A DNA stretch of 64,000 bases, from contig CAIRBH010000025.1 in assembly GCA_903876765.1 (NCBI GenBank), positions 1 through 64,000 of the forward strand, read 5' to 3'. Every line of letters starts with the position of its first letter. Position 1 is the first letter of the stretch. The notes under the pieces were generated by a model. The model did no database searches. It was not told the DNA's origin and saw only the letters and a list, made by a program, of their open reading frames with translations. The translations under genes and the position numbers were made by a program. Of the stretch, positions 1 through 64,000 are shown piece by piece. The DNA is from an uncultured Pseudomonadota bacterium. GTDB lineage: Bacteria; Pseudomonadota; Gammaproteobacteria; Burkholderiales; Methylophilaceae.

Positions 1-66
1 GTGTTTCATTGTGATTGTACTGCCTTTACGGTAAAATTTGTTCCCGTCTAGGTTGTGATAAATAGC

Positions 67-1729
<1,663 letters not shown>

Positions 1730-1763
1730 TCGGTGCATCTTAACAGAAAAATTAAGGATAATC

Positions 1764-2603
1764 ATGCAGTTATGTGGATTTGAAGTCGGGCTAGATAAGC
1801 CCCTATTTTTGATTGCGGGCCCGTGTGTGATTGAGTCGCAGCAAATGGCGATTGATACCGCAGGCCAGCTCAAAGAGATTGCTAATGCGCTAGGCATCCC
1901 ATTTATTTATAAATCGTCTTACGATAAAGCCAATCGCAGCTCCAATAGCACCTTTCGAGGTTTTGGTATGGAGCAGGGTTTAAAGATTTTAGATGAAGTC
2001 AGGCGTCAAATTGGCGTGCCAATTTTGACTGATGTCCATACCGAAGCCCAAGTGCCGCATGTGGCGGCGGTTGTCGATGTATTACAAACCCCAGCATTTT
2101 TATGTAGGCAAACTGATTTTATTACTGCTTGCGCTCAATCAGGTAAGCCAGTGAATATCAAAAAAGGCCAGTTTATGGCCCCTGGTGATATGCGCAATGT
2201 AGTGCAAAAAGCGCGTGAAGCCAATGGCAATCAAGACAGCATTATGGTCTGTGAGCGCGGGGTATCGTTTGGTTACAATACCTTGGTGTCTGATATGCGC
2301 GGCCTAGCTACTATGCGAGAAACCAACTGCCCAGTGGTGTTTGACGCGACGCATTCAGTCCAGCAGCCTGGTGGTCAAGGCGATAAAAGCGGCGGTCAGC
2401 GTGAGCATGTGCCAGTATTGGCAAGAGCTGCAGTCGCGAGCGGTATAGCTGGGATATTCATGGAAACGCACCCAGACCCAGCGCAAGCGCTGTCTGATGG
2501 CCCCAACGCTTGGCCACTGTATAAGATGCAAGAGCTGCTAGCCGTATTGGTTGATTTAGATAAACTGGTTAAAAAAGCGGGTTTTATAGAAAGTACGTTA
2601 TAA
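1764..2603 (+). CDS. kdsA: 3-deoxy-8-phosphooctulonate (KDO-8-P) synthase
   Basis: It condenses phosphoenolpyruvate with arabinose 5-phosphate to KDO-8-phosphate, the precursor of the inner lipopolysaccharide core sugar KDO. The 279-residue protein matches the family in length. Recognisable stretches are the N-terminal IAGPCVIES motif, [11 protein letters not shown], the IKKGQFMAP loop and the [12 protein letters not shown] segment. The ATG is preceded by AAGGATAATC, a good ribosome-binding site. It lies between pyrG and eno on the same strand; eno makes PEP, one of its substrates. The gene implies a Gram-negative envelope with KDO-containing LPS. Confidence 0.98.
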
Positions 2604-2674
2604 GTCTTGCCAGCCATGTTGTGCTAAACAATGAGAATTTTAGAGTTAAATAAACGCCAGCCATAGGCTGCTAA

Positions 2675-3976
<1,302 letters not shown>

Positions 3977-4002
3977 TTGCCAGCACTTTTAAAGACGCTT
4001 CA

Positions 4003-4335
4003 TTGAAAGCACTCACCTTAATCTTTATTACCTTAGTTGCCTTGCTACAGTACCCACTGTGGCTGGGCAAGGGTAGTTGGTTGCGTGTCTGGGATTTAAA
4101 TCGGCAGATTACTTTGCAGCAAGAAAAAAATAGTGCACTAAAAGCACGTAATGCAACGCTAGACGCAGAAGTGCTAGATTTAAAAAGTGGCCGCGCGGCT
4201 ATTGAAGAGCGTGCCAGAAGCGAATTGGGCATGATTAAGCAAGATGAAGTGTTTTACCAAGTATTAGATAGCAATATTGCCAAAGCAAGCCCCACTGCCA
4301 CCCCGGCGCTATCATCAGCTAAAACTGCGCCTTAG
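4003..4335 (+). CDS. ftsB: Cell division protein FtsB (septum formation initiator family)
   Basis: It is a small bitopic inner-membrane protein that joins FtsL and FtsQ in the divisome and helps activate septal peptidoglycan synthesis. Seen: an N-terminal membrane segment (about residues 3-18), then a coiled coil rich in Leu/Gln/Glu (about 28-75) and the typical [18 protein letters not shown] segment. The last 25 or so residues are Ala/Pro/Ser/Thr-rich. The 110-residue length is normal for betaproteobacteria. The start is a TTG; no ATG precedes it in frame. Its position after eno is conserved in this class. Confidence 0.93.
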
Positions 4336-4367
4336 TTTTTAGCTTTGTCTAATTTAGCAGTGCTATA

Positions 4368-5402
4368 TCAGTCAATATCTGGCAGTTGATAAGGCAGTGC
4401 TTGAAGCTCAGCTTTAATGCCATTGACCATTAAATCGCCAGTTTCAAGGCTATCTAGTCTAATCTCTGCCAGTACATCGTAGCCACCAGTTGGTGCTGGC
4501 GCGCTTCTGACGATTTTACCGACCACTTCATTATTACTATTGAGCACCTCATTCGAGGCCTGTGCTGGGATGTCAGTGCTAAGATGCATGAGCTGCATGC
4601 GACGTTTTACCTTGCCCAGGTAGTGTGTTCTGGCGACAATTTCTTGCCCTGTGTAACAACCTTTTTTAAAGTTGACGGCATCTATTAAATCTAAATTGAC
4701 CATTTGTGGCACAAATGTTTCTTGGGTGTTGAGGTAAATATCGGGGATGCCAGCCTGAATTTCTAGCCATTCCCAGCACGAGCGACCAACAGGCTTACAC
4801 TGTTTTTTTAGGGCTTGCCAAATTTCTTTTGCTTGGTATGTAGGGCAAATAATTTCAAATCTTGGCATAGAGCCAGGCAAGCGTATCAGCGTGGCATTGG
4901 CAGTATTAGTCAGCGCGTAAGCTTGTGCTGGAATATGGCTAAAATAGGCGCCTAACAAGTCAGCCACATTCTCACCGCTTAGACCAATTCTCACATTCTG
5001 GTCTGACATGTCGCTGACAGTTACTTTGGCCCGCATCACGTACATTTTTAGACGTTTGCTGATGGGATCTAATAGTTTAGAATTTAGCTGTAAGTAAATT
5101 GTTTGCTGATGTGTGAAGGCGAAAAACAGTGCAAGTAAGCGGCCTTTAGGGCTGCAATAGCCAGTGTAATGAGCAATATGGCCATTTAATAAACGCACAT
5201 CATTGGTGACTTGGCCTTGCAGAAAAGTCGTGGCATCGTCGCCGCTAATTTTTAATAGCGCTAGATGCGATAAGTCGCACATGACATTTTGTTGTTGTGC
5301 GCATATCAGCTCTTTTTGTATGTTGCCAAATGACATAATCGTTTCATTGTTAAATACTGCGCCTTGAATGAATTGATATTCTTGCCAGTCGTTATTTGCC
5401 AT
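4368..5402 (-). CDS. ygfZ: Folate-binding protein YgfZ (tRNA-modifying / Fe-S repair GcvT-like protein)
   Basis: YgfZ is a tetrahydrofolate-binding GcvT relative that helps maintain certain Fe-S enzymes, including the tRNA methylthiolase MiaB. The diagnostic motif KGCYTGQE is present at about residue 244, followed by IVARTHYLGKVKRR. The 344-residue length is usual. It is divergent from a ygfX-like gene, echoing the E. coli ygfX-sdhE-ygfZ neighbourhood, although no sdhE is seen here. It is convergent with ftsB, with only 32 bases between the stop codons and no clear terminator. Confidence 0.94.
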   Translation of the reverse strand: MANNDWQEYQFIQGAVFNNETIMSFGNIQKELICAQQQNVMCDLSHLALLKISGDDATTFLQGQVTNDVRLLNGHIAHYTGYCSPKGRLLALFFAFTHQQTIYLQLNSKLLDPISKRLKMYVMRAKVTVSDMSDQNVRIGLSGENVADLLGAYFSHIPAQAYALTNTANATLIRLPGSMPRFEIICPTYQAKEIWQALKKQCKPVGRSCWEWLEIQAGIPDIYLNTQETFVPQMVNLDLIDAVNFKKGCYTGQEIVARTHYLGKVKRRMQLMHLSTDIPAQASNEVLNSNNEVVGKIVRSAPAPTGGYDVLAEIRLDSLETGDLMVNGIKAELQALPYQLPDID

Positions 5403-5525
5403 GTGAGACTCTTAGTGATGAGGGATTTGCAAGTATTATATATTGAAGCCTAGTGAGAGTGAAAATTCACTGGTGGCGCTATTGAATACCAATTAAATAA
5501 GGAAGCCATTAGTGCTGCACATAAA

Positions 5526-5969
5526 TTGCTGCCTATACAATTAAATCTTAAATATTCCAGCATGGCATGCTTATTATTGGCTGCAATGTCAGCGGCCGCC
5601 ATGAGCATGGTGTTACTGTTAATTTCAGTCTGGCCACTTAAGCTAGGGCTGAGTGTGTTGATCATTACTGCTGCAGTTTATAGCGTTTTGTGTCATGGTC
5701 TGCGTAGGCTACCTTGGTCTATCGTAATGATTGAAGTCGATATAAAAAGTCAGCTAAAAGTGAGCCGTTACGATGGTAAAACTTGCAAGGTCAAGGTGAG
5801 GGCAAATACTTTAGTCACGCCCTATTTGACGGTGCTCAATTGCCAAGACCAAGCAGCAACATGGCTGCAGCGCTTATTTGATCAGCACATTGTGATATTT
5901 TCTGATGCGGCAGAAGCGCAAGCTTATAGACGCCTACGGGTGTTTTTGCGCTGGACTAGCCTTAATTGA
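5526..5969 (+). CDS. YgfX-like small membrane protein
   Basis: This small protein has two closely spaced hydrophobic segments (about residues 13-35 and 36-55) followed by a soluble tail. The end of the tail (EAQAYRRLRVFLRW) matches the C-terminal signature of the YgfX/CptA family, whose E. coli member is linked to SdhE and described as a membrane toxin affecting cytoskeletal proteins. The divergent ygfZ neighbour supports the assignment. The start is uncertain: the listed start is TTG, AAGGAAG (5499-5505) is too far upstream, and an in-frame ATG at 5562 would remove 12 residues. The mxa cluster converges on it 31 bases downstream. Confidence 0.7.
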   Translation: MLPIQLNLKYSSMACLLLAAMSAAAMSMVLLLISVWPLKLGLSVLIITAAVYSVLCHGLRRLPWSIVMIEVDIKSQLKVSRYDGKTCKVKVRANTLVTPYLTVLNCQDQAATWLQRLFDQHIVIFSDAAEAQAYRRLRVFLRWTSLN

Positions 5970-6000
5970 ATTTAAGTGGATTTAACCTAATGGAATTGAT

Positions 6001-7032
6001 TTAGTTAGTATGGTTGTCATGGGCGATGCTCGCCGCATTGGCAGTTAAGCGTACCCTGAGTAAATCTTTTTTATATAGCCTTAGCGTGGCTTTAATTTGT
6101 GCGATGGGGTGTTTGCCCATATAAGCTATCAGCAACAGTAAGGCTGCAATAGAAGCTAATACCCAGCTTAAGTTAAACGGCGCAACATCGCGCCTTGCAG
6201 GTTTTTGGTTTTTCATGGCATCTAGTAAATGATGCACATCGCTGCCATCTACATAGGTGCCGCCGATTTCCTTGGCAACACTTTTTAGATATTCGCTATC
6301 TAATTTTGAGATAAATCTATCATTTGCCCCCGCCACATTGTCGTCTCTTGTGCCTAGCGTAGATTCAGAGATTTGCGCAATACCAGGTTGTAGGGCAAAG
6401 CTCTCATTCGACCAAAAGCCAATGAGCTGGTTTTTGTCAGTGAGTTTGGGGATGGCCGTGCCTTTTTCTGAACCTACCCCGACCAACAGCCAGCCATCTG
6501 CACCCTGAAAGTTAGTGAGGTTTTTAGTATTAAAAGCATGTAGTTTAGGCGCTTCTTCACCATCGGTAATTAATACGACTTGGGCGGGCTCAGGAAAGCC
6601 GCGCACTGCCCTGGCTATGCTATATAAGCTTTCACGCACACGGCTGTTGCCAGACCAAGCATTACGCCAATCCAGATGGTCTATGGTGTCTTGTATCGCG
6701 GCAAAGTTTTCACATACTTCTATTGGCGTATAAAGTGCTGCAACGCTATTGCCAGCAAAAAGCCCTATGCTGACTTTAGTGTCACAAGGCAGTGATGAAA
6801 CGGTTTCGTGCAATAATTTTTGTGTGTAAGCAATGCGACTGGCGGCTTTGCCATTTATTTCCATATCGCTGGCATTCATACTTTGTGAAATATCAGCAAC
6901 CAGAAAATAACTGTAAATATTGTGCTTAACTGGTATGCTGGGTTGAAATAGCGCCACCAGTAGCAGCAACATCGCACTTGCTAGTAGGGCGGTGTCGCGG
7001 TTACTCTTGATATAGTTAATCAGTTTTTTCAT
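6001..7032 (-). CDS. mxaL: MxaL, von Willebrand factor A protein of methanol-dehydrogenase maturation
   Basis: This is the last gene of an mxaRSACKL-type cluster. It is a 343-residue membrane-anchored VWA protein: an N-terminal membrane segment (about 13-30), a periplasmic VWA domain with the metal-binding DxSxS motif DISQS (47-51), and a C-terminal membrane helix (about 287-305). In Methylobacterium and other methylotrophs MxaA, MxaC, MxaK and MxaL are needed for calcium insertion and activity of the MxaFI methanol dehydrogenase; that role is established for the family and inferred here. It is separated from mxaK by 73 bases. No mxaD follows; the next gene is convergent ygfX. Confidence 0.85.
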   Translation of the reverse strand: MKKLINYIKSNRDTALLASAMLLLLVALFQPSIPVKHNIYSYFLVADISQSMNASDMEINGKAASRIAYTQKLLHETVSSLPCDTKVSIGLFAGNSVAALYTPIEVCENFAAIQDTIDHLDWRNAWSGNSRVRESLYSIARAVRGFPEPAQVVLITDGEEAPKLHAFNTKNLTNFQGADGWLLVGVGSEKGTAIPKLTDKNQLIGFWSNESFALQPGIAQISESTLGTRDDNVAGANDRFISKLDSEYLKSVAKEIGGTYVDGSDVHHLLDAMKNQKPARRDVAPFNLSWVLASIAALLLLIAYMGKHPIAQIKATLRLYKKDLLRVRLTANAASIAHDNHTN

Positions 7033-7105
7033 ATTTTTTATAGTTTAGTTTCTGCTCATTGGCCTGCATCAGCTAGTGTTAGCTGCTCGCTTCACTAAGT
7101 GATTG

Positions 7106-7660
7106 CTATGGCAAACCGTTTGGAATATTACCCATAATCAAACCTGGCGAGTCAGAGTCACCCACCCCAGGCGTAGGGTTTTCAGGCAGCAAAGTGATGA
7201 CTCTATCCATGTTGCGGCGAGTACCCCAGTTGCTATTGTCCTGCTTTAACGCTTGTTTGTATGAGCTATGGGCTTGCATGAGCAAATATTCAACCTCATC
7301 GCGTATTTTAGAATCGTTGCCGCCAGACACTTGTAGCGCTTTTAAAAAAAACATATTGCCAATATTGTGCTGTACCGCCGCACGTTGGCTAGCCGTGCCC
7401 TTTTGCGTGAGCTGAGAGTATAGTAGGGTGGATTCTTTAAAACGTTCATTTTTTGCTAACCAATAGGCAGTGGAATATTTGGCTTCAAAGCTTTGCTTAT
7501 CGGTCTGCGGATTTTTACCCGTACTGACGGCTAAGTTAAAAGCGTTAATCTGTTTGATACGATTTAATTCATAGGCTATGGTCATGCTAGCGCTTATAGC
7601 GATGATCACGAGCAACAGGCTGAGATTTTTAACATTAAATTGCATTAGTTTGAGGTTCAT
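7106..7660 (-). CDS. mxaK: MxaK-like protein of methanol-dehydrogenase maturation
   Basis: It encodes a protein of about 184 residues with one N-terminal membrane helix (SLLLVIIAISASMTIAYEL) and a soluble, TPR-like helical domain (repeated ...YWLAKNERFKESTLLYSQL... and ...AHSSYKQALKQDNSNWGTRRNMDRV... blocks). Position between two VWA genes and its size identify it as MxaK; the sequence itself is not strongly distinctive. I moved the start to the ATG at 7660, which overlaps the mxaC stop by ATGA. A GTG/ATG further upstream would extend into mxaC. Expected location: inner membrane facing the periplasm. Confidence 0.8.
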   Translation of the reverse strand: MNLKLMQFNVKNLSLLLVIIAISASMTIAYELNRIKQINAFNLAVSTGKNPQTDKQSFEAKYSTAYWLAKNERFKESTLLYSQLTQKGTASQRAAVQHNIGNMFFLKALQVSGGNDSKIRDEVEYLLMQAHSSYKQALKQDNSNWGTRRNMDRVITLLPENPTPGVGDSDSPGLIMGNIPNGLP

Positions 7661-8646
7661 GCTTTTGTGTTCCATGTTCTAAGTTCTAAATATTTAACGC
7701 TAAGTAGCAAGGCTATCATGAGCGCGGCAATCAAATAACACAGTGAAGTAAAGTCGTGACCTGGAATTTTTTCCATATATTTAATCGGTTTTTTCTCTTT
7801 TTGATTAATATCGGCCATGGCGGCAGCCAGCGATTTTGGATCTTCTGCCTCATAAGCATGAAACGGCGAGCGTAGTAGTTTAAAATAATAATAAAGCTCG
7901 ACCTCAGAAGGCAGTGTGCCTTCGTAATGGTCTTGGTATTTTGGGTCAAAAATAGTGATGCCGCCAGGCTGGCGCAATACCACCCAATATAGTGATAAAT
8001 TGTAGCGTTGCAGCCAGTCTAATAACTTTTGTTGTACTTCACCGCTGACACGGCCAGCTCCATCAGAGATTAAAATAATAGCGCGTGAGCCTGAGTCCGG
8101 AACATGTTCAAATAGGCCTATCGCGCTAGTTAGCCCGCCACCAATATTGGTTTGAAACAGAGAGTTACCCGCAGTGGCTTTAATCGCCGCTAAAATCGCT
8201 TCACGACTTTCGGTGAGCGGCAATACATACATCGCTGAATTGCTAAAAGTCACCACGCCTATCATGTCATTTTTGCGCTGGTTAACGAAGTCTGTCATTA
8301 ATCTAGCGGCGGCAACTGATTTGGTTTCACCTACTCGACCCTCAGTAGTGCCACCGGAAAATGGATCATCCATGCTGGCGCTTCTATCTATGACCATGCC
8401 AATTTGTGCTCCAATGCCGATACGCTCAATTTTTTGCTCTAGGCTGTGTGGGCCAGCTAAGCCTAAAATAATGCAAATTAAGCTGATAGCCGCTAATATT
8501 TTAAGCAATAGGCCGATTAAGTTAGATAGCGGATCTGCTGGCAACATGACGACCCAAGAATAAGTTCTGGTATTCGACCGCTCAAGTAGTATGGGCAATA
8601 TTGCCAGAGGTAATAGCCATAACACTAGCGGATGGACAAATCCCAT
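7657..8646 (-). CDS. mxaC: MxaC, von Willebrand factor A membrane protein
   Basis: It is a 329-residue BatA-like protein with two N-terminal membrane helices (about 8-22 and 42-64), a VWA domain carrying the DxSxS metal site DRSAS (87-91), and a C-terminal helix (about 303-322). In methylotrophs MxaC works with MxaA, MxaK and MxaL to put calcium into the methanol dehydrogenase active site. The start overlaps the mxaA stop (TAATG), and the stop overlaps the mxaK start (ATGA), so the three genes are probably translated in a coupled way. VWA-protein pairs also occur in the general Bat/aerotolerance clusters, but the MoxR-DUF58-MxaA-VWA-MxaK-VWA order fits mxa. Confidence 0.87.
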   Translation of the reverse strand: MGFVHPLVLWLLPLAILPILLERSNTRTYSWVVMLPADPLSNLIGLLLKILAAISLICIILGLAGPHSLEQKIERIGIGAQIGMVIDRSASMDDPFSGGTTEGRVGETKSVAAARLMTDFVNQRKNDMIGVVTFSNSAMYVLPLTESREAILAAIKATAGNSLFQTNIGGGLTSAIGLFEHVPDSGSRAIILISDGAGRVSGEVQQKLLDWLQRYNLSLYWVVLRQPGGITIFDPKYQDHYEGTLPSEVELYYYFKLLRSPFHAYEAEDPKSLAAAMADINQKEKKPIKYMEKIPGHDFTSLCYLIAALMIALLLSVKYLELRTWNTKA

Positions 8647-9638
8647 TAATGACTCGCCTTTGCTGCTAGGTGAGGCACTAGTCCACGTTCACAGTCACGT
8701 AAATGGCGGCAGAATTTTTGCAGCCAAGCCTTAGGATTTTCTGCTAAATGTGCCGTAGGGCTAGAGGCAAAAAATACTTGGCCTGATAGCGTAAAAAACT
8801 TTTCGATATCTTGTTTTAACAAGGCAAACGCTGGTTTTTTCTGTAAAAATTCGTCTAGGTTGCTGGTAAATAAAACGCTGCCGGCGGTTTGATTAAGTGC
8901 GCTATGTAGGCGTGCCACAGCGTTTTGCAAGCCTTGCTCAGTGTTGGGAATTTTGCGGATATCTCTGTAAGCTTTAGCAAAAGGCGCGCCCATTTTTGGC
9001 AGCCAAGCATACATGCCAAAAATATACAGCAGACACAGTAATGCTAAACTGAGTATGGCGATGGCGATGCCAAGTTGCAAACGATCACGGCTAGCATCTA
9101 AGCGCAGCGGCCTGACAAATGGGCTCATTTCTTCTTTAAGTTTCACTGAGCCAAATACGGAAAGTGGCGAAATTCTGAAACTGTAGGATGGAATACGGTA
9201 TTGCAACACAGTTTTATTGCTGGCATTGCGTAGCTTAATAATTTCTGCCCTAAGTGCGGCCGGTTTAGCCAATTTGCCAGTAGTAAATACTTGGTATCTT
9301 AAGTGTAGTACATGCGTCACGCTGTCGCTATGACTGTGCTCTTCAGTATTGATTTTAACCAGTTCTATGCCAGAAATTTGGCCTCTATAGCGGTGCTCAA
9401 AGCCCTCAATCGGCAAAGATTCTTTGACTAATTCATAAGGTTTTTTAATGGTGAGTGTGATGGTTCTGTCTAGTATGTCACCCACCACATAACCTGCATC
9501 GCGCTCTGGGTTTTGTTCTTTAATCGTCACGTATTTGGGGTTTACGTCAGGCAATATAATGTCGGCATACGCAGCTGGAGCAGCTAAAGCTAGGGTAAAC
9601 ATTGCTAGTAAAAATCGGGTTCGCATAAATATACTCAT
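8646..9638 (-). CDS. mxaA: MxaA-like periplasmic/membrane maturation protein
   Basis: It is a secreted and membrane-anchored protein of about 330 residues. After the chosen ATG (9638; an alternative ATG is at 9626) there is a signal peptide ending in AAPAAYA, before the mature DIILPDV. A periplasmic beta-rich region follows, then one membrane helix (IAIAILSLALLCLLYIFGMY) and a cytoplasmic helical tail. This layout fits MxaA, which acts in calcium incorporation into methanol dehydrogenase. The open frame extends upstream into mxaS, but the signal peptide argues for the later start. It overlaps mxaC by one base (TAATG). Confidence 0.82.
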   Translation of the reverse strand: MSIFMRTRFLLAMFTLALAAPAAYADIILPDVNPKYVTIKEQNPERDAGYVVGDILDRTITLTIKKPYELVKESLPIEGFEHRYRGQISGIELVKINTEEHSHSDSVTHVLHLRYQVFTTGKLAKPAALRAEIIKLRNASNKTVLQYRIPSYSFRISPLSVFGSVKLKEEMSPFVRPLRLDASRDRLQLGIAIAILSLALLCLLYIFGMYAWLPKMGAPFAKAYRDIRKIPNTEQGLQNAVARLHSALNQTAGSVLFTSNLDEFLQKKPAFALLKQDIEKFFTLSGQVFFASSPTAHLAENPKAWLQKFCRHLRDCERGLVPHLAAKASH

Positions 9639-9642
9639 GAGT

Positions 9643-10506
9643 TTAAGCCGCCACATATTGGTGGAAATAGTCGGATAACAGGTCGGCATCAAAGTGGTTT
9701 TCGACAAAAAATGGCTCCATGTCATAACGCGAAAATAAGTTTTTAATCGCTATACGTCTGTCGGTAAAGCTTTGTAAAATTCGTTCGCGGTAGGCCTTAC
9801 GCAAAAACAGCGTGCGCTTAGCTCCTGTTTCAGGGTCGGTGACGTTGGTAATGCCAAATTCTGGTAAATCGCTATATTCAGAAGTATCCCACAGCACGAC
9901 GGGCACAATATGATGGCGTTGCATCAATAGCAAAGATTCTTCTAGGTCGCTAATAGGCATGTGAAAGTCTGACACCATAAAGATCAGCGACCGTTCACGC
10001 GGCAATAATCTTACCGTTTCCGTAATGCCGCGACTGCCGACTTCAGCGGCTGTGTACGATCTGAGATTTTCCGCCATTTCTACGGTGCTGTGAGGCCTAG
10101 CCGATAGGGTACATAGCCAATCTTCGCGCACTACATCGTCAAAGCCAATAAAGCCCACCAAGTCTCTATTGTGGGTCGCTGATTGTGCTACCGATTGGGT
10201 AATATCTGCGGCAACGTCAATTTTTCTTTGCTGATTGCCATATTGCATAGAGCCTGACATATCGCACAGCACAAAAACTGGTGTAATACTTTTTTGGTTA
10301 AAAATACGCACATGGATTTGCTCTAGCGGGTCACGTATGGTTTGCCGCACGTCTATGCGACGTGGGTCAGGGTAAGACAGCAGCGTAGTATGTCCGCGAA
10401 ACTCCATGCCCATGCCGCGCTGGTTGCTTTTATGGCGGCCAGGTCGGCGTGAACGTGAACGCCAGGCGATGTGGTAGCTAAACTCTTTAATGTGTTGTTC
10501 TGACAT
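9643..10506 (-). CDS. mxaS: MxaS, DUF58-family protein
   Basis: It is a 287-residue DUF58 protein, normally cytosolic and encoded next to MoxR ATPases. A VWA-like core with DMSGS (82-86) is visible after the basic N-terminal SRSRRPGRHKSNQRG stretch; the C-terminal part (VVLWDTSEYSDLPEFG) continues the VWA-like fold. In mxa clusters this gene is mxaS, and it is thought to act with MxaR as a chaperone-like ATPase module. The gap to mxaR upstream is 51 bases, and mxaA starts immediately downstream. Confidence 0.88.
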   Translation of the reverse strand: MSEQHIKEFSYHIAWRSRSRRPGRHKSNQRGMGMEFRGHTTLLSYPDPRRIDVRQTIRDPLEQIHVRIFNQKSITPVFVLCDMSGSMQYGNQQRKIDVAADITQSVAQSATHNRDLVGFIGFDDVVREDWLCTLSARPHSTVEMAENLRSYTAAEVGSRGITETVRLLPRERSLIFMVSDFHMPISDLEESLLLMQRHHIVPVVLWDTSEYSDLPEFGITNVTDPETGAKRTLFLRKAYRERILQSFTDRRIAIKNLFSRYDMEPFFVENHFDADLLSDYFHQYVAA

Positions 10507-10557
10507 TAAATGGCAATTTTCTTAAAATGTTCTGGGGATATCAATGATGTCTAGCGC

Positions 10558-11574
10558 TTATGGAGTTGCAATCGTGTTGATAATGCCAGTGAGCATTTCA
10601 CGTGCAATTTCCGTGCGGCGCATTTCATACACAGGGCTAAAGACTAATCGGTGAGCTACAGTTGCGTGAAATACCTCATGAATATCTTCTGGTAGCACTG
10701 CGCTGCGATTATTGAGCCAAGCGTTGACTCGTGCAGCACGTAGCACCATCCCCATACCGCGAGGACTAGCGCCAGATAGCACTAGGCGATTCATGTCGAC
10801 CCCTGAAATTTTGATGCCAAATTCGGTAGGTGTTTTTGTGGCACGCCACAGATTAAGCACATAGCTGCGTAATGTTGGGCTAGCACTAATGCTATTTTGT
10901 AAAGTACTTGCAAAATTATTTAATTGATCAAATTGCAATAAATCTTCTGGCACATTGGCAACCAATGCGTCTACATCATGAAAGCGAGTGTCAAACACTA
11001 ATGATTCCATAATGGCTGCATCTGACGGCACCACAATTGGAATTTCCATCATAAAGCGATCTCTCGCGGCAGAAGGGATGTCGAAGGTTTCTTCTTTTTC
11101 CACTTGGTTGCGATCGGCAAATACCAACATGTGGGGGAAGTAATGTTCTTTGTTAAAAGCGGTGAGGGTGCGTTCGGCCATCACTCTGAGCAACAATGAA
11201 TGTACTTGTGGACGGGCGCGGTTAATTTCATTAAAGAAAAATACCGATAGATTTTCGCCTGACATCAATAATGGGCCAGCGCTCACATGAGGTTTGCCGT
11301 CTTCACCCAAGTAAGTGTGGTAAACCAAATCGTTAGGCATTAAATCTATCGTGCCTTCTATACGCTGATAACCGCCACCAATACCACGAGTAAATGCCCG
11401 TAGTAGCGTGGTTTTACCCACCCCTACATCACCTTCTAGCAGTACGTGGCCGCGAGCGAAAATTGAAGTAGTAATCAAGCGTACAGGATTTTTTTGACCT
11501 ACAACGACTTTATTGACTTCTGATTCTAAGGTTAGCGCATGATTGCGCCAATCGGCTAGTTGTGTGTCGCTCAT
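10558..11574 (-). CDS. mxaR: MxaR (MoxR-family AAA+ ATPase)
   Basis: It is a 338-residue AAA_3-type ATPase. Walker A is GDVGVGKT (48-55) and Walker B lies in VFFFNEINRA; the sensor region RNQVEKEETFDIPSAARDRF is typical of MoxR. MoxR ATPases act as chaperones for VWA-containing partners; MxaR is the founding member, encoded in methanol oxidation operons. AGGGA about 9 bases before the ATG is a plausible ribosome-binding site. It is the first gene of the cluster. Upstream is a 421-base gap and then divergent fabA, so mxaFJGI, which precede mxaR in most MxaFI methylotrophs, are absent here. Confidence 0.93.
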   Translation of the reverse strand: MSDTQLADWRNHALTLESEVNKVVVGQKNPVRLITTSIFARGHVLLEGDVGVGKTTLLRAFTRGIGGGYQRIEGTIDLMPNDLVYHTYLGEDGKPHVSAGPLLMSGENLSVFFFNEINRARPQVHSLLLRVMAERTLTAFNKEHYFPHMLVFADRNQVEKEETFDIPSAARDRFMMEIPIVVPSDAAIMESLVFDTRFHDVDALVANVPEDLLQFDQLNNFASTLQNSISASPTLRSYVLNLWRATKTPTEFGIKISGVDMNRLVLSGASPRGMGMVLRAARVNAWLNNRSAVLPEDIHEVFHATVAHRLVFSPVYEMRRTEIAREMLTGIINTIATP

Positions 11575-11995
11575 TTAAGGTGTCCCTGTAAGTGATTTGT
11601 TAGAATTTTGTAACAGAACTGTTTTAAGTTTAATGCTTTTGCCACGGTTTGGGTAGCATGTCAGCTTGCGCTAGCTAATTAAATTTACGTCTAATATAAA
11701 TGAAAATCTCAAAAATGTATACAGGGTAGTATATGGCTTATCTGGCTAATATTATTTTTAGGCGAATTTAAGATTTTGCTAAAACCGTTGCTAGCGTCCT
11801 TAATTATGGCTAAACGCTGCACATAGATCAGCTAGCATCTAGCTTAAATTAACGCCCTATGTTTTATATTTAAGCTTGCTAACTGTATCTGAATACCCCA
11901 CATCAAGTAAAAATAGTGGATAATTCAGTTTGCCTTCTATAGGTTTAAAACCTAAGAGTTTTTATAACATTGATAATGTCCCATTTTAAAATTTA
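11575..11995. other. Divergent intergenic region between mxaR and fabA
   Basis: These 421 bases are AT-rich and hold the start regions of both mxaR (leftward) and fabA (rightward). I see no gene of convincing size. A 12-codon open frame at 11733-11771 has AGGG upstream but is too short to call. A small inverted repeat GGTTTAAAACC lies at 11942-11952, about 45 bases before fabA, and could be an operator. No -35/-10 pair stands out. Confidence 0.6.
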
Positions 11996-12511
11996 ATGAC
12001 AAAACAAAATAGCTTTAGCAAAGAAGACTTACTTAAATGCGGTCGTGGTGAAATGTTCGGGGAGGGTAATGCCCAGCTGCCTTTGCCACCTATGTTGATG
12101 TTCGATCGCATAGTATCTATCACGGCAGATGGCGGCAAATATGGTAACGGGCAAATTATAGCTGAACTCGATATTCATCCAGAGCTGTGGTTTTTTGGCT
12201 GTCATTTCACGGGTGATCCTGTGATGCCAGGTTGCTTGGGTTTGGATGCGATGTGGCAACTGGTTGGTTTCTTTTTAGGCTGGTCAGGTGGTCCAGGTCG
12301 AGGCCGTGCACTTGGTGCAGGCGAAGTTAAGTTTACCGGGCAAGTATTGCCCACGGCCAAGATGGCAACTTACACCATAGACTTAAAGCGCGTGATTATG
12401 CGTAAGCTGGTGATGGGTGTGGCCGATGCCAGTATGAGTTTAGATGGTAGAGAAATTTATGTTGCAAATGATTTGCGAGTAGGCTTGTTTACTAGAACAG
12501 ATAATTTCTAA
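11996..12511 (+). CDS. fabA: 3-hydroxydecanoyl-[ACP] dehydratase/isomerase
   Basis: It dehydrates 3-hydroxydecanoyl-ACP and isomerises trans-2- to cis-3-decenoyl-ACP, the entry step of anaerobic-type unsaturated fatty acid synthesis. The 171-residue hot-dog-fold protein carries the catalytic histidine in [20 protein letters not shown] (about residue 70), with the catalytic aspartate in the following GLDAMWQ helix, as in E. coli FabA. There is no strong Shine-Dalgarno sequence. fabB follows 45 bases downstream, forming the usual fabAB pair. A GGTTTAAAACC inverted repeat upstream may be regulatory, but its role is unknown. Confidence 0.97.
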
Positions 12512-12556
12512 TTTAATCTGTTCAATAATAAAAAAAGATTTTAAGGAGGACACGAA

Positions 12557-13789
12557 ATGCGTCGCGTCGTGATTACAGGAATGGGCATTGTTTCTAGCTT
12601 AGGAAACAATAAAGCAGAAGTTTTAGATAGCCTAAAAAATGGCAAATCTGGCATCAGCTTTCAACAAGAATACGCTGATAATGGCTTGCGTTCTAACGTA
12701 GCAGGCTCAATCAAAAATTTAAATATAGAAGCTCTGATAGACCGCAAGTTATTGCGTTTTATGGCCAAAGGGCATGCTTACGCTTGGTTGGCCATGCAAG
12801 AAGCCATAGCCGATGCCAGCTTGAGTGAAGAGTTAGTGTCTAATGTACGTACAGGCCTGATAGTCGGCGCTGGCGGCACATCTACCGAAAGCATGTTAGA
12901 GGCAACAAATACCCTGCGCGACAAAGGCATACGCCGTGTTGGGCCGTACATGGTAACCAAAACCATGTCTAGCGGTATCGCTGCTTGCTTGGCAACGGGG
13001 GCAAAAATAAAAGGGGTGAATTACGGCATTAGCTCGGCCTGTTCTACCAGCGCGCATTGTATTGGGGCTGGGGTTGAGCAAATTCAGCTAGGCAAGCAAG
13101 ACATCGTATTTGCAGGGGGTGGTGAGGAAGAGCATTGGACCATGTCTTTCTTATTTGATGCCATGGGGGCATTAAGCAGTAAATATAATGACACCCCTGA
13201 AAAAGCCTCTCGTACTTATGATGTAAACCGTGATGGATTTGTGATTTCTGGTGGCGGCGGCATCGTTGTCTTAGAAGATTACGAGCACGCCAAGGCAAGA
13301 GGGGCCAAAATATATGCAGAAGTGATAGGCTATGGGGCAACTTCTGATGGCTATGATATGGTTGCGCCAAGCGGAGAGGGCGCGGTGCGCTGTATGCGTC
13401 AAGCCTTACAAGGCGTTGACGCTAAAGTGGATTACATCAATACCCACGGCACTAGTACGCCAGTGGGTGATACTAAAGAGCTAGAAGCCATTCGTGAAGT
13501 GTTTGGCGCCAATGGCTTGCAGCAAAACCCAGCTATTGCTTCTACAAAATCACTCTCTGGCCATGCGCTGGGTGCGGCGGGAGTCAATGAAGCCATTTAC
13601 ACCTTGCTGATGATGCAAAATAACTTTATTGCCGCCTCTGCCAATATTGACACTTTAGACCCAGAGGCGGGTGATTTAAATATCATTCGTGCGCGTATTG
13701 ATAATATTAAGATAGAAACAGCGTTATCTAATAGTTTTGGTTTTGGCGGTACCAATGCCAGCTTGACTTTATCTACTAAAAACCTCTAA
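12557..13789 (+). CDS. fabB: Beta-ketoacyl-ACP synthase I
   Basis: It elongates acyl-ACPs by condensation with malonyl-ACP and is needed to extend the cis-3-decenoyl-ACP made by FabA. The 410-residue thiolase-fold protein shows the nucleophilic cysteine in [10 protein letters not shown] (about 160-169) and the two histidine motifs [11 protein letters not shown] and [12 protein letters not shown]. An excellent ribosome-binding site (TTAAGGAGGACACGAAATG) precedes it, suggesting stronger translation than fabA. It is cotranscribed with fabA and followed closely by a lipoprotein gene. Confidence 0.97.
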
Positions 13790-13831
13790 TTTTCATCAGC
13801 TTGCGCCGTGCTAGCTCGGACTAAAATTGAA

Positions 13832-14371
13832 ATGAAAGCCACTGTAGTCATTACATTTTTGCTATGCTGGCTCGCGGGCTGTGTAACATTAGCTGACCGC
13901 ACCTACAATATTACTGCCAGCCAAGTGCAGCAAAAAATTAACGATAAATTGCAAGCACCTATCTCTTTGCTTAAGGTTTTTCGCGTCAATTTAACTAATT
14001 CACTTGTTGTGTTTGATAGCAAAGCTGGCCGTATGCAAACCAGTTTTGATGTGAATTTAACGCACTTACCTACGAATAAGATAGTGGCGGGTAAGTTGGT
14101 GGTGTCAGGTGAATTAGGTCTTGATTTGGCTAACAACACCATTGTATTAAATGAGGTGGAAGTTGAGCAATTAAGCCTAGATGCTTCAGCCAGTAAATAC
14201 GCTGATTTTGCCCATGGCTTAGCGCAAAACTTAGCGACAGAAAAACTCAATGGTATGGTTTTATATACCATGAAACCAGAAGACTTAAAGTTTGGCGCAA
14301 GGCGCTATCAGCCTAAAAATATGCAAATGACTGACCGTGGTTTGCAAATGACTTTTAGCCCAGCTCAGTAA
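13832..14371 (+). CDS. DUF1439-type (YceB-like) lipoprotein
   Basis: It is a secreted lipoprotein of about 180 residues. From the ATG at 13832 the signal peptide ends in a clear lipobox, LAGC, at about residues 13-16. The body (YNITASQVQQKINDKLQAP, then alternating hydrophobic beta-strand-like segments) resembles the DUF1439/YceB family of outer-membrane-linked lipid-binding-like lipoproteins, whose function is not settled. An upstream in-frame GTG (13808) would put 8 residues before the signal, so the ATG is preferred. It sits 42 bases after fabB. The stop codon lies in a 15-bp tandem duplication. Confidence 0.75.
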   Translation: MKATVVITFLLCWLAGCVTLADRTYNITASQVQQKINDKLQAPISLLKVFRVNLTNSLVVFDSKAGRMQTSFDVNLTHLPTNKIVAGKLVVSGELGLDLANNTIVLNEVEVEQLSLDASASKYADFAHGLAQNLATEKLNGMVLYTMKPEDLKFGARRYQPKNMQMTDRGLQMTFSPAQ

Positions 14372-14398
14372 ATCCCAGTGCACTAAATCCCAGTGCAG
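14369..14398. repeat. 15-bp tandem duplication at a gene end
   Basis: TAAATCCCAGTGCAC (14369-14383) is repeated as TAAATCCCAGTGCAG (14384-14398), with 14 of 15 bases identical. The first copy contains the stop codon of the preceding lipoprotein gene. It fits the pattern of short duplications at gene junctions in the window. Confidence 0.9.
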
Positions 14399-14406
14399 TG
14401 GCTTTT

Positions 14407-14787
14407 TTATAAAATCAAGGCGGCCAGCACCTGACGCCCTTCACTCATTAAAATATTATAAGTTCTGCAGGCCGCGGCAGTTGTCATGCATTCTAGTGGG
14501 ATAGCGTTTAAGCTAAGTGATTGATAGATTTTAGGGTGTAAAAACTGGTGTTTGGCACCCGTACCTAGCAAGATCACTTCTGGGAGTATGCCGCTGTCAA
14601 TATTGGCGATTTTAGCCATGTGGTCTTCAGCTAAATCGCTAAAATCTGCTACCTGCCAATCGGTTATGAGTTGTTTGGGCATGACGATTAAACTATGCGT
14701 ATAGCGCAGTTTGTTTATTTCTATATAACTTGCGCTGTATGCGGTGACCAAATTATTATTTTCAGCGGTGGTTAAATGTAGTTTCAT
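14407..14787 (-). CDS. Mth938 (DUF498)-domain protein
   Basis: It is a protein of about 126 residues of the Mth938-like family, whose members are small single-domain proteins of unclear biochemical role; the human relative NDUFAF3 assists complex I assembly. Seen: ILLGTGAKHQFLHP, the conserved GTG segment of the family, followed by IPLECMTTAAACRTYNILMSEGR, which matches the conserved GxEVMxTxAACRTYNxL-type region. I chose the ATG at 14787 because GGGA lies 8-11 bases upstream and the family length is near 125; the longer frame adds 25 unconvincing residues. It is convergent with the lipoprotein gene. Confidence 0.85.
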   Translation of the reverse strand: MKLHLTTAENNNLVTAYSASYIEINKLRYTHSLIVMPKQLITDWQVADFSDLAEDHMAKIANIDSGILPEVILLGTGAKHQFLHPKIYQSLSLNAIPLECMTTAAACRTYNILMSEGRQVLAALIL

Positions 14788-14945
14788 TTTAATATCCCAG
14801 CAGTTTAATGGCCTTGCCAGGCTTTCATTGAACCAAAGCTTCATTCTAATGTAAACTAGCATCTTTAACTATTGTGCTTTAGTGAAGTCAAAAAAACGTG
14901 AATTAAAAAAACGTTCAGTAAAATTTAACTAAGCAGCCATGCATC

Positions 14946-16208
14946 ATGTCGCCCTTAAATCAGCAAAAAAAACTAGAAAAATCTAACAAGTTAGCAAACG
15001 TATGCTATGACATTCGTGGGCCTGTTTTACAACGCGCCCGACAGATGGAAGAGGAAGGGCATCGCATTATCAAGCTGAATATAGGCAACCCTGCTGCATT
15101 TGGTTTTGAAGTGCCTGAGGAAATACAACAAGACGTTATACGCAATATGGCCAAGGCTGGCGGCTATACCGATAGTAAAGGCTTATTTGAGCCGCGCAAG
15201 GCCATTATGCACAGCACGCAGGCCAAGCATATTGCTGGTGTCACGGTAGATGACATTATTATCGGCAATGGTGTTTCTGAATTAATTGTCATGGCGATGC
15301 AGGGTTTGTTGAATAATGGTGATCAAGTGCTAGTGCCTATGCCAGATTACCCCTTGTGGACCGCTGCCGTGACACTGGCTGGCGGCACGGCGCGCCATTA
15401 TTTGTGTGATGAGGCCACAGGTTGGATGCCAGATTTACAAGATATAGAAGCAAAAATTACGGCCAATACGCGCGGTATTGTGGTGATTAACCCCAATAAT
15501 CCAACGGGTGCATTGTACCCTCGTGAAATCTTAGAGGGGATTATTGAGATTGCAAGGCATCATGATTTGGTGATATTTGCCGATGAAATCTACGATAAGG
15601 TTTTATACGATGGCAATGTGCATACTTCAATTGCCTCATTGGCGGATGATGTGTTGTTCGTCACATTTAACGGCTTATCTAAGAATTACCGCACCTGTGG
15701 CTATCGTGCTGGTTGGATGATACTAAGCGGCGAGAAAAAACATGCAAGCGACTACATTGAAGGCTTGAATATGCTGGCCTCTATGCGTTTGTGTGCTAAC
15801 GTGCCTGGCCAATTAGCCATACAAACTGCCTTGGGTGGCTATCAAAGTATAGAGGATTTAGTAGCCCCTGAAGGGCGGCTTTGTAAGCAGCGGGATATTG
15901 CTTATAAGTTGCTGACGGCTATCCCAGGCGTGAGCTGCACCAAACCCGCCGCGGCAATGTATTTATTTCCTAAATTAGACCCTGAAATTTATCCAATTAA
16001 AAATGACCAACAGTTTATTTTAGATTTATTGCTAGAAGAAAAAGTCTTGTTAGTGCAAGGCTCAGGCTTTAATTGGCAAACGCCCGATCATTTTCGGGTG
16101 GTGTTCTTGCCCAATGTCGATGATTTAACCGAAGCGATACATCGCATTGCCAGGTTTTTAGAAAATTATAGAAAAAAGCACTCAAAATTAGATGGGGTTA
16201 AGGTTTGA
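14946..16208 (+). CDS. alaA: Alanine transaminase (AlaA-type, class I/II PLP aminotransferase)
   Basis: It transfers amino groups between glutamate and pyruvate to give alanine. The 420-residue fold-type I PLP enzyme shows the conserved NPNNPTGALYP loop, DEIYDKVLYDG, the PLP-lysine motif GLSKNYRTCGYRAGW and the C-terminal FRVVFLPN arginine region, all closely AlaA-like. Its stop codon overlaps the hom start (TTGA), so translation is probably coupled. The alaA-hom-thrC order is conserved in betaproteobacteria. An imperfect 15-bp tandem duplication (14890-14919) lies just upstream of the gene. Confidence 0.93.
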   Translation: MSPLNQQKKLEKSNKLANVCYDIRGPVLQRARQMEEEGHRIIKLNIGNPAAFGFEVPEEIQQDVIRNMAKAGGYTDSKGLFEPRKAIMHSTQAKHIAGVTVDDIIIGNGVSELIVMAMQGLLNNGDQVLVPMPDYPLWTAAVTLAGGTARHYLCDEATGWMPDLQDIEAKITANTRGIVVINPNNPTGALYPREILEGIIEIARHHDLVIFADEIYDKVLYDGNVHTSIASLADDVLFVTFNGLSKNYRTCGYRAGWMILSGEKKHASDYIEGLNMLASMRLCANVPGQLAIQTALGGYQSIEDLVAPEGRLCKQRDIAYKLLTAIPGVSCTKPAAAMYLFPKLDPEIYPIKNDQQFILDLLLEEKVLLVQGSGFNWQTPDHFRVVFLPNVDDLTEAIHRIARFLENYRKKHSKLDGVKV

Positions 16209-17518
16209 AACAACTTAATGTAGGTATTTTAGGTCTGGGTACTGTCGGTGGCGGCACATACGCCGTGTTAACGCGCAATGCGGCAGAAATCACTAGACGC
16301 ACGGGCTGTGCTATTCATGTGGTGCAAGTTGCAGATAAAAATATAGCCCATGCCCAAGCCCTTACCAATGGACAAACCGATGTCACAGGCGACGCTTTTG
16401 CCCTGGTGAATAACCCAGAAGTGGACGTGGTGGTCGAGCTGATAGGCGGTTACACGCTGAGTTTAGAGTTGGTATTAAAAGCGATCGAAAATGGCAAACA
16501 TGTGGTTACCGCCAACAAAGCGTTATTGGCTGTGCATGGCAATGAGATATTTGCCGCGGCGCAGGCCAAGGGGGTGATGGTTGCTTATGAAGCGGCTGTG
16601 GCTGGCGGTATTCCCATTATTAAGGCGCTGCGTGAAGGCTTAGCCGCTAATCGCATAGAGTGGGTGGCTGGCATTATTAATGGTACGACTAATTTTATTC
16701 TTAGTGAAATGCGCGAAAAAGGCTTGGCTTTTGCCGATGTGCTGGGCGAGGCGCAGCGTTTAGGTTATGCCGAAGCAGACCCCACTTTTGATGTAGAAGG
16801 CATAGATGCAGCGCATAAGCTGACCATCATGTCTGCTATTGCCTTTGGTATGCCGATGAAGTTTGCACAAGCTTATACTGAGGGCATTACCAAACTACAG
16901 CAAACTGACATCAAATACGCTGAAGAACTTGGCTATCGGGTAAAACTACTTGGCATTAGCAAACGCACCACAGCGGGGGTCGAGCTACGTGTGCATCCAA
17001 CACTGATTTCTGAAAAACGCTTGGTCGCTAACGTCAACGGCGCCATGAACGCGGTGGTGGTAAAAGGTGATGCCGTCGGCCCCACACTTTATTATGGTGC
17101 TGGTGCTGGTGCTGAGCCTACTGCCAGTGCGGTGGTGGCGGATTTAATTGATGTTGCCAGATTGGCTGACGCCACTGAGGCGCAGCGCGTGCCTTATTTA
17201 GGTTTTCAAGCGGGGCAATTAATAGACTTAGCCATATTGCCAATAGCAGAAATTAACAGCGCTTATTATTTACGCCTACGTGTTAATGATAAGCCTGGCG
17301 TATTGGCTGGCGTGACAAAAATTTTAGCCGACCGCAATATTTCTATAGATGCGATGTTGCAAAAAGAGCCAGATGACAATGAAACAGAAGCCGATATTGT
17401 CATTTTGACGCATATTACCATTGAAAAAAATATGGATGCAGGCATAGCAGAAATAGAAGCCTTGCCAGCCATAGTCGCTAAAGTGGTGAAAATTCGTATG
17501 GAAGAATTGGGCAAATAA
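16205..17518 (+). CDS. hom: Homoserine dehydrogenase (with ACT domain)
   Basis: It reduces aspartate semialdehyde to homoserine for threonine and methionine synthesis. The 437-residue monofunctional enzyme has an N-terminal Rossmann motif GLGTVGGGTY, the NKALLAVHG segment, the catalytic region GIINGTTNFIL, and a C-terminal ACT domain (from about residue 350: RLRVNDKPGVLAGVTKIL) expected to sense threonine. The TTG start overlaps the alaA stop by TTGA, and GGGG about 8 bases upstream could act as a ribosome-binding site. thrC follows 53 bases downstream. Confidence 0.97.
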   Translation: MKQLNVGILGLGTVGGGTYAVLTRNAAEITRRTGCAIHVVQVADKNIAHAQALTNGQTDVTGDAFALVNNPEVDVVVELIGGYTLSLELVLKAIENGKHVVTANKALLAVHGNEIFAAAQAKGVMVAYEAAVAGGIPIIKALREGLAANRIEWVAGIINGTTNFILSEMREKGLAFADVLGEAQRLGYAEADPTFDVEGIDAAHKLTIMSAIAFGMPMKFAQAYTEGITKLQQTDIKYAEELGYRVKLLGISKRTTAGVELRVHPTLISEKRLVANVNGAMNAVVVKGDAVGPTLYYGAGAGAEPTASAVVADLIDVARLADATEAQRVPYLGFQAGQLIDLAILPIAEINSAYYLRLRVNDKPGVLAGVTKILADRNISIDAMLQKEPDDNETEADIVILTHITIEKNMDAGIAEIEALPAIVAKVVKIRMEELGK

Positions 17519-17571
17519 GCACTGCAGAGCATGGTTAGTCTAAAAACTATGTCGTAATTTGAGAGATTTGA

Positions 17572-18996
17572 ATGAAATATATTAGTACGCGTGGGCTATC
17601 ACCTGCATTAAGTTTTAGCGAAATTTTACTCGGTGGCCTAGCGCCAGATGGCGGCTTGTATCTGCCAGAAACCTACCCGCAATTTACCGATGCTGATTTG
17701 ACCCGTATGCGCGGTATGCAATATGCCGATTTAGCTTTTGCCATTTTAAGTCGTCTGATTGATGACATACCGGCGGCAGACTTAAAAGCGATTATTGATA
17801 AGACCTATCGAGCTGAGGTTTACGCTTATACCCGCCCTGGTCAAAATGCGACTGATATTACCCCCACGTTAAAATTAGAAAACAATTTGTATCTATTGTG
17901 CCTATCCAACGGCCCTACTTTGGCCTTCAAAGATATGGCGATGCAGCTTTTAGGTAATTTGTTTGAATACGTGCTGGCTAAAACAGGAAAAACCACCAAT
18001 ATCTTGGGCGCGACTTCTGGAGACACTGGTTCGGCCGCTGAATATGCGTTGCGAGGTAAAAAGGGCGTACGTGTATTCATGCTATCGCCCAATAAAAAAA
18101 TGAGTCGCTTTCAAACTGCACAAATGTTTAGTTTGCAGGATGAGAATATTTACAATATCGCGGTGGATGGCGTATTTGATGACTGTCAAGATATGGTCAA
18201 AGCCGTGTCAAATGATGCCGAATTTAAAGCGAAATATAAAATAGGCGCGGTCAACTCGATTAACTGGGGGCGCATCGTTGCGCAAGTGGTGTATTACTTT
18301 AAAGGCTATTTTGCCGTTACCGATCACAATGCCCAACATGTCAGTTTTTCTGTGCCGTCAGGTAATTTTGGCAATGTTTGTGCAGGCCATATTGCCCGCA
18401 TGATGGGTTTACCTATAGATAAACTAGTCGTTGCCACCAATGAAAATGACGTCTTAGATGAATTCTTTAAAACTGGGGTGTATAGACCACGCGGCTCAGC
18501 CAACACTTACCATACCTCTAGCCCATCCATGGATATTAGTAAAGCCTCTAACTTCGAGCGTTTTATATTTGATCTTGTAGGCCGAGATAGCAGCAAAGTG
18601 CGAGCGCTGTGGGCCACGGTGGATGTTGGTGGTGCGTTCGATATTAAACCGCTGTTAAATAAATTGCCAGATTATGGCTTTGTTTCTGGTAGTAGCAATC
18701 ATGCTCATCGTATGCAAACCATACGTGATGCCCACCAAAAATACGCAGTCACCATAGATACGCATACCGCCGATGGCTTAAAAGTGGCCTTAGAATATCG
18801 TGAAGTCAATATCCCCATGATAGTGCTTGAGACGGCATTGCCCGCAAAATTTGAAGATGCAATAGTTGAAGCCTTGGGCGCCTTACCATCGCGTCCAGCT
18901 GCTTTAAACGGCATAGAAGCCTTACCGCAGCGGTTTGACCTCATGGACTTTGATGTGACTAAGATTAAACAATACATTGTAGATAAAGTGAGCTAG
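17572..18996 (+). CDS. thrC: Threonine synthase
   Basis: It converts O-phosphohomoserine to threonine with PLP. The 474-residue protein belongs to the long (E. coli/yeast-like) class, with the N-terminal STRG...SFSEILLGGLAPDGGLYLPE segment, the PLP-lysine motif GPTLAFKDMAMQ, the phosphate loop ATSGDTGSAAEYA and VPSGNFGNVCAG. It follows hom and precedes thyA with only 3 bases between the stop and the next start, so an alaA-hom-thrC-thyA-folA transcript is likely. Confidence 0.97.
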   Translation: MKYISTRGLSPALSFSEILLGGLAPDGGLYLPETYPQFTDADLTRMRGMQYADLAFAILSRLIDDIPAADLKAIIDKTYRAEVYAYTRPGQNATDITPTLKLENNLYLLCLSNGPTLAFKDMAMQLLGNLFEYVLAKTGKTTNILGATSGDTGSAAEYALRGKKGVRVFMLSPNKKMSRFQTAQMFSLQDENIYNIAVDGVFDDCQDMVKAVSNDAEFKAKYKIGAVNSINWGRIVAQVVYYFKGYFAVTDHNAQHVSFSVPSGNFGNVCAGHIARMMGLPIDKLVVATNENDVLDEFFKTGVYRPRGSANTYHTSSPSMDISKASNFERFIFDLVGRDSSKVRALWATVDVGGAFDIKPLLNKLPDYGFVSGSSNHAHRMQTIRDAHQKYAVTIDTHTADGLKVALEYREVNIPMIVLETALPAKFEDAIVEALGALPSRPAALNGIEALPQRFDLMDFDVTKIKQYIVDKVS

Positions 18997-18999
18997 CAG

Positions 19000-19794
19000 A
19001 TGCAGGTTTATCATGATTTACTGCGCCATGTGTTGCAACATGGCAATAAAAAAGAAGACCGCACTGGCACTGGCACGCTGTCAGTATTTGGCTATCAAAT
19101 GCGCTTTAATTTGGCTGATGGTTTTCCACTGCTTACTACCAAAAAAGTACACTTAAAATCCATTATTCATGAGTTGCTATGGTTTTTGCAAGGCAGCACC
19201 AATATTGCCTACTTAAAAGAAAACGGCGTGCGCATTTGGGATGAATGGGCTGATGCGCAGGGTAATTTAGGGCCAGTCTATGGCTATCAATGGCGCAACT
19301 GGCCTAAGGCCGATGGCACGCACATCGACCAAATTGCTCAAGTAGTCAATGCTATAAAAAATAATCCTGATTCGCGGCGTTTGATCGTTTCGGCTTGGAA
19401 TGTGGCCGATGTTGATCAAATGAAGTTACCGCCTTGCCATGCTTTTTTTCAGTTTTACGTGGCCGATGGCAAGCTAAGTTGCCAGCTTTACCAGCGTAGT
19501 GCGGATATTTTTTTAGGGGTGCCATTTAACATCGCCTCTTATGCACTTTTAACCATGATGGTGGCGCAAGTGTGTGGGCTAAAATTGGGTGATTTTGTGC
19601 ATACTTTGGGGGATGCACATATTTATACTAACCACATGGAGCAAGTGCAAGAGCAGCTCACACGCGACATACGTCAGCTGCCAAAAATGCACATGAATGC
19701 TAATGTCAGCGATATTTTTAGCTTTAAGTTTGAAGACTTTACGCTAGAAAATTATGACCCACACCCTGCTATTAAAGGCTTGGTGGCGGTTTGA
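19000..19794 (+). CDS. thyA: Thymidylate synthase
   Basis: It methylates dUMP to dTMP with 5,10-methylene-tetrahydrofolate, producing dihydrofolate. The 264-residue protein has exactly the E. coli length. The active-site cysteine lies in [12 protein letters not shown], with the folate/nucleotide segments [16 protein letters not shown] and the [20 protein letters not shown] stretch. It directly follows thrC, and its stop codon overlaps the folA start (TTGA). Pairing with dihydrofolate reductase makes functional sense, since ThyA consumes reduced folate. Confidence 0.98.
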
Positions 19795-20282
19795 AAAAAA
19801 ATATATCCCTGATTGCTGCGCTAGCAAAAAACAAGGTGATAGGTCTGAATAACACCTTACCTTGGCACCTGCCAGAAGACCTCAAACATTTTCGTGCGCT
19901 GACCACAGGCCACCATATTATTATGGGCCGTAAAACTTACGAGTCGTTAGGTCGCTTATTGCCAGGGCGTACTACGGTTATTGTAACGCGCAATGTGGAT
20001 TACAAACTCGAGGGTGCGTTAATTGCACATAGCCTAGAAGCCGCTATTGCCTTATGCCAAGCCGATGATGAGATTTTTATCATTGGCGGTGCCGAGCTAT
20101 ATCAAGCAGGCATTTTGCTGGCTAATCAATTGTATATGACTGAGCTAGCGCTAGAGGTGGCTGGTGATGCTTATTTCCCTGCCTATGATGAGACGCTCTG
20201 GCAAGAAACCTCGCGTGAAGTACATACTTCAGCGCAAGGATTGTTATTTAGTTATGTGAGCTATTGCCGTAAAACAGACTAA
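19791..20282 (+). CDS. folA: Dihydrofolate reductase
   Basis: It reduces dihydrofolate (the ThyA by-product) back to tetrahydrofolate with NADPH. The 163-residue protein shows the usual motifs: [20 protein letters not shown] near the N-terminus, [21 protein letters not shown] and [10 protein letters not shown]. The start is TTG, overlapping the thyA stop by TTGA, the same arrangement as alaA-hom. It ends one base from the stop codon of the convergent decarboxylase gene, so the two transcripts must overlap or terminate inside coding sequence. Confidence 0.97.
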
Positions 20283-20283
20283 A

Positions 20284-22524
20284 TCACTGCGCCACGCAAT
20301 CTACATAGTAAATCGCTTTACCCTCTACCACTTGTTTAACTAAACCGTGGTTGTCAGTCTCAAAGCCGGGAAATTTTTCATTAAATTCACGGGCAAATTT
20401 TAAGTAATTCACAATGACTTTATTGAACTGCTCGCCAGGTATTAGCAAAGGGATGCCAGGCGGATAGGGTGTTAGCAGCACCGCAGTAATGCGGCCTTCT
20501 AGGTCGTCAATCGGCACGCGGTCTATGTTGCGATGCGCCATTTTTGCAAACGCATCGGTAGGTTTCATGGCAGGCACCATATTGGATAAATACATTTCAG
20601 TGGTGAGGCGTGCCACGTCATTGGCTTTGTAAACTGCGTGAATTTGCTCGCATAAATCACGCAACCCCACTTTTTCATATCTTGGCTGCTTTTGTATAAA
20701 TTCAGGCAGTACTTTCCACAGCGGCTGGTTTTTGTCGTAGTCATCTTTAAACTGCTGTAGTGCGGCTACCATGGTGTTCCAGCGGCCTTTGGTAATGCCT
20801 ATGGTGAACATGATAAAAAATGAATAGAGGCCGGTTTTTTCGACTATCACGCCGTGTTCAGCTAAGTATTTGGTTACTATGGCGGCTGGGATGCCAAATT
20901 TATTCGAGAAGTTGCCTTTAATATCTAAGCCAGGGGTAATAATGGTTGCTTTGATGGGGTCTAGCATATTGAAACCTTCGGCTAAATTGCCAAAGTCGTG
21001 CCAAGCTTCGTTCGCTTTTAGCATCCAAGCATCGCGCTCTTCTAGGCCTTCCTCAGATAAGTCATCTGGCCCCCAAACTTTAAACCACCAATCCGCACCC
21101 CATTCCTCATCTACTTTACGCATAGCACGACGGAAATCCAAAGCTTCCATCAGGCTTTCTTCTACCAGCGCCGTGCCGCCAGGCGCTTCCATCATGGCTG
21201 CAGCCACGTCAATGCTGGCGACTATAGAATATTGTGGGCTAGTTGAGGTGTGCATCAAATAGGCCTCGTTAAAAATATCGCGGTCTAATTTATTGTTTTC
21301 AGCATCTTGAACCAAAATTTGGCTGGCTTGACTCAAGCCAGCTAGCAATTTATGGGTAGATTGCGTTGAGAACACCATGCTTTCTTTGCAGCGAGGGCGA
21401 CCTTCACCAATTGCATGGTAATCCCCATAAAAGTCATGAAAAGTAGCGTGTGGCAACCAAGCCTCATCAAAGTGTAAGGTGTCAATTTTGCCATCTAACA
21501 TTTCTTTGATTTCTTCTACGTTATACAGCACCCCATCATAAGTCGATTGGGTAATGGTCAGCACGCGAGGTTTAACGTTTTTATCAGTAATAAAGGGGTT
21601 AAGGTCAATTTTCTTTTGTATGTTTTCCCATTCAAATTCGCTTTTAGGAATGGGGCCAATAATGCCGAAGTGGTTGCGTGTGGGCATCAAAAAGACGGGG
21701 ATAGCGCCAGTCATGATGATGGCGTGCAATATGGATTTATGGCAATTACGGTCAACTACCACAACGTCACCAGGGGCGACCGTACTATTCCAGACCATTT
21801 TGTTAGAGGTGGAAGTGCCGTTGGTGACAAAATACAAGTGATCGCAGTTATAAATACGCGCTGCATTGCGCTCAGAAGCGGCAACAGGGCCAGTATGATC
21901 AAGTAATTGCCCTAGCTCATCGACTGCGTTACAAACGTCAGCACGCAGCATGTTTTCACCAAAAAACTGATGAAACATTTGGCCAACAGGTGACTTTAAA
22001 AATGCCACGCCACCAGAATGCCCTGGGCAGTGCCAAGAGTATGAGCCATCTGCTGCATATTCAGTTAGTGCCTTAAAGAAGGGCGGTGCTAGGCTATCTA
22101 AATAAGTACGTGCTTCACGCAGAATGTAGCGAGCGACAAATTCTGGCGTATCTTCATACATGTGAATAAAGCCGTTAAGTTCGCGCAGAATCTCGTTAGG
22201 GATATGGCGTGAGGTGCGGGTTTCGCCGTGTAAAAAAATCGGAATCTCTTCATTACGGTAACGAATCTCATCGACGAATTTGCGTAAGTTGTCTAGCGCA
22301 TCACGGTTTTCTTCAATAAATTCGTTATCGTCTATCGCTAAAATAAAGGCCGAAGCGCGGCTTTGCTGCTGTACAAATGAAGTAAGATCGCCATAGCTGG
22401 TCACCCCTAATACTTCAAAACCTTCAGCTTCTATGGCTTTGGCCAGCATGCGTATGCCTAGCCCAGATGAGTTTTCTGAACGAAAATCTTCGTCAATAAT
22501 GACAATAGGAAAGCGGAACTTCAT
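20284..22524 (-). CDS. Orn/Lys/Arg decarboxylase (class with N-terminal wing domain)
   Basis: It is a fold-type I PLP decarboxylase of 746 residues, the size of the biodegradative/constitutive lysine, ornithine and arginine decarboxylases. Seen: an N-terminal receiver-like wing domain (1-130), the core domain with YSWHCPGHSGGVAFLKSP, the conserved HFDEAWLPH and the PLP-lysine motif STQSTHKLLAGLSQAS, and a C-terminal domain. Substrate choice cannot be read by eye. A polyamine role (putrescine or cadaverine formation) is the likely use. It lies 17 bases after dcd on the same strand, probably as an operon. Confidence 0.9.
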   Translation of the reverse strand: MKFRFPIVIIDEDFRSENSSGLGIRMLAKAIEAEGFEVLGVTSYGDLTSFVQQQSRASAFILAIDDNEFIEENRDALDNLRKFVDEIRYRNEEIPIFLHGETRTSRHIPNEILRELNGFIHMYEDTPEFVARYILREARTYLDSLAPPFFKALTEYAADGSYSWHCPGHSGGVAFLKSPVGQMFHQFFGENMLRADVCNAVDELGQLLDHTGPVAASERNAARIYNCDHLYFVTNGTSTSNKMVWNSTVAPGDVVVVDRNCHKSILHAIIMTGAIPVFLMPTRNHFGIIGPIPKSEFEWENIQKKIDLNPFITDKNVKPRVLTITQSTYDGVLYNVEEIKEMLDGKIDTLHFDEAWLPHATFHDFYGDYHAIGEGRPRCKESMVFSTQSTHKLLAGLSQASQILVQDAENNKLDRDIFNEAYLMHTSTSPQYSIVASIDVAAAMMEAPGGTALVEESLMEALDFRRAMRKVDEEWGADWWFKVWGPDDLSEEGLEERDAWMLKANEAWHDFGNLAEGFNMLDPIKATIITPGLDIKGNFSNKFGIPAAIVTKYLAEHGVIVEKTGLYSFFIMFTIGITKGRWNTMVAALQQFKDDYDKNQPLWKVLPEFIQKQPRYEKVGLRDLCEQIHAVYKANDVARLTTEMYLSNMVPAMKPTDAFAKMAHRNIDRVPIDDLEGRITAVLLTPYPPGIPLLIPGEQFNKVIVNYLKFAREFNEKFPGFETDNHGLVKQVVEGKAIYYVDCVAQ

Positions 22525-22541
22525 TAAATAGATTTCCTTAA

Positions 22542-23117
22542 TTAAATCTTAGGTAGCGTCACACCAACTTGGCCTTGATACTTTCCGCCTCGGTCTTTGT
22601 AGCTGGTTTCACACACATCATCTGCATCCGCTTCAAAAAATAGCACTTGCGCGCAGCCTTCATTGGCATAAATTTTGGCCGGTAGTGGGGTGGTATTGCT
22701 AAATTCTAAAGTCACATAACCTTCCCATTCTGGCTCAAATGGCGTGACGTTGACGATAATGCCACAGCGCGCATAAGTTGATTTGCCCAGACATATCGTC
22801 AACACATTGCGGGGGATTCTAAAATATTCAACAGTGCGAGCAAGTGCAAATGAGTTAGGTGGAATAATGCAGTAATCAGCATTGACTTCTACAAATGAAT
22901 TTGGGTCGAAGTGCTTAGGGTCAACTATGGTGCTGTTGATATTAGTAAAGAGTTTAAATTCTGTACTACAGCGAATATCGTAGCCGTAGCTTGATGTGCC
23001 GTATGACACCATGCGCTCGCCCTTCGCATTTTGCTTGACTTGATTAGGCTCAAACGGCTCTATCATGCCGTGTTGCTCTGCCATTTGGCGTATCCATTTG
23101 TCTGATTTTATGCTCAT
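22542..23117 (-). CDS. dcd: dCTP deaminase
   Basis: It deaminates dCTP to dUTP, feeding dTMP synthesis by way of dUMP and ThyA. The 191-residue protein is close to the proteobacterial length. Seen: SYGYDIRCS near the N-terminus, the [28 protein letters not shown] core with the catalytic glutamate, and the [12 protein letters not shown] segment. It is preceded by a hairpin that should terminate zwf transcription, so it probably has its own promoter, and it is followed closely by the decarboxylase gene. Confidence 0.97.
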
Positions 23118-23147
23118 AATTAGTGCTTTTTATGGGTGAAAAGATAA

Positions 23148-23174
23148 AAAAGCGGAGTGACTAACCCCGCTTTT
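23148..23174 (-). terminator. Rho-independent terminator downstream of zwf
   Basis: AAAAGCGG (23148-23155) pairs with CCGCTTTT (23167-23174) around an 11-base loop, and T residues follow on the minus strand. It lies between the zwf stop and the dcd start. Confidence 0.75.
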
Positions 23175-23231
23175 AGCCCGACTTTAGTCAGTGCAGATAA
23201 TAGCAATAAATTGACTATTAGATATAAATTT

Positions 23232-24737
23232 TTAGTGCTTATCGCCACCTAATTCTATACTGTAGCGCCAGAATTGGTCTTTGGACTCAAAAATAATGCT
23301 AGATTCTTCAGGGTCACGGTTACCAGCTCGGTATTGATGTACGGCTGATTTATCCTCCGCCCAAGCCTTGACGATAGGGTCTATTAGCCGCCATTGCGCT
23401 TCTACTTCGCTAATATGCAGATACAACGATGGGTCGCCTTCCATCAGGTTTAGTAGCAGTGATTCATAGCTATCTATGCTTTCATCGCCTGGTTGGCGCT
23501 GTGGACCGTCTATGCTCAGTGTGCGGGTGGCAATATCTAGGCCAGGAATCTTAGATTCGATTTCCATTTTAATGCACTCACGCGGCTGAATGTTCAGTGT
23601 CAGCCAGTTTTGATGCTGTGCTTCGTGTAACTGCATAGGTGCTTTTTTGAAGCGTATGCTGACAGCAGTGTTTCCTTCGTGCATGCGTTTTGCCGTACGA
23701 ACATAAAATGGCACACCTTGCCAGCGTGGGTTATCAATAAACAATTTGAGTGCGGCATAAGTTTCAGTCACACTGGCTGTCACCCCCTCTCTAGCAAGCT
23801 CTTCTAAATAGCCAGCGACATTCTCACCATGACCATCGGCGACACAAACGCGGCCCACTGCATATTGCGCACGGAAGGCATTTTTATGTAATTCATTGAC
23901 TGGTAATGGCCGAATCGCCTGTAAAAGCTTAATTTTTTCTGCGCGTATGCTATCTGGCGTTAAATCTTTTGGTTTTTCCATAGCAACCAGTGCTAGTGTT
24001 TGTAGTAAGTGGCTCTGCGCCATGTCGCGTAATGCACCAGTATTGTTATAAAACTCAATACGATCGCCTACCCCTAAAGTTTCATTGTTAGTGATCTGTA
24101 CGTGGTCAATGTATTGGTTATTCCAAATTGGCTCAAACATTGTGTTGGCAAAGCGCGTCAACATAATGTTTTGTAGGGCAGATTTTCCTAAATAGTGGTC
24201 TATGCGATAGATTTGACTTTCTTTTAGATGCTTGGTGATAGATGCCTGTAGGGATTGCGCTGATGGCAGGTTAGTACCAAACGGCTTTTCAATTAACACG
24301 CGTCGCCAGTATTTGCTTTCATCTAATAAGCCGACCCCAGAGAGTTGCTCGACTATGGGGGCAAAATCTGTAGGCCTAACCGACAAGAAGTAAGCTAAAT
24401 TCTGTGGGAATATTTTTTCATCGCTCAAAGTCGCCTTCATTTTGTTAAATGCATCTGCGTCAGTCGGTGAGTTGGCATGATAATGATTACGCGCAATAAA
24501 GCGCTCAAACACTGTTTTATCATAGCCGTTTTTAAACTTAGCATCTAACATGGTTTTGATGTCAGCTTGCCATGCTTCGCGCGATACTGCGCCGCGGCCA
24601 ACAGAAAGAATTGCCATTTTTTCTGGTAGGCGGCCTGCTGCATCTAAGCGAAATAGACCAGGCATTAATTTGACGCGGGATAAGTTTCCGCTAGCGCCAA
24701 ACAATACCAGCGTGCAAGGGTCAATTTTTTTAGCCAT
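23232..24737 (-). CDS. zwf: Glucose-6-phosphate 1-dehydrogenase
   Basis: It oxidises glucose 6-phosphate to 6-phosphogluconolactone with NAD(P)+. The 501-residue protein has the N-terminal LVLFGASGNLSRVKLMP nucleotide-binding motif and the active-site motif RIDHYLGKSALQN. In RuMP-cycle methylotrophs this enzyme starts the dissimilatory hexulose-phosphate cycle that oxidises formaldehyde; here that is inference from context. AAGG about 8 bases before the ATG is the ribosome-binding site. pgl, encoding the next step, lies about 1 kb away on the other strand, beyond a hydrolase gene; gnd is not in the window. Confidence 0.97.
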   Translation of the reverse strand: MAKKIDPCTLVLFGASGNLSRVKLMPGLFRLDAAGRLPEKMAILSVGRGAVSREAWQADIKTMLDAKFKNGYDKTVFERFIARNHYHANSPTDADAFNKMKATLSDEKIFPQNLAYFLSVRPTDFAPIVEQLSGVGLLDESKYWRRVLIEKPFGTNLPSAQSLQASITKHLKESQIYRIDHYLGKSALQNIMLTRFANTMFEPIWNNQYIDHVQITNNETLGVGDRIEFYNNTGALRDMAQSHLLQTLALVAMEKPKDLTPDSIRAEKIKLLQAIRPLPVNELHKNAFRAQYAVGRVCVADGHGENVAGYLEELAREGVTASVTETYAALKLFIDNPRWQGVPFYVRTAKRMHEGNTAVSIRFKKAPMQLHEAQHQNWLTLNIQPRECIKMEIESKIPGLDIATRTLSIDGPQRQPGDESIDSYESLLLNLMEGDPSLYLHISEVEAQWRLIDPIVKAWAEDKSAVHQYRAGNRDPEESSIIFESKDQFWRYSIELGGDKH

Positions 24738-24788
24738 TTGGTAACCTTAAATTTTAAATGTTTACTTGAGTCAAGATATGCGCCTTAA

Positions 24789-24814
24789 CAGCACTCAAGC
24801 TAGCTCGAGTGCTG
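24789..24814. repeat. 26-bp near-perfect palindrome between a hydrolase gene and zwf
   Basis: CAGCACTC and GAGTGCTG flank AGCTAGCT, itself a palindrome, with a single A/C mismatch pair. A second small inverted repeat (CTGGC ... GCCAG) lies just to its right. It sits between the stop of the dienelactone hydrolase gene and the start of zwf, both on the minus strand. No long T tract follows on either strand, so it could be a weak terminator, an attenuator or a regulator-binding site. Confidence 0.7.
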
Positions 24815-24840
24815 CTGGCCATGGACATTGCCAGTGTTAA

Positions 24841-25632
24841 TTAATGACGACTTTCAGCAGGTGCGCCATCGGTTTCCATGTCCAGATCACCCCAGCCTAG
24901 GCGGCGATGGAATAATTCGAGTAATAAGTCCCAGCTCAGGCGCGATAGTGCGGGGTCGTAACGATGGCCTTCATCGCGCATAAAGGCATGTTGACCATTG
25001 AATTCGTGCCAAGTATAGCGGGCGCCGACTTCATCTAGGCGCGCTTTCACCATATTACGGCCTTCTAGTGGCACGTGAGGGTCTTGGCGACCCCAAATAT
25101 GCAATAGCTCGCCTTTGATTTCGCCAGCACGTTCTAGTGAATTATCATTTTTGCCTAGGCCTAATGCCTTTTTGTGTATATCAGTGGCATAAAAACACAC
25201 GGCTGCAAGCACGCCAGGATTCATCGCAGCGCGGAATGCCAAGTGACCGCCAACGCAAATCCCCATGACGCCAAGACGGCCAGTACAGTCAGTACGCGAT
25301 TTTAGGTAATCTAGCACAGCACGAGCATCACTATCATAGGCATGCACTTCTTTGGTAATTTTGTGCGCATTGCCGCGTGTGGTGCCTTCTTCATCGTAAG
25401 GAATCACCGTGCCTGCTGGTTCTAGTTCGTGGTAGATTTCTGGGCAAGCGACGATAAAGCCATGACCAGCCAGCATCGCGGCGGTACGGCGAATAGGGTC
25501 TGTGACTTGAAAAATCTCTGAAAACATTAAAATACCAGGGTAATTGCCTGGCGCCGCGGGGCGAAAAATATGTGCGCGCATTTCACCGGTTGGGGTATTA
25601 AGATCTACAATTTCACTGTCTTTGATTAGCAT
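24841..25632 (-). CDS. Dienelactone hydrolase family protein
   Basis: It is an alpha/beta-hydrolase of 263 residues. The nucleophile elbow GICVGG has cysteine at the catalytic position, as in carboxymethylenebutenolidase, and the WHEFNGQHAFMRDE segment near the C-terminus carries the catalytic histidine. Natural substrates of the many non-aromatic-pathway members are unknown, and no aromatic catabolic genes surround it. Its place between zwf and pgl is suggestive but does not prove a sugar-lactone role. AGGACTAAAA before the ATG is a good ribosome-binding site. Confidence 0.85.
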   Translation of the reverse strand: MLIKDSEIVDLNTPTGEMRAHIFRPAAPGNYPGILMFSEIFQVTDPIRRTAAMLAGHGFIVACPEIYHELEPAGTVIPYDEEGTTRGNAHKITKEVHAYDSDARAVLDYLKSRTDCTGRLGVMGICVGGHLAFRAAMNPGVLAAVCFYATDIHKKALGLGKNDNSLERAGEIKGELLHIWGRQDPHVPLEGRNMVKARLDEVGARYTWHEFNGQHAFMRDEGHRYDPALSRLSWDLLLELFHRRLGWGDLDMETDGAPAESRH

Positions 25633-25792
25633 TTTTAGTCCTGAGAATGGCCATTAAGAATAGCCGTATATAATAAAGCAAGCAGGCCTATTCATACAGT
25701 GTTTTTAGTATAAAAAACTATAAAAAGCATGACAATTTTTGTAATTTAGTGTCAAATTCGACCTAACTTTTTTCTACTGAGATTAAACTAAT

Positions 25793-26476
25793 ATGCAGGC
25801 TACCAATACGCGATGGAAGCACTTTGACAGTATTGAATGTTTAAGGCATGGCGTGTGTGATGCTATCGTGAAAAATGCCCAAGAGGCGATCACTGAGCGC
25901 GGGCAATTTACTATCGTACTAGCAGGTGGCAACACGCCTCGTGCTATTTATCGGCTACTTAGAGACTTAGACTTGGACTGGTCTAACTGGCATATTTATC
26001 ATGGTGATGAGCGTTGCTTGCCAGTCAATCACGAAGACCGTAACAGTTTAATGGTTGAGCAAGTCTGGCTGAATCATGTGGCTATTCCCGCAAGTCAGAT
26101 TCATGATATTCCTGCTGAGTTAGGCCCGATTGCTGGGGCAAACGCTTATGCACAAACTTTGCATGATTTAGCCAGCTTCGACATGGTGCTATTAGGCTTG
26201 GGTGAAGATGGTCATACGGCCTCACTATTTCCGGGCCATCAATTGGATAACAGCGCGGATGCGGTGCCTGTGTTTAATTCGCCCAAGCCACCAGCTGAGC
26301 GGGTTAGCTTAAGCCAAAAGCGCTTAAATAACACTAGGCAGGTCATATTTATTGTCACAGGCGCTGGCAAGCAGCAAGCGGTAAATGATTGGCGCAGCGG
26401 GCTTACCATTCCTGCCACTTTAATCCATCCCGAAAATGGAGTGGATGTTTACTGTTATGATGTGGCGCTCAATTAG
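25793..26476 (+). CDS. pgl: 6-phosphogluconolactonase
   Basis: It hydrolyses 6-phosphogluconolactone, the Zwf product, to 6-phosphogluconate. The 227-residue DevB-type enzyme shows FTIVLAGGNTPRAIYRLL near the N-terminus, the HIYHGDERCLP motif and LLGLGEDGHTASLFPG with the catalytic histidine. It is divergent from the dienelactone hydrolase across a 160-base gap. It ends 22 bases before the end of the convergent mrp gene. No strong ribosome-binding site is seen. Confidence 0.96.
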   Translation: MQATNTRWKHFDSIECLRHGVCDAIVKNAQEAITERGQFTIVLAGGNTPRAIYRLLRDLDLDWSNWHIYHGDERCLPVNHEDRNSLMVEQVWLNHVAIPASQIHDIPAELGPIAGANAYAQTLHDLASFDMVLLGLGEDGHTASLFPGHQLDNSADAVPVFNSPKPPAERVSLSQKRLNNTRQVIFIVTGAGKQQAVNDWRSGLTIPATLIHPENGVDVYCYDVALN

Positions 26477-26498
26477 CCTAAATGCTGTGGCAAAATTG

Positions 26499-27587
26499 TC
26501 AGCTATTTTGAATGACAATATTAGGAAATTTAGCACTGTGATCTTGGCTGCTGTTGGCTATTTTAATGGCGGCAGCACGGGCTATTTTCTTGTAAATATC
26601 AGCTATCGCGCTATCAGGCTCGGCAATAACAGTGGGCTTGCCAGCATCAGACTGCTGTCTAATTTTAATATCTAAGGGCAGGCTGCCCAGCAAATCTACC
26701 TGATAGTCTTGACACATTAATGCTCCGCCGCCAGAGCCAAAAATAGGTTCTTCGTGGCCACATTGGCTGCAAATATGCGTGCTCATGTTTTCAACTATGC
26801 CTAAGATTGGAATATTGACCTTCTCAAACATTTTTAAGCCTTTACGCGCATCTAGCAAGGCAATATCTTGCGGGGTGGTGACAATAATCGCCCCAGTAAC
26901 GGGGATTTTTTGCGCAAGGGTGAGCTGTATATCGCCCGTCCCAGGCGGTAAATCAATAATTAAATAATCTAAGTCACGCCATTTGGTATCCCGTAATAAT
27001 TGCTCTAAAGCGCCTGTTACCATGGGGCCGCGCCATACCATAGGGGTGTCATTGTCGATTAAAAATCCGATAGACATTGCTTGTATGCCGTGAGCTAGCA
27101 TGGGGTCCATGGTTTTGCCATCAGTGCTTTCTGGGCGCCCAGTAATGCCTAACATCTGCGGTTGACTTGGTCCGTAAATATCAGCGTCTAGCAAGCCTAC
27201 CGTTGCCCCTTCAGCGGCTAGCGCCAAGGCTAAATTGACAGAAGTGGTCGATTTGCCAACCCCGCCTTTGCCAGAAGCGACGGCAATAATATTTTTTACA
27301 TTCGCTAGCAAGGTGACGCCTTGTTGAGCCTTGTGCGCGACGATGCGGCTGCTGATATTGACCGTGACCTTGCCTATGTCAGGCAAGGCTTTCAGCGCTT
27401 TCATTACCAGCGCTTGCACATCTGCCATGACCGATTTTGCTGGGTAGCCAAGTACAATATCTAAGCTAACATCGCTAGCATTAATTTGGATATTTCTAGC
27501 TGATTTACTACTGATAAAATCTTTGCCAGTATTGGGGTCTATACATAGTTTTAGCGTGCTTTGTATCAGTAATTCTGTGATTGCCAT
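26499..27587 (-). CDS. apbC: Iron-sulfur cluster carrier protein (Mrp/ApbC)
   Basis: It is a P-loop ATPase that binds and transfers [4Fe-4S] clusters. The 362-residue protein has an N-terminal MIP18/DUF59-like domain (1-85), a deviant Walker A GKGGVGKST (about 108-116), the switch region DADIYGPSQPQML, and the cluster-binding CSQCG motif at about residue 265. It is divergent from metG, a pairing that is conserved across many proteobacteria. The extreme C-terminus (KFPNIVIQNS) is a short extension beyond the usual end. Confidence 0.96.
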   Translation of the reverse strand: MAITELLIQSTLKLCIDPNTGKDFISSKSARNIQINASDVSLDIVLGYPAKSVMADVQALVMKALKALPDIGKVTVNISSRIVAHKAQQGVTLLANVKNIIAVASGKGGVGKSTTSVNLALALAAEGATVGLLDADIYGPSQPQMLGITGRPESTDGKTMDPMLAHGIQAMSIGFLIDNDTPMVWRGPMVTGALEQLLRDTKWRDLDYLIIDLPPGTGDIQLTLAQKIPVTGAIIVTTPQDIALLDARKGLKMFEKVNIPILGIVENMSTHICSQCGHEEPIFGSGGGALMCQDYQVDLLGSLPLDIKIRQQSDAGKPTVIAEPDSAIADIYKKIARAAAIKIANSSQDHSAKFPNIVIQNS

Positions 27588-27820
27588 TAGGTCAATTCCT
27601 GTGTAAATCGCGAAGCGGGTTAATCTTGAGTAAAAAGATAGGGTATTCTAACTGATGTGTTGCCAGCTTGGGCATGCGGCTTGGGTAATTTGCAAAAAAA
27701 ATTGCTGAGTTAGCCTAGAGTGTTGCGGCCTCTTGCCAGAATAAAATCCTCAATGAATGCTGGGTTAAGTGTGTGTCATTTGCTAGAATAGCATTTTAGC
27801 TTAATAGATCCATTTATCTC

Positions 27821-29872
27821 ATGGCCACTGTCACTGCCCACCGTAAAATCCTTGTCACGTCTGCGCTTCCTTATGCCAATGGCAGCATACACTTAGGCCA
27901 CTTGGTCGAATATATTCAAACTGATATATGGGTACGTTTTCAAAAAATGCAGGGGCATACTGTGCATTATGTTTGCGCTGATGACACGCATGGTACCCCC
28001 ATTATGCTACGTGCCGAGAAAGAGGGCATTACGCCTGAAGCCTTGATAGAAGCCGTTCACAAAGAGCATGCTGCTGACTTTAAAGCGTTTTTGGTTGATT
28101 TTGACAATTACCATTCAACCAATGCCCCTGAGAATAAAGAACTTGCTCAAAGCATTTATAGAACATTAAAAGCCAATGGCAAGATAGCCACAAAAATCAT
28201 AGAGCAGTTTTATGACCCAGTAAAAAAAATGTTTTTGCCAGACCGGTTTATTAAAGGCGAATGTCCTAAATGTCATGCTAAAGACCAATATGGCGATTCT
28301 TGTGAGGTATGCGGCGCAACTTACAACCCTACTGAACTGATTAACGCCTATTCTGCCGTTTCTGGGGCGGCGCCCATTCGTAAAGAAACCGAACATTACT
28401 TTTTCAAATTGTCAGAATGTGATGCTTTTTTAAAGCAGTGGACGCGCTCAGGCACCTTGCAAGGTGAAGCGGCTAACAAAATGGGCGAATGGTTTGCCAG
28501 TGGCCTGAATGATTGGGATATCTCACGCGATGCGCCTTATTTTGGCTTTGAAATACCCGATGCGCCAGGTAAGTATTTTTATGTGTGGTTAGATGCCCCC
28601 ATAGGCTATATGGCTAGTTTTAAAAACTTGTGTGGCAAGTTAGCCCTTGATTTTGATGAGTATTGGGCTAAAGACAGTCAAACAGAGCTTTACCACTTTA
28701 TTGGCAAAGACATTCTTTATTTTCATGCGCTGTTTTGGCCAGCGACTCTAGAATTTTCAGGTCACCGCACCCCTACACAAATTTTTGCGCACGGCTTTTT
28801 AACGGTCAACGGCGAGAAAATGAGTAAGTCGCGTGGTACGTTTATCACAGCGCGCAGCTATTTAGATCATATTAATAACCCTGAATACTTACGCTACTAC
28901 TATGCGGCAAAACTCAATAGCAGCATGGAAGATATAGATTTGAGTTTGGATGATTTTGTCGCAAGAGTGAATAGTGATTTGGTGGGCAAGTATATTAATA
29001 TTGCCAGTCGTTGTGCTGGATTTATTGACAAGTACTTTGCGGGTGAGTTGAATGTGGCGGCAATTCAAGGCTTGGTAGGAGGCGCAATAGCTTCTGGTCA
29101 AATCATTAGTGAATCATTCGACGCTAGAAATTACGCAAAAGCGATACGCGACATTATGGAATTGGCGGACCGCGTGAATGGTGAAATTGCGCAGGCAGCA
29201 CCTTGGGTGTTAGCGAAAGACGAGACTAAAAAAGCCGAACTGCATGATATCTGTTCCCGAGCTATGCATGGGTTTTATGTGATCTCAATTCTATTGCAGC
29301 CAGTGTTGCCTGCTTTAGTCAGTAGGGTCGCTAGAGAATTTTTTGCTAAGCATGATGACTTTGTATGGGCCGATTTAGGGCTGATACCGAGCCGTATTAA
29401 TCCCTATCAACATTTAATTACCCGCATAGAACCAAAAGCGATAGCAGCCATGACAGAAGCAAATAAAGAAAATCTAACTGCTACACCTCAAGTCACTGCG
29501 CCTGTGACTAGTCCTGTTGAAGAGGTCACTTTGTCTGAAGCCGAATACATCAGTATAGATGATTTCACCAAGGTGGATTTACGCATTGCTAAAATCGTCA
29601 ATGCCGAGCATGTAGAAGGTGCTGAGAAGTTGTTAAAGCTGACTTTAGATATAGGCGAAGCCAATCCGCGCCAAGTGTTTGCCGGTATTAAATCAGCTTA
29701 TGACCCTGCTAATTTAGTGGGACGTTTAACGGTGATGGTCGCTAACTTAGCGCCGCGTAAAATGAAGTTTGGCATGAGCGAGGGCATGGTATTAGCCGCT
29801 AGCGATGAAAAAGGCGGGCCCTTTATATTGAGCCCAGATGTTGGCGCAAGCTTGGGGATGCGCGTTAAATAA
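27821..29872 (+). CDS. metG: Methionyl-tRNA synthetase
   Basis: It charges tRNA(Met). The 683-residue protein has the class I signatures GSIHLGH (HIGH-type, about 21-27) and KMSKS, a zinc-binding knuckle with CPKCH and CEVC (about 148-168), and a C-terminal EMAP/tRNA-binding dimerisation domain (from about residue 575: [24 protein letters not shown]). A Thr/Pro/Glu-rich linker joins the two parts. It is transcribed away from mrp/apbC with 233 bases between them. Confidence 0.98.
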
Positions 29873-29946
29873 AAGCAAGGCCGCAAGCGCATCAGCGTGA
29901 CATTCAGCTGATTTTAGCTGACAGCCTGCTTAAAGTTGCCTAGCGC

Positions 29947-30375
29947 TCAGTTAGCCTTAGGTTTAGGTTCAGGTAGTTTAACGGCAGGCTTGGCTTCTTT
30001 GCCACTGGCAATGAGCTTTACGCTAGGCTTAAGATTGTTGTTTTTTTCAACTTTAGCCGCAGCACCTGCTTTGCTGTCAGCAGGTTTGCTATTGTTAGCT
30101 TTGCTTGCTGCCGCATCAGTGATGACAATATCTTTGCGTATATTTTTTAAAGTGACTGGGCCTATGCCATCGACTTTATCAAGATCATCAATGCTCTTAA
30201 AGTTACCATTTTTTTTGCGATAGTCTAGGATGGCTTTGGCTTTCACCGCGCCTATGCCCTGTAAGTTTTCTAGATCAGCTTGCGTGGCGGTATTAATGTT
30301 GACGGCAGCAAGAGCGCTGAGGCTGAAGCTTAGTAATGCAAGTAATGCAAGTAATGCCAATAACATTTTTTTCAT
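29947..30375 (-). CDS. ComEA-like helix-hairpin-helix DNA-binding protein
   Basis: It is a secreted protein of about 142 residues. The signal peptide contains (Leu-Leu-Ala) repeats encoded by 9-bp tandem repeats (30332-30358) and ends near ALA. It is followed by a helix-hairpin-helix pair: INTATQADLENLQGIGAVKA and DLDKVDGIGPVTLKNIRKDI. The C-terminal third is Lys/Ala/Pro-rich. Such proteins bind DNA in the periplasm for natural transformation in some bacteria; that role is inferred. I chose the ATG at 30375 because AAGGGGAG lies just upstream and the signal peptide then starts correctly. Confidence 0.88.
   Translation of the reverse strand: MKKMLLALLALLALLSFSLSALAAVNINTATQADLENLQGIGAVKAKAILDYRKKNGNFKSIDDLDKVDGIGPVTLKNIRKDIVITDAAASKANNSKPADSKAGAAAKVEKNNNLKPSVKLIASGKEAKPAVKLPEPKPKAN
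30332..30358. repeat. Three 9-bp tandem repeats in the ComEA signal peptide
   Basis: AGTAATGCA occurs twice and AGTAATGCC once in direct succession, encoding Leu-Leu-Ala repeats in the hydrophobic core of the signal peptide. Length changes of 9 bp would stay in frame. Confidence 0.85.
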
Positions 30376-30528
30376 TTTAGACTCCCCTTGGGTTGTAAAT
30401 ATCATCATGGATAGCGGCTATTTAACTATTGATATATCAGCTGAAATATCTGCGATAAATCATAGCGAAATCAGCCCTGTGTGACAACTTTAGTGAGTTA
30501 AATGTGCTGAATTTTTGAAGCTAATGAA

Positions 30529-31272
30529 TTAAATTGGCTGTATACATTCAGCATGTATGGCTGCCAGCATTTTTAGTGGATCTATTGCCTGAGTAATAGG
30601 TCGGCCTATGACTAAATAGTTTGATCCATTTTTTAAGGCATCTCTCGGGGTGACGATGCGTGATTGGTCATCTTGACTGGCGTTGCTTGGGCGTATGCCA
30701 GGCGTCACCAAGCAAAAATCATGGCCTAATTGGGCGCGTAGCATACTCGCTTCTAGTGCAGAGCAAACAACGCCATCTAGGCCAGCCTGCTGTGTGAGTG
30801 TGGCCAGTTTTAGCACGTGGCTTGCCAAGTCTGCGCTAATGCCCACCTGATTTAAGCCCGCTTGATTCATGCTAGTGAGTACCGTGACGGCGATTAATAG
30901 CGGCTTGTGGGCAGTCTTATTAACAGCCTCATTAGCCGCTTGCATCATTTCTAGCCCGCCACTCGCATGTACATTGAGCATCCATATCCCCAAGTGACTA
31001 GCCGCTGTACAAGCTTTTGCCACTGTGTTTGGAATGTCATGGAATTTCAAATCTAAAAATACCCCAAAGTTTGCTTGCACTAATTGCTCAACAAACTTTG
31101 GGCCTTCAGCGGTAAACAGTTCTTTACCCACTTTGAGTCGGCATAAGGTGGGGTCTAATTGCCTGACTAGTTTGAGGGCACTTGTCGCATCGGCGTAGTC
31201 TAGAGCTACTATAATTTTAGGGTCGTTGATTTTAGGGTCGCAGATATTAGAGGTTAATTTAGGGGTAGTCAT
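30529..31272 (-). CDS. pyrF: Orotidine-5'-phosphate decarboxylase
   Basis: It decarboxylates OMP to UMP. The 247-residue protein has IIVALDYA near the N-terminus and the catalytic Asp-Lys signature [13 protein letters not shown] (about 85-97), with TPGIRP and the phosphate-binding VIGRPIT near the end. The N-terminus carries a small duplication (DPKINDPKI) from a 15-bp tandem repeat in the DNA (31214-31243), lengthening the tail before the first strand. It follows lapB with 3 bases between, an order common in proteobacteria. Confidence 0.97.
31214..31243. repeat. 15-bp tandem duplication inside the 5' end of pyrF
   Basis: ATTTTAGGGTCGTTG is followed by ATTTTAGGGTCGCAG. The duplication is in frame and doubles the residues DPKI in the N-terminal extension of PyrF. 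Confidence 0.88.
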
Positions 31273-31275
31273 TAT

Positions 31276-32457
31276 TTAAACAGTAGTAGGTTCAGCAGGT
31301 AATGTTTCCCATGCGTTGCAAGCAGGGCATTGCCAATGGTGGTATTTGGCTTTAAAGCCGCATTGTTCGCAATAATAGGCGGTTTTATTACCAATGGCGT
31401 GACGAACTGCCTGTTGCATCAGTTGTGTATCATCAGTACTAGATTTTTCGGGACTTTGCTTATGATTGCTCTCTACAATTGCGCGCGCCTGCAATAGCTG
31501 GTCTAAAGTATTTAAACTAGGCTTTCTAATTAATTCATTTCTGGCTAATTTTGCCGCACTTTCAGCGCCTTTTTCAGCCAAAGTAGCTTCAAACAGTACA
31601 TTCAATAATGAGCTGAGTTTGTATGTTTGCAAATAAGTTTGCAATAACGCTAAGCCTTTGGCAGTTTGGTTTAGCGCGCGGTAACTATTGATTAATTTAG
31701 GCGCAATTAAACCTAAATATTCAGGTTTTTGAAATTCAATGCGCTTCCAAGTAGAAATAGCTGCCTGGTCATCTTCACTGTCTAGCTCTAAATCACCCAA
31801 TAAAATATTGGCGCGTACACAATTTTTATTTGCATTGAGTGCTTGTTCAAGCTCAAATCTAGCAGTATGTAAGTCGTTAGCTAATTTAGAACTCACTGCT
31901 ATTTCGCAGTAATAATGTGCTATTTCTATACGAAACGGTATGCCAGATAGACGCTCTAGCTCGGTTGCAGCTTTAATAGCACGTAGCCATTCGCGTTCAC
32001 GCACATATATTTCTAATAGTGCACGCAGTGCTGATTGACGATAACGATCGTCGTTTAGTGACTCAAATAATTCTTCAGCGCGATCTAATAGACCCGCTTT
32101 TAAATAATCTTGCGCAAGTTCTGCGGTTACTGCCAATTTTTGTTGCGGCTCAAGTTCTTTTTTGGCCAGCAAATTAAGATGTAAGTGAATGGCGCGGTCA
32201 ACCTCACCACGTTTTCTAAACAGGCTGCCTAGGGCAAAATGCAGCTCTAGGGAGTCAGTATTGGCTTGAACTGCCTCACTAAATGCCTCAATGGCTTTAT
32301 CTTGTTGATTGGTAATAAGAAAATTTAAGCCTTTGAAATAAGCGGCTGGTAAAGCGGTAGATTCTGCGAGCAGCTGCTTAAGATCTATGCGGGCAGCCAG
32401 CCAGCCTAGGCTAAAAAATAGTGGTAATACCAGTAGCCACCAGAACTCAAATTCCAT
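31276..32457 (-). CDS. lapB: Lipopolysaccharide assembly protein LapB (TPR, rubredoxin-like)
   Basis: LapB/YciM is an inner-membrane-anchored TPR protein that, with FtsH, controls LpxC turnover and so LPS synthesis. The 393-residue protein has an N-terminal membrane helix (FWWLLVLPLFFSLGWLAARID), multiple TPR helices (about 45-330) and a C-terminal rubredoxin-type metal site with CEQC and CPAC (about 364-381). The small lapA gene that usually sits between ihfB and lapB is missing: the 159-base gap to ihfB holds only a terminator. Confidence 0.95.
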   Translation of the reverse strand: MEFEFWWLLVLPLFFSLGWLAARIDLKQLLAESTALPAAYFKGLNFLITNQQDKAIEAFSEAVQANTDSLELHFALGSLFRKRGEVDRAIHLHLNLLAKKELEPQQKLAVTAELAQDYLKAGLLDRAEELFESLNDDRYRQSALRALLEIYVREREWLRAIKAATELERLSGIPFRIEIAHYYCEIAVSSKLANDLHTARFELEQALNANKNCVRANILLGDLELDSEDDQAAISTWKRIEFQKPEYLGLIAPKLINSYRALNQTAKGLALLQTYLQTYKLSSLLNVLFEATLAEKGAESAAKLARNELIRKPSLNTLDQLLQARAIVESNHKQSPEKSSTDDTQLMQQAVRHAIGNKTAYYCEQCGFKAKYHHWQCPACNAWETLPAEPTTV

Positions 32458-32561
32458 GTGGATGCACTTTGTGAGTAAGGTCTAGGTGATAAAGGTCGTT
32501 CATAGATGTGTGATTTTAACTTAATTTTAAAACTAAGTAAGATTTTCTGAGGCTAGACAAT

Positions 32562-32594
32562 AAAAAACGGCAACCATTTAAGTCGCCGTTTTTT
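32562..32594. terminator. Bidirectional rho-independent terminator between ihfB and lapB
   Basis: AAAAAACGGC (32562-32571) and GCCGTTTTTT (32585-32594) form a 10-bp stem with a 13-base loop and U-tracts on either strand. It should end the rpsA-ihfB transcript on the minus strand, so lapB probably has its own promoter. Confidence 0.85.
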
Positions 32595-32616
32595 ATTTTG
32601 CCAAAACAAACATCTT

Positions 32617-32898
32617 TTAAGCTAAATCTACCCGTTCACGTAGCTCTTTACCGGCTTTAAAATGAGGTACATGTTTTTCAGGTACTTGAACTTTGCCGCC
32701 AGTTTTAGGGTTGCGACCTAAACGAGGTGGACGATAATTTAAGCTAAAGCTGCCAAAGCCACGAATTTCAATGCGCTCACCAGTGGCAAGGTTATCAGAC
32801 ATAGCATCTAACATCGCTTTTACTGACAGCTCGGCGTCTTTCACGACTAATTGCGGGAAACGTTCCGCAAGTAGCGTGATTAGTTCAGATTTAGTCAT
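32617..32898 (-). CDS. ihfB: Integration host factor subunit beta
   Basis: It is a DNA-bending nucleoid protein that forms a heterodimer with IHF-alpha. The 93-residue protein is typical: [17 protein letters not shown] at the N-terminus, the beta-arm with [22 protein letters not shown], and the [15 protein letters not shown]-terminus. It follows rpsA by 32 bases on the same strand, the conserved rpsA-ihfB order, and is followed by a strong terminator. Confidence 0.97.
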
Positions 32899-32930
32899 GC
32901 TTATAAGCCTTTATCTTGTCGCTAGTTAGC

Positions 32931-34448
32931 TTACTTCTTGCTATCTAATTTTGCTTTTAACAAGGCACCAAGGTTAGTTGTTCCAGCAACTGCACCATCA
33001 TCTGGCACTTTTGACGTCACTTCTTTAGTTTTAGCTGATTTGGCTTTAGGTTTGCTTTCAGATTTATCTTCTGTAGCAGATGTTGCGCCAGATGGGTCAG
33101 CAGAAAGTTGTTTCACGCCTAGTGAAATACGTTCTTTTTCTACGTCTATGGCTAAGATAACAGCTTGTAATTCATCGCCTTTTTTGAAGTTGCGTATGGC
33201 TTCCTCGCCAGTTTGCGTCCATGAAAGATCTGAAAGATGAACTAGCCCATCAATGCCACCTGGCAAACCAATAAACACGCCGAAATCAGTAATAGATTTA
33301 ATTTGACCAGCGACTTTATCGCCTTTGGCATGAGTTGCTGAGAAGTCATCCCATGGGTTAGCCTGACATTGCTTCATGCCTAATGATAAGCGGCGACGGG
33401 CTTCGTCGATTTCAAGTATCATGACTTCTACTTCATCACCTAGTTGCGCAAGTTTGCCTGGATGTATGTTTTTGTTAGTCCAATCCATTTCTGACACGTG
33501 AACTAAACCTTCAATACCTGGCTCGATTTCAACAAACGCTCCGTAGTCAGTTAAATTAGAAACTTTACCGAATAAACGTGTGCTGACTGGGTAACGGCGA
33601 GTTAAGGCAATCCATGGATCATCACCTAGTTGTTTGATCCCTAATGAAACACGATTTTTCTCTTGATCAAATTTCAAGATTTTCGCTTCAACTTCTTCAC
33701 CTACAGTTAATACTTCTGATGGGTGTTTAACACGACGCCATGCTAAGTCAGTAATATGTAGCAAACCATCAATGCCGCCTAAATCAACGAATGCGCCATA
33801 ATCAGTAATATTTTTAACAATACCTTTAACCACTGAACCTTCAGCCAGTGAACCCATCAATGCTTCACGGTCTGCACCAGCGCTAACTTCCATTACTGCG
33901 CGGCGTGAAACCACGATATTGTTGCGTTTGCGGTCAATTTTAATAACTTTTAAATCACATTCTTTGTTTTCAAATGGGGTGGTGTCTTTTACTGGACGTA
34001 CATCCACTAATGAACCAGGCAAGAAGGCCATGATGCCATTGACTGATACGCGTAGACCGCCTTTAACTTTACCACTGACAAAGCCTTTAATGATACGACC
34101 TTCGTTCATGGCATCTTCTAGATCTAGCCATGTTTCCATGCGTTTGGCTTTTTCACGTGATAGCAAGGTAGAACCAAAACCATCTTCAAGTTTTTCAATT
34201 AAGACTTTTACGAAGTCGCCCACTTTAACTTCAAGTTCACCTTGGGCGTTTTTAAATTCTTCAGCAGCGATAACGCTTTCTGATTTTAGGCCAGCGTTAA
34301 CAATAACGTGGTCTTGGTCAACAGAAATAACCTCAGCGGTGATGACTTCACCAGAGCGCATTTCTTGATGAATTAAACTTTCTTCAAAAAGCGCGGCAAA
34401 AGATTCCATTGAAGAAGATGAAGCAGTAGATTTAGAAGTAGAAGCCAT
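32931..34448 (-). CDS. rpsA: 30S ribosomal protein S1, lacking the sixth S1 domain
   Basis: S1 binds mRNA on the small ribosomal subunit and helps initiation on weakly structured or SD-poor leaders. This copy is 505 residues, against about 560 in most proteobacteria. I count five S1 domains (about 33-99, 117-183, 204-272, 290-358 and 377-446). After domain 5 the sequence goes into a Ser/Lys/Thr-rich linker and then ends in [17 protein letters not shown], which resembles the very C-terminal tail that follows domain 6 in other betaproteobacterial S1 proteins. So domain 6 appears removed while the tail is kept. The frame is intact. The gene sits in the conserved cmk-rpsA-ihfB order. Confidence 0.96.
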
Positions 34449-34472
34449 TAAATAAAATTACCTAAGAATAAT

Positions 34473-34488
34473 CCCACCTAGCAGTGGG
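34473..34488 (-). promoter_or_regulatory. Hairpin in the rpsA leader (possible autoregulatory element)
   Basis: CCCAC (34473-34477) pairs with GTGGG (34484-34488) around a 6-base loop, 25 bases before the rpsA start codon on the minus strand. The start lacks a strong Shine-Dalgarno sequence (only AGG far upstream). In E. coli the rpsA leader is a hairpin-rich, SD-poor autoregulated initiation region; a similar role here is inference from position. Confidence 0.35.
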
Positions 34489-34612
34489 TTGATTAAAAAA
34501 ACTGCGGATTAATGTAATGCGCAGACGAAAAAAATTCACTAAATTTCAAAGAATAGAATTATAACTAAAACATTGAAAAATAAAAGACTATTTACATAAT
34601 TTAGCCTGAAAA

Positions 34613-35296
34613 TTATATAAATCGTTGATATTTTTCTAAAACAAAGCGTACTGCTTGAAAAATCGTTAAATTATCGGTTTCTAACAAGACCCCATCATCG
34701 GCCATGATGAGGGGGGAGCTAGCTCTATTTTGATCTCTTGCGTCACGCTCTAGCAGGTCTTGCAGGATGTCATCATAGTTAGCCGCTTGTTTTTTATTGA
34801 TGAGCTGCTGGTAGCGACGCGAAGCGCGCACTTCGGTTGTGGCCGTTAAAAAAACCTTTAACTGTGCATTCGGGAAAATCACTGTCCCCATGTCGCGTCC
34901 ATCTGCCACCAGTCCTGGGGCCTTACAAAATCCATGCTGGATTTCAATCAGCGCTTGTCGTAGCGATGCATGCACGGCAACTTGTGAAGCGCCTTTACCT
35001 ATCGCTTCAGTGCGAATGTCGTTAGTGACATCTTGATGGTTCAGAAAAATTTGCTCATGCTCAAACGCTATCAGTAAACTTTTTGCACATAGCGCCACTG
35101 CTGCTGCGTCTGACCAAGCAATTTTTTGCTGTTGGCTGGCAAGGGCTACGATGCGGTACAAGGCGCCAGAATCCAAATAATGAAAGCCTAGTTCAGTGGC
35201 AACTAATTGAGCTACTGTGCCCTTGCCAGAGGCTGATGGACCATCTATGGCAATTACAGGGATTAAAGACTGGGGCTTAGGGCTTAGGGCGGTCAT
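34613..35296 (-). CDS. cmk: Cytidylate kinase
   Basis: It phosphorylates CMP/dCMP. The 227-residue protein has the P-loop [12 protein letters not shown] (about 20-31), [10 protein letters not shown], and the CMP-binding [11 protein letters not shown] segment. The N-terminal extension (about 12 residues before VIAIDG) is encoded in part by a 7-bp repeat GGGCTTA (35274-35291 region). Its start overlaps the aroA stop by ATGA, so translation of tyrA-aroA-cmk is likely coupled. rpsA follows 164 bases downstream. Confidence 0.97.
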
Positions 35297-36576
35297 GCTT
35301 GAGTAATTTTTTGAAATTCTAAAAAGTAATCGGGGAAAGTTTTATTGACGCATTTGGGATCATTAATGGTGATAGGCACGCCGCCCAAACTCACTAAAGA
35401 AAAGCACATTGCCATGCGGTGGTCATCGTAAGTATCTATCACGGCATTGGCGATTAATGTGGCTGGCGGCGTGATTTGAATAAAATCTGCGCCTTCAACC
35501 ACCAGTGCGCCCAGCTTGCGCAGTTCGGCTGCCATAGCTGTCAGCCTGTCAGTTTCTTTGACACGCCAGCTGGCAATGTTTTTCAGGGTCGTTGTACCAT
35601 CGGCAAATAAAGCCATGATAGCTAAGGTCATTGCTGCGTCAGGCATGTGGTTACAGTCTAAGTCTATCGCTTTAATTTTAGCGGCTTTGTGTGCGGTAAT
35701 GTTATTTTGCCCATATTCAATCCGTCCACCCATCAAAGCCAGCGCGTCAGCAAAGCGCACGTCACCTTGTATACTTTGTTGACCTATGCCGTCGACACAC
35801 ACTTCGCCGCCTATCACCCCCGCCGCCAAGAAATACGAGGCACTGGAGGCATCTCCTTCAACAAACATTTCATGAGGGCTAATGTATTGGCTGTTGGCCA
35901 CTATGCTAAAGCTTTGCCAGCCATCACGCTGAACGACTACGCCAAACTTAGCCATGAGGTTGAGGGTAATTTCGATATAGGGTTTTGAGATTAATTCCCC
36001 TATAACTTCAATGCGTGCGTGCTGATTGGTGAGCGGTAGCGCCATGAGTAGGGCGGTTAAAAATTGGCTAGAAACATCGCCACGTATTTGTATGGGTTTG
36101 CTTAAATCAGGTTTGGCAGGTGAGATTTTTAAGGGGGGGAAGCCGATATTCGCTAAGTAGTCAATATGAGCACCTGCTTGAACTAGCGCGTTTACTAGGT
36201 CGGCTATGGGCCGTTCGTGCATACGAGCCACCCCTGATAACTGATAATGGCCATTAGAAAAAGCCAGTGCAGCAGTCAGCGGCCTAAATGCAGTGCCGGC
36301 ATTGCCGAGCAGTAAATCAGCATTTTTATTCGGAAAGTTAGCAGCGCAACCCGTCACACGCCAAGCACTTTCTGCAAACTGCGTTAATTGAACGCCCAGT
36401 TTTTCTAGGGCTTCCAACATACGCGAAGTATCGTCAGAAGCCAGTAAGTCACGAATCTCGGTAGTGCCCGTTGCTAGCGCCGCCAGCAATAAAGTACGGT
36501 TAGAAATGCTTTTAGAGCCAGGCAAGGTGATGCGACCATGAGCTTGGCTAGCGGGGGGCAGATTGATTTGTTCCAT
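35293..36576 (-). CDS. aroA: 3-phosphoshikimate 1-carboxyvinyltransferase (EPSP synthase)
   Basis: It joins shikimate 3-phosphate and PEP in the shikimate pathway. The 427-residue protein shows the class I signatures [18 protein letters not shown] near the N-terminus, [11 protein letters not shown] and the [12 protein letters not shown] motif, and [20 protein letters not shown]. It lies between tyrA and cmk on the same strand, the conserved betaproteobacterial order. A 16-bp tandem duplication separates it from tyrA. Confidence 0.98.
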
Positions 36577-36580
36577 TTTA

Positions 36581-36612
36581 TTTCTTTTTAATTGTTTTTC
36601 TTTTTAATCGTT
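36581..36612. repeat. 16-bp tandem duplication between tyrA and aroA
   Basis: TTTCTTTTTAATTGTT is followed by TTTCTTTTTAATCGTT (15 of 16 identical). It fills most of the 43-base gap between the tyrA stop and the aroA start and overlaps the expected ribosome-binding region of aroA on the minus strand (AAAAAGAAA runs). Confidence 0.9.
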
Positions 36613-36619
36613 TGATAGA

Positions 36620-37483
36620 CTAGCTTTTTGATTTTGCCCAAGCATTGCGGGCGGTGCTAGCTTGCTCAAACAAGGCTTCTAGCGCTTGCCCGTCTTCAAG
36701 CTCAATGAGTTTTTTGAGCATGGATAATTCAGCTTGGTAGGCAGTTAATTCATTGAGTATGGCGTTTTTGTTGGCTAGGCTAATGTCTCGCCACATTTCA
36801 GGATGGCTTCCGGCAATGCGGGTAAAGTCCCTAAAACCGCTGGCCGCAAAGCTAAAAAGTTGTTCTGCATCGGCTCTTGCCGCAATTTCATGAACTAAAG
36901 CAAAGGCGAGTAGGTGTGGCAAATGGCTGACCGCAGCAAAAATACTATCATGGGTTTGCGCTGACATTGCACTCAGCTTTGCTCCGCAGCCAGTCCAGAA
37001 TTGTTCAACCATGGCCACTGCCTCTGGTTTAGTTTCTGGGCTGGGGGTGAGTACAACCGTTTTACCCAGAAACAAGTCAGCCATGGCTGCGGTCACGCCG
37101 CTTTTCTCAGCTCCAGCAATGGGGTGGCCGCCAACAAATTGACTGAACTGATCGCCCAGCACTTTTCTTGCGGCAGTTAAGACGTCGCCTTTAGTGCTGC
37201 CAGCATCAGTGATCACGGTATTCATGTTTAAGTGTGGTTGAATGGTTGCCAAAATAGCCGGTGTTTGTGCCACTGGCGCGGCAATCAATAGCATATCAGC
37301 CTCTTGTAATGCCTCTGCAATGTCGCAACTGGCCAAGTCTATCACGCCTAAATCTAGCGCGGTTTGCAAGCTTTGTTGAGTGCGACCCATGCCTACAATT
37401 TGCACGCCAGGCCGCGCTTTTTTAAAGGCAAGCGCAGCTGAGCCACCAATTAAACCGACCCCAAAAATGACAATTTTTTTCAA
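36620..37483 (-). CDS. tyrA: Prephenate dehydrogenase
   Basis: It oxidatively decarboxylates prephenate to 4-hydroxyphenylpyruvate for tyrosine. The 287-residue monofunctional enzyme begins with the Rossmann motif FGVGLIGGSAALA (about 7-19) and has the conserved FVGGHPIAGAEKSG segment and the HDSIFAAVSHLPHLLAFAL region with catalytic histidines. The start is a TTG; no in-frame ATG precedes it. It heads the tyrA-aroA-cmk run. Confidence 0.96.
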   Translation of the reverse strand: MKKIVIFGVGLIGGSAALAFKKARPGVQIVGMGRTQQSLQTALDLGVIDLASCDIAEALQEADMLLIAAPVAQTPAILATIQPHLNMNTVITDAGSTKGDVLTAARKVLGDQFSQFVGGHPIAGAEKSGVTAAMADLFLGKTVVLTPSPETKPEAVAMVEQFWTGCGAKLSAMSAQTHDSIFAAVSHLPHLLAFALVHEIAARADAEQLFSFAASGFRDFTRIAGSHPEMWRDISLANKNAILNELTAYQAELSMLKKLIELEDGQALEALFEQASTARNAWAKSKS

Positions 37484-37578
37484 TTTATACCGCTTTGTTT
37501 TGTTAACAGCTTGGATTGTAGCATCCTTAGAATTAAGCGGCAGAAGCTGTGCTGGTTTTTTTCAGAACCAATGATGCG

Positions 37579-38304
37579 CTAATTGCTTTGCCATACGCCG
37601 TCAATTAATTTTTCTAAGGGCTTATAGTTCTGTTTATAAGCCATTTTTTGACTGTCTTTTATCCAGTAGCCAAGGTAGAGATAGGCGAGATTTAACGACT
37701 TAGCCCAGTCAATTTGCCATAATACGTTGTAAGTACCTAAGCTGGTCTTGCTATCGCTGGTGCTATAAAAAGTATAAACCGCTGATATACCATCTAAAAC
37801 GACATCAATCACGCTGACCATCTTCAGCTCTTCGCCTTCTCTAAATTCAACCAATACACTGTCAACATTGGTTTGGCATAAAAAGTTGCGATATTGCTCG
37901 GCATCATCCTGCTCATATTCTTGCTGCTGATTGGCGTGTCTGGCTTTTTGATAGGCAGCGTACAGCGCATAATGCTCCTCGTGAAATGTCACTGGTAAAA
38001 TGGCTGTGCTGAGATTGTTATGCTGCTGGTAAGCGCGTTTTTGACTGCGGTTAGGCCTAAATTCCCGCAGCATAATTCTAACGGGCACACATTCATGGCA
38101 GTGCTCACAATGCGGCCGATAGGCGAATTTACCACTACGCCGAAAGCCTTGCTGTATCAGCCCGCTGTAGACATTTTTATCAATTAAGTGCTGTGGTGAG
38201 GCGATTAAGCTTTGTGCCAGCTTATTCGGCAAGTAGCCACAGTGATAGCCTGTGGTCACGTAAAATTGCAGCTTGTGTAAAGCGGGTTCGCTAGCGATGG
38301 TCAT
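37579..38304 (-). CDS. bpt: Aspartate/glutamate leucyltransferase (Bpt; arginyltransferase-like)
   Basis: It transfers leucine from Leu-tRNA to N-terminal Asp/Glu of proteins, marking them for ClpS-ClpAP degradation. The protein of about 241 residues has the N-terminal CxxC pair (PHCEHC) and GFRRSGKFAYRPHC, and the GNAT-like DVVLDGISAVYTFYSTSD and LGTYNVLWQIDWAK segments. I moved the start to the ATG at 38304; the listed TTG two codons earlier is less likely. It overlaps the end of aat by 14 bases, giving an aat-bpt pair of N-degron enzymes. Confidence 0.94.
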   Translation of the reverse strand: MTIASEPALHKLQFYVTTGYHCGYLPNKLAQSLIASPQHLIDKNVYSGLIQQGFRRSGKFAYRPHCEHCHECVPVRIMLREFRPNRSQKRAYQQHNNLSTAILPVTFHEEHYALYAAYQKARHANQQQEYEQDDAEQYRNFLCQTNVDSVLVEFREGEELKMVSVIDVVLDGISAVYTFYSTSDSKTSLGTYNVLWQIDWAKSLNLAYLYLGYWIKDSQKMAYKQNYKPLEKLIDGVWQSN

Positions 38305-38995
38305 GTTCAAATTCTATCAGTGTTGCTAGTTTTTGCATGAATATGGCGCTTGGAATTTCACGGCCACCAAAACTGCTGAGCAAGGGCGTTTTCATTTGGC
38401 AGTCTATCATTGCTATGCCTCGATGTTGCAGATGGGCGACCAGCGCGACAAAAGCAACTTTAGAAGCATCACTAACATGATGAAACATGCTTTCGCCATA
38501 AAACATATTGCCAATATTCACGCCGTAGCAACCACCTACCAATACATTATCTAGCCAAGCTTCAGCGCAGATGGCATGGCCAGACTCAAACAGAGCGCAG
38601 TATGTGTTAATCATCTGTGTGCTAAGCCAAGTGCCAGCTTGACCTTGTCGCTTGGCTTGGCTGCAAGCCGTGATGACTGCCCGAAACGAGCTATTAAAGC
38701 GTATTTCAAAAGCTTGTTTTTTTAGGGTTTTTTTGAGTGAGCTCGAAATTTTTAATTCGTCTGGAAAAAGCACCATGCGTGGGTTGGGGCTCCACCACAT
38801 GATAGGATCGCCCTCGCTGAACCAAGGGAATATGCCCAGTCGATAAGCCTTTAAAAGTCGTGCGCTAGATAAATCACCGCCGATGGCGATTAATCCATTG
38901 GGTTCGGTTAAGGCATTAGATAATGCGGGGAATTCGCAATCGCCATCTATGCTTGCGACTCGTCCATTAGGTAATTGATAGTAAGCGTGGCTCAT
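38291..38995 (-). CDS. aat: Leucyl/phenylalanyl-tRNA--protein transferase
   Basis: It adds Leu or Phe to N-terminal Arg/Lys residues, creating N-degrons for ClpS. From the ATG at 38995 the protein is 234 residues, exactly the E. coli length; the longer frame adds 11 doubtful residues. Seen: GLIAIGGDLS near the N-terminus, the RLGIFPWFSEGDPIMWWSPNPR signature region and GGCYGVNIGNMFYGESMFH. It is translated together with bpt by overlap. Confidence 0.96.
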   Translation of the reverse strand: MSHAYYQLPNGRVASIDGDCEFPALSNALTEPNGLIAIGGDLSSARLLKAYRLGIFPWFSEGDPIMWWSPNPRMVLFPDELKISSSLKKTLKKQAFEIRFNSSFRAVITACSQAKRQGQAGTWLSTQMINTYCALFESGHAICAEAWLDNVLVGGCYGVNIGNMFYGESMFHHVSDASKVAFVALVAHLQHRGIAMIDCQMKTPLLSSFGGREIPSAIFMQKLATLIEFEHDHR

Positions 38996-39105
38996 TAAGC
39001 TATATTCACATTGCAAAAAGTTGCGCAATCAATCTGATTATACTGCACGTATAATGGTGCGGTAGCCATTAAGCAATCAAATGCTTTTCATTAATAAGGA
39101 TAATC

Positions 39106-39456
39106 ATGCCATATATCATCTTAAAATATTTAATCACAGCGGGCGTGGTTGTGCTAGTTTCTGAGTTTGCTAAACGCAGTGATAAGCTGGGTGGGTTGAT
39201 TGCTGCCTTGCCTTTGGTCACCGTGCTCACCCTAATTTGGCTGTATCTTGAGCATCAGCCGACCAGTAAAATTGCCAATCATGCTTACTACACATTTTGG
39301 TATGTGCTGCCTACCTTGCCTATGTTTTTACTTTTTCCTTATTTATTGCCTAAGTGGGGCTTTGTCTTGAGCTTGGCTAGTTGTGTGATATTCACCTTGC
39401 TGGTATTTTTGCTATTTGCCCAAGTCATGAAACCATTTGGCGTAGACTTGTTATAA
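39106..39456 (+). CDS. DUF3147-family small membrane protein
   Basis: It is a 116-residue integral membrane protein with about four hydrophobic helices (residues 3-20, 28-47, 60-83 and 88-106). The EFAKRSDKLGGLIAALPLVT motif between the first two helices is typical of DUF3147, a family without assigned function. It is preceded by AAGGATAATC, the same ribosome-binding site as kdsA. It stands between divergent aat and the downstream YgiQ gene. Confidence 0.82.
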   Translation: MPYIILKYLITAGVVVLVSEFAKRSDKLGGLIAALPLVTVLTLIWLYLEHQPTSKIANHAYYTFWYVLPTLPMFLLFPYLLPKWGFVLSLASCVIFTLLVFLLFAQVMKPFGVDLL

Positions 39457-39552
39457 GTAGGGTTAATGCCATGCAAAATTTTTCAAAAAAATCATCTTAA
39501 TCATACAATTAGCGCGTAAAATGCGCCTACTTTATCGTTTGTAGCGGATATT

Positions 39553-41709
39553 TTGGAACAATACTTAACCATGCTTGCCAAGCCCATACAAAGCTATCGT
39601 CCTTATTGGGCGAAACGCTTTGGTGCGGCACCTATTTTGCCTATGAGCCGCGCCGAAATGGATGCTTTGGGTTGGGATAGCTGTGACATTATCTTGGTGA
39701 CAGGAGATTGTTATATAGACCACCCCAGTTTTGGCATGGCTTTGGTCGGCCGTTTGCTAGAGGCGCAAGGTTTTCGGGTTGGCATTATAGCTCAGCCAGA
39801 TTGGCAAAATGCCAGCGCTTTTAAAGCCCTAGGCAAACCTAATCTGTATTTTGGAGTGACCGCTGGCAATATGGACAGTATGGTCAATCGCTATACTGCT
39901 GATAGAAAAATTCGTAGTGATGACGCCTATACCCCAGATGCGGCGCCAAACAAACGTCCAGATCGAGCGGTATTGGTTTATAGCCAGCGCTGCCGCGAGG
40001 CCTATTCTGATGTGCCGCTGGTGATAGGTAGTATTGAAGCCAGTTTGCGCCGTATTGCCCATTATGATTATTGGTCGGACAAAGTTCGTCGCAGTATTTT
40101 GGTGGATTCTAAGGCAGATATTTTGCTCTTCGGCAATGCGGAGCGCGCTTTAATTGAATTAAGTCACAGAATTGCTAAAGGTGAAAAAGTGGCGGATATT
40201 CAGGATATTCGCGGTACGGCTTTTTTGCGTAAGCACATTCCCGAGGGCTGGAGCGAGATAGAAAGTACCAAGTTAGACCGCCCTGGTACAGTTGAATCGC
40301 ATATTGACCCCTATGAAATGAAAATGGGGAAGGCGGATGCCAGTTGTGCAACTGAGGACAGTCAAGCAAAAATAGCCTTGCCAGAAGGTACAAAAGCCAT
40401 AGAGATCGTTCGCAAACCCAAAGCAGACAGGTCTAAGCAAGTCGTTCGGTTGCCTGATTACGAAGCGGTCGCACAAGACCCAGTGTTATATGCCCATGCT
40501 TCACGAGTGCTGCACCTAGAAGCTAATCCTGGCAACGCTCGAGCTTTGGTGCAAAAACATGGAGACCGTGAGGTATGGCTAAACCCGCCGCCTATCCCGC
40601 TTACTACCAAAGAAATGGACTATGTGTACGATATGCCTTATGCACGCAGACCACATCCAGTCTATCAGGACGCAAAAATTCCAGCTTGGGAGATGATACG
40701 TTTTAGTGTCAATATTATGCGCGGCTGCTTTGGCGGCTGCACATTTTGCAGTATTACCGAGCACGAGGGTCGCATTATTCAAAGTCGCAGCGAAGCCAGT
40801 ATTTTGAAAGAGGTAGAAGAAATTCGCGATAAAGTGGCAGGCTTTACTGGGGTTATTTCTGATCTGGGCGGCCCTACCGCCAATATGTATCGTATTGCTT
40901 GTAAGAGTGAGACGATAGAAAAATCTTGTCGTAAATTGAGCTGCGTATACCCTAGTATTTGTGAGAACTTGAACACAGACCATAGCGCTTTAATACAGTT
41001 ATACCGTAAAGCGCGGGCAATTAAAGGCATTAAAAAAATCCTTATCGGCAGCGGGGTGCGTTATGACCTTGCGGTGAAATCGCCAGAGTATGTCAAAGAA
41101 CTGGTGCAGCATCATGTAGGTGGTTATTTGAAAATAGCGCCAGAGCATTCTGAAGAAAACGTGCTGAGTAAAATGATGAAGCCTGGCATGGAGGCTTATG
41201 ATGAGTTTAAAGTCATGTTTGAAAAATTTAGTGCCGAAGCTGGTAAAAAACAGTATTTGATCCCATATTTTATAGCGGCACATCCCGGCACTACTGACCA
41301 AGATATGCTGAACTTAGCCTTGTGGCTGAAGAAATATGACTTTAAGTTAGATCAAGTGCAAACTTTTACGCCAACCCCTATGGCGATGGCCACGGCGATG
41401 TACCATTCAGGCAAAAATCCCTTACGCAAAGTGACCGCAGACTCAGAAAACGTTGCTATTCCTAAGGCGGGTAATGTGCGTAAGTTACATAAGGCATTTA
41501 TTCGCTATCACGACCCGAATAACTGGCCTATGCTGCGCGAAGCTTTGCTGAAAATGGGCCGCGCCGATTTAATTGGCAATGGCAAGCAGCATCTTATTCC
41601 TGCTTGGCAGCCGCTTTCAAGTAAGCCAATTACTACAGTGCGCGGAGAGCAGTTGGAGCGCTCGGTAAGACCTAAACGGCATCTAGAAGCTAAACGTAAA
41701 TACTCTTGA
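39553..41709 (+). CDS. YgiQ-family radical SAM protein
   Basis: It is a 718-residue protein of the UPF0313/YgiQ family: an N-terminal cobalamin-binding-like region ([22 protein letters not shown]), a radical SAM core with the CxxxCxxC motif CFGGCTFC (about 392-399) and a C-terminal tail. The reaction is unknown. The start is uncertain: the TTG at 39553 has GGA 5-6 bases upstream, whereas the ATG at 39571 has no ribosome-binding site but would begin closer to the conserved part. It is convergent with the lipocalin gene. Confidence 0.92.
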
Positions 41710-41726
41710 GTTGTTGAGAGTGTGAG

Positions 41727-42293
41727 TTATTGAACGTGCGGCCCAGCCTTATATTCAATTATCTGGTTAGATTGCTTCACGTAAATTAATTGATCAGTGT
41801 CAAATCCTAGCGCTTTGGCCTGCGCTGCAAGCTCTTGCTTGATGGGGTAACTCAGTTCTGGGGTGCGGGCAAGTATCCATAAATAAGATTTATTTGGCCC
41901 GCAAATCATCACATAGTTATAGTAGGGTTTATCGAGCGCAATGATGTTATAAGCGCCGTAGAATGGCCCAAAAAACGACACTTTGAGCTTGCCAGTGTTG
42001 GTTAGATCTGCATTGGGTGGATCTACAAAATACGCTTTGCCTTCGGCTTCTTGCCATTCATTGGTTTTGCTATTTAAGCCACGATTAATCACTTTGATGC
42101 CGCCATCTGCCCGCAGGCTGTAAGTGGCCGTTACTTTTTCTAAACCACGTTCAAATGAATGATCCAGCCTGGCAATTTCATACCAAGTGCCAAGATATTG
42201 ATTGGCATCTACACTATTAATGATTTTTACATGGTCTGGCACTCCCATACAGGCCGTCAGTAGTGAGCTTAAAAGCCATAGTATTTGCCGCAT
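41727..42293 (-). CDS. Lipocalin family lipoprotein (Blc-like)
   Basis: It is an outer-membrane lipoprotein of 188 residues. The signal peptide ends in lipobox LTAC (about residues 12-15), followed by the lipocalin signature YLGTWYEIARLDHSFERG; the later LDKPYYNYVMICGPNKSYLWILAR segment is also Blc-like. Blc proteins bind fatty acids/lysophospholipids and respond to envelope stress in E. coli. It starts 2 bases after the pseudouridine synthase stop, so the two are probably cotranscribed. Confidence 0.93.
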   Translation of the reverse strand: MRQILWLLSSLLTACMGVPDHVKIINSVDANQYLGTWYEIARLDHSFERGLEKVTATYSLRADGGIKVINRGLNSKTNEWQEAEGKAYFVDPPNADLTNTGKLKVSFFGPFYGAYNIIALDKPYYNYVMICGPNKSYLWILARTPELSYPIKQELAAQAKALGFDTDQLIYVKQSNQIIEYKAGPHVQ

Positions 42294-42295
42294 AA

Positions 42296-43012
42296 TTAGA
42301 TTGCTCCCAGTTTGGCCATATCGCTATCACTTAGCCAGCGCCAGTGCCCGACAGCTAAATCATGCGGTAATTGTAGATCGCCAATTTGTATGCGTTTGAG
42401 CGCCTCTACACGGTTGCTAATGGCGGCAACCATGCGTTTTACTTGGTGGTATTTACCTTCTGTCAGCGTCATGTGAATAACATGTTCGCTGATGCGAGTG
42501 CAAGCCAAGGCGGCGATAGGGGCGTCTTCATCTATCAATTGTACGCCTTTAAGAATCTGGGCAATTTGGCTATCATCAACAGGGTGTTTGCAGCGTACCT
42601 CATAGGTTTTAGCTACCTTGTGTTTGGGTGAGCTCATACGGTGAATAAATTGCCCGTCATCTGAAATCAGTATTAATCCAGTGGTGTCTTCATCCAGCCT
42701 GCCTATGCATTGTACGTCGCGGACGACCAATGGATGAGGCAGTAAGCTGTATATGGTGGGGTGATGCTGAGTTTTATGCGAGCATTCGTAATTGCTAGGC
42801 TTGTGTAACATTAAATAAGATTTTTCACGGTAATCCCAAGCCTCACCTTGCACAGTATAGTGTAGCTTATCTAAGTCAAACTCAGCATAAGGTTCGTCAC
42901 AAGCTAAGCCGTTGACGGTAACTTCGTGATTTCTAATCATGATGCGACACAACTTTCGTGCACCAAAGCCTTGTTGATGAATAATGCGTTCTAAGGTTAA
43001 TTTTTTTGCCAT
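42296..43012 (-). CDS. rsuA: RsuA-family 16S rRNA pseudouridine synthase
   Basis: It isomerises uridine to pseudouridine in rRNA, probably U516 of 16S rRNA. From the ATG at 43012 the protein is 238 residues: an N-terminal S4 RNA-binding domain (about 1-60), then the RsuA catalytic domain with the aspartate motif IGRLDEDTTGLILIS (about 105-119) and EGKYHQVKRMVAAISN. An upstream in-frame start adds 6 residues that do not look conserved. RsuA and RluE/F relatives cannot be fully separated by eye. Confidence 0.85.
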   Translation of the reverse strand: MAKKLTLERIIHQQGFGARKLCRIMIRNHEVTVNGLACDEPYAEFDLDKLHYTVQGEAWDYREKSYLMLHKPSNYECSHKTQHHPTIYSLLPHPLVVRDVQCIGRLDEDTTGLILISDDGQFIHRMSSPKHKVAKTYEVRCKHPVDDSQIAQILKGVQLIDEDAPIAALACTRISEHVIHMTLTEGKYHQVKRMVAAISNRVEALKRIQIGDLQLPHDLAVGHWRWLSDSDMAKLGAI

Positions 43013-43030
43013 GTCGATATTATGAAGCAA

Positions 43031-43294
43031 AAATTTACTTATAAATGCAATATTTTTCTAGGCGGGTTGTTCAACCTAAACACTTCTAAGCTGACTGTTT
43101 TTATTTAAAATAAAGGGGTCTTCGTAAAGATTTGTGTATTAGATGTTTTGAGAAGATTTTACTTAAACTTCAATTGTGTTGATTTGATAATTGAGTTTCA
43201 ATCTCCTATAGCGGACGCTTATCAATGACACTAAGGGCCAGAAGCGGACGTTTGTTTTAGTAATTCTATATATAGACCTAGATCTTATTGTTGA
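43031..43294. other. Gene-poor accessory boundary
   Basis: This AT-rich stretch separates the core-genome rsuA gene from a recombinase remnant. It holds the motif AGCGGACG twice (within 43211-43260), no recognisable gene, no tRNA and no clear terminal inverted repeat. It probably represents decayed mobile-element DNA. Confidence 0.4.
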
Positions 43295-43693
43295 ATTGCC
43301 TCAAGAGCTATTGTCATGCAGCAAAAAACTGAACGTCCTGTTCAGTTTGAGATTACCGAGCAAACTCGTAAATCTATTGCTGAATGGCTTCAGTTAGCAA
43401 CGTTAAGGTCTGATAGTTTTTTATTTCCCAGTAGAATTCACGAATCCCCACATTTATCTACTCGGCAATATGCCCGTATCGTCAATGACTGGGTAGAAGA
43501 GATTGGGCTTGATCCAGTGAACTACGGAACGCACACCATGCGCAGGACCAAAGCATCGCTCATATATCGACGTACTAAGAACTTAAGGGCTGTTCAACTG
43601 CTGCTTGGTCACACCAAGTTAGAGAGTACTGTCAGGTATCTTGGTATTGAGGTGGATGATGCACTGGAAATGGCAGAGCAGACAGAGGTTTAA
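43295..43693 (+). pseudogene. C-terminal remnant of a tyrosine recombinase/phage integrase
   Basis: Only the C-terminal catalytic part (about 125 residues) remains. It contains HTMRR (H73/R76 counted from the ATG at 43316), the LLGHTKLESTVRYLGI segment with H99 and the nucleophile Y108. The first catalytic arginine and the N-terminal core-binding domain are missing. The frame is open for seven codons before the ATG (SRAIVMQQKT), and these residues look like part of the integrase, so the ATG is not a natural start; a stop codon closes the frame at 43292. A tyrosine alone cannot recombine DNA, so it is a decayed fragment. Confidence 0.85.
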
Positions 43694-43703
43694 TCTGTAG
43701 AAG

Positions 43704-43729
43704 TCGCGACTAGCTTACACTAGTCGCGA
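43704..43729. terminator. Hairpin between the integrase remnant and vapC
   Basis: TCGCGACTAG (43704-43713) pairs perfectly with CTAGTCGCGA (43720-43729) around a 6-base loop. It lies between two convergent genes and could end both transcripts, although neither side has a strong T tract. Confidence 0.55.
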
Positions 43730-43745
43730 GCCATTACATTAAAAG

Positions 43746-44150
43746 CTAATGATGAATCCAATCAATTACCTTCAGTCCTGGGATGCGATTAAATTCTTTT
43801 GTGTTGTTAGTGACTAGCATCAAATTTAGGCTTAAAGCATGGGCGCCTATCATTGTATCAAGCGGATCTATTGGCGTTCCTTGCTTTTCTAAGGCGCTTC
43901 TTAGACCGCCGTAAAATAGTGCTGCCGTATGGTCAAATGCAGCGACTTCTAACGGCAGAATAAACTCATCTAGTGCCACTTGGTTTTGCTCTTGATACAG
44001 GCTTTTAGAAACTCCATAGCGCAACTCTGCCAATGTGATAGAAGAAATGCAAATATCACCTACTTGATAAGAGCTGAACTTTTGCAGTATATCCTTTGGT
44101 CTTCGCCTAATAATTGCGATGCAAATGTTGGTATCTAGCATTAGTTTCAT
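43746..44150 (-). CDS. vapC: VapC-type PIN-domain toxin
   Basis: It is a 134-residue PIN ribonuclease of the VapC/MvpT type, expected to cleave tRNA or other RNA and to be neutralised by VapB. Acidic catalytic residues are visible: D6 (MLDTN), E42 (LAELRYG), D98 (PLDTMIGAHA), plus the LVTNNTKEF segment. Its start overlaps the vapB stop by ATGA, the normal antitoxin-toxin coupling. All catalytic residues are present, so it is likely functional. Confidence 0.93.
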   Translation of the reverse strand: MKLMLDTNICIAIIRRRPKDILQKFSSYQVGDICISSITLAELRYGVSKSLYQEQNQVALDEFILPLEVAAFDHTAALFYGGLRSALEKQGTPIDPLDTMIGAHALSLNLMLVTNNTKEFNRIPGLKVIDWIHH

Positions 44151-44380
44151 GTAAACAAATCCTCACGAACTTGTTGATCTGGCTGATTGCGATTATCCAT
44201 AAAATCACCGCTAAATTTATCTAAGCTACTTGCGAGCACTTCCCAAGAATGATTGGCTGGAATGAGCACCACGGTATTACCTGATCTTTTGATAATGACT
44301 TCATCACCTTCAAATCTAAATTCTTTAGGCAAGCGCACGGCCTGACTTTGTCCATTTTGAAATAATTTAGCAGTTTTCAT
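44147..44380 (-). CDS. vapB: VapB-type antitoxin (AbrB/SpoVT DNA-binding fold)
   Basis: It is a 77-residue antitoxin from the ATG at 44380, which has GGAGG 6 bases upstream; the longer frame runs into the promoter and is rejected. The N-terminal swapped-hairpin DNA-binding domain is typical (AKLFQNGQSQAVRLPKEFRF...EVIIKRSGNTVVLIP), and the C-terminal segment should bind VapC. It probably represses its own promoter by way of the palindrome at 44407-44420. Confidence 0.93.
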   Translation of the reverse strand: MKTAKLFQNGQSQAVRLPKEFRFEGDEVIIKRSGNTVVLIPANHSWEVLASSLDKFSGDFMDNRNQPDQQVREDLFT

Positions 44381-44406
44381 TGGCGCCTCCATAAATATAT
44401 ATTTAA

Positions 44407-44434
44407 AGTATATATATACTGAAGGTAATGTCAA
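44407..44434 (-). promoter_or_regulatory. vapBC promoter with overlapping palindromic operator
   Basis: On the minus strand TTGACA (44429-44434) and TATACT (44407-44412) are separated by 16 bases, a near-consensus sigma-70 promoter. A perfect 14-bp palindrome AGTATATATATACT (44407-44420) covers the -10 box, a good fit for VapB autorepression. It lies 27 bases upstream of the vapB start. Confidence 0.8.
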
Positions 44435-44645
44435 GTGGATGTAATTGTATTTTGCAAATCTTAATACTCTGAATGGCAGCTAAGGTCGTTTTTTGCCTTT
44501 TGATATACAAATTAACTTACTAGACAGCAATCTGTCCAAAAGTAGAATCAGCATTAAGTTACGAAATTTAACCACCTCGTAGCATTAATTATAATTAGGC
44601 AATACACAAAACTTTACGAATACGTAAATAAAGTAATTGCCGAGC

Positions 44646-45026
44646 TTAGTTAAAGCCATACTTAACCACGGGGCCAAGTTGCTGCAATTCTTCATCAGTG
44701 TATAAACGGGCGCTTGTAATAAAAGCCAGGCCTGAACCACAATCTAATGAAAACGAGCCGCTAGAGCCTGGTAATGCATCAATTATCGTGTGCATGTTTT
44801 CTGCGAACTGAAAGTGATTGTGACCCATATAAAACATAGCACCTTCAGCTACTTCACCTATTACGATATCTGATGGGCTAGGCTTGAATTCGCTCACTGG
44901 CATACACAGTGGCACACTTCCCTCGCAGCAGCCGCCTGACTGAAAGAATAAAATGGGGCCATATTGAGCAGTAAGTTTATGAATTAACTCAATGGCGGCA
45001 GGGGTTGCAGATACTCGTTTAGTCAT
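44646..45026 (-). CDS. DUF779 domain protein
   Basis: It is a 126-residue protein of the DUF779 family, which is commonly encoded beside acetaldehyde-dehydrogenase genes; the role is unknown. The FFQSGGCCEGSVPLCMP segment with three cysteines is the family signature, and GHNHFQFAENMHTIIDALPGSSGSFSLD follows. It may bind a metal through these residues (inference). It follows the aldehyde dehydrogenase gene on the same strand, but a terminator-like hairpin separates the two. GTG at 45029 precedes the ATG; the ATG is preferred. Confidence 0.9.
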   Translation of the reverse strand: MTKRVSATPAAIELIHKLTAQYGPILFFQSGGCCEGSVPLCMPVSEFKPSPSDIVIGEVAEGAMFYMGHNHFQFAENMHTIIDALPGSSGSFSLDCGSGLAFITSARLYTDEELQQLGPVVKYGFN

Positions 45027-45047
45027 CACTTAACTCCAATACAAAAA

Positions 45048-45071
45048 AAGAGGCGGGATTAACCGCCTCTT
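45048..45071 (-). terminator. Terminator-like hairpin between the aldehyde dehydrogenase and DUF779 genes
   Basis: AAGAGGCGG (45048-45056) pairs with CCGCCTCTT (45063-45071) around a 6-base loop; on the minus strand a run of seven Ts follows. It lies about 20 bases before the DUF779 start codon, so it could lower downstream expression or act as an attenuator. Confidence 0.85.
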
Positions 45072-45136
45072 GATTTTAATCTTGTTTAAACGCTAAAACA
45101 ACACATCGCTAAACAAGAATAATAAGAAAATTCTAA

Positions 45137-46657
45137 TTAGAAAAAGCCTAATTTTTTTGGGCTATAGCTGACTAGTAAGTTCTTGGTTTGTTGGTAATGG
45201 TCTAGCATCATTTTGTGAGTTTCACGACCTATGCCAGACTCTTTATAGCCACCAAATGCGGCGTGTGCTGGGTAGGCATGGTAGCAGTTAGTCCAAACGC
45301 GACCCGCTTTGATGCCACGGCCCATGCGGTAGGCGCGGCTGCCATCACGTGACCAAACGCCAGAGCCTAGGCCAAACACGGTGTCGTTGGCAATGGCAAG
45401 CGCTTCAGCTTCATCTTTAAATGTCGTTACAGCTAGCACTGGGCCAAAAATTTCTTCTTGGAATACGCGCATTTTATTGTGGCCTTTAAGTAGCGTAGGT
45501 TGTACATAGTAACCTTCAGCCAATGAGCCAGTTAATACATTGCGTTGACCGCCAATGAGTAGTTGAGCGCCTTCTTGTTTACCAATATCCATGTAAGACA
45601 TGATTTTGTTTAGCTGATCTTGCGATGCTTGCGCACCTATCATGGTGTTTGGATCAAGTGGGTTGCCTTGTTTAATTGCAGCAACACGCGGTAGTACACG
45701 GTCCATGAATTTGTCGTAGATAGATTCTTGAATCAGCGCACGTGAAGGGCAGGTACATACTTCACCTTGGTTAAAGGCAAACAATACCAAGCCTTCAACT
45801 GCTTTATCAAAGAAATCATCATCAGCATCGGCGATGTCTTCAAAGAAAACGTTAGGTGATTTTCCACCTAATTCTAATGTTGCAGGAATTAAGTTGCCCG
45901 CAGCAGCCTGAGCAATCACGCGGCCCGTAGCGGTTGAGCCAGTAAAGGCAATTTTTCCTATGCGTCGGCTATTGGCTAGCGGCGCACCTACATCACGACC
46001 ATAACCATTGACGATATTAATCACACCAGGCGGCAAGATATCAGCAATGACTTCCATCAGTATTAAAATACTAATAGGGGTAAATTCAGCAGGTTTTAGT
46101 ACCACACAGTTACCAGCTACTACCGCTGGTGCTAGCTTCCAGGCGGCCATCAGAATAGGGAAGTTCCATGGAATAATTTGCCCAATGACGCCGATAGGCT
46201 CATGGAAATGGTAGGCCACCATGGTTTCATCGATTTCACTTAAGCTGCCTTCTTGAGCGCGCATACAGCCAGCAAAATAACGGAAATGATCAATCGCTAA
46301 AGGGATATCAGCATTCATGGTTTCGCGAATAGGTTTACCGTTGTCTATCGTTTCTGCAGTGGCTAATAATTCGAGATTTGCTTCTAAGCGATCGGCAATT
46401 TTAAGTAGTAAGTTTGCACGTTCACCAGGTGCAGTGCGGCCCCATTTATCAGCAGCGGCATGGGCTGCATCTAATGCCAGCTCGACATCTTCAGCACTGG
46501 ACTGAGCTGCTTTGGTGTAAGGTTTGCCAGTAATGGGCGTAATCACATCAAAATATTGCCCTTTAACTGGGGCTACCCATTTGCCACCAATAAAGTTATC
46601 GTATTTGGCTTTGTAAGGTATTGTGACGCCAAGGCCTTTTAAAAGATCTAAACTCAT
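45137..46657 (-). CDS. NAD-dependent aldehyde dehydrogenase (ExaC/AldB/AcoD-like)
   Basis: It is a 506-residue aldehyde dehydrogenase oxidising short aldehydes (acetaldehyde in ExaC/AcoD). Seen: [17 protein letters not shown], the [12 protein letters not shown] motif, the ELGGKSPN glutamate, the catalytic cysteine in [11 protein letters not shown] (about residue 300), and the C-terminal KKLGFF typical of ExaC/AldB. Co-location with DUF779 supports the assignment. In a methylotroph it might also handle formaldehyde or aldehydes from alcohols, but this is not shown. Confidence 0.93.
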
Positions 46658-46981
46658 GCTAACTCCTCTAGTTTTGCTATAGTTAATGTAGTGTATCTAT
46701 CGGTAAAGCCGCAATGCTTTGCCAATGTTTTTTTATTTTTAAAAACTTAGCTTAATCCTTGCCAGTGCCTTGTCAATTAAGGCTTTTACAATATAAGCGC
46801 GTACTAAACAATAAACCTTAGATGCCAGCAAATCAAGCAATAATTAAGGCATTTCTTATGTTTTATATAAGATGTGTTTATGAATATTCTTTCTATCTTT
46901 GTTTAATTTCAAGTTTTTGTCTAAAAAGGCTAAATAATTTATGGCTAAATCAAATTTAGCGCTATAGAAAAGACCAACATC
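46658..46981. other. Divergent intergenic region between aldehyde dehydrogenase and adenylate cyclase genes
   Basis: These 324 AT-rich bases hold both start regions. I see no gene of supported size; a 33-codon open frame beginning near 46859 has no ribosome-binding site. A sigma-54-like sequence (46711-46724, minus strand) has a spacer one base too short and is not called. A minus-strand TTGACA occurs near 46770 without a good -10 partner. Confidence 0.6.
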
Positions 46982-48283
46982 TTGAGCTATAGTGTCAGGC
47001 AGCTGGTAATAATAAGTCTTTCTTCAATCGCTACTATTAATATGACAGAAAATTTAGCCCTTAAATCTATACTAAGTCGCGAATTTTGGATTGATTTATC
47101 TAATCCTACTCCCGCCTCTTTAGGGCAATCTATTTTATCGCTACTGGTCTTTGCGGAAACCCTAGTCTGTTTTTTTTGGATATATGCCTTCTCTGGCCTA
47201 GGAGATGGCTATGCGGTGATTGCCGCAGTGCCTTATTTTTACTTAGTTGCTTCTTACTTTAGCCTGTTTATTTGTTATAGATACAAACGCTTTGAGTATT
47301 TAATTTTTACCCAGCTAGTCTTATTGTTGGTGATGCCGTTTTTTATGCAATGGGCGATAGGGGGGTTTGCCGCTTCTAGTGGTGTGGCAATTTGGGCCAT
47401 CTTAGCCCCAGTAGGCGCTCTGATGATATTAGGTACCCGTCAATCTACCCCTTGGTTTTTACTTTTTCTTGGTTTGGCTTTTATTTCGTGGAAGTTAAAT
47501 TATTATTTTGCTGGCAACGCTATGCCTATTCCAGAGCACTTAAAAGACAGTTTTTTCTTGATGAATATCAGCGGCACATCTTCGATACTGTATGGCGTAT
47601 TGCGTTATTTTCAGTCACAAAAAGAGCGCATTATGGCGTCATTGGCGCTAGAGCAGGCAAGATCCGAGAAGCTATTACTGAATATTTTGCCAGCACCCAT
47701 TGCTCTTAGGCTTAAAGAAAATGATATGCGCATTGCCGATTATTACGGGGCCGTGACTGTGATGTTTGCAGACTTAGTGGACTTTACGCCAATGTCAGAA
47801 AAAATCTCACCTATACAGTTGATTGATATGCTCTCTCAAGTATTTTTAAGGTTTGATCAGCTGGCAGAAAAATACCAAGTGGAAAAAATTAAAACCATAG
47901 GCGATTCTTATATGGCGGTTTCTGGCGCACCTGTAGTCTGTGATGACCATACCCACAGAATTGCTGCCATGGCCTTGGAGATGAATGCTGCATTAAAAGA
48001 AGTGGGTGCTAAGCTAGGCTTGGATTTGAATATGCGTATCGGCATACATACTGGCCCTGTAGTGGCGGGCGTGATAGGCAGTATTAAGTTCAGTTATGAC
48101 CTATGGGGCGATACAGTTAATTTAGCCTCTCGTATGGAGCAAACCTGCACGCCAGGCACTATTCAAGTCACCCAGCAAACCCAGCAGCTATTGCAAGATG
48201 CCTATGTGTTTTCAGAAGGTGCTAGCATAGAAGTTAAAGGTAAAGGCGTTATTGAAACCTTTGTCCTACAAAGCCATCAATAG
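46982..48283 (+). CDS. Membrane-bound class III adenylate cyclase
   Basis: The 433-residue protein has an N-terminal membrane domain of about five to six hydrophobic segments (residues 50-210), a signalling helix leading to LLLNILP (about 231-237), and a catalytic domain (about 255-430). Metal-binding aspartates are in FADLVDF (D264) and GDSY (D308); N380 and R384 (DTVNLASRM) fit the transition-state residues. Lys304 (EKIKTIGD) and Asp373 (SYDLWGD) are at the adenine-specifying positions, so cAMP rather than cGMP is expected. The listed start is TTG; an ATG at 47042 would remove 20 residues. No ligand-sensing domain is named. Confidence 0.88.
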   Translation: MSYSVRQLVIISLSSIATINMTENLALKSILSREFWIDLSNPTPASLGQSILSLLVFAETLVCFFWIYAFSGLGDGYAVIAAVPYFYLVASYFSLFICYRYKRFEYLIFTQLVLLLVMPFFMQWAIGGFAASSGVAIWAILAPVGALMILGTRQSTPWFLLFLGLAFISWKLNYYFAGNAMPIPEHLKDSFFLMNISGTSSILYGVLRYFQSQKERIMASLALEQARSEKLLLNILPAPIALRLKENDMRIADYYGAVTVMFADLVDFTPMSEKISPIQLIDMLSQVFLRFDQLAEKYQVEKIKTIGDSYMAVSGAPVVCDDHTHRIAAMALEMNAALKEVGAKLGLDLNMRIGIHTGPVVAGVIGSIKFSYDLWGDTVNLASRMEQTCTPGTIQVTQQTQQLLQDAYVFSEGASIEVKGKGVIETFVLQSHQ

Positions 48284-48303
48284 GCCTTAGCTATCAATCA
48301 CCC

Positions 48304-49245
48304 TTAATCTTGTTTTTCGCCTATATGCGTTAGGCCTCGCTGCCTAGCCAAAATAACTTGTTTTTGCCGTTCCATCAGGCTGGCACGCTTTTCTTCAGAT
48401 ATTTTGTCAAAACAGTAAGGGCAAGAGATGCCAGCCATATATTGTGCGCTTTGCATCTCAGCTGGGGACAGCGGGTGGCGGCAAGCGTAGCATTGGTCAA
48501 ATTCGCCCACTTTTAAATCGTGTTTGACGGCTACTCGCTGATCAAACACAAAACATTCGCCTTGCCACATGCTTTCGGTTTCTGGCACCGTTTCTAAATA
48601 CTTTAAAATACCCCCTTGCAGGTGATAAACCTCTTCAAAGCCTTGATCTATCATGTATGACGAGGCTTTTTCACATCGTATGCCGCCCGTGCAAAACATC
48701 GCTACTTTTTTATGCTGGTTTTTATCCAAGTGTTTGGCGACATATTCAGGAAACTCACGAAAGGTCAGCGTTTTAGGGTCTATAGCTCCTTTAAACGTAC
48801 CAATATCAACCTCATAGCCGTTGCGGGTGTCAATTAAAATGACATCAGGGTCAGAAATCAGCGCATTCCAATCTGTGGGTTTGACATAAGTGCCCACTTT
48901 TTTCGTGGGGCTCACACCAGGCACACCCAAGGTTACAATTTCTTTTTTAAGCTTCACTTTCATTCGGTAAAAAGGATGCTCACTGGCAAAAGATTCCTTA
49001 TGCTCTAATTCAGCGAGACGATTTTGAAAAATAGGATGACTGCGCAAAAATGTTAATAAGGCTAGTACATTGTCTGGCAGGCCAGCAATAGTGCCATTAA
49101 TGCCTTCTTCTGCCAGTAGCAAAGTGCCTTTAATGTGGTTGTCTTGGCAAGCTTTTAGGATGGGCGCTTGTAAAGCCTTGTAATCAGGCAGGCTGACAAA
49201 TTTATATAAAGCGGCAGTTAAATAGGTGGGCTGTGTCGTGGTCAT
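48304..49245 (-). CDS. trhO: tRNA uridine-34 5-hydroxylase TrhO (rhodanese-like)
   Basis: It hydroxylates U34 of some tRNAs in an oxygen-dependent way. From the ATG at 49245 the protein is 313 residues: an N-terminal acylphosphatase-like domain with [14 protein letters not shown], a rhodanese domain with the catalytic cysteine in [13 protein letters not shown] (about 182-194), and a C-terminal cysteine-rich segment (CYACRHPLS and CPYC). An upstream TTG (49263) would add six residues. It is convergent with the adenylate cyclase gene. Confidence 0.95.
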
Positions 49246-49360
49246 GGCTATGATTTTTAGCAAAACGCTATGTTATCACTTGCCGCTAGAGAAGCTAGAA
49301 TGAATTTTCAGGCAATTAACTTTGGTCGTTAGCAGATTTTTAGAATCGAGGCTTGCTACA

Positions 49361-49390
49361 TAAAGTGTTAATAAATAAAGTGTTCATTAA
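49361..49390. repeat. Imperfect 15-bp tandem duplication upstream of pagP
   Basis: TAAAGTGTTAATAAA is followed by TAAAGTGTTCATTAA (13 of 15 identical), in the 309-base gap between trhO and the PagP gene. I see no other feature in that gap. Confidence 0.75.
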
Positions 49391-49554
49391 CCCTAGCACC
49401 CTAAGAATCTATATACGGACTTAATTAATAAATTTATCTAATTGATTTAATTTTACTTTAGTTGATATTAGTCATTGTGTTTTGGATGCACAAGTATAGA
49501 GTGGATCTACTAGGTATTGATCACATTTCTCTGTAATACAGCATTGGAAATAAA

Positions 49555-50091
49555 TTGAAGCATGGGTTTGCAATAATAGCGTTAATAGCATCAACTACTT
49601 CGTTTGCAGAAGATTCGGCTATATTGTCTGACGTGCGAGATTCTTTGTCTCAAACATGGCAATCCAAAGATTATGAGCTTTATATCCCGGTCAATACTTG
49701 GCACAACCGCAGTTACTATACGGATGAAAAAATCGCCAGTTACAATGAGCAGCCTTGGGGTTTGGGACTAGGTAAATCTAGATTAGATGCAGATGGTAAT
49801 TGGCACAGCCTATACGCAATGGCTTTTTTGGACTCGCATAGCAAAATAGAACCTATAGTGGGTTATGGCTTTCAAAAAATATGGAGGCCTACAGATGTTA
49901 TTCGCTTAGGTTTAGGCTATACAGTCGGCGTTACATTGCGTGAAGATTCAAATTATTTACTGCCACTGCCTGTGGTTGCGCCCTTATTCTCGATAGGCTA
50001 TAAAGATCTATCCGTGCAATCAACTTATATAATCGGTGGTGAAGGCCATGGCAATATATTGTTTACTTGGTTGCGTTGGCAACTTGAGTAA
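49555..50091 (+). CDS. pagP: Lipid A palmitoyltransferase PagP
   Basis: It transfers a palmitate from phospholipid to lipid A in the outer membrane, increasing resistance to cationic peptides. The 178-residue protein has a signal peptide ending SFA-ED, then the PagP beta-barrel with catalytic His in NTWHNRSYY (H50), and D93/S94 in AFLDSHSK; YNEQPWGLGLGKSR and WHSLYAMAF are very PagP-like. The start is TTG with GGA upstream; no PhoP box was recognised. It is flanked by gaps on both sides and appears to be a single-gene unit. Confidence 0.95.
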   Translation: MKHGFAIIALIASTTSFAEDSAILSDVRDSLSQTWQSKDYELYIPVNTWHNRSYYTDEKIASYNEQPWGLGLGKSRLDADGNWHSLYAMAFLDSHSKIEPIVGYGFQKIWRPTDVIRLGLGYTVGVTLREDSNYLLPLPVVAPLFSIGYKDLSVQSTYIIGGEGHGNILFTWLRWQLE

Positions 50092-50416
50092 TTTGGTCTT
50101 GTAGAATTATCCAAATTAGATTTTTGACTGACAGTGCGCTTCTGGCCATGAGCATTCAGCCGCCTAAAGTACTCAGCCACCTGAGCTCATTGTTTGTCTT
50201 AAAGCAGATGCAAAAAATCAAAAAAATCTATTTGGCGTGCGCTATTTTTTTAAATTTAAGGCAGGTTAGCTCAATCTAGCATGTTGGACGCAACCAAAAA
50301 AAGAGGGCGTCTAACAAGACGCCCTTAAGGAGGAGAATAACAGCTTTGGAGAAGCCTAGTATTCAACAAGCACTTACCATGCCAAGTTTTTCATCCTGCC
50401 CATATTCTGTGATTAG
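50092..50416. other. Intergenic region between pagP and glgA
   Basis: These 325 bases lie between two convergent genes. The only clear feature is the glgA terminator at 50304-50325. After it comes a plus-strand AAGGAGGAG sequence with a short (about 24-codon) TTG-started frame that overlaps the end of glgA; I do not call it a gene. Confidence 0.6.
50304..50325 (-). terminator. Rho-independent terminator of glgA
   Basis: AGGGCGTCT (50304-50312) and AGACGCCCT (50317-50325) form a perfect 9-bp stem with an AACA loop, followed on the minus strand by CTTTTTTT. It lies about 90 bases after the glgA stop. Confidence 0.9.
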
Positions 50417-51877
50417 CTAAACGGATTTGCTTAATGTTTGGTAAACGGCCAGATACTCTAGGGCGCTTTTATCCCAACTTAAGTTTTGCGTCATGCCATT
50501 TTTTTGTATCTGCTTCCAGGCACTAGCGTCGTGATTGAATACATTTAGCGCCTGCTTAATACAGTGCAGCAGGCTAGCTGAGCTGGCTTCGCTCATGACA
50601 AAGCCGTTAGCCGTTTTGTTTTTAAAGGTGATGATATTGGTGTCAATCACAGAGTCTGCAAGCCCGCCAGTGGCGTTGACTATAGGTGGCGTGCCATAGG
50701 CTAATCCATAGAGTTGATTGAGCCCGCAAGGCTCAAAGCGCGAAGGCATGACAAACATATCGCACCCCGCCATGATTTGGTGTGAGAGCGGCTCGTTATA
50801 ACCTATGGTCACGCTGACTTTGCTGGGGTTGCTGGTGGCGAGGGCAACAAATGCCTGTTCTAACAGACTTTCACCATTGCCTAATAACGCTAGCTGGCAG
50901 CCAGCATCTATTAATTCTTGCAAAATAGGCACTAGCATGTCTAGGCCTTTTTGGTGAGTTAGGCGACTGACTACGCCTAATAATGGTGCGCTTGCCTCAA
51001 TTTGAAGCCCTAATTTTTGTTGCAGGGCGGCTTTGACCAGTTTTTTGCCAGCTAATGTGGCAGCGCTGTATTTTTTGACGAGATGCACATCTGTTTCTGG
51101 GTTCCATTCGTCGGTTTCTATGCCGTTTAAAATGCCTTTAATCTCGTTGCCACGCTTGCTGAGCAAGCCTTCTAGGCCAAAACCAAAGGCGGCGGTTTGA
51201 ATTTCTTTGGCATAGCTTGGGCTGACTGTGGTGACTGCATCTGCATAAAAAATACCCGCTTTTAAGAAGGATAATTGCCCATGATATTCAAAGCCTTCCA
51301 CGGCAAAACTGGTGTGCGGTAAGGCTAATGTAGATAGCCAGCCTGGCGCGTAGCAGCCCTGAAAGGCCATATTGTGTAGGCTGATGATGGATTTTGCCGA
51401 GCTGTGTTCGACTAATTTCATGTAAGCGGGCGTTAGGCCGGTTTGCCAATCGTTACAGTGCACAATATCTGGCCGCCAATCGCTGATAGGCGAGTCTGGC
51501 CCACTTAAAATAGCTGCCACTTTAGACAGTATGCCAAAGCGCAGAGGATTATCTAACCATTCTAGTCCGCTGGCATCGGCGTAGGGGCCGCCATCGCGTT
51601 CATAAAGTTGTGCAGCTTTAATCACCATGACTTTGACTTGGGTTTCTGCAATTGTACCCATCATCAGTGCGGCATTGTGAATGACGGGTAAATTGTCGAA
51701 TGAGGCAATAGCTCGCAGATTGGTTAGCTTGCTTAATACTGCTGGGTAGCCAGGCACTAGAATGCGAATATCCACACCTAGGTTTTGCAGCGCTGTTGGC
51801 AGCGAGCCGCTCACATCGGCTAAGCCACCCGTTTTAATCAGAGGAAAAACTTCAGAAGTGCTAAATAAAACCCGCAA
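50417..51877 (-). CDS. glgA: Glycogen synthase (ADP-glucose type)
   Basis: It extends alpha-1,4-glucan from ADP-glucose. The 486-residue GT5 glycosyltransferase has the N-terminal KTGGLADVSGSLP sugar-nucleotide motif (about 15-27), HNMAFQG, and the C-terminal PSRFEPCGLNQLYGLAYGTPP region. The only start available is a TTG at 51877. No glgC, glgB or glgP is nearby, so this is an isolated glycogen gene in the window. Transcription ends at a strong hairpin. Confidence 0.95.
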   Translation of the reverse strand: MRVLFSTSEVFPLIKTGGLADVSGSLPTALQNLGVDIRILVPGYPAVLSKLTNLRAIASFDNLPVIHNAALMMGTIAETQVKVMVIKAAQLYERDGGPYADASGLEWLDNPLRFGILSKVAAILSGPDSPISDWRPDIVHCNDWQTGLTPAYMKLVEHSSAKSIISLHNMAFQGCYAPGWLSTLALPHTSFAVEGFEYHGQLSFLKAGIFYADAVTTVSPSYAKEIQTAAFGFGLEGLLSKRGNEIKGILNGIETDEWNPETDVHLVKKYSAATLAGKKLVKAALQQKLGLQIEASAPLLGVVSRLTHQKGLDMLVPILQELIDAGCQLALLGNGESLLEQAFVALATSNPSKVSVTIGYNEPLSHQIMAGCDMFVMPSRFEPCGLNQLYGLAYGTPPIVNATGGLADSVIDTNIITFKNKTANGFVMSEASSASLLHCIKQALNVFNHDASAWKQIQKNGMTQNLSWDKSALEYLAVYQTLSKSV

Positions 51878-51972
51878 AATATACTTTCTTGATAATGAGC
51901 TTGATGCATTATTATATTGTATAAACCAATTGCTTCAACAATTTGCTTTCACAATGATTTTTAGGAGTCGCT

Positions 51973-52356
51973 ATGAGTTTTAATGGGTTTTTTGCGGTAG
52001 GCATAGGTGCGGCATTGGGGGCATGGATGCGCTGGTGGCTAGGCCTGTTGTTAAATGCAACTTTACCAGCGTTGCCGTTGGGCACTTTGCTGGCCAATTT
52101 AGTTGGCGGCTATCTCATCGGCCTGTTTGTCGGTTTGTTTTCCTTCACTTCGTCGTTTTCTCCTGAGTTGAGGCTGTTTATCATTACTGGCATCTTAGGC
52201 GGTTTGACGACATTTTCTACTTTTTCTGCTGAGGCGGTCACCTTGCTATCTCGCGGCCAGTATGGCTGGGCGGCCACACATATTTTAGTGCATGTATTAG
52301 GCTCACTAGCCATGACAGGCATGGGCTTGCTGACCGTGCAGCTAATACGCGGTTAA
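51973..52356 (+). CDS. crcB: Fluoride ion transporter CrcB (Fluc)
   Basis: It is a small dual-topology fluoride channel of 127 residues with four membrane helices. Conserved stretches include GAALGAWMRWWLG, LPLGTLLANLVGGYLIG and GGLTTFSTFSAE. AGGAG 6 bases before the ATG is a good ribosome-binding site. I looked for the crcB-type fluoride riboswitch in the short leader and did not find it. It is convergent with the semialdehyde dehydrogenase gene. Confidence 0.95.
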   Translation: MSFNGFFAVGIGAALGAWMRWWLGLLLNATLPALPLGTLLANLVGGYLIGLFVGLFSFTSSFSPELRLFIITGILGGLTTFSTFSAEAVTLLSRGQYGWAATHILVHVLGSLAMTGMGLLTVQLIRG

Positions 52357-52373
52357 GCTCAGGTCAGAATTCG

Positions 52374-53876
52374 TCATTTCATGGTAGGCATGACAAACTC
52401 AGCGCCAGCGGCTTTGTTGCCAGCAGGCCAGCGTGAGGTGGTGGTTTTTAAGCGGGTATAAAAGCGCATTCCTTCGCTGCCATAAATATGGTGGTCGCCA
52501 AACAGTGAGCGTTTCCAGCCACCAAAACTATGAAAAGCGATAGGTACAGGAATGGCCACATTCACCCCCACCATGCCAGCTTGCACGCGCTGGGTAAATT
52601 CACGAGCTATTTCGCCATCACGGGTAAAAATCGCTACGCCATTGCCAAACTCGTGATCATTGACTAGTTGCAAGGCTTCCTCAAAGCTGGTTGCACGCAC
52701 AACTGACAACACGGGGCCGAAAATTTCTTCTTGATAAATGCGCATGTTTTTTTTCACGTGATCAAACAGGCAAGGCGCTAAAAAGTAGCCTTGCTCATAG
52801 CCTTGGTGCTGGTAGGCGCGGCCGTCTATCACTAGTGTTGCCCCTTCAGCTACGCCTAAATCCACATAAGCTTTCACTTTGGCGTAATGTTCGGCGCTGA
52901 CCAAAGGGCCCATATCCGCTTGCTCATTTAAGCCTTGGTCTATGGTAATGCTTTGCACTTTTTCGCTAAGCTTGGCAATCAGCGCATCCGCCACATTGCC
53001 TACCGTCACCGCCACAGAAATAGCCATGCAGCGCTCACCCGCAGAGCCAAAAGCTGCACCTATGAGTGCGTCTGCCACTTGGTCTAAGTCAGCATCTGGC
53101 ATGACAATTAAATGATTTTTTGCCCCGCCCAGAGCTTGTACGCGCTTGCCATTTTTGCTGCCGGTGCTGTAAATATGCTCGGCAATCGGTGTGGAGCCAA
53201 CAAAGCTAATGGCCTGAATGCGTTTATCTTGCAACAACACATCTACGGCTTCTTTGTCACCATTGACTAAGTTAAACACGCCAGCTGGCAATCCAGCTTG
53301 GGCTAATAAATCGGCAATCATTAAACTCGCGCTAGGGGTTTTTTCTGAAGGTTTAAGCACAAACGTATTGCCAGTGGCGAGCGCCATAGGAATCATCCAT
53401 AGCGGCACCATGATAGGAAAATTAAACGGCGTGATGCCAGCTACTACACCTAATGGCTGACGCATACTGTAAGTATCTATGCCAGTTCCCACTTGGTCGT
53501 TGTAGTCGCCTTTCATGAGCTGCGGCATACCGCAAGCAAATTCTACGACTTCTATGCCACGGGTAACTTCACCACGGGCGTCGCTAATGGTTTTGCCATG
53601 TTCTAGTGAAATAGCTTTTGCTAAATCATCCGCATGCTCATCAAGCAGCGCCTTGAATTTAAACATGATGCGTGAACGGCGCAATGCTGGGGTGGCTGAC
53701 CATTCGGCAAAGGCCGCTTGTGCGGCACTAATGGCGGCCTCAACATCGACGGCATTTGCATTATTTAATTGCGCTTGCACTTGACCAGTCGCTGGGTTGA
53801 ATACCTGGCTATATCTGCTGCCTGTGCCGCTGGTGTGCTGACCGTTAATATAATGCCCTATGGTTTTAATATACAT
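52374..53876 (-). CDS. mmsA: CoA-acylating (methyl)malonate-semialdehyde dehydrogenase
   Basis: It converts malonate semialdehyde (or methylmalonate semialdehyde) to acetyl-CoA (propionyl-CoA) plus CO2 with NAD and CoA. From the ATG at 53876 the protein is 500 residues, normal for the family. Seen: GITPFNFPIMVPLWMIPMA, the FVGSTPIAEHIY motif and the catalytic cysteine in FGSAGERCMAIS (about residue 285), specific to MmsA-type enzymes. The aminotransferase gene upstream ends 22 bases before it; together they fit beta-alanine catabolism. Confidence 0.95.
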   Translation of the reverse strand: MYIKTIGHYINGQHTSGTGSRYSQVFNPATGQVQAQLNNANAVDVEAAISAAQAAFAEWSATPALRRSRIMFKFKALLDEHADDLAKAISLEHGKTISDARGEVTRGIEVVEFACGMPQLMKGDYNDQVGTGIDTYSMRQPLGVVAGITPFNFPIMVPLWMIPMALATGNTFVLKPSEKTPSASLMIADLLAQAGLPAGVFNLVNGDKEAVDVLLQDKRIQAISFVGSTPIAEHIYSTGSKNGKRVQALGGAKNHLIVMPDADLDQVADALIGAAFGSAGERCMAISVAVTVGNVADALIAKLSEKVQSITIDQGLNEQADMGPLVSAEHYAKVKAYVDLGVAEGATLVIDGRAYQHQGYEQGYFLAPCLFDHVKKNMRIYQEEIFGPVLSVVRATSFEEALQLVNDHEFGNGVAIFTRDGEIAREFTQRVQAGMVGVNVAIPVPIAFHSFGGWKRSLFGDHHIYGSEGMRFYTRLKTTTSRWPAGNKAAGAEFVMPTMK

Positions 53877-53898
53877 GGATGGTTCCAATATGATGTGT

Positions 53899-55317
53899 TT
53901 AAGTATTTTGTTGACTATGCATCGCCCAAGCTTGCTCGTTTTTAAGGTAGCGATTGGCGTCTAGTCCAGCTTCACCTTGGGCGATGACAAATTTAATCGC
54001 ATCACTCAAGGTGTTAAAAATGCGGTCAATTTCGTGTTTTTCTATGGTCAGCGGGGGTGAAATGGCAATAATGTCGCCAGTAAAACGCACATGCACGCCC
54101 ATTTCATAACACTTTAGATAAGTGGCTAAGGCCAAGGCGCCAGGTTTGCCCGCGATGGCCTCAAACTCTATGCCAGCGACTAAGCCTATATTGCGAATAT
54201 CTTTGATCATAGGCAGCCCTTTAAGTGAGTGCGCGGCTTCCTCAAAATAGCCACTTAAAGCCGCCGCTCTGGCTTCTAATTTTTCAGTGGCAAAAATATT
54301 TAGCGTGGCAATAGCGGCCGCACAAGCAATAGGTATGGCGCTATAAGTATAGCCATGTGGCAGTTCTATGGCGCCCGCGGCAGAGTTTTGCATAAAGGCG
54401 TCATAGATGTCGCGCTTAACGGCAACCGCGCCCATCGGCACAACGCCATTGGTCAGGCCTTTGGCGCAAGTGAGAATATCTGGCATGACGTCAAAGTAAT
54501 CTGCGCCAAATTTGCTGCCTAATCGGCCAAAGCCTGTGATGACTTCATCAAAAATGAGTAGGATGCCATATTTCGTGCAGATTTCACGCAGGCGTTTTAG
54601 ATAAGCAGCTGGTGGGATAATGACGCCAGCAGAGCCTTGCATAGGTTCAATGATCAGCGCGGCTATGGTGTTAGGATCATGCAAGGTGATGATGCGCTGC
54701 TCAAACTCATTGGCAAGTGCTATGCCGCCGTCTGGCGGCACCCCTTTGGTAAAGGCATTTTTGGCAATATCGAGCGGGTGGCGAATATGGTCTACGCCAG
54801 CTAAGCCATTGCCAAAAGCCTTGCGATTGCCCGCAATGCCGCCTACGGCAATGCCGCCAAAATTCACCCCGTGATAGCCGCGTTCACGACCTATCAGCTT
54901 GTTGCGTAGCGGGTTACCGGTGATGCGATGGTAAGCCAGTGCAATTTTTAGTGCGGTATCGGCGCATTCTGAGCCTGAATTGGTAAAAAAGATGCGATCC
55001 AAACCTACTGGCATATATTCGGCCAAACGCGCTGCGGCTTCAAAAGCCAGTGGATGGCTAGACTGAAAAGCGGGAGCGTAATCCAGCGTTAATAATTGCT
55101 GACCAACGGCACTGGCTATTTCAGTGCGACCATGCCCAGCGGGTACACACCACAGACCAGCCGTACCATCCAGGATGGCTCTATCATCTATGGACGTGTA
55201 GTAGTTGCCCTTGGCTGCTTTAAATAACCTAGGCATGGCCTTAAATTGCCGATTAGCGGTGAATGGCAGCCAATAGTGCGCCATATTCGGTAAGCTGACT
55301 GACTGCGGGCTAGACAT
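53899..55317 (-). CDS. Omega-amino acid:pyruvate aminotransferase (class III)
   Basis: It transfers an amino group from an omega-amino acid such as beta-alanine to pyruvate, giving malonate semialdehyde and L-alanine. From the ATG at 55317 (AGGA upstream) the protein is 472 residues. PLP-binding lysine lies in DILTCAKGLTNGVVPMGAV (about 290-308), with the class III stretch FTNSGSECADTALKIALAY and LLIFDEVITGFGRLG. The N-terminal MAHYWLPFTANRQFK segment is typical of the beta-alanine:pyruvate type. Spermidine/putrescine or taurine substrates cannot be excluded. Confidence 0.9.
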   Translation of the reverse strand: MSSPQSVSLPNMAHYWLPFTANRQFKAMPRLFKAAKGNYYTSIDDRAILDGTAGLWCVPAGHGRTEIASAVGQQLLTLDYAPAFQSSHPLAFEAAARLAEYMPVGLDRIFFTNSGSECADTALKIALAYHRITGNPLRNKLIGRERGYHGVNFGGIAVGGIAGNRKAFGNGLAGVDHIRHPLDIAKNAFTKGVPPDGGIALANEFEQRIITLHDPNTIAALIIEPMQGSAGVIIPPAAYLKRLREICTKYGILLIFDEVITGFGRLGSKFGADYFDVMPDILTCAKGLTNGVVPMGAVAVKRDIYDAFMQNSAAGAIELPHGYTYSAIPIACAAAIATLNIFATEKLEARAAALSGYFEEAAHSLKGLPMIKDIRNIGLVAGIEFEAIAGKPGALALATYLKCYEMGVHVRFTGDIIAISPPLTIEKHEIDRIFNTLSDAIKFVIAQGEAGLDANRYLKNEQAWAMHSQQNT

Positions 55318-55426
55318 GCTTTTTCCTACAACATTGATGATGGACAGTATCTTCAAGTGTTTAGCATATAGTGTCAAGTCTGGTTTTTAAAAAAAATATC
55401 CTATTGATTTAATTGACATTAATTTA

Positions 55427-55456
55427 TTAAATGTTATTGTATATTTAACACTTTAA
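55427..55456. promoter_or_regulatory. Inverted repeat in the divergent regulator/aminotransferase promoter
   Basis: TGTTATTGTATATTTAACA (55432-55450) has arms TGTTA/TAACA, extended outward by TTAAA and CTTTAA with a one-base bulge. It sits in the 171-base divergent region, 18 bases after a plus-strand TTGACA (55413-55418), where the regulator could repress both genes. Binding by the adjacent HTH-cupin protein is inference. Confidence 0.5.
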
Positions 55457-55488
55457 ACAGTTGATGTAGCTATTGATAGGGAAAATTG

Positions 55489-56046
55489 ATGATAGATGTA
55501 GATTTGGGTTCACGATTACGGCAGGCACGCTTACGCCATCAGCTATCACAGCGAGCGCTGGCCAAAAAAGCGGGGGTGGCTAACGCCACCATTTCACTGA
55601 TTGAATCTGGTAACACCAGCCCGTCAGTGAGTGCGCTAAAACGCATATTGGCAGGCCTGCCCATGACTTTGGCGGAGTTTTTTTCAGATGCATTGACAGA
55701 CGCTAAAACTACCGTGTTTTATCGTGCGCAGGAGCTTACCGAAATTAGTGGTGGCCAAGGTATTTCTTATCGTCAAATTGGTTCAGCCAAGGATGGACAT
55801 GTCTTACAAATTTTGTTTGAATCTTATGCGCCAGGGGTGGATACTGGCCTTATTATGTTGCAGCACGAAGGCGAAGAAGGTGGTGTGATTATCTCGGGTA
55901 AGTTAGAAGTCACCGTGGGCGATAATACCCGAGTGCTAGGGGTTGGCGATGCTTATTATTTTAATAGTCATGAGCCGCATCGCTTTCGTAATGCGGGTGG
56001 GCAAATTTGCACTTTGGTCAGTTCATGCAGCCCGCCCAGCTTTTGA
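55489..56046 (+). CDS. XRE-family HTH and cupin regulator (PuuR-like)
   Basis: It is a 185-residue transcription regulator with an N-terminal XRE helix-turn-helix (about 5-60: LRQARLRHQLSQRALAKKAGVANATISLIESG) and a C-terminal cupin sensor domain (about 105-180). This architecture matches PuuR/SutR-type regulators that often control polyamine or amino-acid catabolic genes. AGGGA is 7 bases before the ATG; an adjacent TTG one codon upstream is less likely. It is divergent from the aminotransferase and followed by dadA 116 bases downstream, so it likely controls this catabolic region. Confidence 0.9.
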   Translation: MIDVDLGSRLRQARLRHQLSQRALAKKAGVANATISLIESGNTSPSVSALKRILAGLPMTLAEFFSDALTDAKTTVFYRAQELTEISGGQGISYRQIGSAKDGHVLQILFESYAPGVDTGLIMLQHEGEEGGVIISGKLEVTVGDNTRVLGVGDAYYFNSHEPHRFRNAGGQICTLVSSCSPPSF

Positions 56047-56081
56047 TTAGGCCGCACTGAATATCATTCGTGATAAATTTA

Positions 56082-56108
56082 TTTTGCATGAACTGTATCA
56101 TTGCAAAA
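56082..56108. promoter_or_regulatory. Inverted repeat upstream of dadA
   Basis: TTTTGCA (56082-56088) and TGCAAAA (56102-56108) are inverted, with TGA and TCA continuing inward for about 10-bp arms with one bulge. It lies 54 bases before the dadA start, a suitable place for an activator or repressor site. It does not match the inverted repeat in the regulator promoter. Confidence 0.45.
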
Positions 56109-56162
56109 AAATAGGCCTATATTCTGTATTAATGCTTGTGAGTAGTTTTGTGAGGAATCATC

Positions 56163-57473
56163 ATGCGTGTGCTAGTGTTAGGTTCTGGGGTGGTTGGGGT
56201 AACAAGTGCTTATTATTTGGCTAAGAAAGGCTTTGAGGTCACGGTTATTGATCGTCAGCCAGCGGTAGCATTAGAGACTAGTTATGCAAACGCGGGGCAG
56301 ATTTCGCCAGGCTATGCAGCGCCTTGGGCTGCCCCTGGGGTGCCGTTAAAAGCCATGAAATGGCTGTTTCAGAGACATTCGCCATTAGCGATTAAGCCAG
56401 ATTTAAGCCTATGGCAGTTGCAATGGACAATCAAATTGCTACAAAACTGCACTTCAAAAAAATATGCCATTAATAAAGAGCGTTTAGTGCGCTTGGCTGA
56501 ATACAGCCGCGATTGTTTAGGGCAGTTGCGGCTTGATACGGGCATAACTTACGAAGGCCGTACCCAAGGCACTTTGCAGGTGTTTCGCACGCAACAGCAA
56601 TTAGACGCCGAAGCCAAAGATATTGCCGTACTAGAGCGCTGCGGCGTGCCGTTTGAAGCCTTAGACCCTGATGGTTGCGTGCGAGCCGAACCCGCATTGG
56701 CTGCGGTCAAAGATCAATTGTTGGGTGGCTTGCGCTTGCCGCACGATGAGACTGGCGATTGCCAGTTATTTACCACGAATTTGGCGCTAGAGGCCATCAA
56801 ACTCGGCGTGCAATTTAGACAAGACGTGACGATTAAGCGCTTATTGTTAGCGCAAGGTAAGCTGGCTGGCGTAGAAATCAGCACGGGTGAGGGCGCAGAG
56901 CAAGCGATAGAAGTCTTGCAGGCTGATCAATACGTGGTGGCGCTGGGCAGTTACTCGCGTCCCTTAATGCAAGGCTTGGGCTTGCAAATACCGGTCTACC
57001 CCGTTAAAGGTTATTCGCTCACCGTGCCTATTTTGCATAGTGAGGCGGCACCAGTTTCTACGGTGATGGATGAAACCTATAAAGTGGCGATCACCCGATT
57101 TGATCAGCGTATTCGCGTGGGTGGCATGGCCGAGCTGGCTGGCTTTGACTTAAGCCTTAACCCACGTCGGCGGGCAACCTTAGAAATGGTGTTAAATAAT
57201 TTATTTCCGAATGCGGGCGATGTTTCGCAAGCCCTATTTTGGACGGGACTACGCCCCATGACACCCGATGGCACGCCCATTATTGGGCCAGCCTCGGCTA
57301 GCTATGATAATGTTTGGATGAATACTGGCCATGGCACTTTGGGTTGGACCATGGCCTGTGGTTCAAGCCAAGTATTGGCTGATTTGCTGGCGCACCATCA
57401 GCCCGCCATCAAAACCGATGATTTGGCGCTTGGTCGATATGCGGTAAGTCGCTACAATAAGGCCGACCATTAA
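56163..57473 (+). CDS. dadA: D-amino acid dehydrogenase
   Basis: It is a membrane-associated flavoprotein that oxidises D-amino acids, mainly D-alanine, to 2-oxo acids and ammonia, passing electrons to quinone. The 436-residue DAO-family protein has the FAD-binding [21 protein letters not shown] motif at the N-terminus (3-23) and [21 protein letters not shown], the DadA signature, plus the C-terminal [15 protein letters not shown] and [25 protein letters not shown] precedes the ATG. An alanine racemase gene follows 48 bases later, the classical dad pairing. Confidence 0.96.
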
Positions 57474-57521
57474 TTTCCATCTTATCCCTTAGTCATTAAA
57501 TTTAGCCATTAAATAGAGATC

Positions 57522-58634
57522 ATGTCCCGCCCCGCAATCGCCCACATACGCCTTGACGCTTTTAGACACAATTATCGTGTGGCTAAAAAGCATTACGGTG
57601 GCAAAGCATTGGCTGTTATTAAAGCGAATGCCTATGGTCATGGCGCTGTGCACTGCGCTAAATCAATCAGAAGCGAGGCAGATGGTTTTGCCGTGGCTTG
57701 CCTAGAAGAAGCCATGCAATTGCGTGAAGCAGGCATTACTGAGCCGATTTTGTTATTAGAAGGTTTTTTTGAAGCAGCAGAATTAGCGGACATTGTCGCG
57801 CATGATTTATGGCTAGTGATCCATGCGCATTGGCAAATTGATATTTTACTGGCGGCTAAGTTGAAGCGCGCCGTAAAAGTTTGGCTAAAGATGGATACTA
57901 GCATGCATAGAATTGGCCTGCCGCCGCAAGACTACCTAGCGGCATACAGGTGCTTAAAAGCACATGACAATGTGAGTCAAATGGTGCTGATGACGCATTT
58001 TGCTAATGCCGATAATCTCAGTACCAATCATACCCTGCAACAATGCCAGATTTTTCAAGAGACTATTCAGGGTTTAAATGACAGTGCTGGTATAGATACC
58101 AGCGTGGCTAACTCGGCGGCCATTTTGGCTTGGCCACAAACCCAGCATAAGACGCATTTAGCGCAGCACTGGTCTAGGCCTGGCATCATGCTCTATGGAG
58201 CAAACCCAGTGCTAGAGTCGGCCGCAGGTCAAGAATTGCTGCCTGTGATGCAGCTTAACTCGCGCATTATTTCAATATCCAAGATTAAAAAAGGTGAGTC
58301 GATTGGTTACGGCAGCATATTTACCGCCGAGCGTGATACCACAGTTGGCATAGTGGCCTGTGGCTATGCCGATGGTTATCCTCGGTCTGCAACCACAGGC
58401 ACACCAGTGGCGGTTGCCGGCCATATCACGCGCTTGATAGGCCGCGTCTCTATGGATATGCTGTCAGTAGATTTAACCGATTTACCTGCTGTAGCTGTTG
58501 GCAGCGAAGTGGAATTATGGGGTAAGCAAGTCTCGGCCAATGCCGTGGCTGCCAGTGCTGGCACAATAGCCTATGAGTTATTTTGTCATGTCAAGCGCGT
58601 ACATTTTCAATATTTTGACGCAGCCAATATATAA
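57522..58634 (+). CDS. alr: Alanine racemase
   Basis: It interconverts L- and D-alanine with PLP, for catabolism and for peptidoglycan D-Ala. The 370-residue protein has the PLP-lysine motif AVIKANAYGHG (about 31-41), HRIGLPP and the C-terminal domain with GYADGYPRS and the catalytic tyrosine region GESIGYGSIF. It lies directly after dadA; this makes it the catabolic DadX type by context, although it could be the only racemase. Confidence 0.97.
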   Translation: MSRPAIAHIRLDAFRHNYRVAKKHYGGKALAVIKANAYGHGAVHCAKSIRSEADGFAVACLEEAMQLREAGITEPILLLEGFFEAAELADIVAHDLWLVIHAHWQIDILLAAKLKRAVKVWLKMDTSMHRIGLPPQDYLAAYRCLKAHDNVSQMVLMTHFANADNLSTNHTLQQCQIFQETIQGLNDSAGIDTSVANSAAILAWPQTQHKTHLAQHWSRPGIMLYGANPVLESAAGQELLPVMQLNSRIISISKIKKGESIGYGSIFTAERDTTVGIVACGYADGYPRSATTGTPVAVAGHITRLIGRVSMDMLSVDLTDLPAVAVGSEVELWGKQVSANAVAASAGTIAYELFCHVKRVHFQYFDAANI

Positions 58635-58676
58635 TTTTTTACTATTATTTATCAATTATTTATTAAAGGTTTTTAT

Positions 58677-59051
58677 ATGCATGTTGTTCAAACGCCCAAC
58701 GCCCCAGCTGCTATCGGCCCTTATTCGCAAGCCATGGTCGTGGGAGATTTATTATTCACATCAGGACAAATTCCGCTGCGCGCCGATGGCACGCTCAATA
58801 ATGGTGATATTACCGTGCAAACCACGCAGGTATTAGCTAACCTAACTGCCGTGATTGAAGCGGCAGGCGCTAGCTTAAACAAAGTGGTTAAAACCACGGT
58901 GTTTTTAAAAAATTTGGATGACTTTGTTGCGATGAATACCGTTTATGGCAATACTTTTGGCGCTCATACGCCAGCCCGTTCTACCGTTCAAGTGGCTAAG
59001 CTGCCACGTGACGTATTGGTTGAAATTGAAGCCATCGTTTCGCTAGCTTAA
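58677..59051 (+). CDS. ridA: RidA-family enamine/imine deaminase
   Basis: It hydrolyses reactive enamine/imine intermediates, such as 2-aminoacrylate, to keto acids and ammonia. The 124-residue protein is typical: APAAIGPYSQAMVVGDLLFTSGQIPL near the N-terminus, and ARSTVQVAKLPRDVLVEIEAIVSL with the substrate-binding arginine near the end. AAAGG before the ATG is a ribosome-binding site. Its place after dadA-alr fits clearing imines released by amino-acid oxidation. Confidence 0.96.
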   Translation: MHVVQTPNAPAAIGPYSQAMVVGDLLFTSGQIPLRADGTLNNGDITVQTTQVLANLTAVIEAAGASLNKVVKTTVFLKNLDDFVAMNTVYGNTFGAHTPARSTVQVAKLPRDVLVEIEAIVSLA

Positions 59052-59110
59052 CTACAGGCCAGACTTTTGGTTATATTGGCTTTGTTATAGACATTACATT
59101 AAGGAAATAT

Positions 59111-60190
59111 ATGGCATTAGATTTATTTAGCCCAGTTAAATTAGGCAGTATTGCATTAAAAAACCGCATGGTCATGGCGCCACTGACACGTAACCGAGCT
59201 GCCGAAGGCGGTGTGCCGCAAGCGATGAACGTGACTTATTATGAGCAACGTGCCACGGCGGGTTTAATTATTTCGGAAGCCACGCCTATCTCGGCCATGG
59301 CGCATGGCTATCCTGCATTACCTGGCATTTATACCGAGGCACAAGTGGCTGGCTGGAAAAAAGTGACAGATGCCGTACACGCCAAAGGCGGTAAAATGGT
59401 CATACAGTTATGGCATGTGGGTAGAATTTCACACCCAAGTTTATTGCCCAATGGGGCATTGCCAGTTGCGCCTTCAGCGATTAAACCTAATGGCAAAGCC
59501 TTTACTTATCAAGGTTTGGTCGATTACGTACAACCTCGAGCATTAGAGCTGATTGAGTTGCCAGGCATAGTGGCAGATTACGAACACGCAACAAAACTCG
59601 CATTAGCAGCAGGCTTTGATGGGGTGGAAATTCATGCGGCTAATGGTTATTTGTTAGATCAATTTTTACGCGATGGCAGCAATCAACGTACAGATAACTA
59701 TGGTGGTAGCATAGAAAATCGCCTACGTTTATTGCTAGAAGTGACAAGCGCGGTGGTCACCGCGGCAGGTTCAGATAAAGTTGGCCTGCGTATTTCACCA
59801 GTTAACCCGTTTAATGATATGAAAGATAGCCAGCCACAAGCGCTATTTAATGCTGTGGTTGATGCGCTTAACCCCTTTAAGTTGGCCTATTTACACGTGG
59901 TAGAAGGCGGCATCCATGGTGGCGGCATTGCTGACCCCTTTGATTTTTCTGCCTTGCGCCAGCATTGCCTAAGTCCTTATATCGCCAACCTAGCTTACGA
60001 TAAGGCGCGTGGCAATGCCGCCATTGCCAGTGGCCATGCCGATGCAATCGCTTACGGCGTGCCGTTTATCGCCAACCCTGACTTGGTTGAGCGCTTTAGC
60101 ACCGACGCGCCGCTAAATGCCGCTGATTCAAGCAGCTTTTACGGTGGTAGTGAGCATGGTTATACCGATTATCCATTTCTCAAGGCTTAA
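59111..60190 (+). CDS. Old yellow enzyme family NADH:flavin oxidoreductase (NemA-like)
   Basis: It is an FMN-dependent ene-reductase of 359 residues. Seen: SPVKLGSIALKNRMVMAPLTRNRA, the LWHVGRISHPSLLPNG active-site region, GFDGVEIHAANGYLLDQFLRDGSN with the conserved His-Ala-Asn, and the C-terminal FYGGSEHGYTDYPFL. NemA-type enzymes reduce electrophilic alkenes, nitro compounds and maleimides. It starts 59 bases after ridA with AAGGA upstream, and a nitroreductase follows closely. Confidence 0.94.
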   Translation: MALDLFSPVKLGSIALKNRMVMAPLTRNRAAEGGVPQAMNVTYYEQRATAGLIISEATPISAMAHGYPALPGIYTEAQVAGWKKVTDAVHAKGGKMVIQLWHVGRISHPSLLPNGALPVAPSAIKPNGKAFTYQGLVDYVQPRALELIELPGIVADYEHATKLALAAGFDGVEIHAANGYLLDQFLRDGSNQRTDNYGGSIENRLRLLLEVTSAVVTAAGSDKVGLRISPVNPFNDMKDSQPQALFNAVVDALNPFKLAYLHVVEGGIHGGGIADPFDFSALRQHCLSPYIANLAYDKARGNAAIASGHADAIAYGVPFIANPDLVERFSTDAPLNAADSSSFYGGSEHGYTDYPFLKA

Positions 60191-60207
60191 TTTTTAGGGT
60201 GTATATC

Positions 60208-60807
60208 ATGCATAAACCAGCGACTAGCCAAGTTCCCATACATGAAATCATCGCTAATCGCTGGAGTGGGCGTGCTTATGATGCCAGTCAAGTAATCAGT
60301 CAAACGCACATTATCGCCATGTTAGAGGCTGCCCGCTGGGCTCCTTCTTGCTATGGCGATCAGCCTTGGCGTTTTGTGCTGTGCAATAAATCAGCAGATC
60401 TAGCCGCTTGGCAACAGGCTTTTGAATGTTTAGCACCTAGCAACCAAGCATGGGCAAAAGACGCCCCAGCGCTGATCTTGGCCTGTGCCAACACGCTATT
60501 TAATCACAACCAACAGCCTAATCGCTGGGCGCAATATGATACTGGTGCCGCAGTAGAAAACCTCTGCTTACAAGCGAGCAGCATGGGCTTGATGACGCAT
60601 CAAATGGGTGGTTTTAATGCAGAATTGAGCCGAGAAAAATTTAATATTCCCGTGCAATTTACCCCTATGGTAATGATTTCGGTCGGCGTTGCTGCCGAAA
60701 TTGCAACCCTCAGTGGCGATATATTAGCCCGTGAAACCGCGCCGCGCTCAAGACGATTACTCAGCGAGTTAGTTTTTTCTGGCGCGTGGGGTCAGGGCAT
60801 AGATTAA
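60208..60807 (+). CDS. Nitroreductase family protein
   Basis: It is an FMN-binding nitroreductase-like protein of 199 residues from the ATG at 60208 (AGGG 8 bases upstream; a GTG three codons earlier is weaker). The N-terminal NRWSGRAYDASQVI and RWAPSCYGDQPWRFVL motifs bind FMN, and GAAVENLCLQASSMGLMTHQMGGF is the conserved central helix region. Its physiological substrate is unknown. With the ene-reductase before it, it could form an electrophile-detoxification pair. Confidence 0.92.
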   Translation: MHKPATSQVPIHEIIANRWSGRAYDASQVISQTHIIAMLEAARWAPSCYGDQPWRFVLCNKSADLAAWQQAFECLAPSNQAWAKDAPALILACANTLFNHNQQPNRWAQYDTGAAVENLCLQASSMGLMTHQMGGFNAELSREKFNIPVQFTPMVMISVGVAAEIATLSGDILARETAPRSRRLLSELVFSGAWGQGID

Positions 60808-60940
60808 TACTGGATGTTTGCAGGCAGTCAACCGCCAGCCAGCCTAACGCAATATGGCCTTAACTAAACGGACTATGTCTGCTAAACTCTTGCAAGTTAT
60901 GCAAATCATCAAGTTAACCCATCAAGTTTAGGATTCAGTT

Positions 60941-61312
60941 ATGGCCGTTGTCGTACTCAATAAAGCAAATTTTAAAGACACCATAGAAAAAAACAATTTT
61001 GTCATAGTCGATTTTTGGGCGCCTTGGTGTGATCCCTGCGTGGCATTTACCCCTACCTTTGAAGCGGCCGCCGCGGCAAACCCAGACATCATATTCGGCA
61101 TGGTGAACACTGAGACTGACCCTGAAATTGGCGAGTACTTTCAAGTCAATCAAATTCCTGGTATTTTGGTGATACGTGAACAAGCAGGTATTCATGCTCA
61201 AGTTGGTGAAATTGGCGCGCCAGCCTTTGATGAAATTATTAAATGGGCGCGTGAGTTTGATATGAGCGGCGTTCATGCCTATTATCAAGGCCAAACTAAA
61301 CAGGCAAACTAA
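60941..61312 (+). CDS. Thioredoxin family protein with a CDPC active site
   Basis: It is a 123-residue single-domain thioredoxin-fold protein without a signal peptide, hence cytosolic. The active site reads WAPWCDPC (C30-D31-P32-C33), whereas classical thioredoxins have CGPC. The cis-proline loop QIPGILVI is present. The C-terminal tail (about 15 residues, AYYQGQTKQAN) is longer than in TrxA. An acidic residue between the cysteines could change the redox potential, but that is inference. AGGATTCAG precedes the ATG. Confidence 0.93.
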   Translation: MAVVVLNKANFKDTIEKNNFVIVDFWAPWCDPCVAFTPTFEAAAAANPDIIFGMVNTETDPEIGEYFQVNQIPGILVIREQAGIHAQVGEIGAPAFDEIIKWAREFDMSGVHAYYQGQTKQAN

Positions 61313-61313
61313 A

Positions 61314-61361
61314 GCAGTCTGTGGTTTGAGCAGTCTGTTGTTTTAGAAATCTGTGGTTTGC
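61314..61361. repeat. Three imperfect 16-bp tandem repeats after the thioredoxin gene
   Basis: GCAGTCTGTGGTTTGA (61314-61329), GCAGTCTGTTGTTTTA (61330-61345) and GAAATCTGTGGTTTGC (61346-61361) follow each other directly after the stop codon. A terminator follows. Confidence 0.85.
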
Positions 61362-61370
61362 TATTCAATT

Positions 61371-61397
61371 AAAAAAGCGGCGTATGGCTGCTTTTTT
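61371..61397. terminator. Rho-independent terminator between thioredoxin and nlpD genes
   Basis: AAAAAAGCGGC (61371-61381) pairs with GCTGCTTTTTT (61387-61397), with one G-T pair, around a GTATG loop. The T run suits the plus-strand thioredoxin transcript, and the A run means it can also stop the minus-strand nlpD transcript. Confidence 0.85.
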
Positions 61398-61461
61398 ATT
61401 GGGTAATGCTAAATCGCTGGCAGCCTTGGCCGCCAGAAAAATTTGTACGATGAAGTAGTTT

Positions 61462-62436
61462 TTAAATAGCAGCTAAATACTTGCTAGGATCAACCGATTT
61501 GCCTAAGCGGCGAATTTCAAAGTGCAATTTAACCAAATTGCTATCGCTATTGCCCATTTCTGCAATTTTTTGCCCTGCGCTAATTTGCTGACCTTCTTTG
61601 ACCAAAATTTGGCTGTTATGCGCATAGACAGATAAATAAGTTGCATTATGTTTAATAATCACCAACTTGCCATAACCACGTAAATCTGAGCCGCTGTAAA
61701 TCACTTTGCCAGCGGCGGCGGCATTGACAGATTGACCTGTGGTGCCGGCGATATCTAGCCCTTTGTTGCTGGCCTCACTGAAATTTGCAACGACTTTGCC
61801 CTTGGTCGGCCATGCCCACTCTATCTCTTCTGCCGATTCATAGGCAGCTTTATTGTCTGGCTTGTTATCCAGATTAGCCTTATTGGCTGGCTCAGCATTG
61901 TTGGCAGCAGGCGCTTTATTGGCAGCTGACGCAGTCACTGGTTTAGCAGTGGGTAGCGGTTTTTTTAGGGCTTCATCGCTGTAGGGCTCGCGAATTGCCT
62001 TGGGCTCGTTAATGCTAATGGCTGTCATGGCGCTGGTTGCTAGCGTGTTGCCATCAGTATTGATGGGGGTGATTTCTACACCATCACTATTCGCTTGGGC
62101 GGCATAGTCTTTTGTTGCCTTTAGTTTGAGTACTTGGCCAACTTGTATGTTGTACGGCGCCAAAATATTGTTATTTTGCGCGATGTCTTTGTAGTAATAG
62201 CCATGCTCAAGCCCTATGCTGAATAAATTATCGCCTTTTTTCACAGTATAAGTGTCTGGCCGCCAATCGCCAGCTTTGTAAGTTGGTCTAGTCGTGCTGC
62301 TGGGTTTTTTAGCCGCAGTACTGCCAGTAGTTTTGCTAGCGGGTATGCGATCAATGACCGGGGCAGGTGGGGTGCTACTACATGCCACTAGGCCAGTGGC
62401 TAGGCATACTATTGCTAGATATTGTGTATGACGCAT
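61462..62436 (-). CDS. nlpD: NlpD-like LysM/M23 lipoprotein (amidase activator)
   Basis: It is an outer-membrane lipoprotein of 324 residues that should activate a periplasmic amidase during cell separation. Seen: a lipobox (LVACS, about 16-20), a LysM domain (about 60-105: YTVKKGDNLFSIGLEHGYYYKDIAQNN), an Ala/Asn/Lys-rich linker and a C-terminal M23 domain. The M23 metal ligands are degenerate, with NKGLDIAG where active enzymes have a HxGxD-type motif, as in E. coli NlpD. It follows pcm by 2 bases. rpoS, the usual next gene, is absent. Confidence 0.93.
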   Translation of the reverse strand: MRHTQYLAIVCLATGLVACSSTPPAPVIDRIPASKTTGSTAAKKPSSTTRPTYKAGDWRPDTYTVKKGDNLFSIGLEHGYYYKDIAQNNNILAPYNIQVGQVLKLKATKDYAAQANSDGVEITPINTDGNTLATSAMTAISINEPKAIREPYSDEALKKPLPTAKPVTASAANKAPAANNAEPANKANLDNKPDNKAAYESAEEIEWAWPTKGKVVANFSEASNKGLDIAGTTGQSVNAAAAGKVIYSGSDLRGYGKLVIIKHNATYLSVYAHNSQILVKEGQQISAGQKIAEMGNSDSNLVKLHFEIRRLGKSVDPSKYLAAI

Positions 62437-62438
62437 CG

Positions 62439-63110
62439 TTATAACAGGCCGCCTAATAAAGGCACAAATTTTACCGCTTCTAGTTTAGTTTGCCGATATT
62501 CAAGTTCTGACAAGCGTTCTACCAAATATAAAATTTGTTCATCTGTACCGACGGGTATGACTAAGCGCCCGCCAATATTAAGTTGGTCTAATAAATCTTG
62601 TGGTATGTGGCTAGCGGCGGCGGTGACAATAATGCCATCAAATGGCGCTAGGTCTTTTAGTCCCATATTGCCATCGGCATGGCCTAATTTGACGTTGACG
62701 CATTTGAGCTCACGTAAATGTCCACGCGCTTTCATGACCAGTGGGCGTATGCGCTCAACAGAATACACTTCTTTGGCTAATTTAGACAGCACAGCGGTCT
62801 GAAAGCCACAGCCAGTACCGATTTCTAGCACTTTGTTTAAGGTGTTGTTATTGCGTAAAATTTCTGACATACGCGCCACAATATAAGGCTGAGAAATGGT
62901 TTGCCCAAAGCCTATCGGCAGTGATACGTCTTCATAAGCCCTGATAGAAAGCGCCTCATCAACAAAAATATGCCTTGGAATAGCGCCTATGGCCGATAGC
63001 ACCACTTCATCTTTAACACCCTGCTCGCGCAAGCGCACCAACATACGATCACGCGTGCGCTGTGAGGTCATACCTATGCCAGTTTGTGCAGATGATCTTA
63101 AAATAGCCAA
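62439..63110 (-). CDS. pcm: Protein-L-isoaspartate O-methyltransferase
   Basis: It methylates isoaspartyl residues in damaged proteins so that they can return to aspartate. The 223-residue SAM-dependent enzyme has [15 protein letters not shown], the SAM-binding [15 protein letters not shown] (about 92-106) and VYSVERI. The start is a TTG at 63110, because an upstream stop prevents a longer frame; an ATG at 63071 ([10 protein letters not shown]) is the alternative. A 9-codon frame overlapping the surE stop precedes it. The surE-pcm-nlpD order is conserved. Confidence 0.95.
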
Positions 63111-63123
63111 CTTGGTGATGCTT

Positions 63124-63882
63124 TCATGGTTGCTTGTGATCTAGATTTAACCATTGTTTAATCTCAGCAAGTTGCGCATGATTGGTTAAATCTACTTGAA
63201 TCGGAGAGATAGACACTTGTTTATGTGCTACCGCATAAAAGTCGGTGCCAGCGCCGCCATCATTTGGCGCACCAGCCGCACCCACCCAATAGACCGTTTC
63301 ATTGCGCGGGGTTTTAAGTTGCACCACAGGCTCAGCCTTATGACGTTTACCTAAGCGCGTGATTTCCCGACCTTGCAGTTCATGGTAGGGGATGTCAGGC
63401 ACATTCACATTGAGTAAAGTAGACGATTGAAAGCCATTTTTTTGGTAGTGCTGTATTAGCTCGACGGCTACTCTGGCGGCGGTTTCAAAATGGCTGGCGT
63501 TATGTTGTGACATAGAAATGGCGATAGACGGAATGCCAAGTAAATAGCCTTCCATCGCCGCAGCAACTGTGCCTGAATAAATGGTGTCATCGCCCATATT
63601 AGCGCCGTCATTAATGCCGCTAATCACCATGTCGGGCATGGTGTCCATCAGGCCAGTGAGCGCAATGTGAACGCAATCTGTGGGTGTGCCATTGACGTAA
63701 AAAAAGCCATTAGCCGCTTTTTTAACGCTTAAAGGCCGATCTAGGGTCAGCGAGTTGCTGGCCCCACTTCTGTTGCGCTCTGGCGCCACCACCGTGATAT
63801 TGGCTAGTTTTGCGATGTGCTGTGCCAGTATGCTAAGTCCTGGGGCAAAGTAACCATCGTCATTGGAGAGTAGTATATTCAT
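63124..63882 (-). CDS. surE: 5'/3'-nucleotidase SurE
   Basis: It is a metal-dependent nucleotidase that dephosphorylates nucleoside monophosphates and short polyphosphates. The 252-residue protein begins [15 protein letters not shown], with the metal-binding Asp-Asp (8-9), and has the conserved [25 protein letters not shown]. The first codons are the last copy of a 26-bp tandem repeat: two upstream copies each hold a 9-codon open frame whose stop overlaps the next start codon by ATGA. No strong ribosome-binding site precedes the ATG at 63882. Confidence 0.96.
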
Positions 63883-63937
63883 ACGAGGTCTATTAAAAGT
63901 ATATTCATACGAGGCTTGTTAAAAGTATATTCAAAGG
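63873..63937 (-). repeat. 26-bp tandem repeat covering the surE start, forming coupled minicistrons
   Basis: Copy 1 (63873-63898) includes the start codon of surE, copy 2 (63899-63924) has 23 of 26 bases identical, and a partial third copy (from 63925) follows. On the minus strand each full unit reads a start codon, Asn-Ile-Leu-Leu and four more codons, then TGA overlapping the next ATG (ATGA). Starts lie at 63934 (TTG) and 63908 (ATG), followed by surE at 63882. The 26-base period causes a -1 shift per unit. Confidence 0.9.
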
Positions 63938-64000
63938 CAAATTATAGTAGAAGACGGGTGCTTTAGTGCGGCACTTATCTAAAAAAGCCAGCGAAATCGC

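Follow-up and report, generated by a model that had tools for sequence, protein, structure and literature searches.

The surE gene of an uncultured bacterium of the Methylophilaceae is preceded by two further copies of its own start, each opening a nine-codon frame whose stop codon overlaps the following start. Mini-frames of the same kind lie between the promoter and surE in related genomes. From comparison of these sequences, we consider it probable that a leaderless start was duplicated in tandem and that the copy was retained as a mini-frame delivering ribosomes to surE through termination-reinitiation.

The window, the whole 64,000-nucleotide stretch of DNA that was analysed, comes from a genus that is probably Methylotenera, a name borne by several of its closest named relatives. 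The group consists of methanol-eating bacteria, and surE is a stress gene. Genes for a biotin ligase, a type III pantothenate kinase and a protein with no Pfam match precede surE, and pcm and an nlpD-like gene follow it (Table 1).

Table 1. Features at the surE locus of the window
Feature	Position	Strand	Description
nlpD-like LysM/M23 protein	61462..62436	-	PF01476, PF01551; probable common operon with surE
pcm	62439..63110	-	Protein-L-isoaspartate methyltransferase, PF01135; probable common operon with surE
surE	63124..63882	-	252 aa, survival protein SurE; Pfam SurE PF01975, E 2.8e-65
26-base tandem repeat	63872..63933	-	2.4 copies
uORF2	63879..63908	-	ATG start; MNILLIDLV*; ends in ATGA of surE
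uORF1	63905..63934	-	TTG start at leaderless position; (M)NILLTSLV*; ends in ATGA of uORF2
TATAAT	63941..63946	-	Predicted -10 element for surE transcription; spaced 6 bases from first start of chain
GTCTTCTAC block	63947..63955	-	Conserved; directly 5' of TATAAT

The start of surE is present in triplicate

The start sequence of surE occurs three times on the minus strand at a spacing of 26 bases, beginning with a TTG at 63934-63932, an ATG at 63908-63906 and the surE ATG itself at 63882-63880. Both upstream frames comprise nine codons, and the TGA of each lies within the ATGA of the following start. The ATGA overlaps, at 63908-63905 and 63882-63879, provide the overlapping stop and start of a termination-reinitiation pair, and both junctions likewise have the RTGA overlap that characterizes leaderless coupled small ORFs; the ATG or GTG start of such ORFs is lacking in the window, where the outermost codon, at 63934, is TTG.

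TRF assigned the repeat a period of 26, 91% matches and a score of 103, placing it at the top of 29 rows for the window. Identity at a lag of 26 extends over 33 of 37 bases at the repeat; over the first 63,800 bases of the window and all lags from 15 to 60, no stretch of 36 bases exceeded 27 matches. Between the two units there are 4 differences in 26 bases. An earlier note on this DNA had described the triplicated start and its ATGA-coupled nine-codon frames, and its coordinates, sequence and frames were all confirmed. That note had also entertained an assembly error as the source of the unit, which is unlikely because the unit recurs in many genomes, including the single-contig G002, G003, G009 and G051; the two-unit form of the window genome is known from its one assembly.

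The leader together with the beginning of surE folded no better than shuffled sequences (z 0.18). Each upstream repeat copy also contains a -10-like hexamer, TATACT (63929-63924 and 63903-63898, minus strand), which arises from a second codon AAT instead of AAA; these hexamers are possible extra promoters with short leaders.

Genomes compared

A surE match was found in 175 of 187 genomes of the family, from which 108 leaders were taken; one (L185) lacked a match to the start, over approximately 100 bases of surE, leaving 107. A closer comparison covered 68 genomes: 48 of the window's genus, 14 of the 15 of its sister genus (g19), and six others, five of which have the direct form described below. 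The 48 are all of the genus genomes with a surE match, G023, G026, G032 and G047 having none, and the one sister-genus genome left out, G170, had a weak match. In the final architecture classes, a spacing of 5 to 8 bases was allowed between TATAAT and the start codon. The surE tree included 67 of the 68 genomes, G012 being dropped as it contributed only a short piece. Its labels derive from a strict 6-base spacing, under which G034 appears as having no frame; at 5 to 8 bases, G034 has a closed frame of 50 bases.

The match in G012 (L049; G012:C173:2768-4301) falls into four pieces, approximately 200-300 bases apart and with overlapping query ends, three of which lie in one open frame of 481 aa; insertions, local duplications or misassembly would account for them.

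The surE promoter predicts a leaderless transcript

The earlier note overlooked both the TATAAT at 63946-63941 and the genus-wide recurrence of the arrangement. A -10 element at such spacing implies that transcription begins at or beside the start codon. The small-ORF transcript would therefore begin at the small-ORF start codon, as we infer from the spacing of 6 to 7 bases in 29 relatives and of 6 bases in the window. In 54 of the 107 family leaders, the surE ATG itself follows an exact TATAAT after 5 to 7 bases, so surE is very probably leaderless in much of the family; in 23 of the 107 the interval is 32 bases (6+26). One leader (L196, from G162) has both spacings, with a second TATAAT that lies within the mini-frame and ends 5 bases short of the surE ATG; G162 may possibly produce both a relay transcript and a direct leaderless one. 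In the parts of the published literature on which we draw, a TA-like signal approximately 10-12 bp upstream of the start is a criterion for leaderless genes (PMC3160421). By this measure, surE is itself a TA-led leaderless gene in 54 of the 107 leaders, and in the window it is the first unit, not surE, that carries the signal.

Aligning 46 of the 48 genus leaders on an exact TATAAT, for which they had been chosen, showed that the flanks are also conserved. The GTCTTCTAC block and a CTAAAC-like element upstream of TATAAT were retained in these 46 leaders, with several variable bases between them. No TTGACA-like -35 element was found at the surE promoter, and a consensus promoter scan returned none on the minus strand. 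A T-run approximately 35-40 bases before TATAAT is conserved in the 46 promoters along with the CTAAAC-like element, which lies at approximately 15-20 bases (window 63961-63986, minus strand); these elements are possibly an activator site.

The earlier observation that a clear ribosome-binding site is missing extends well beyond the window: among the 68 genomes, no exact Shine-Dalgarno match of at least 5 bases occurs at -20 to -4 of the surE starts, and a 4-base match is found in 18 of 68, a somewhat higher share than the approximately 15% of shuffles having at least 4. This absence would be explained by the promoter, since it probably yields a leaderless mRNA. A helping Shine-Dalgarno within the upstream frame, which is usual for termination-reinitiation pairs although not strictly defining, was likewise not found at the surE starts scanned.

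Mini-frames closing on surE recur among relatives

The simplest architecture, in which surE itself occupies the leaderless position, was found in 25 of the 68 genomes (20 of the genus and 5 others); one of these, G045, has TATATT instead of TATAAT. In 29 genomes (29 of the 43 that are not direct), an insert separates the promoter from surE and places an ATG at the leaderless position. The frame opened by this ATG closes exactly on the ATGA of surE in 27 of the 29, through inserts of 26 bases (17 genomes), 29 (four), 38 (two), 50 (two), 44 (one) and 26+29 (one). The last of these, in G167, is a two-step closed chain encoding MTTLLTSHA* and then MKILSLIHNV*. The two exceptions are G002 and G168, whose mini-frame runs into a TAA 2 bases short of the surE ATG. 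Inspection by eye shows closing inserts made of two parts in G011 and G163 as well, and the 26+26 form is confined to the window genome among the 68. Methylotenera oryzisoli La3113 (L055) is among the named records with an insert, here encoding MKIRFISCT*; these records probably overlap in part with other genomes in the sample. The encoded peptides differ greatly among the compared genomes, and no repetition of a regulatory codon was seen in them.

Fourteen of the 43 non-direct genomes have no ATG at the leaderless position, an indication that some lineages can do without the mini-frame. The frame is still closed behind another codon in six: TTG in the window genome, ATA in G018, G006 and G019, and ATT in G008 and G041. 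No closed frame was found in G014, G031 or G098. The sister species G014 and G031 (L034 and L046) have a leader of 27 bases with neither an ATG at the leaderless position nor a coupled frame, and surE must therefore start by another route there. In five genomes forming one sister-genus clade (G159, G165, G166, G172 and G173; L131-L135), no TATAAT is suitably spaced from surE. Judged by eye, these five still have a 26-base stretch before the ATG, with ACGA or AAGA as its last bases, and in G172 an ATG-started frame still closes on surE.

The exact 26-base pattern is confined to surE and its start codon is largely conserved

The exact pattern TATAAT-6-ATG-23-ATGA has 11 matches in 52 genus genomes, all of them at surE, and a reversed-pattern control has 1. 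A genome-wide relay system was rejected on these grounds and on those of a looser relay pattern, which gave 7 matches in the window's genome and 7 in the reversed control. Nor did a scan for TATAAT 1-12 bases before an ATG show a general excess of leaderless starts in that genome, with 153 matches against 238 in the reversed control. One match in a scan at chance level (G000:C45:25981-26023) consists of TATAAT and, after 7 bases, a short frame (MNIVIDNA*) that runs into TGATGA; it is a possible single second leaderless mini-frame.

Random leaders of 18-56 bases closed on surE in approximately 13% of draws. Seven architectures are present among the ATG-started leaders and all of them close, although they are not fully independent. 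Taking five length changes at a chance of one in three each gives a probability of approximately 0.004; the lineages are not independent, and a shared ancestral 26-base insert would alone explain many of the matching lengths.

Every one of the 24 inserts that consist of a single 26-base unit retains the A and T of its start codon, and 19 retain the complete ATG. In 2000 neutral simulations on the surE tree at a rate matching the divergence, retention of ATG in at least 19 inserts had a P of 0.006 and in-frame stops in at most 2 tips a P of 0.049, and both together arose in 0 of 2000 runs. At a milder rate, neither ATG retention (P 0.094) nor stop avoidance (P 0.16) was significant, and both together had a P of 0.015. 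Parsimony changes in the insert climb over codon positions 1, 2 and 3 (3.6, 4.9 and 5.9), and the start codon has undergone 5 changes, a number exceeded by most site triples drawn at random (P 0.0017). We take these patterns as moderate support for selection acting on the start and frame of the mini-frame.

Origin and turnover of the unit

Bases 1-11 of the 24 inserts match surE of the same genome at 83%, and bases 12-26 match at 38%. The latter value is the best of 18 offsets with a permutation P of only 0.048, leaving the second half uncertain, and we accordingly did not retain surE bases 1-26 as the source of the entire unit. A tandem copy of the gene's own start would be the simplest origin of the insert, clearly for the first 11 bases or so and less surely for the rest.

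The earlier note had called for a check of copy number across related Methylophilaceae, and units do vary between 0, 1 and 2 among related species. In a single well supported clade, there are two in the window genome, none in G043, one in G028, one (with ATA) in G018 and none in five more genomes. The direct state requires 12 changes on the best surE tree, at least four of them by well supported branches; the chosen outgroup does not fall on one side of a branch, so that gain and loss are indistinguishable in these counts, as is the ancestral form. Because all units have the same opening bases, the gain or loss of one by slippage could still leave a start at the place fixed by the promoter.

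A relay of ribosomes to surE and its alternatives

Under the interpretation that we favour, TATAAT 6-7 bases before the start would generate a leaderless surE mRNA. In the window's genus and its sister genus, the surE start would have been duplicated in tandem between promoter and gene, with the outer copy taking over the leaderless 5' AUG. A ribosome would initiate at this AUG, translate about nine codons, terminate at the TGA overlapping the surE AUG, and reinitiate on surE, which has no clear Shine-Dalgarno of its own. Slippage or recombination would add or remove a unit, and the 0-, 1- and 2-unit forms would all keep a start at the position fixed by the promoter. The mini-frame likely acts by ribosome delivery rather than through its peptide, because the peptide varies. 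Termination-reinitiation, already proposed in the earlier note, is thus the best-supported reading for the genus, with 27 of 29 frames closing on surE; it applies less readily to the outermost copy of the window. In M. smegmatis, leaderless initiation at TTG worked poorly (PMC4633059), and the three-link chain of the window genome is probably weak for this reason, its first link above all, with SurE output probably lowered or partly uncoupled. A more ambitious version, in which a closed ATGA chain of start codons grows and shrinks by slippage and the number of units (0, 1 or 2) sets the SurE output of each species with no need of a Shine-Dalgarno, we regard as tentative and rather doubtful.

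Two alternatives would dispense with translation of the mini-frame. The 5' AUG could be a standby or landing site, binding ribosomes that then move to the surE AUG, so that the mini-frame is untranslated and incidental. There is precedent in E. coli ptrB, with a 26-base leader, where loss of the 5' AUG reduced downstream expression to below 8% and an early stop left 40% (PMC4965119), and the arrangement is still retained in G002 and G168 despite their early TAA stops. We nonetheless judge this serious rival unlikely, as it predicts neither in-frame closure on surE by inserts of 29, 38, 44, 50 and 26+29 bases nor the scarcity of in-frame stops relative to simulation at matching divergence. The duplication might instead merely supply an unstructured, AU-rich leader of 26-52 bases, with frames and ATGA overlaps as by-products of the 26-base length and the ATGA of surE. 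The shuffle-like folding of the window leader would fit, as would the six genomes, the window's included, that keep the length without an ATG at the leaderless position and the three more without a closed frame. Closure of nearly all ATG-started inserts across several lengths, and a start codon more stable than site triples drawn at random from the insert, weigh against a plain leader, which we consider improbable.

An attenuator-type leader peptide that senses an amino acid or drug is suggested by short frames lying directly downstream of a promoter, but we rejected this and any structured leader as very unlikely: the variable peptides contain no run of regulatory codons that we could see, folding does not exceed that of shuffles, and a frame ending on the gene start leaves little space for an attenuator. 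A narrower question concerns the second copy in the window genome, which could have arisen by slippage and have no effect, being neutral, recent or in decay; this would be compatible with a relay in the relatives, and neutral duplication was already an alternative in the earlier note. The TTG start of this copy, the differences between the two units and the restriction of the 26+26 form to this genome all point that way, whereas both window frames remain open and coupled, and closed two-part inserts exist elsewhere, independently in G167 and, by eye, in G011 and G163. Neutrality of this copy is quite possible, although we lean slightly against it.

If ribosome delivery by the mini-frame is correct, the locus suggests a route for the birth of a bacterial 5' leader from a leaderless gene lacking a Shine-Dalgarno: the start is duplicated and the copies are kept frame-coupled. 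The 0-, 1- and 2-unit alleles at one locus form a natural series for reinitiation without a Shine-Dalgarno after leaderless initiation. Such mini-frames will escape gene callers that require a certain length or a Shine-Dalgarno.

Comparison with known systems

Termination-reinitiation at ATGA gene overlaps is the subject of a study of which Huber is reportedly the first author. The four-base overlap is shared with the surE chain; as described in the portions drawn on here, the overlaps studied join full genes, often with an internal Shine-Dalgarno, in contrast to the nine-codon frames of surE that have no clear one (PMC6728339). Removing the Shine-Dalgarno cut reinitiation in four of five E. 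coli pairs in the same work (PMC6728339), which weighs against the relay given that the surE starts have no match of at least 5 bases.

The 5'-terminal upstream AUGs of E. coli ptrB and rcnR also affect expression of the gene downstream, and for ptrB much of the effect does not require the frame of that AUG to be translated (Beck et al. 2016, PMC4965119). Both of those genes, as excerpted there, have a Shine-Dalgarno, whereas surE has no clear one and its start is overlapped by the mini-frame. A synthetic leaderless bicistronic design in Corynebacterium similarly raises gene expression through a translated leaderless fore-cistron, whose start codon matters (PMC10367133). That design, as its account gives it, is engineered and differs from surE in its 62-base fore-cistron, strong Shine-Dalgarno and TAATG overlap.

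The closest parallel is with mycobacterial leaderless small ORFs with RTGA overlaps, for which a ribosome-delivery logic has been proposed (Shell et al. 2015, PMC4633059); a review takes up the same notion of ribosome delivery by a short ORF (PMC12548453). In the sections of the mycobacterial study on which we draw, these ORFs start at a leaderless 5' end, as the surE mini-frames probably do, and stop within the RTGA of the downstream start, and the coupled architecture is sometimes conserved where the peptide is not; a leaderless ATG in E. coli is there given as yielding approximately 10% of a leadered ATG, a further point against the relay (PMC4633059). Unlike them, the surE mini-frames occur in Betaproteobacteria, at one locus, with an apparently self-copied leaderless start in 0-2 units. 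With them, leaderless coupled small ORFs, for which mycobacteria offer the best descriptions, would come to include members in the Betaproteobacteria. Among the matches listed, the open-licence literature contained no report of the surE arrangement or of tandem leaderless relays, and it contained no paper linking Methylotenera with leaderless. The principle of the leaderless coupled small ORF is known; its tandem, self-copied form, with turnover of copy number at one locus, is new as far as our searches show.
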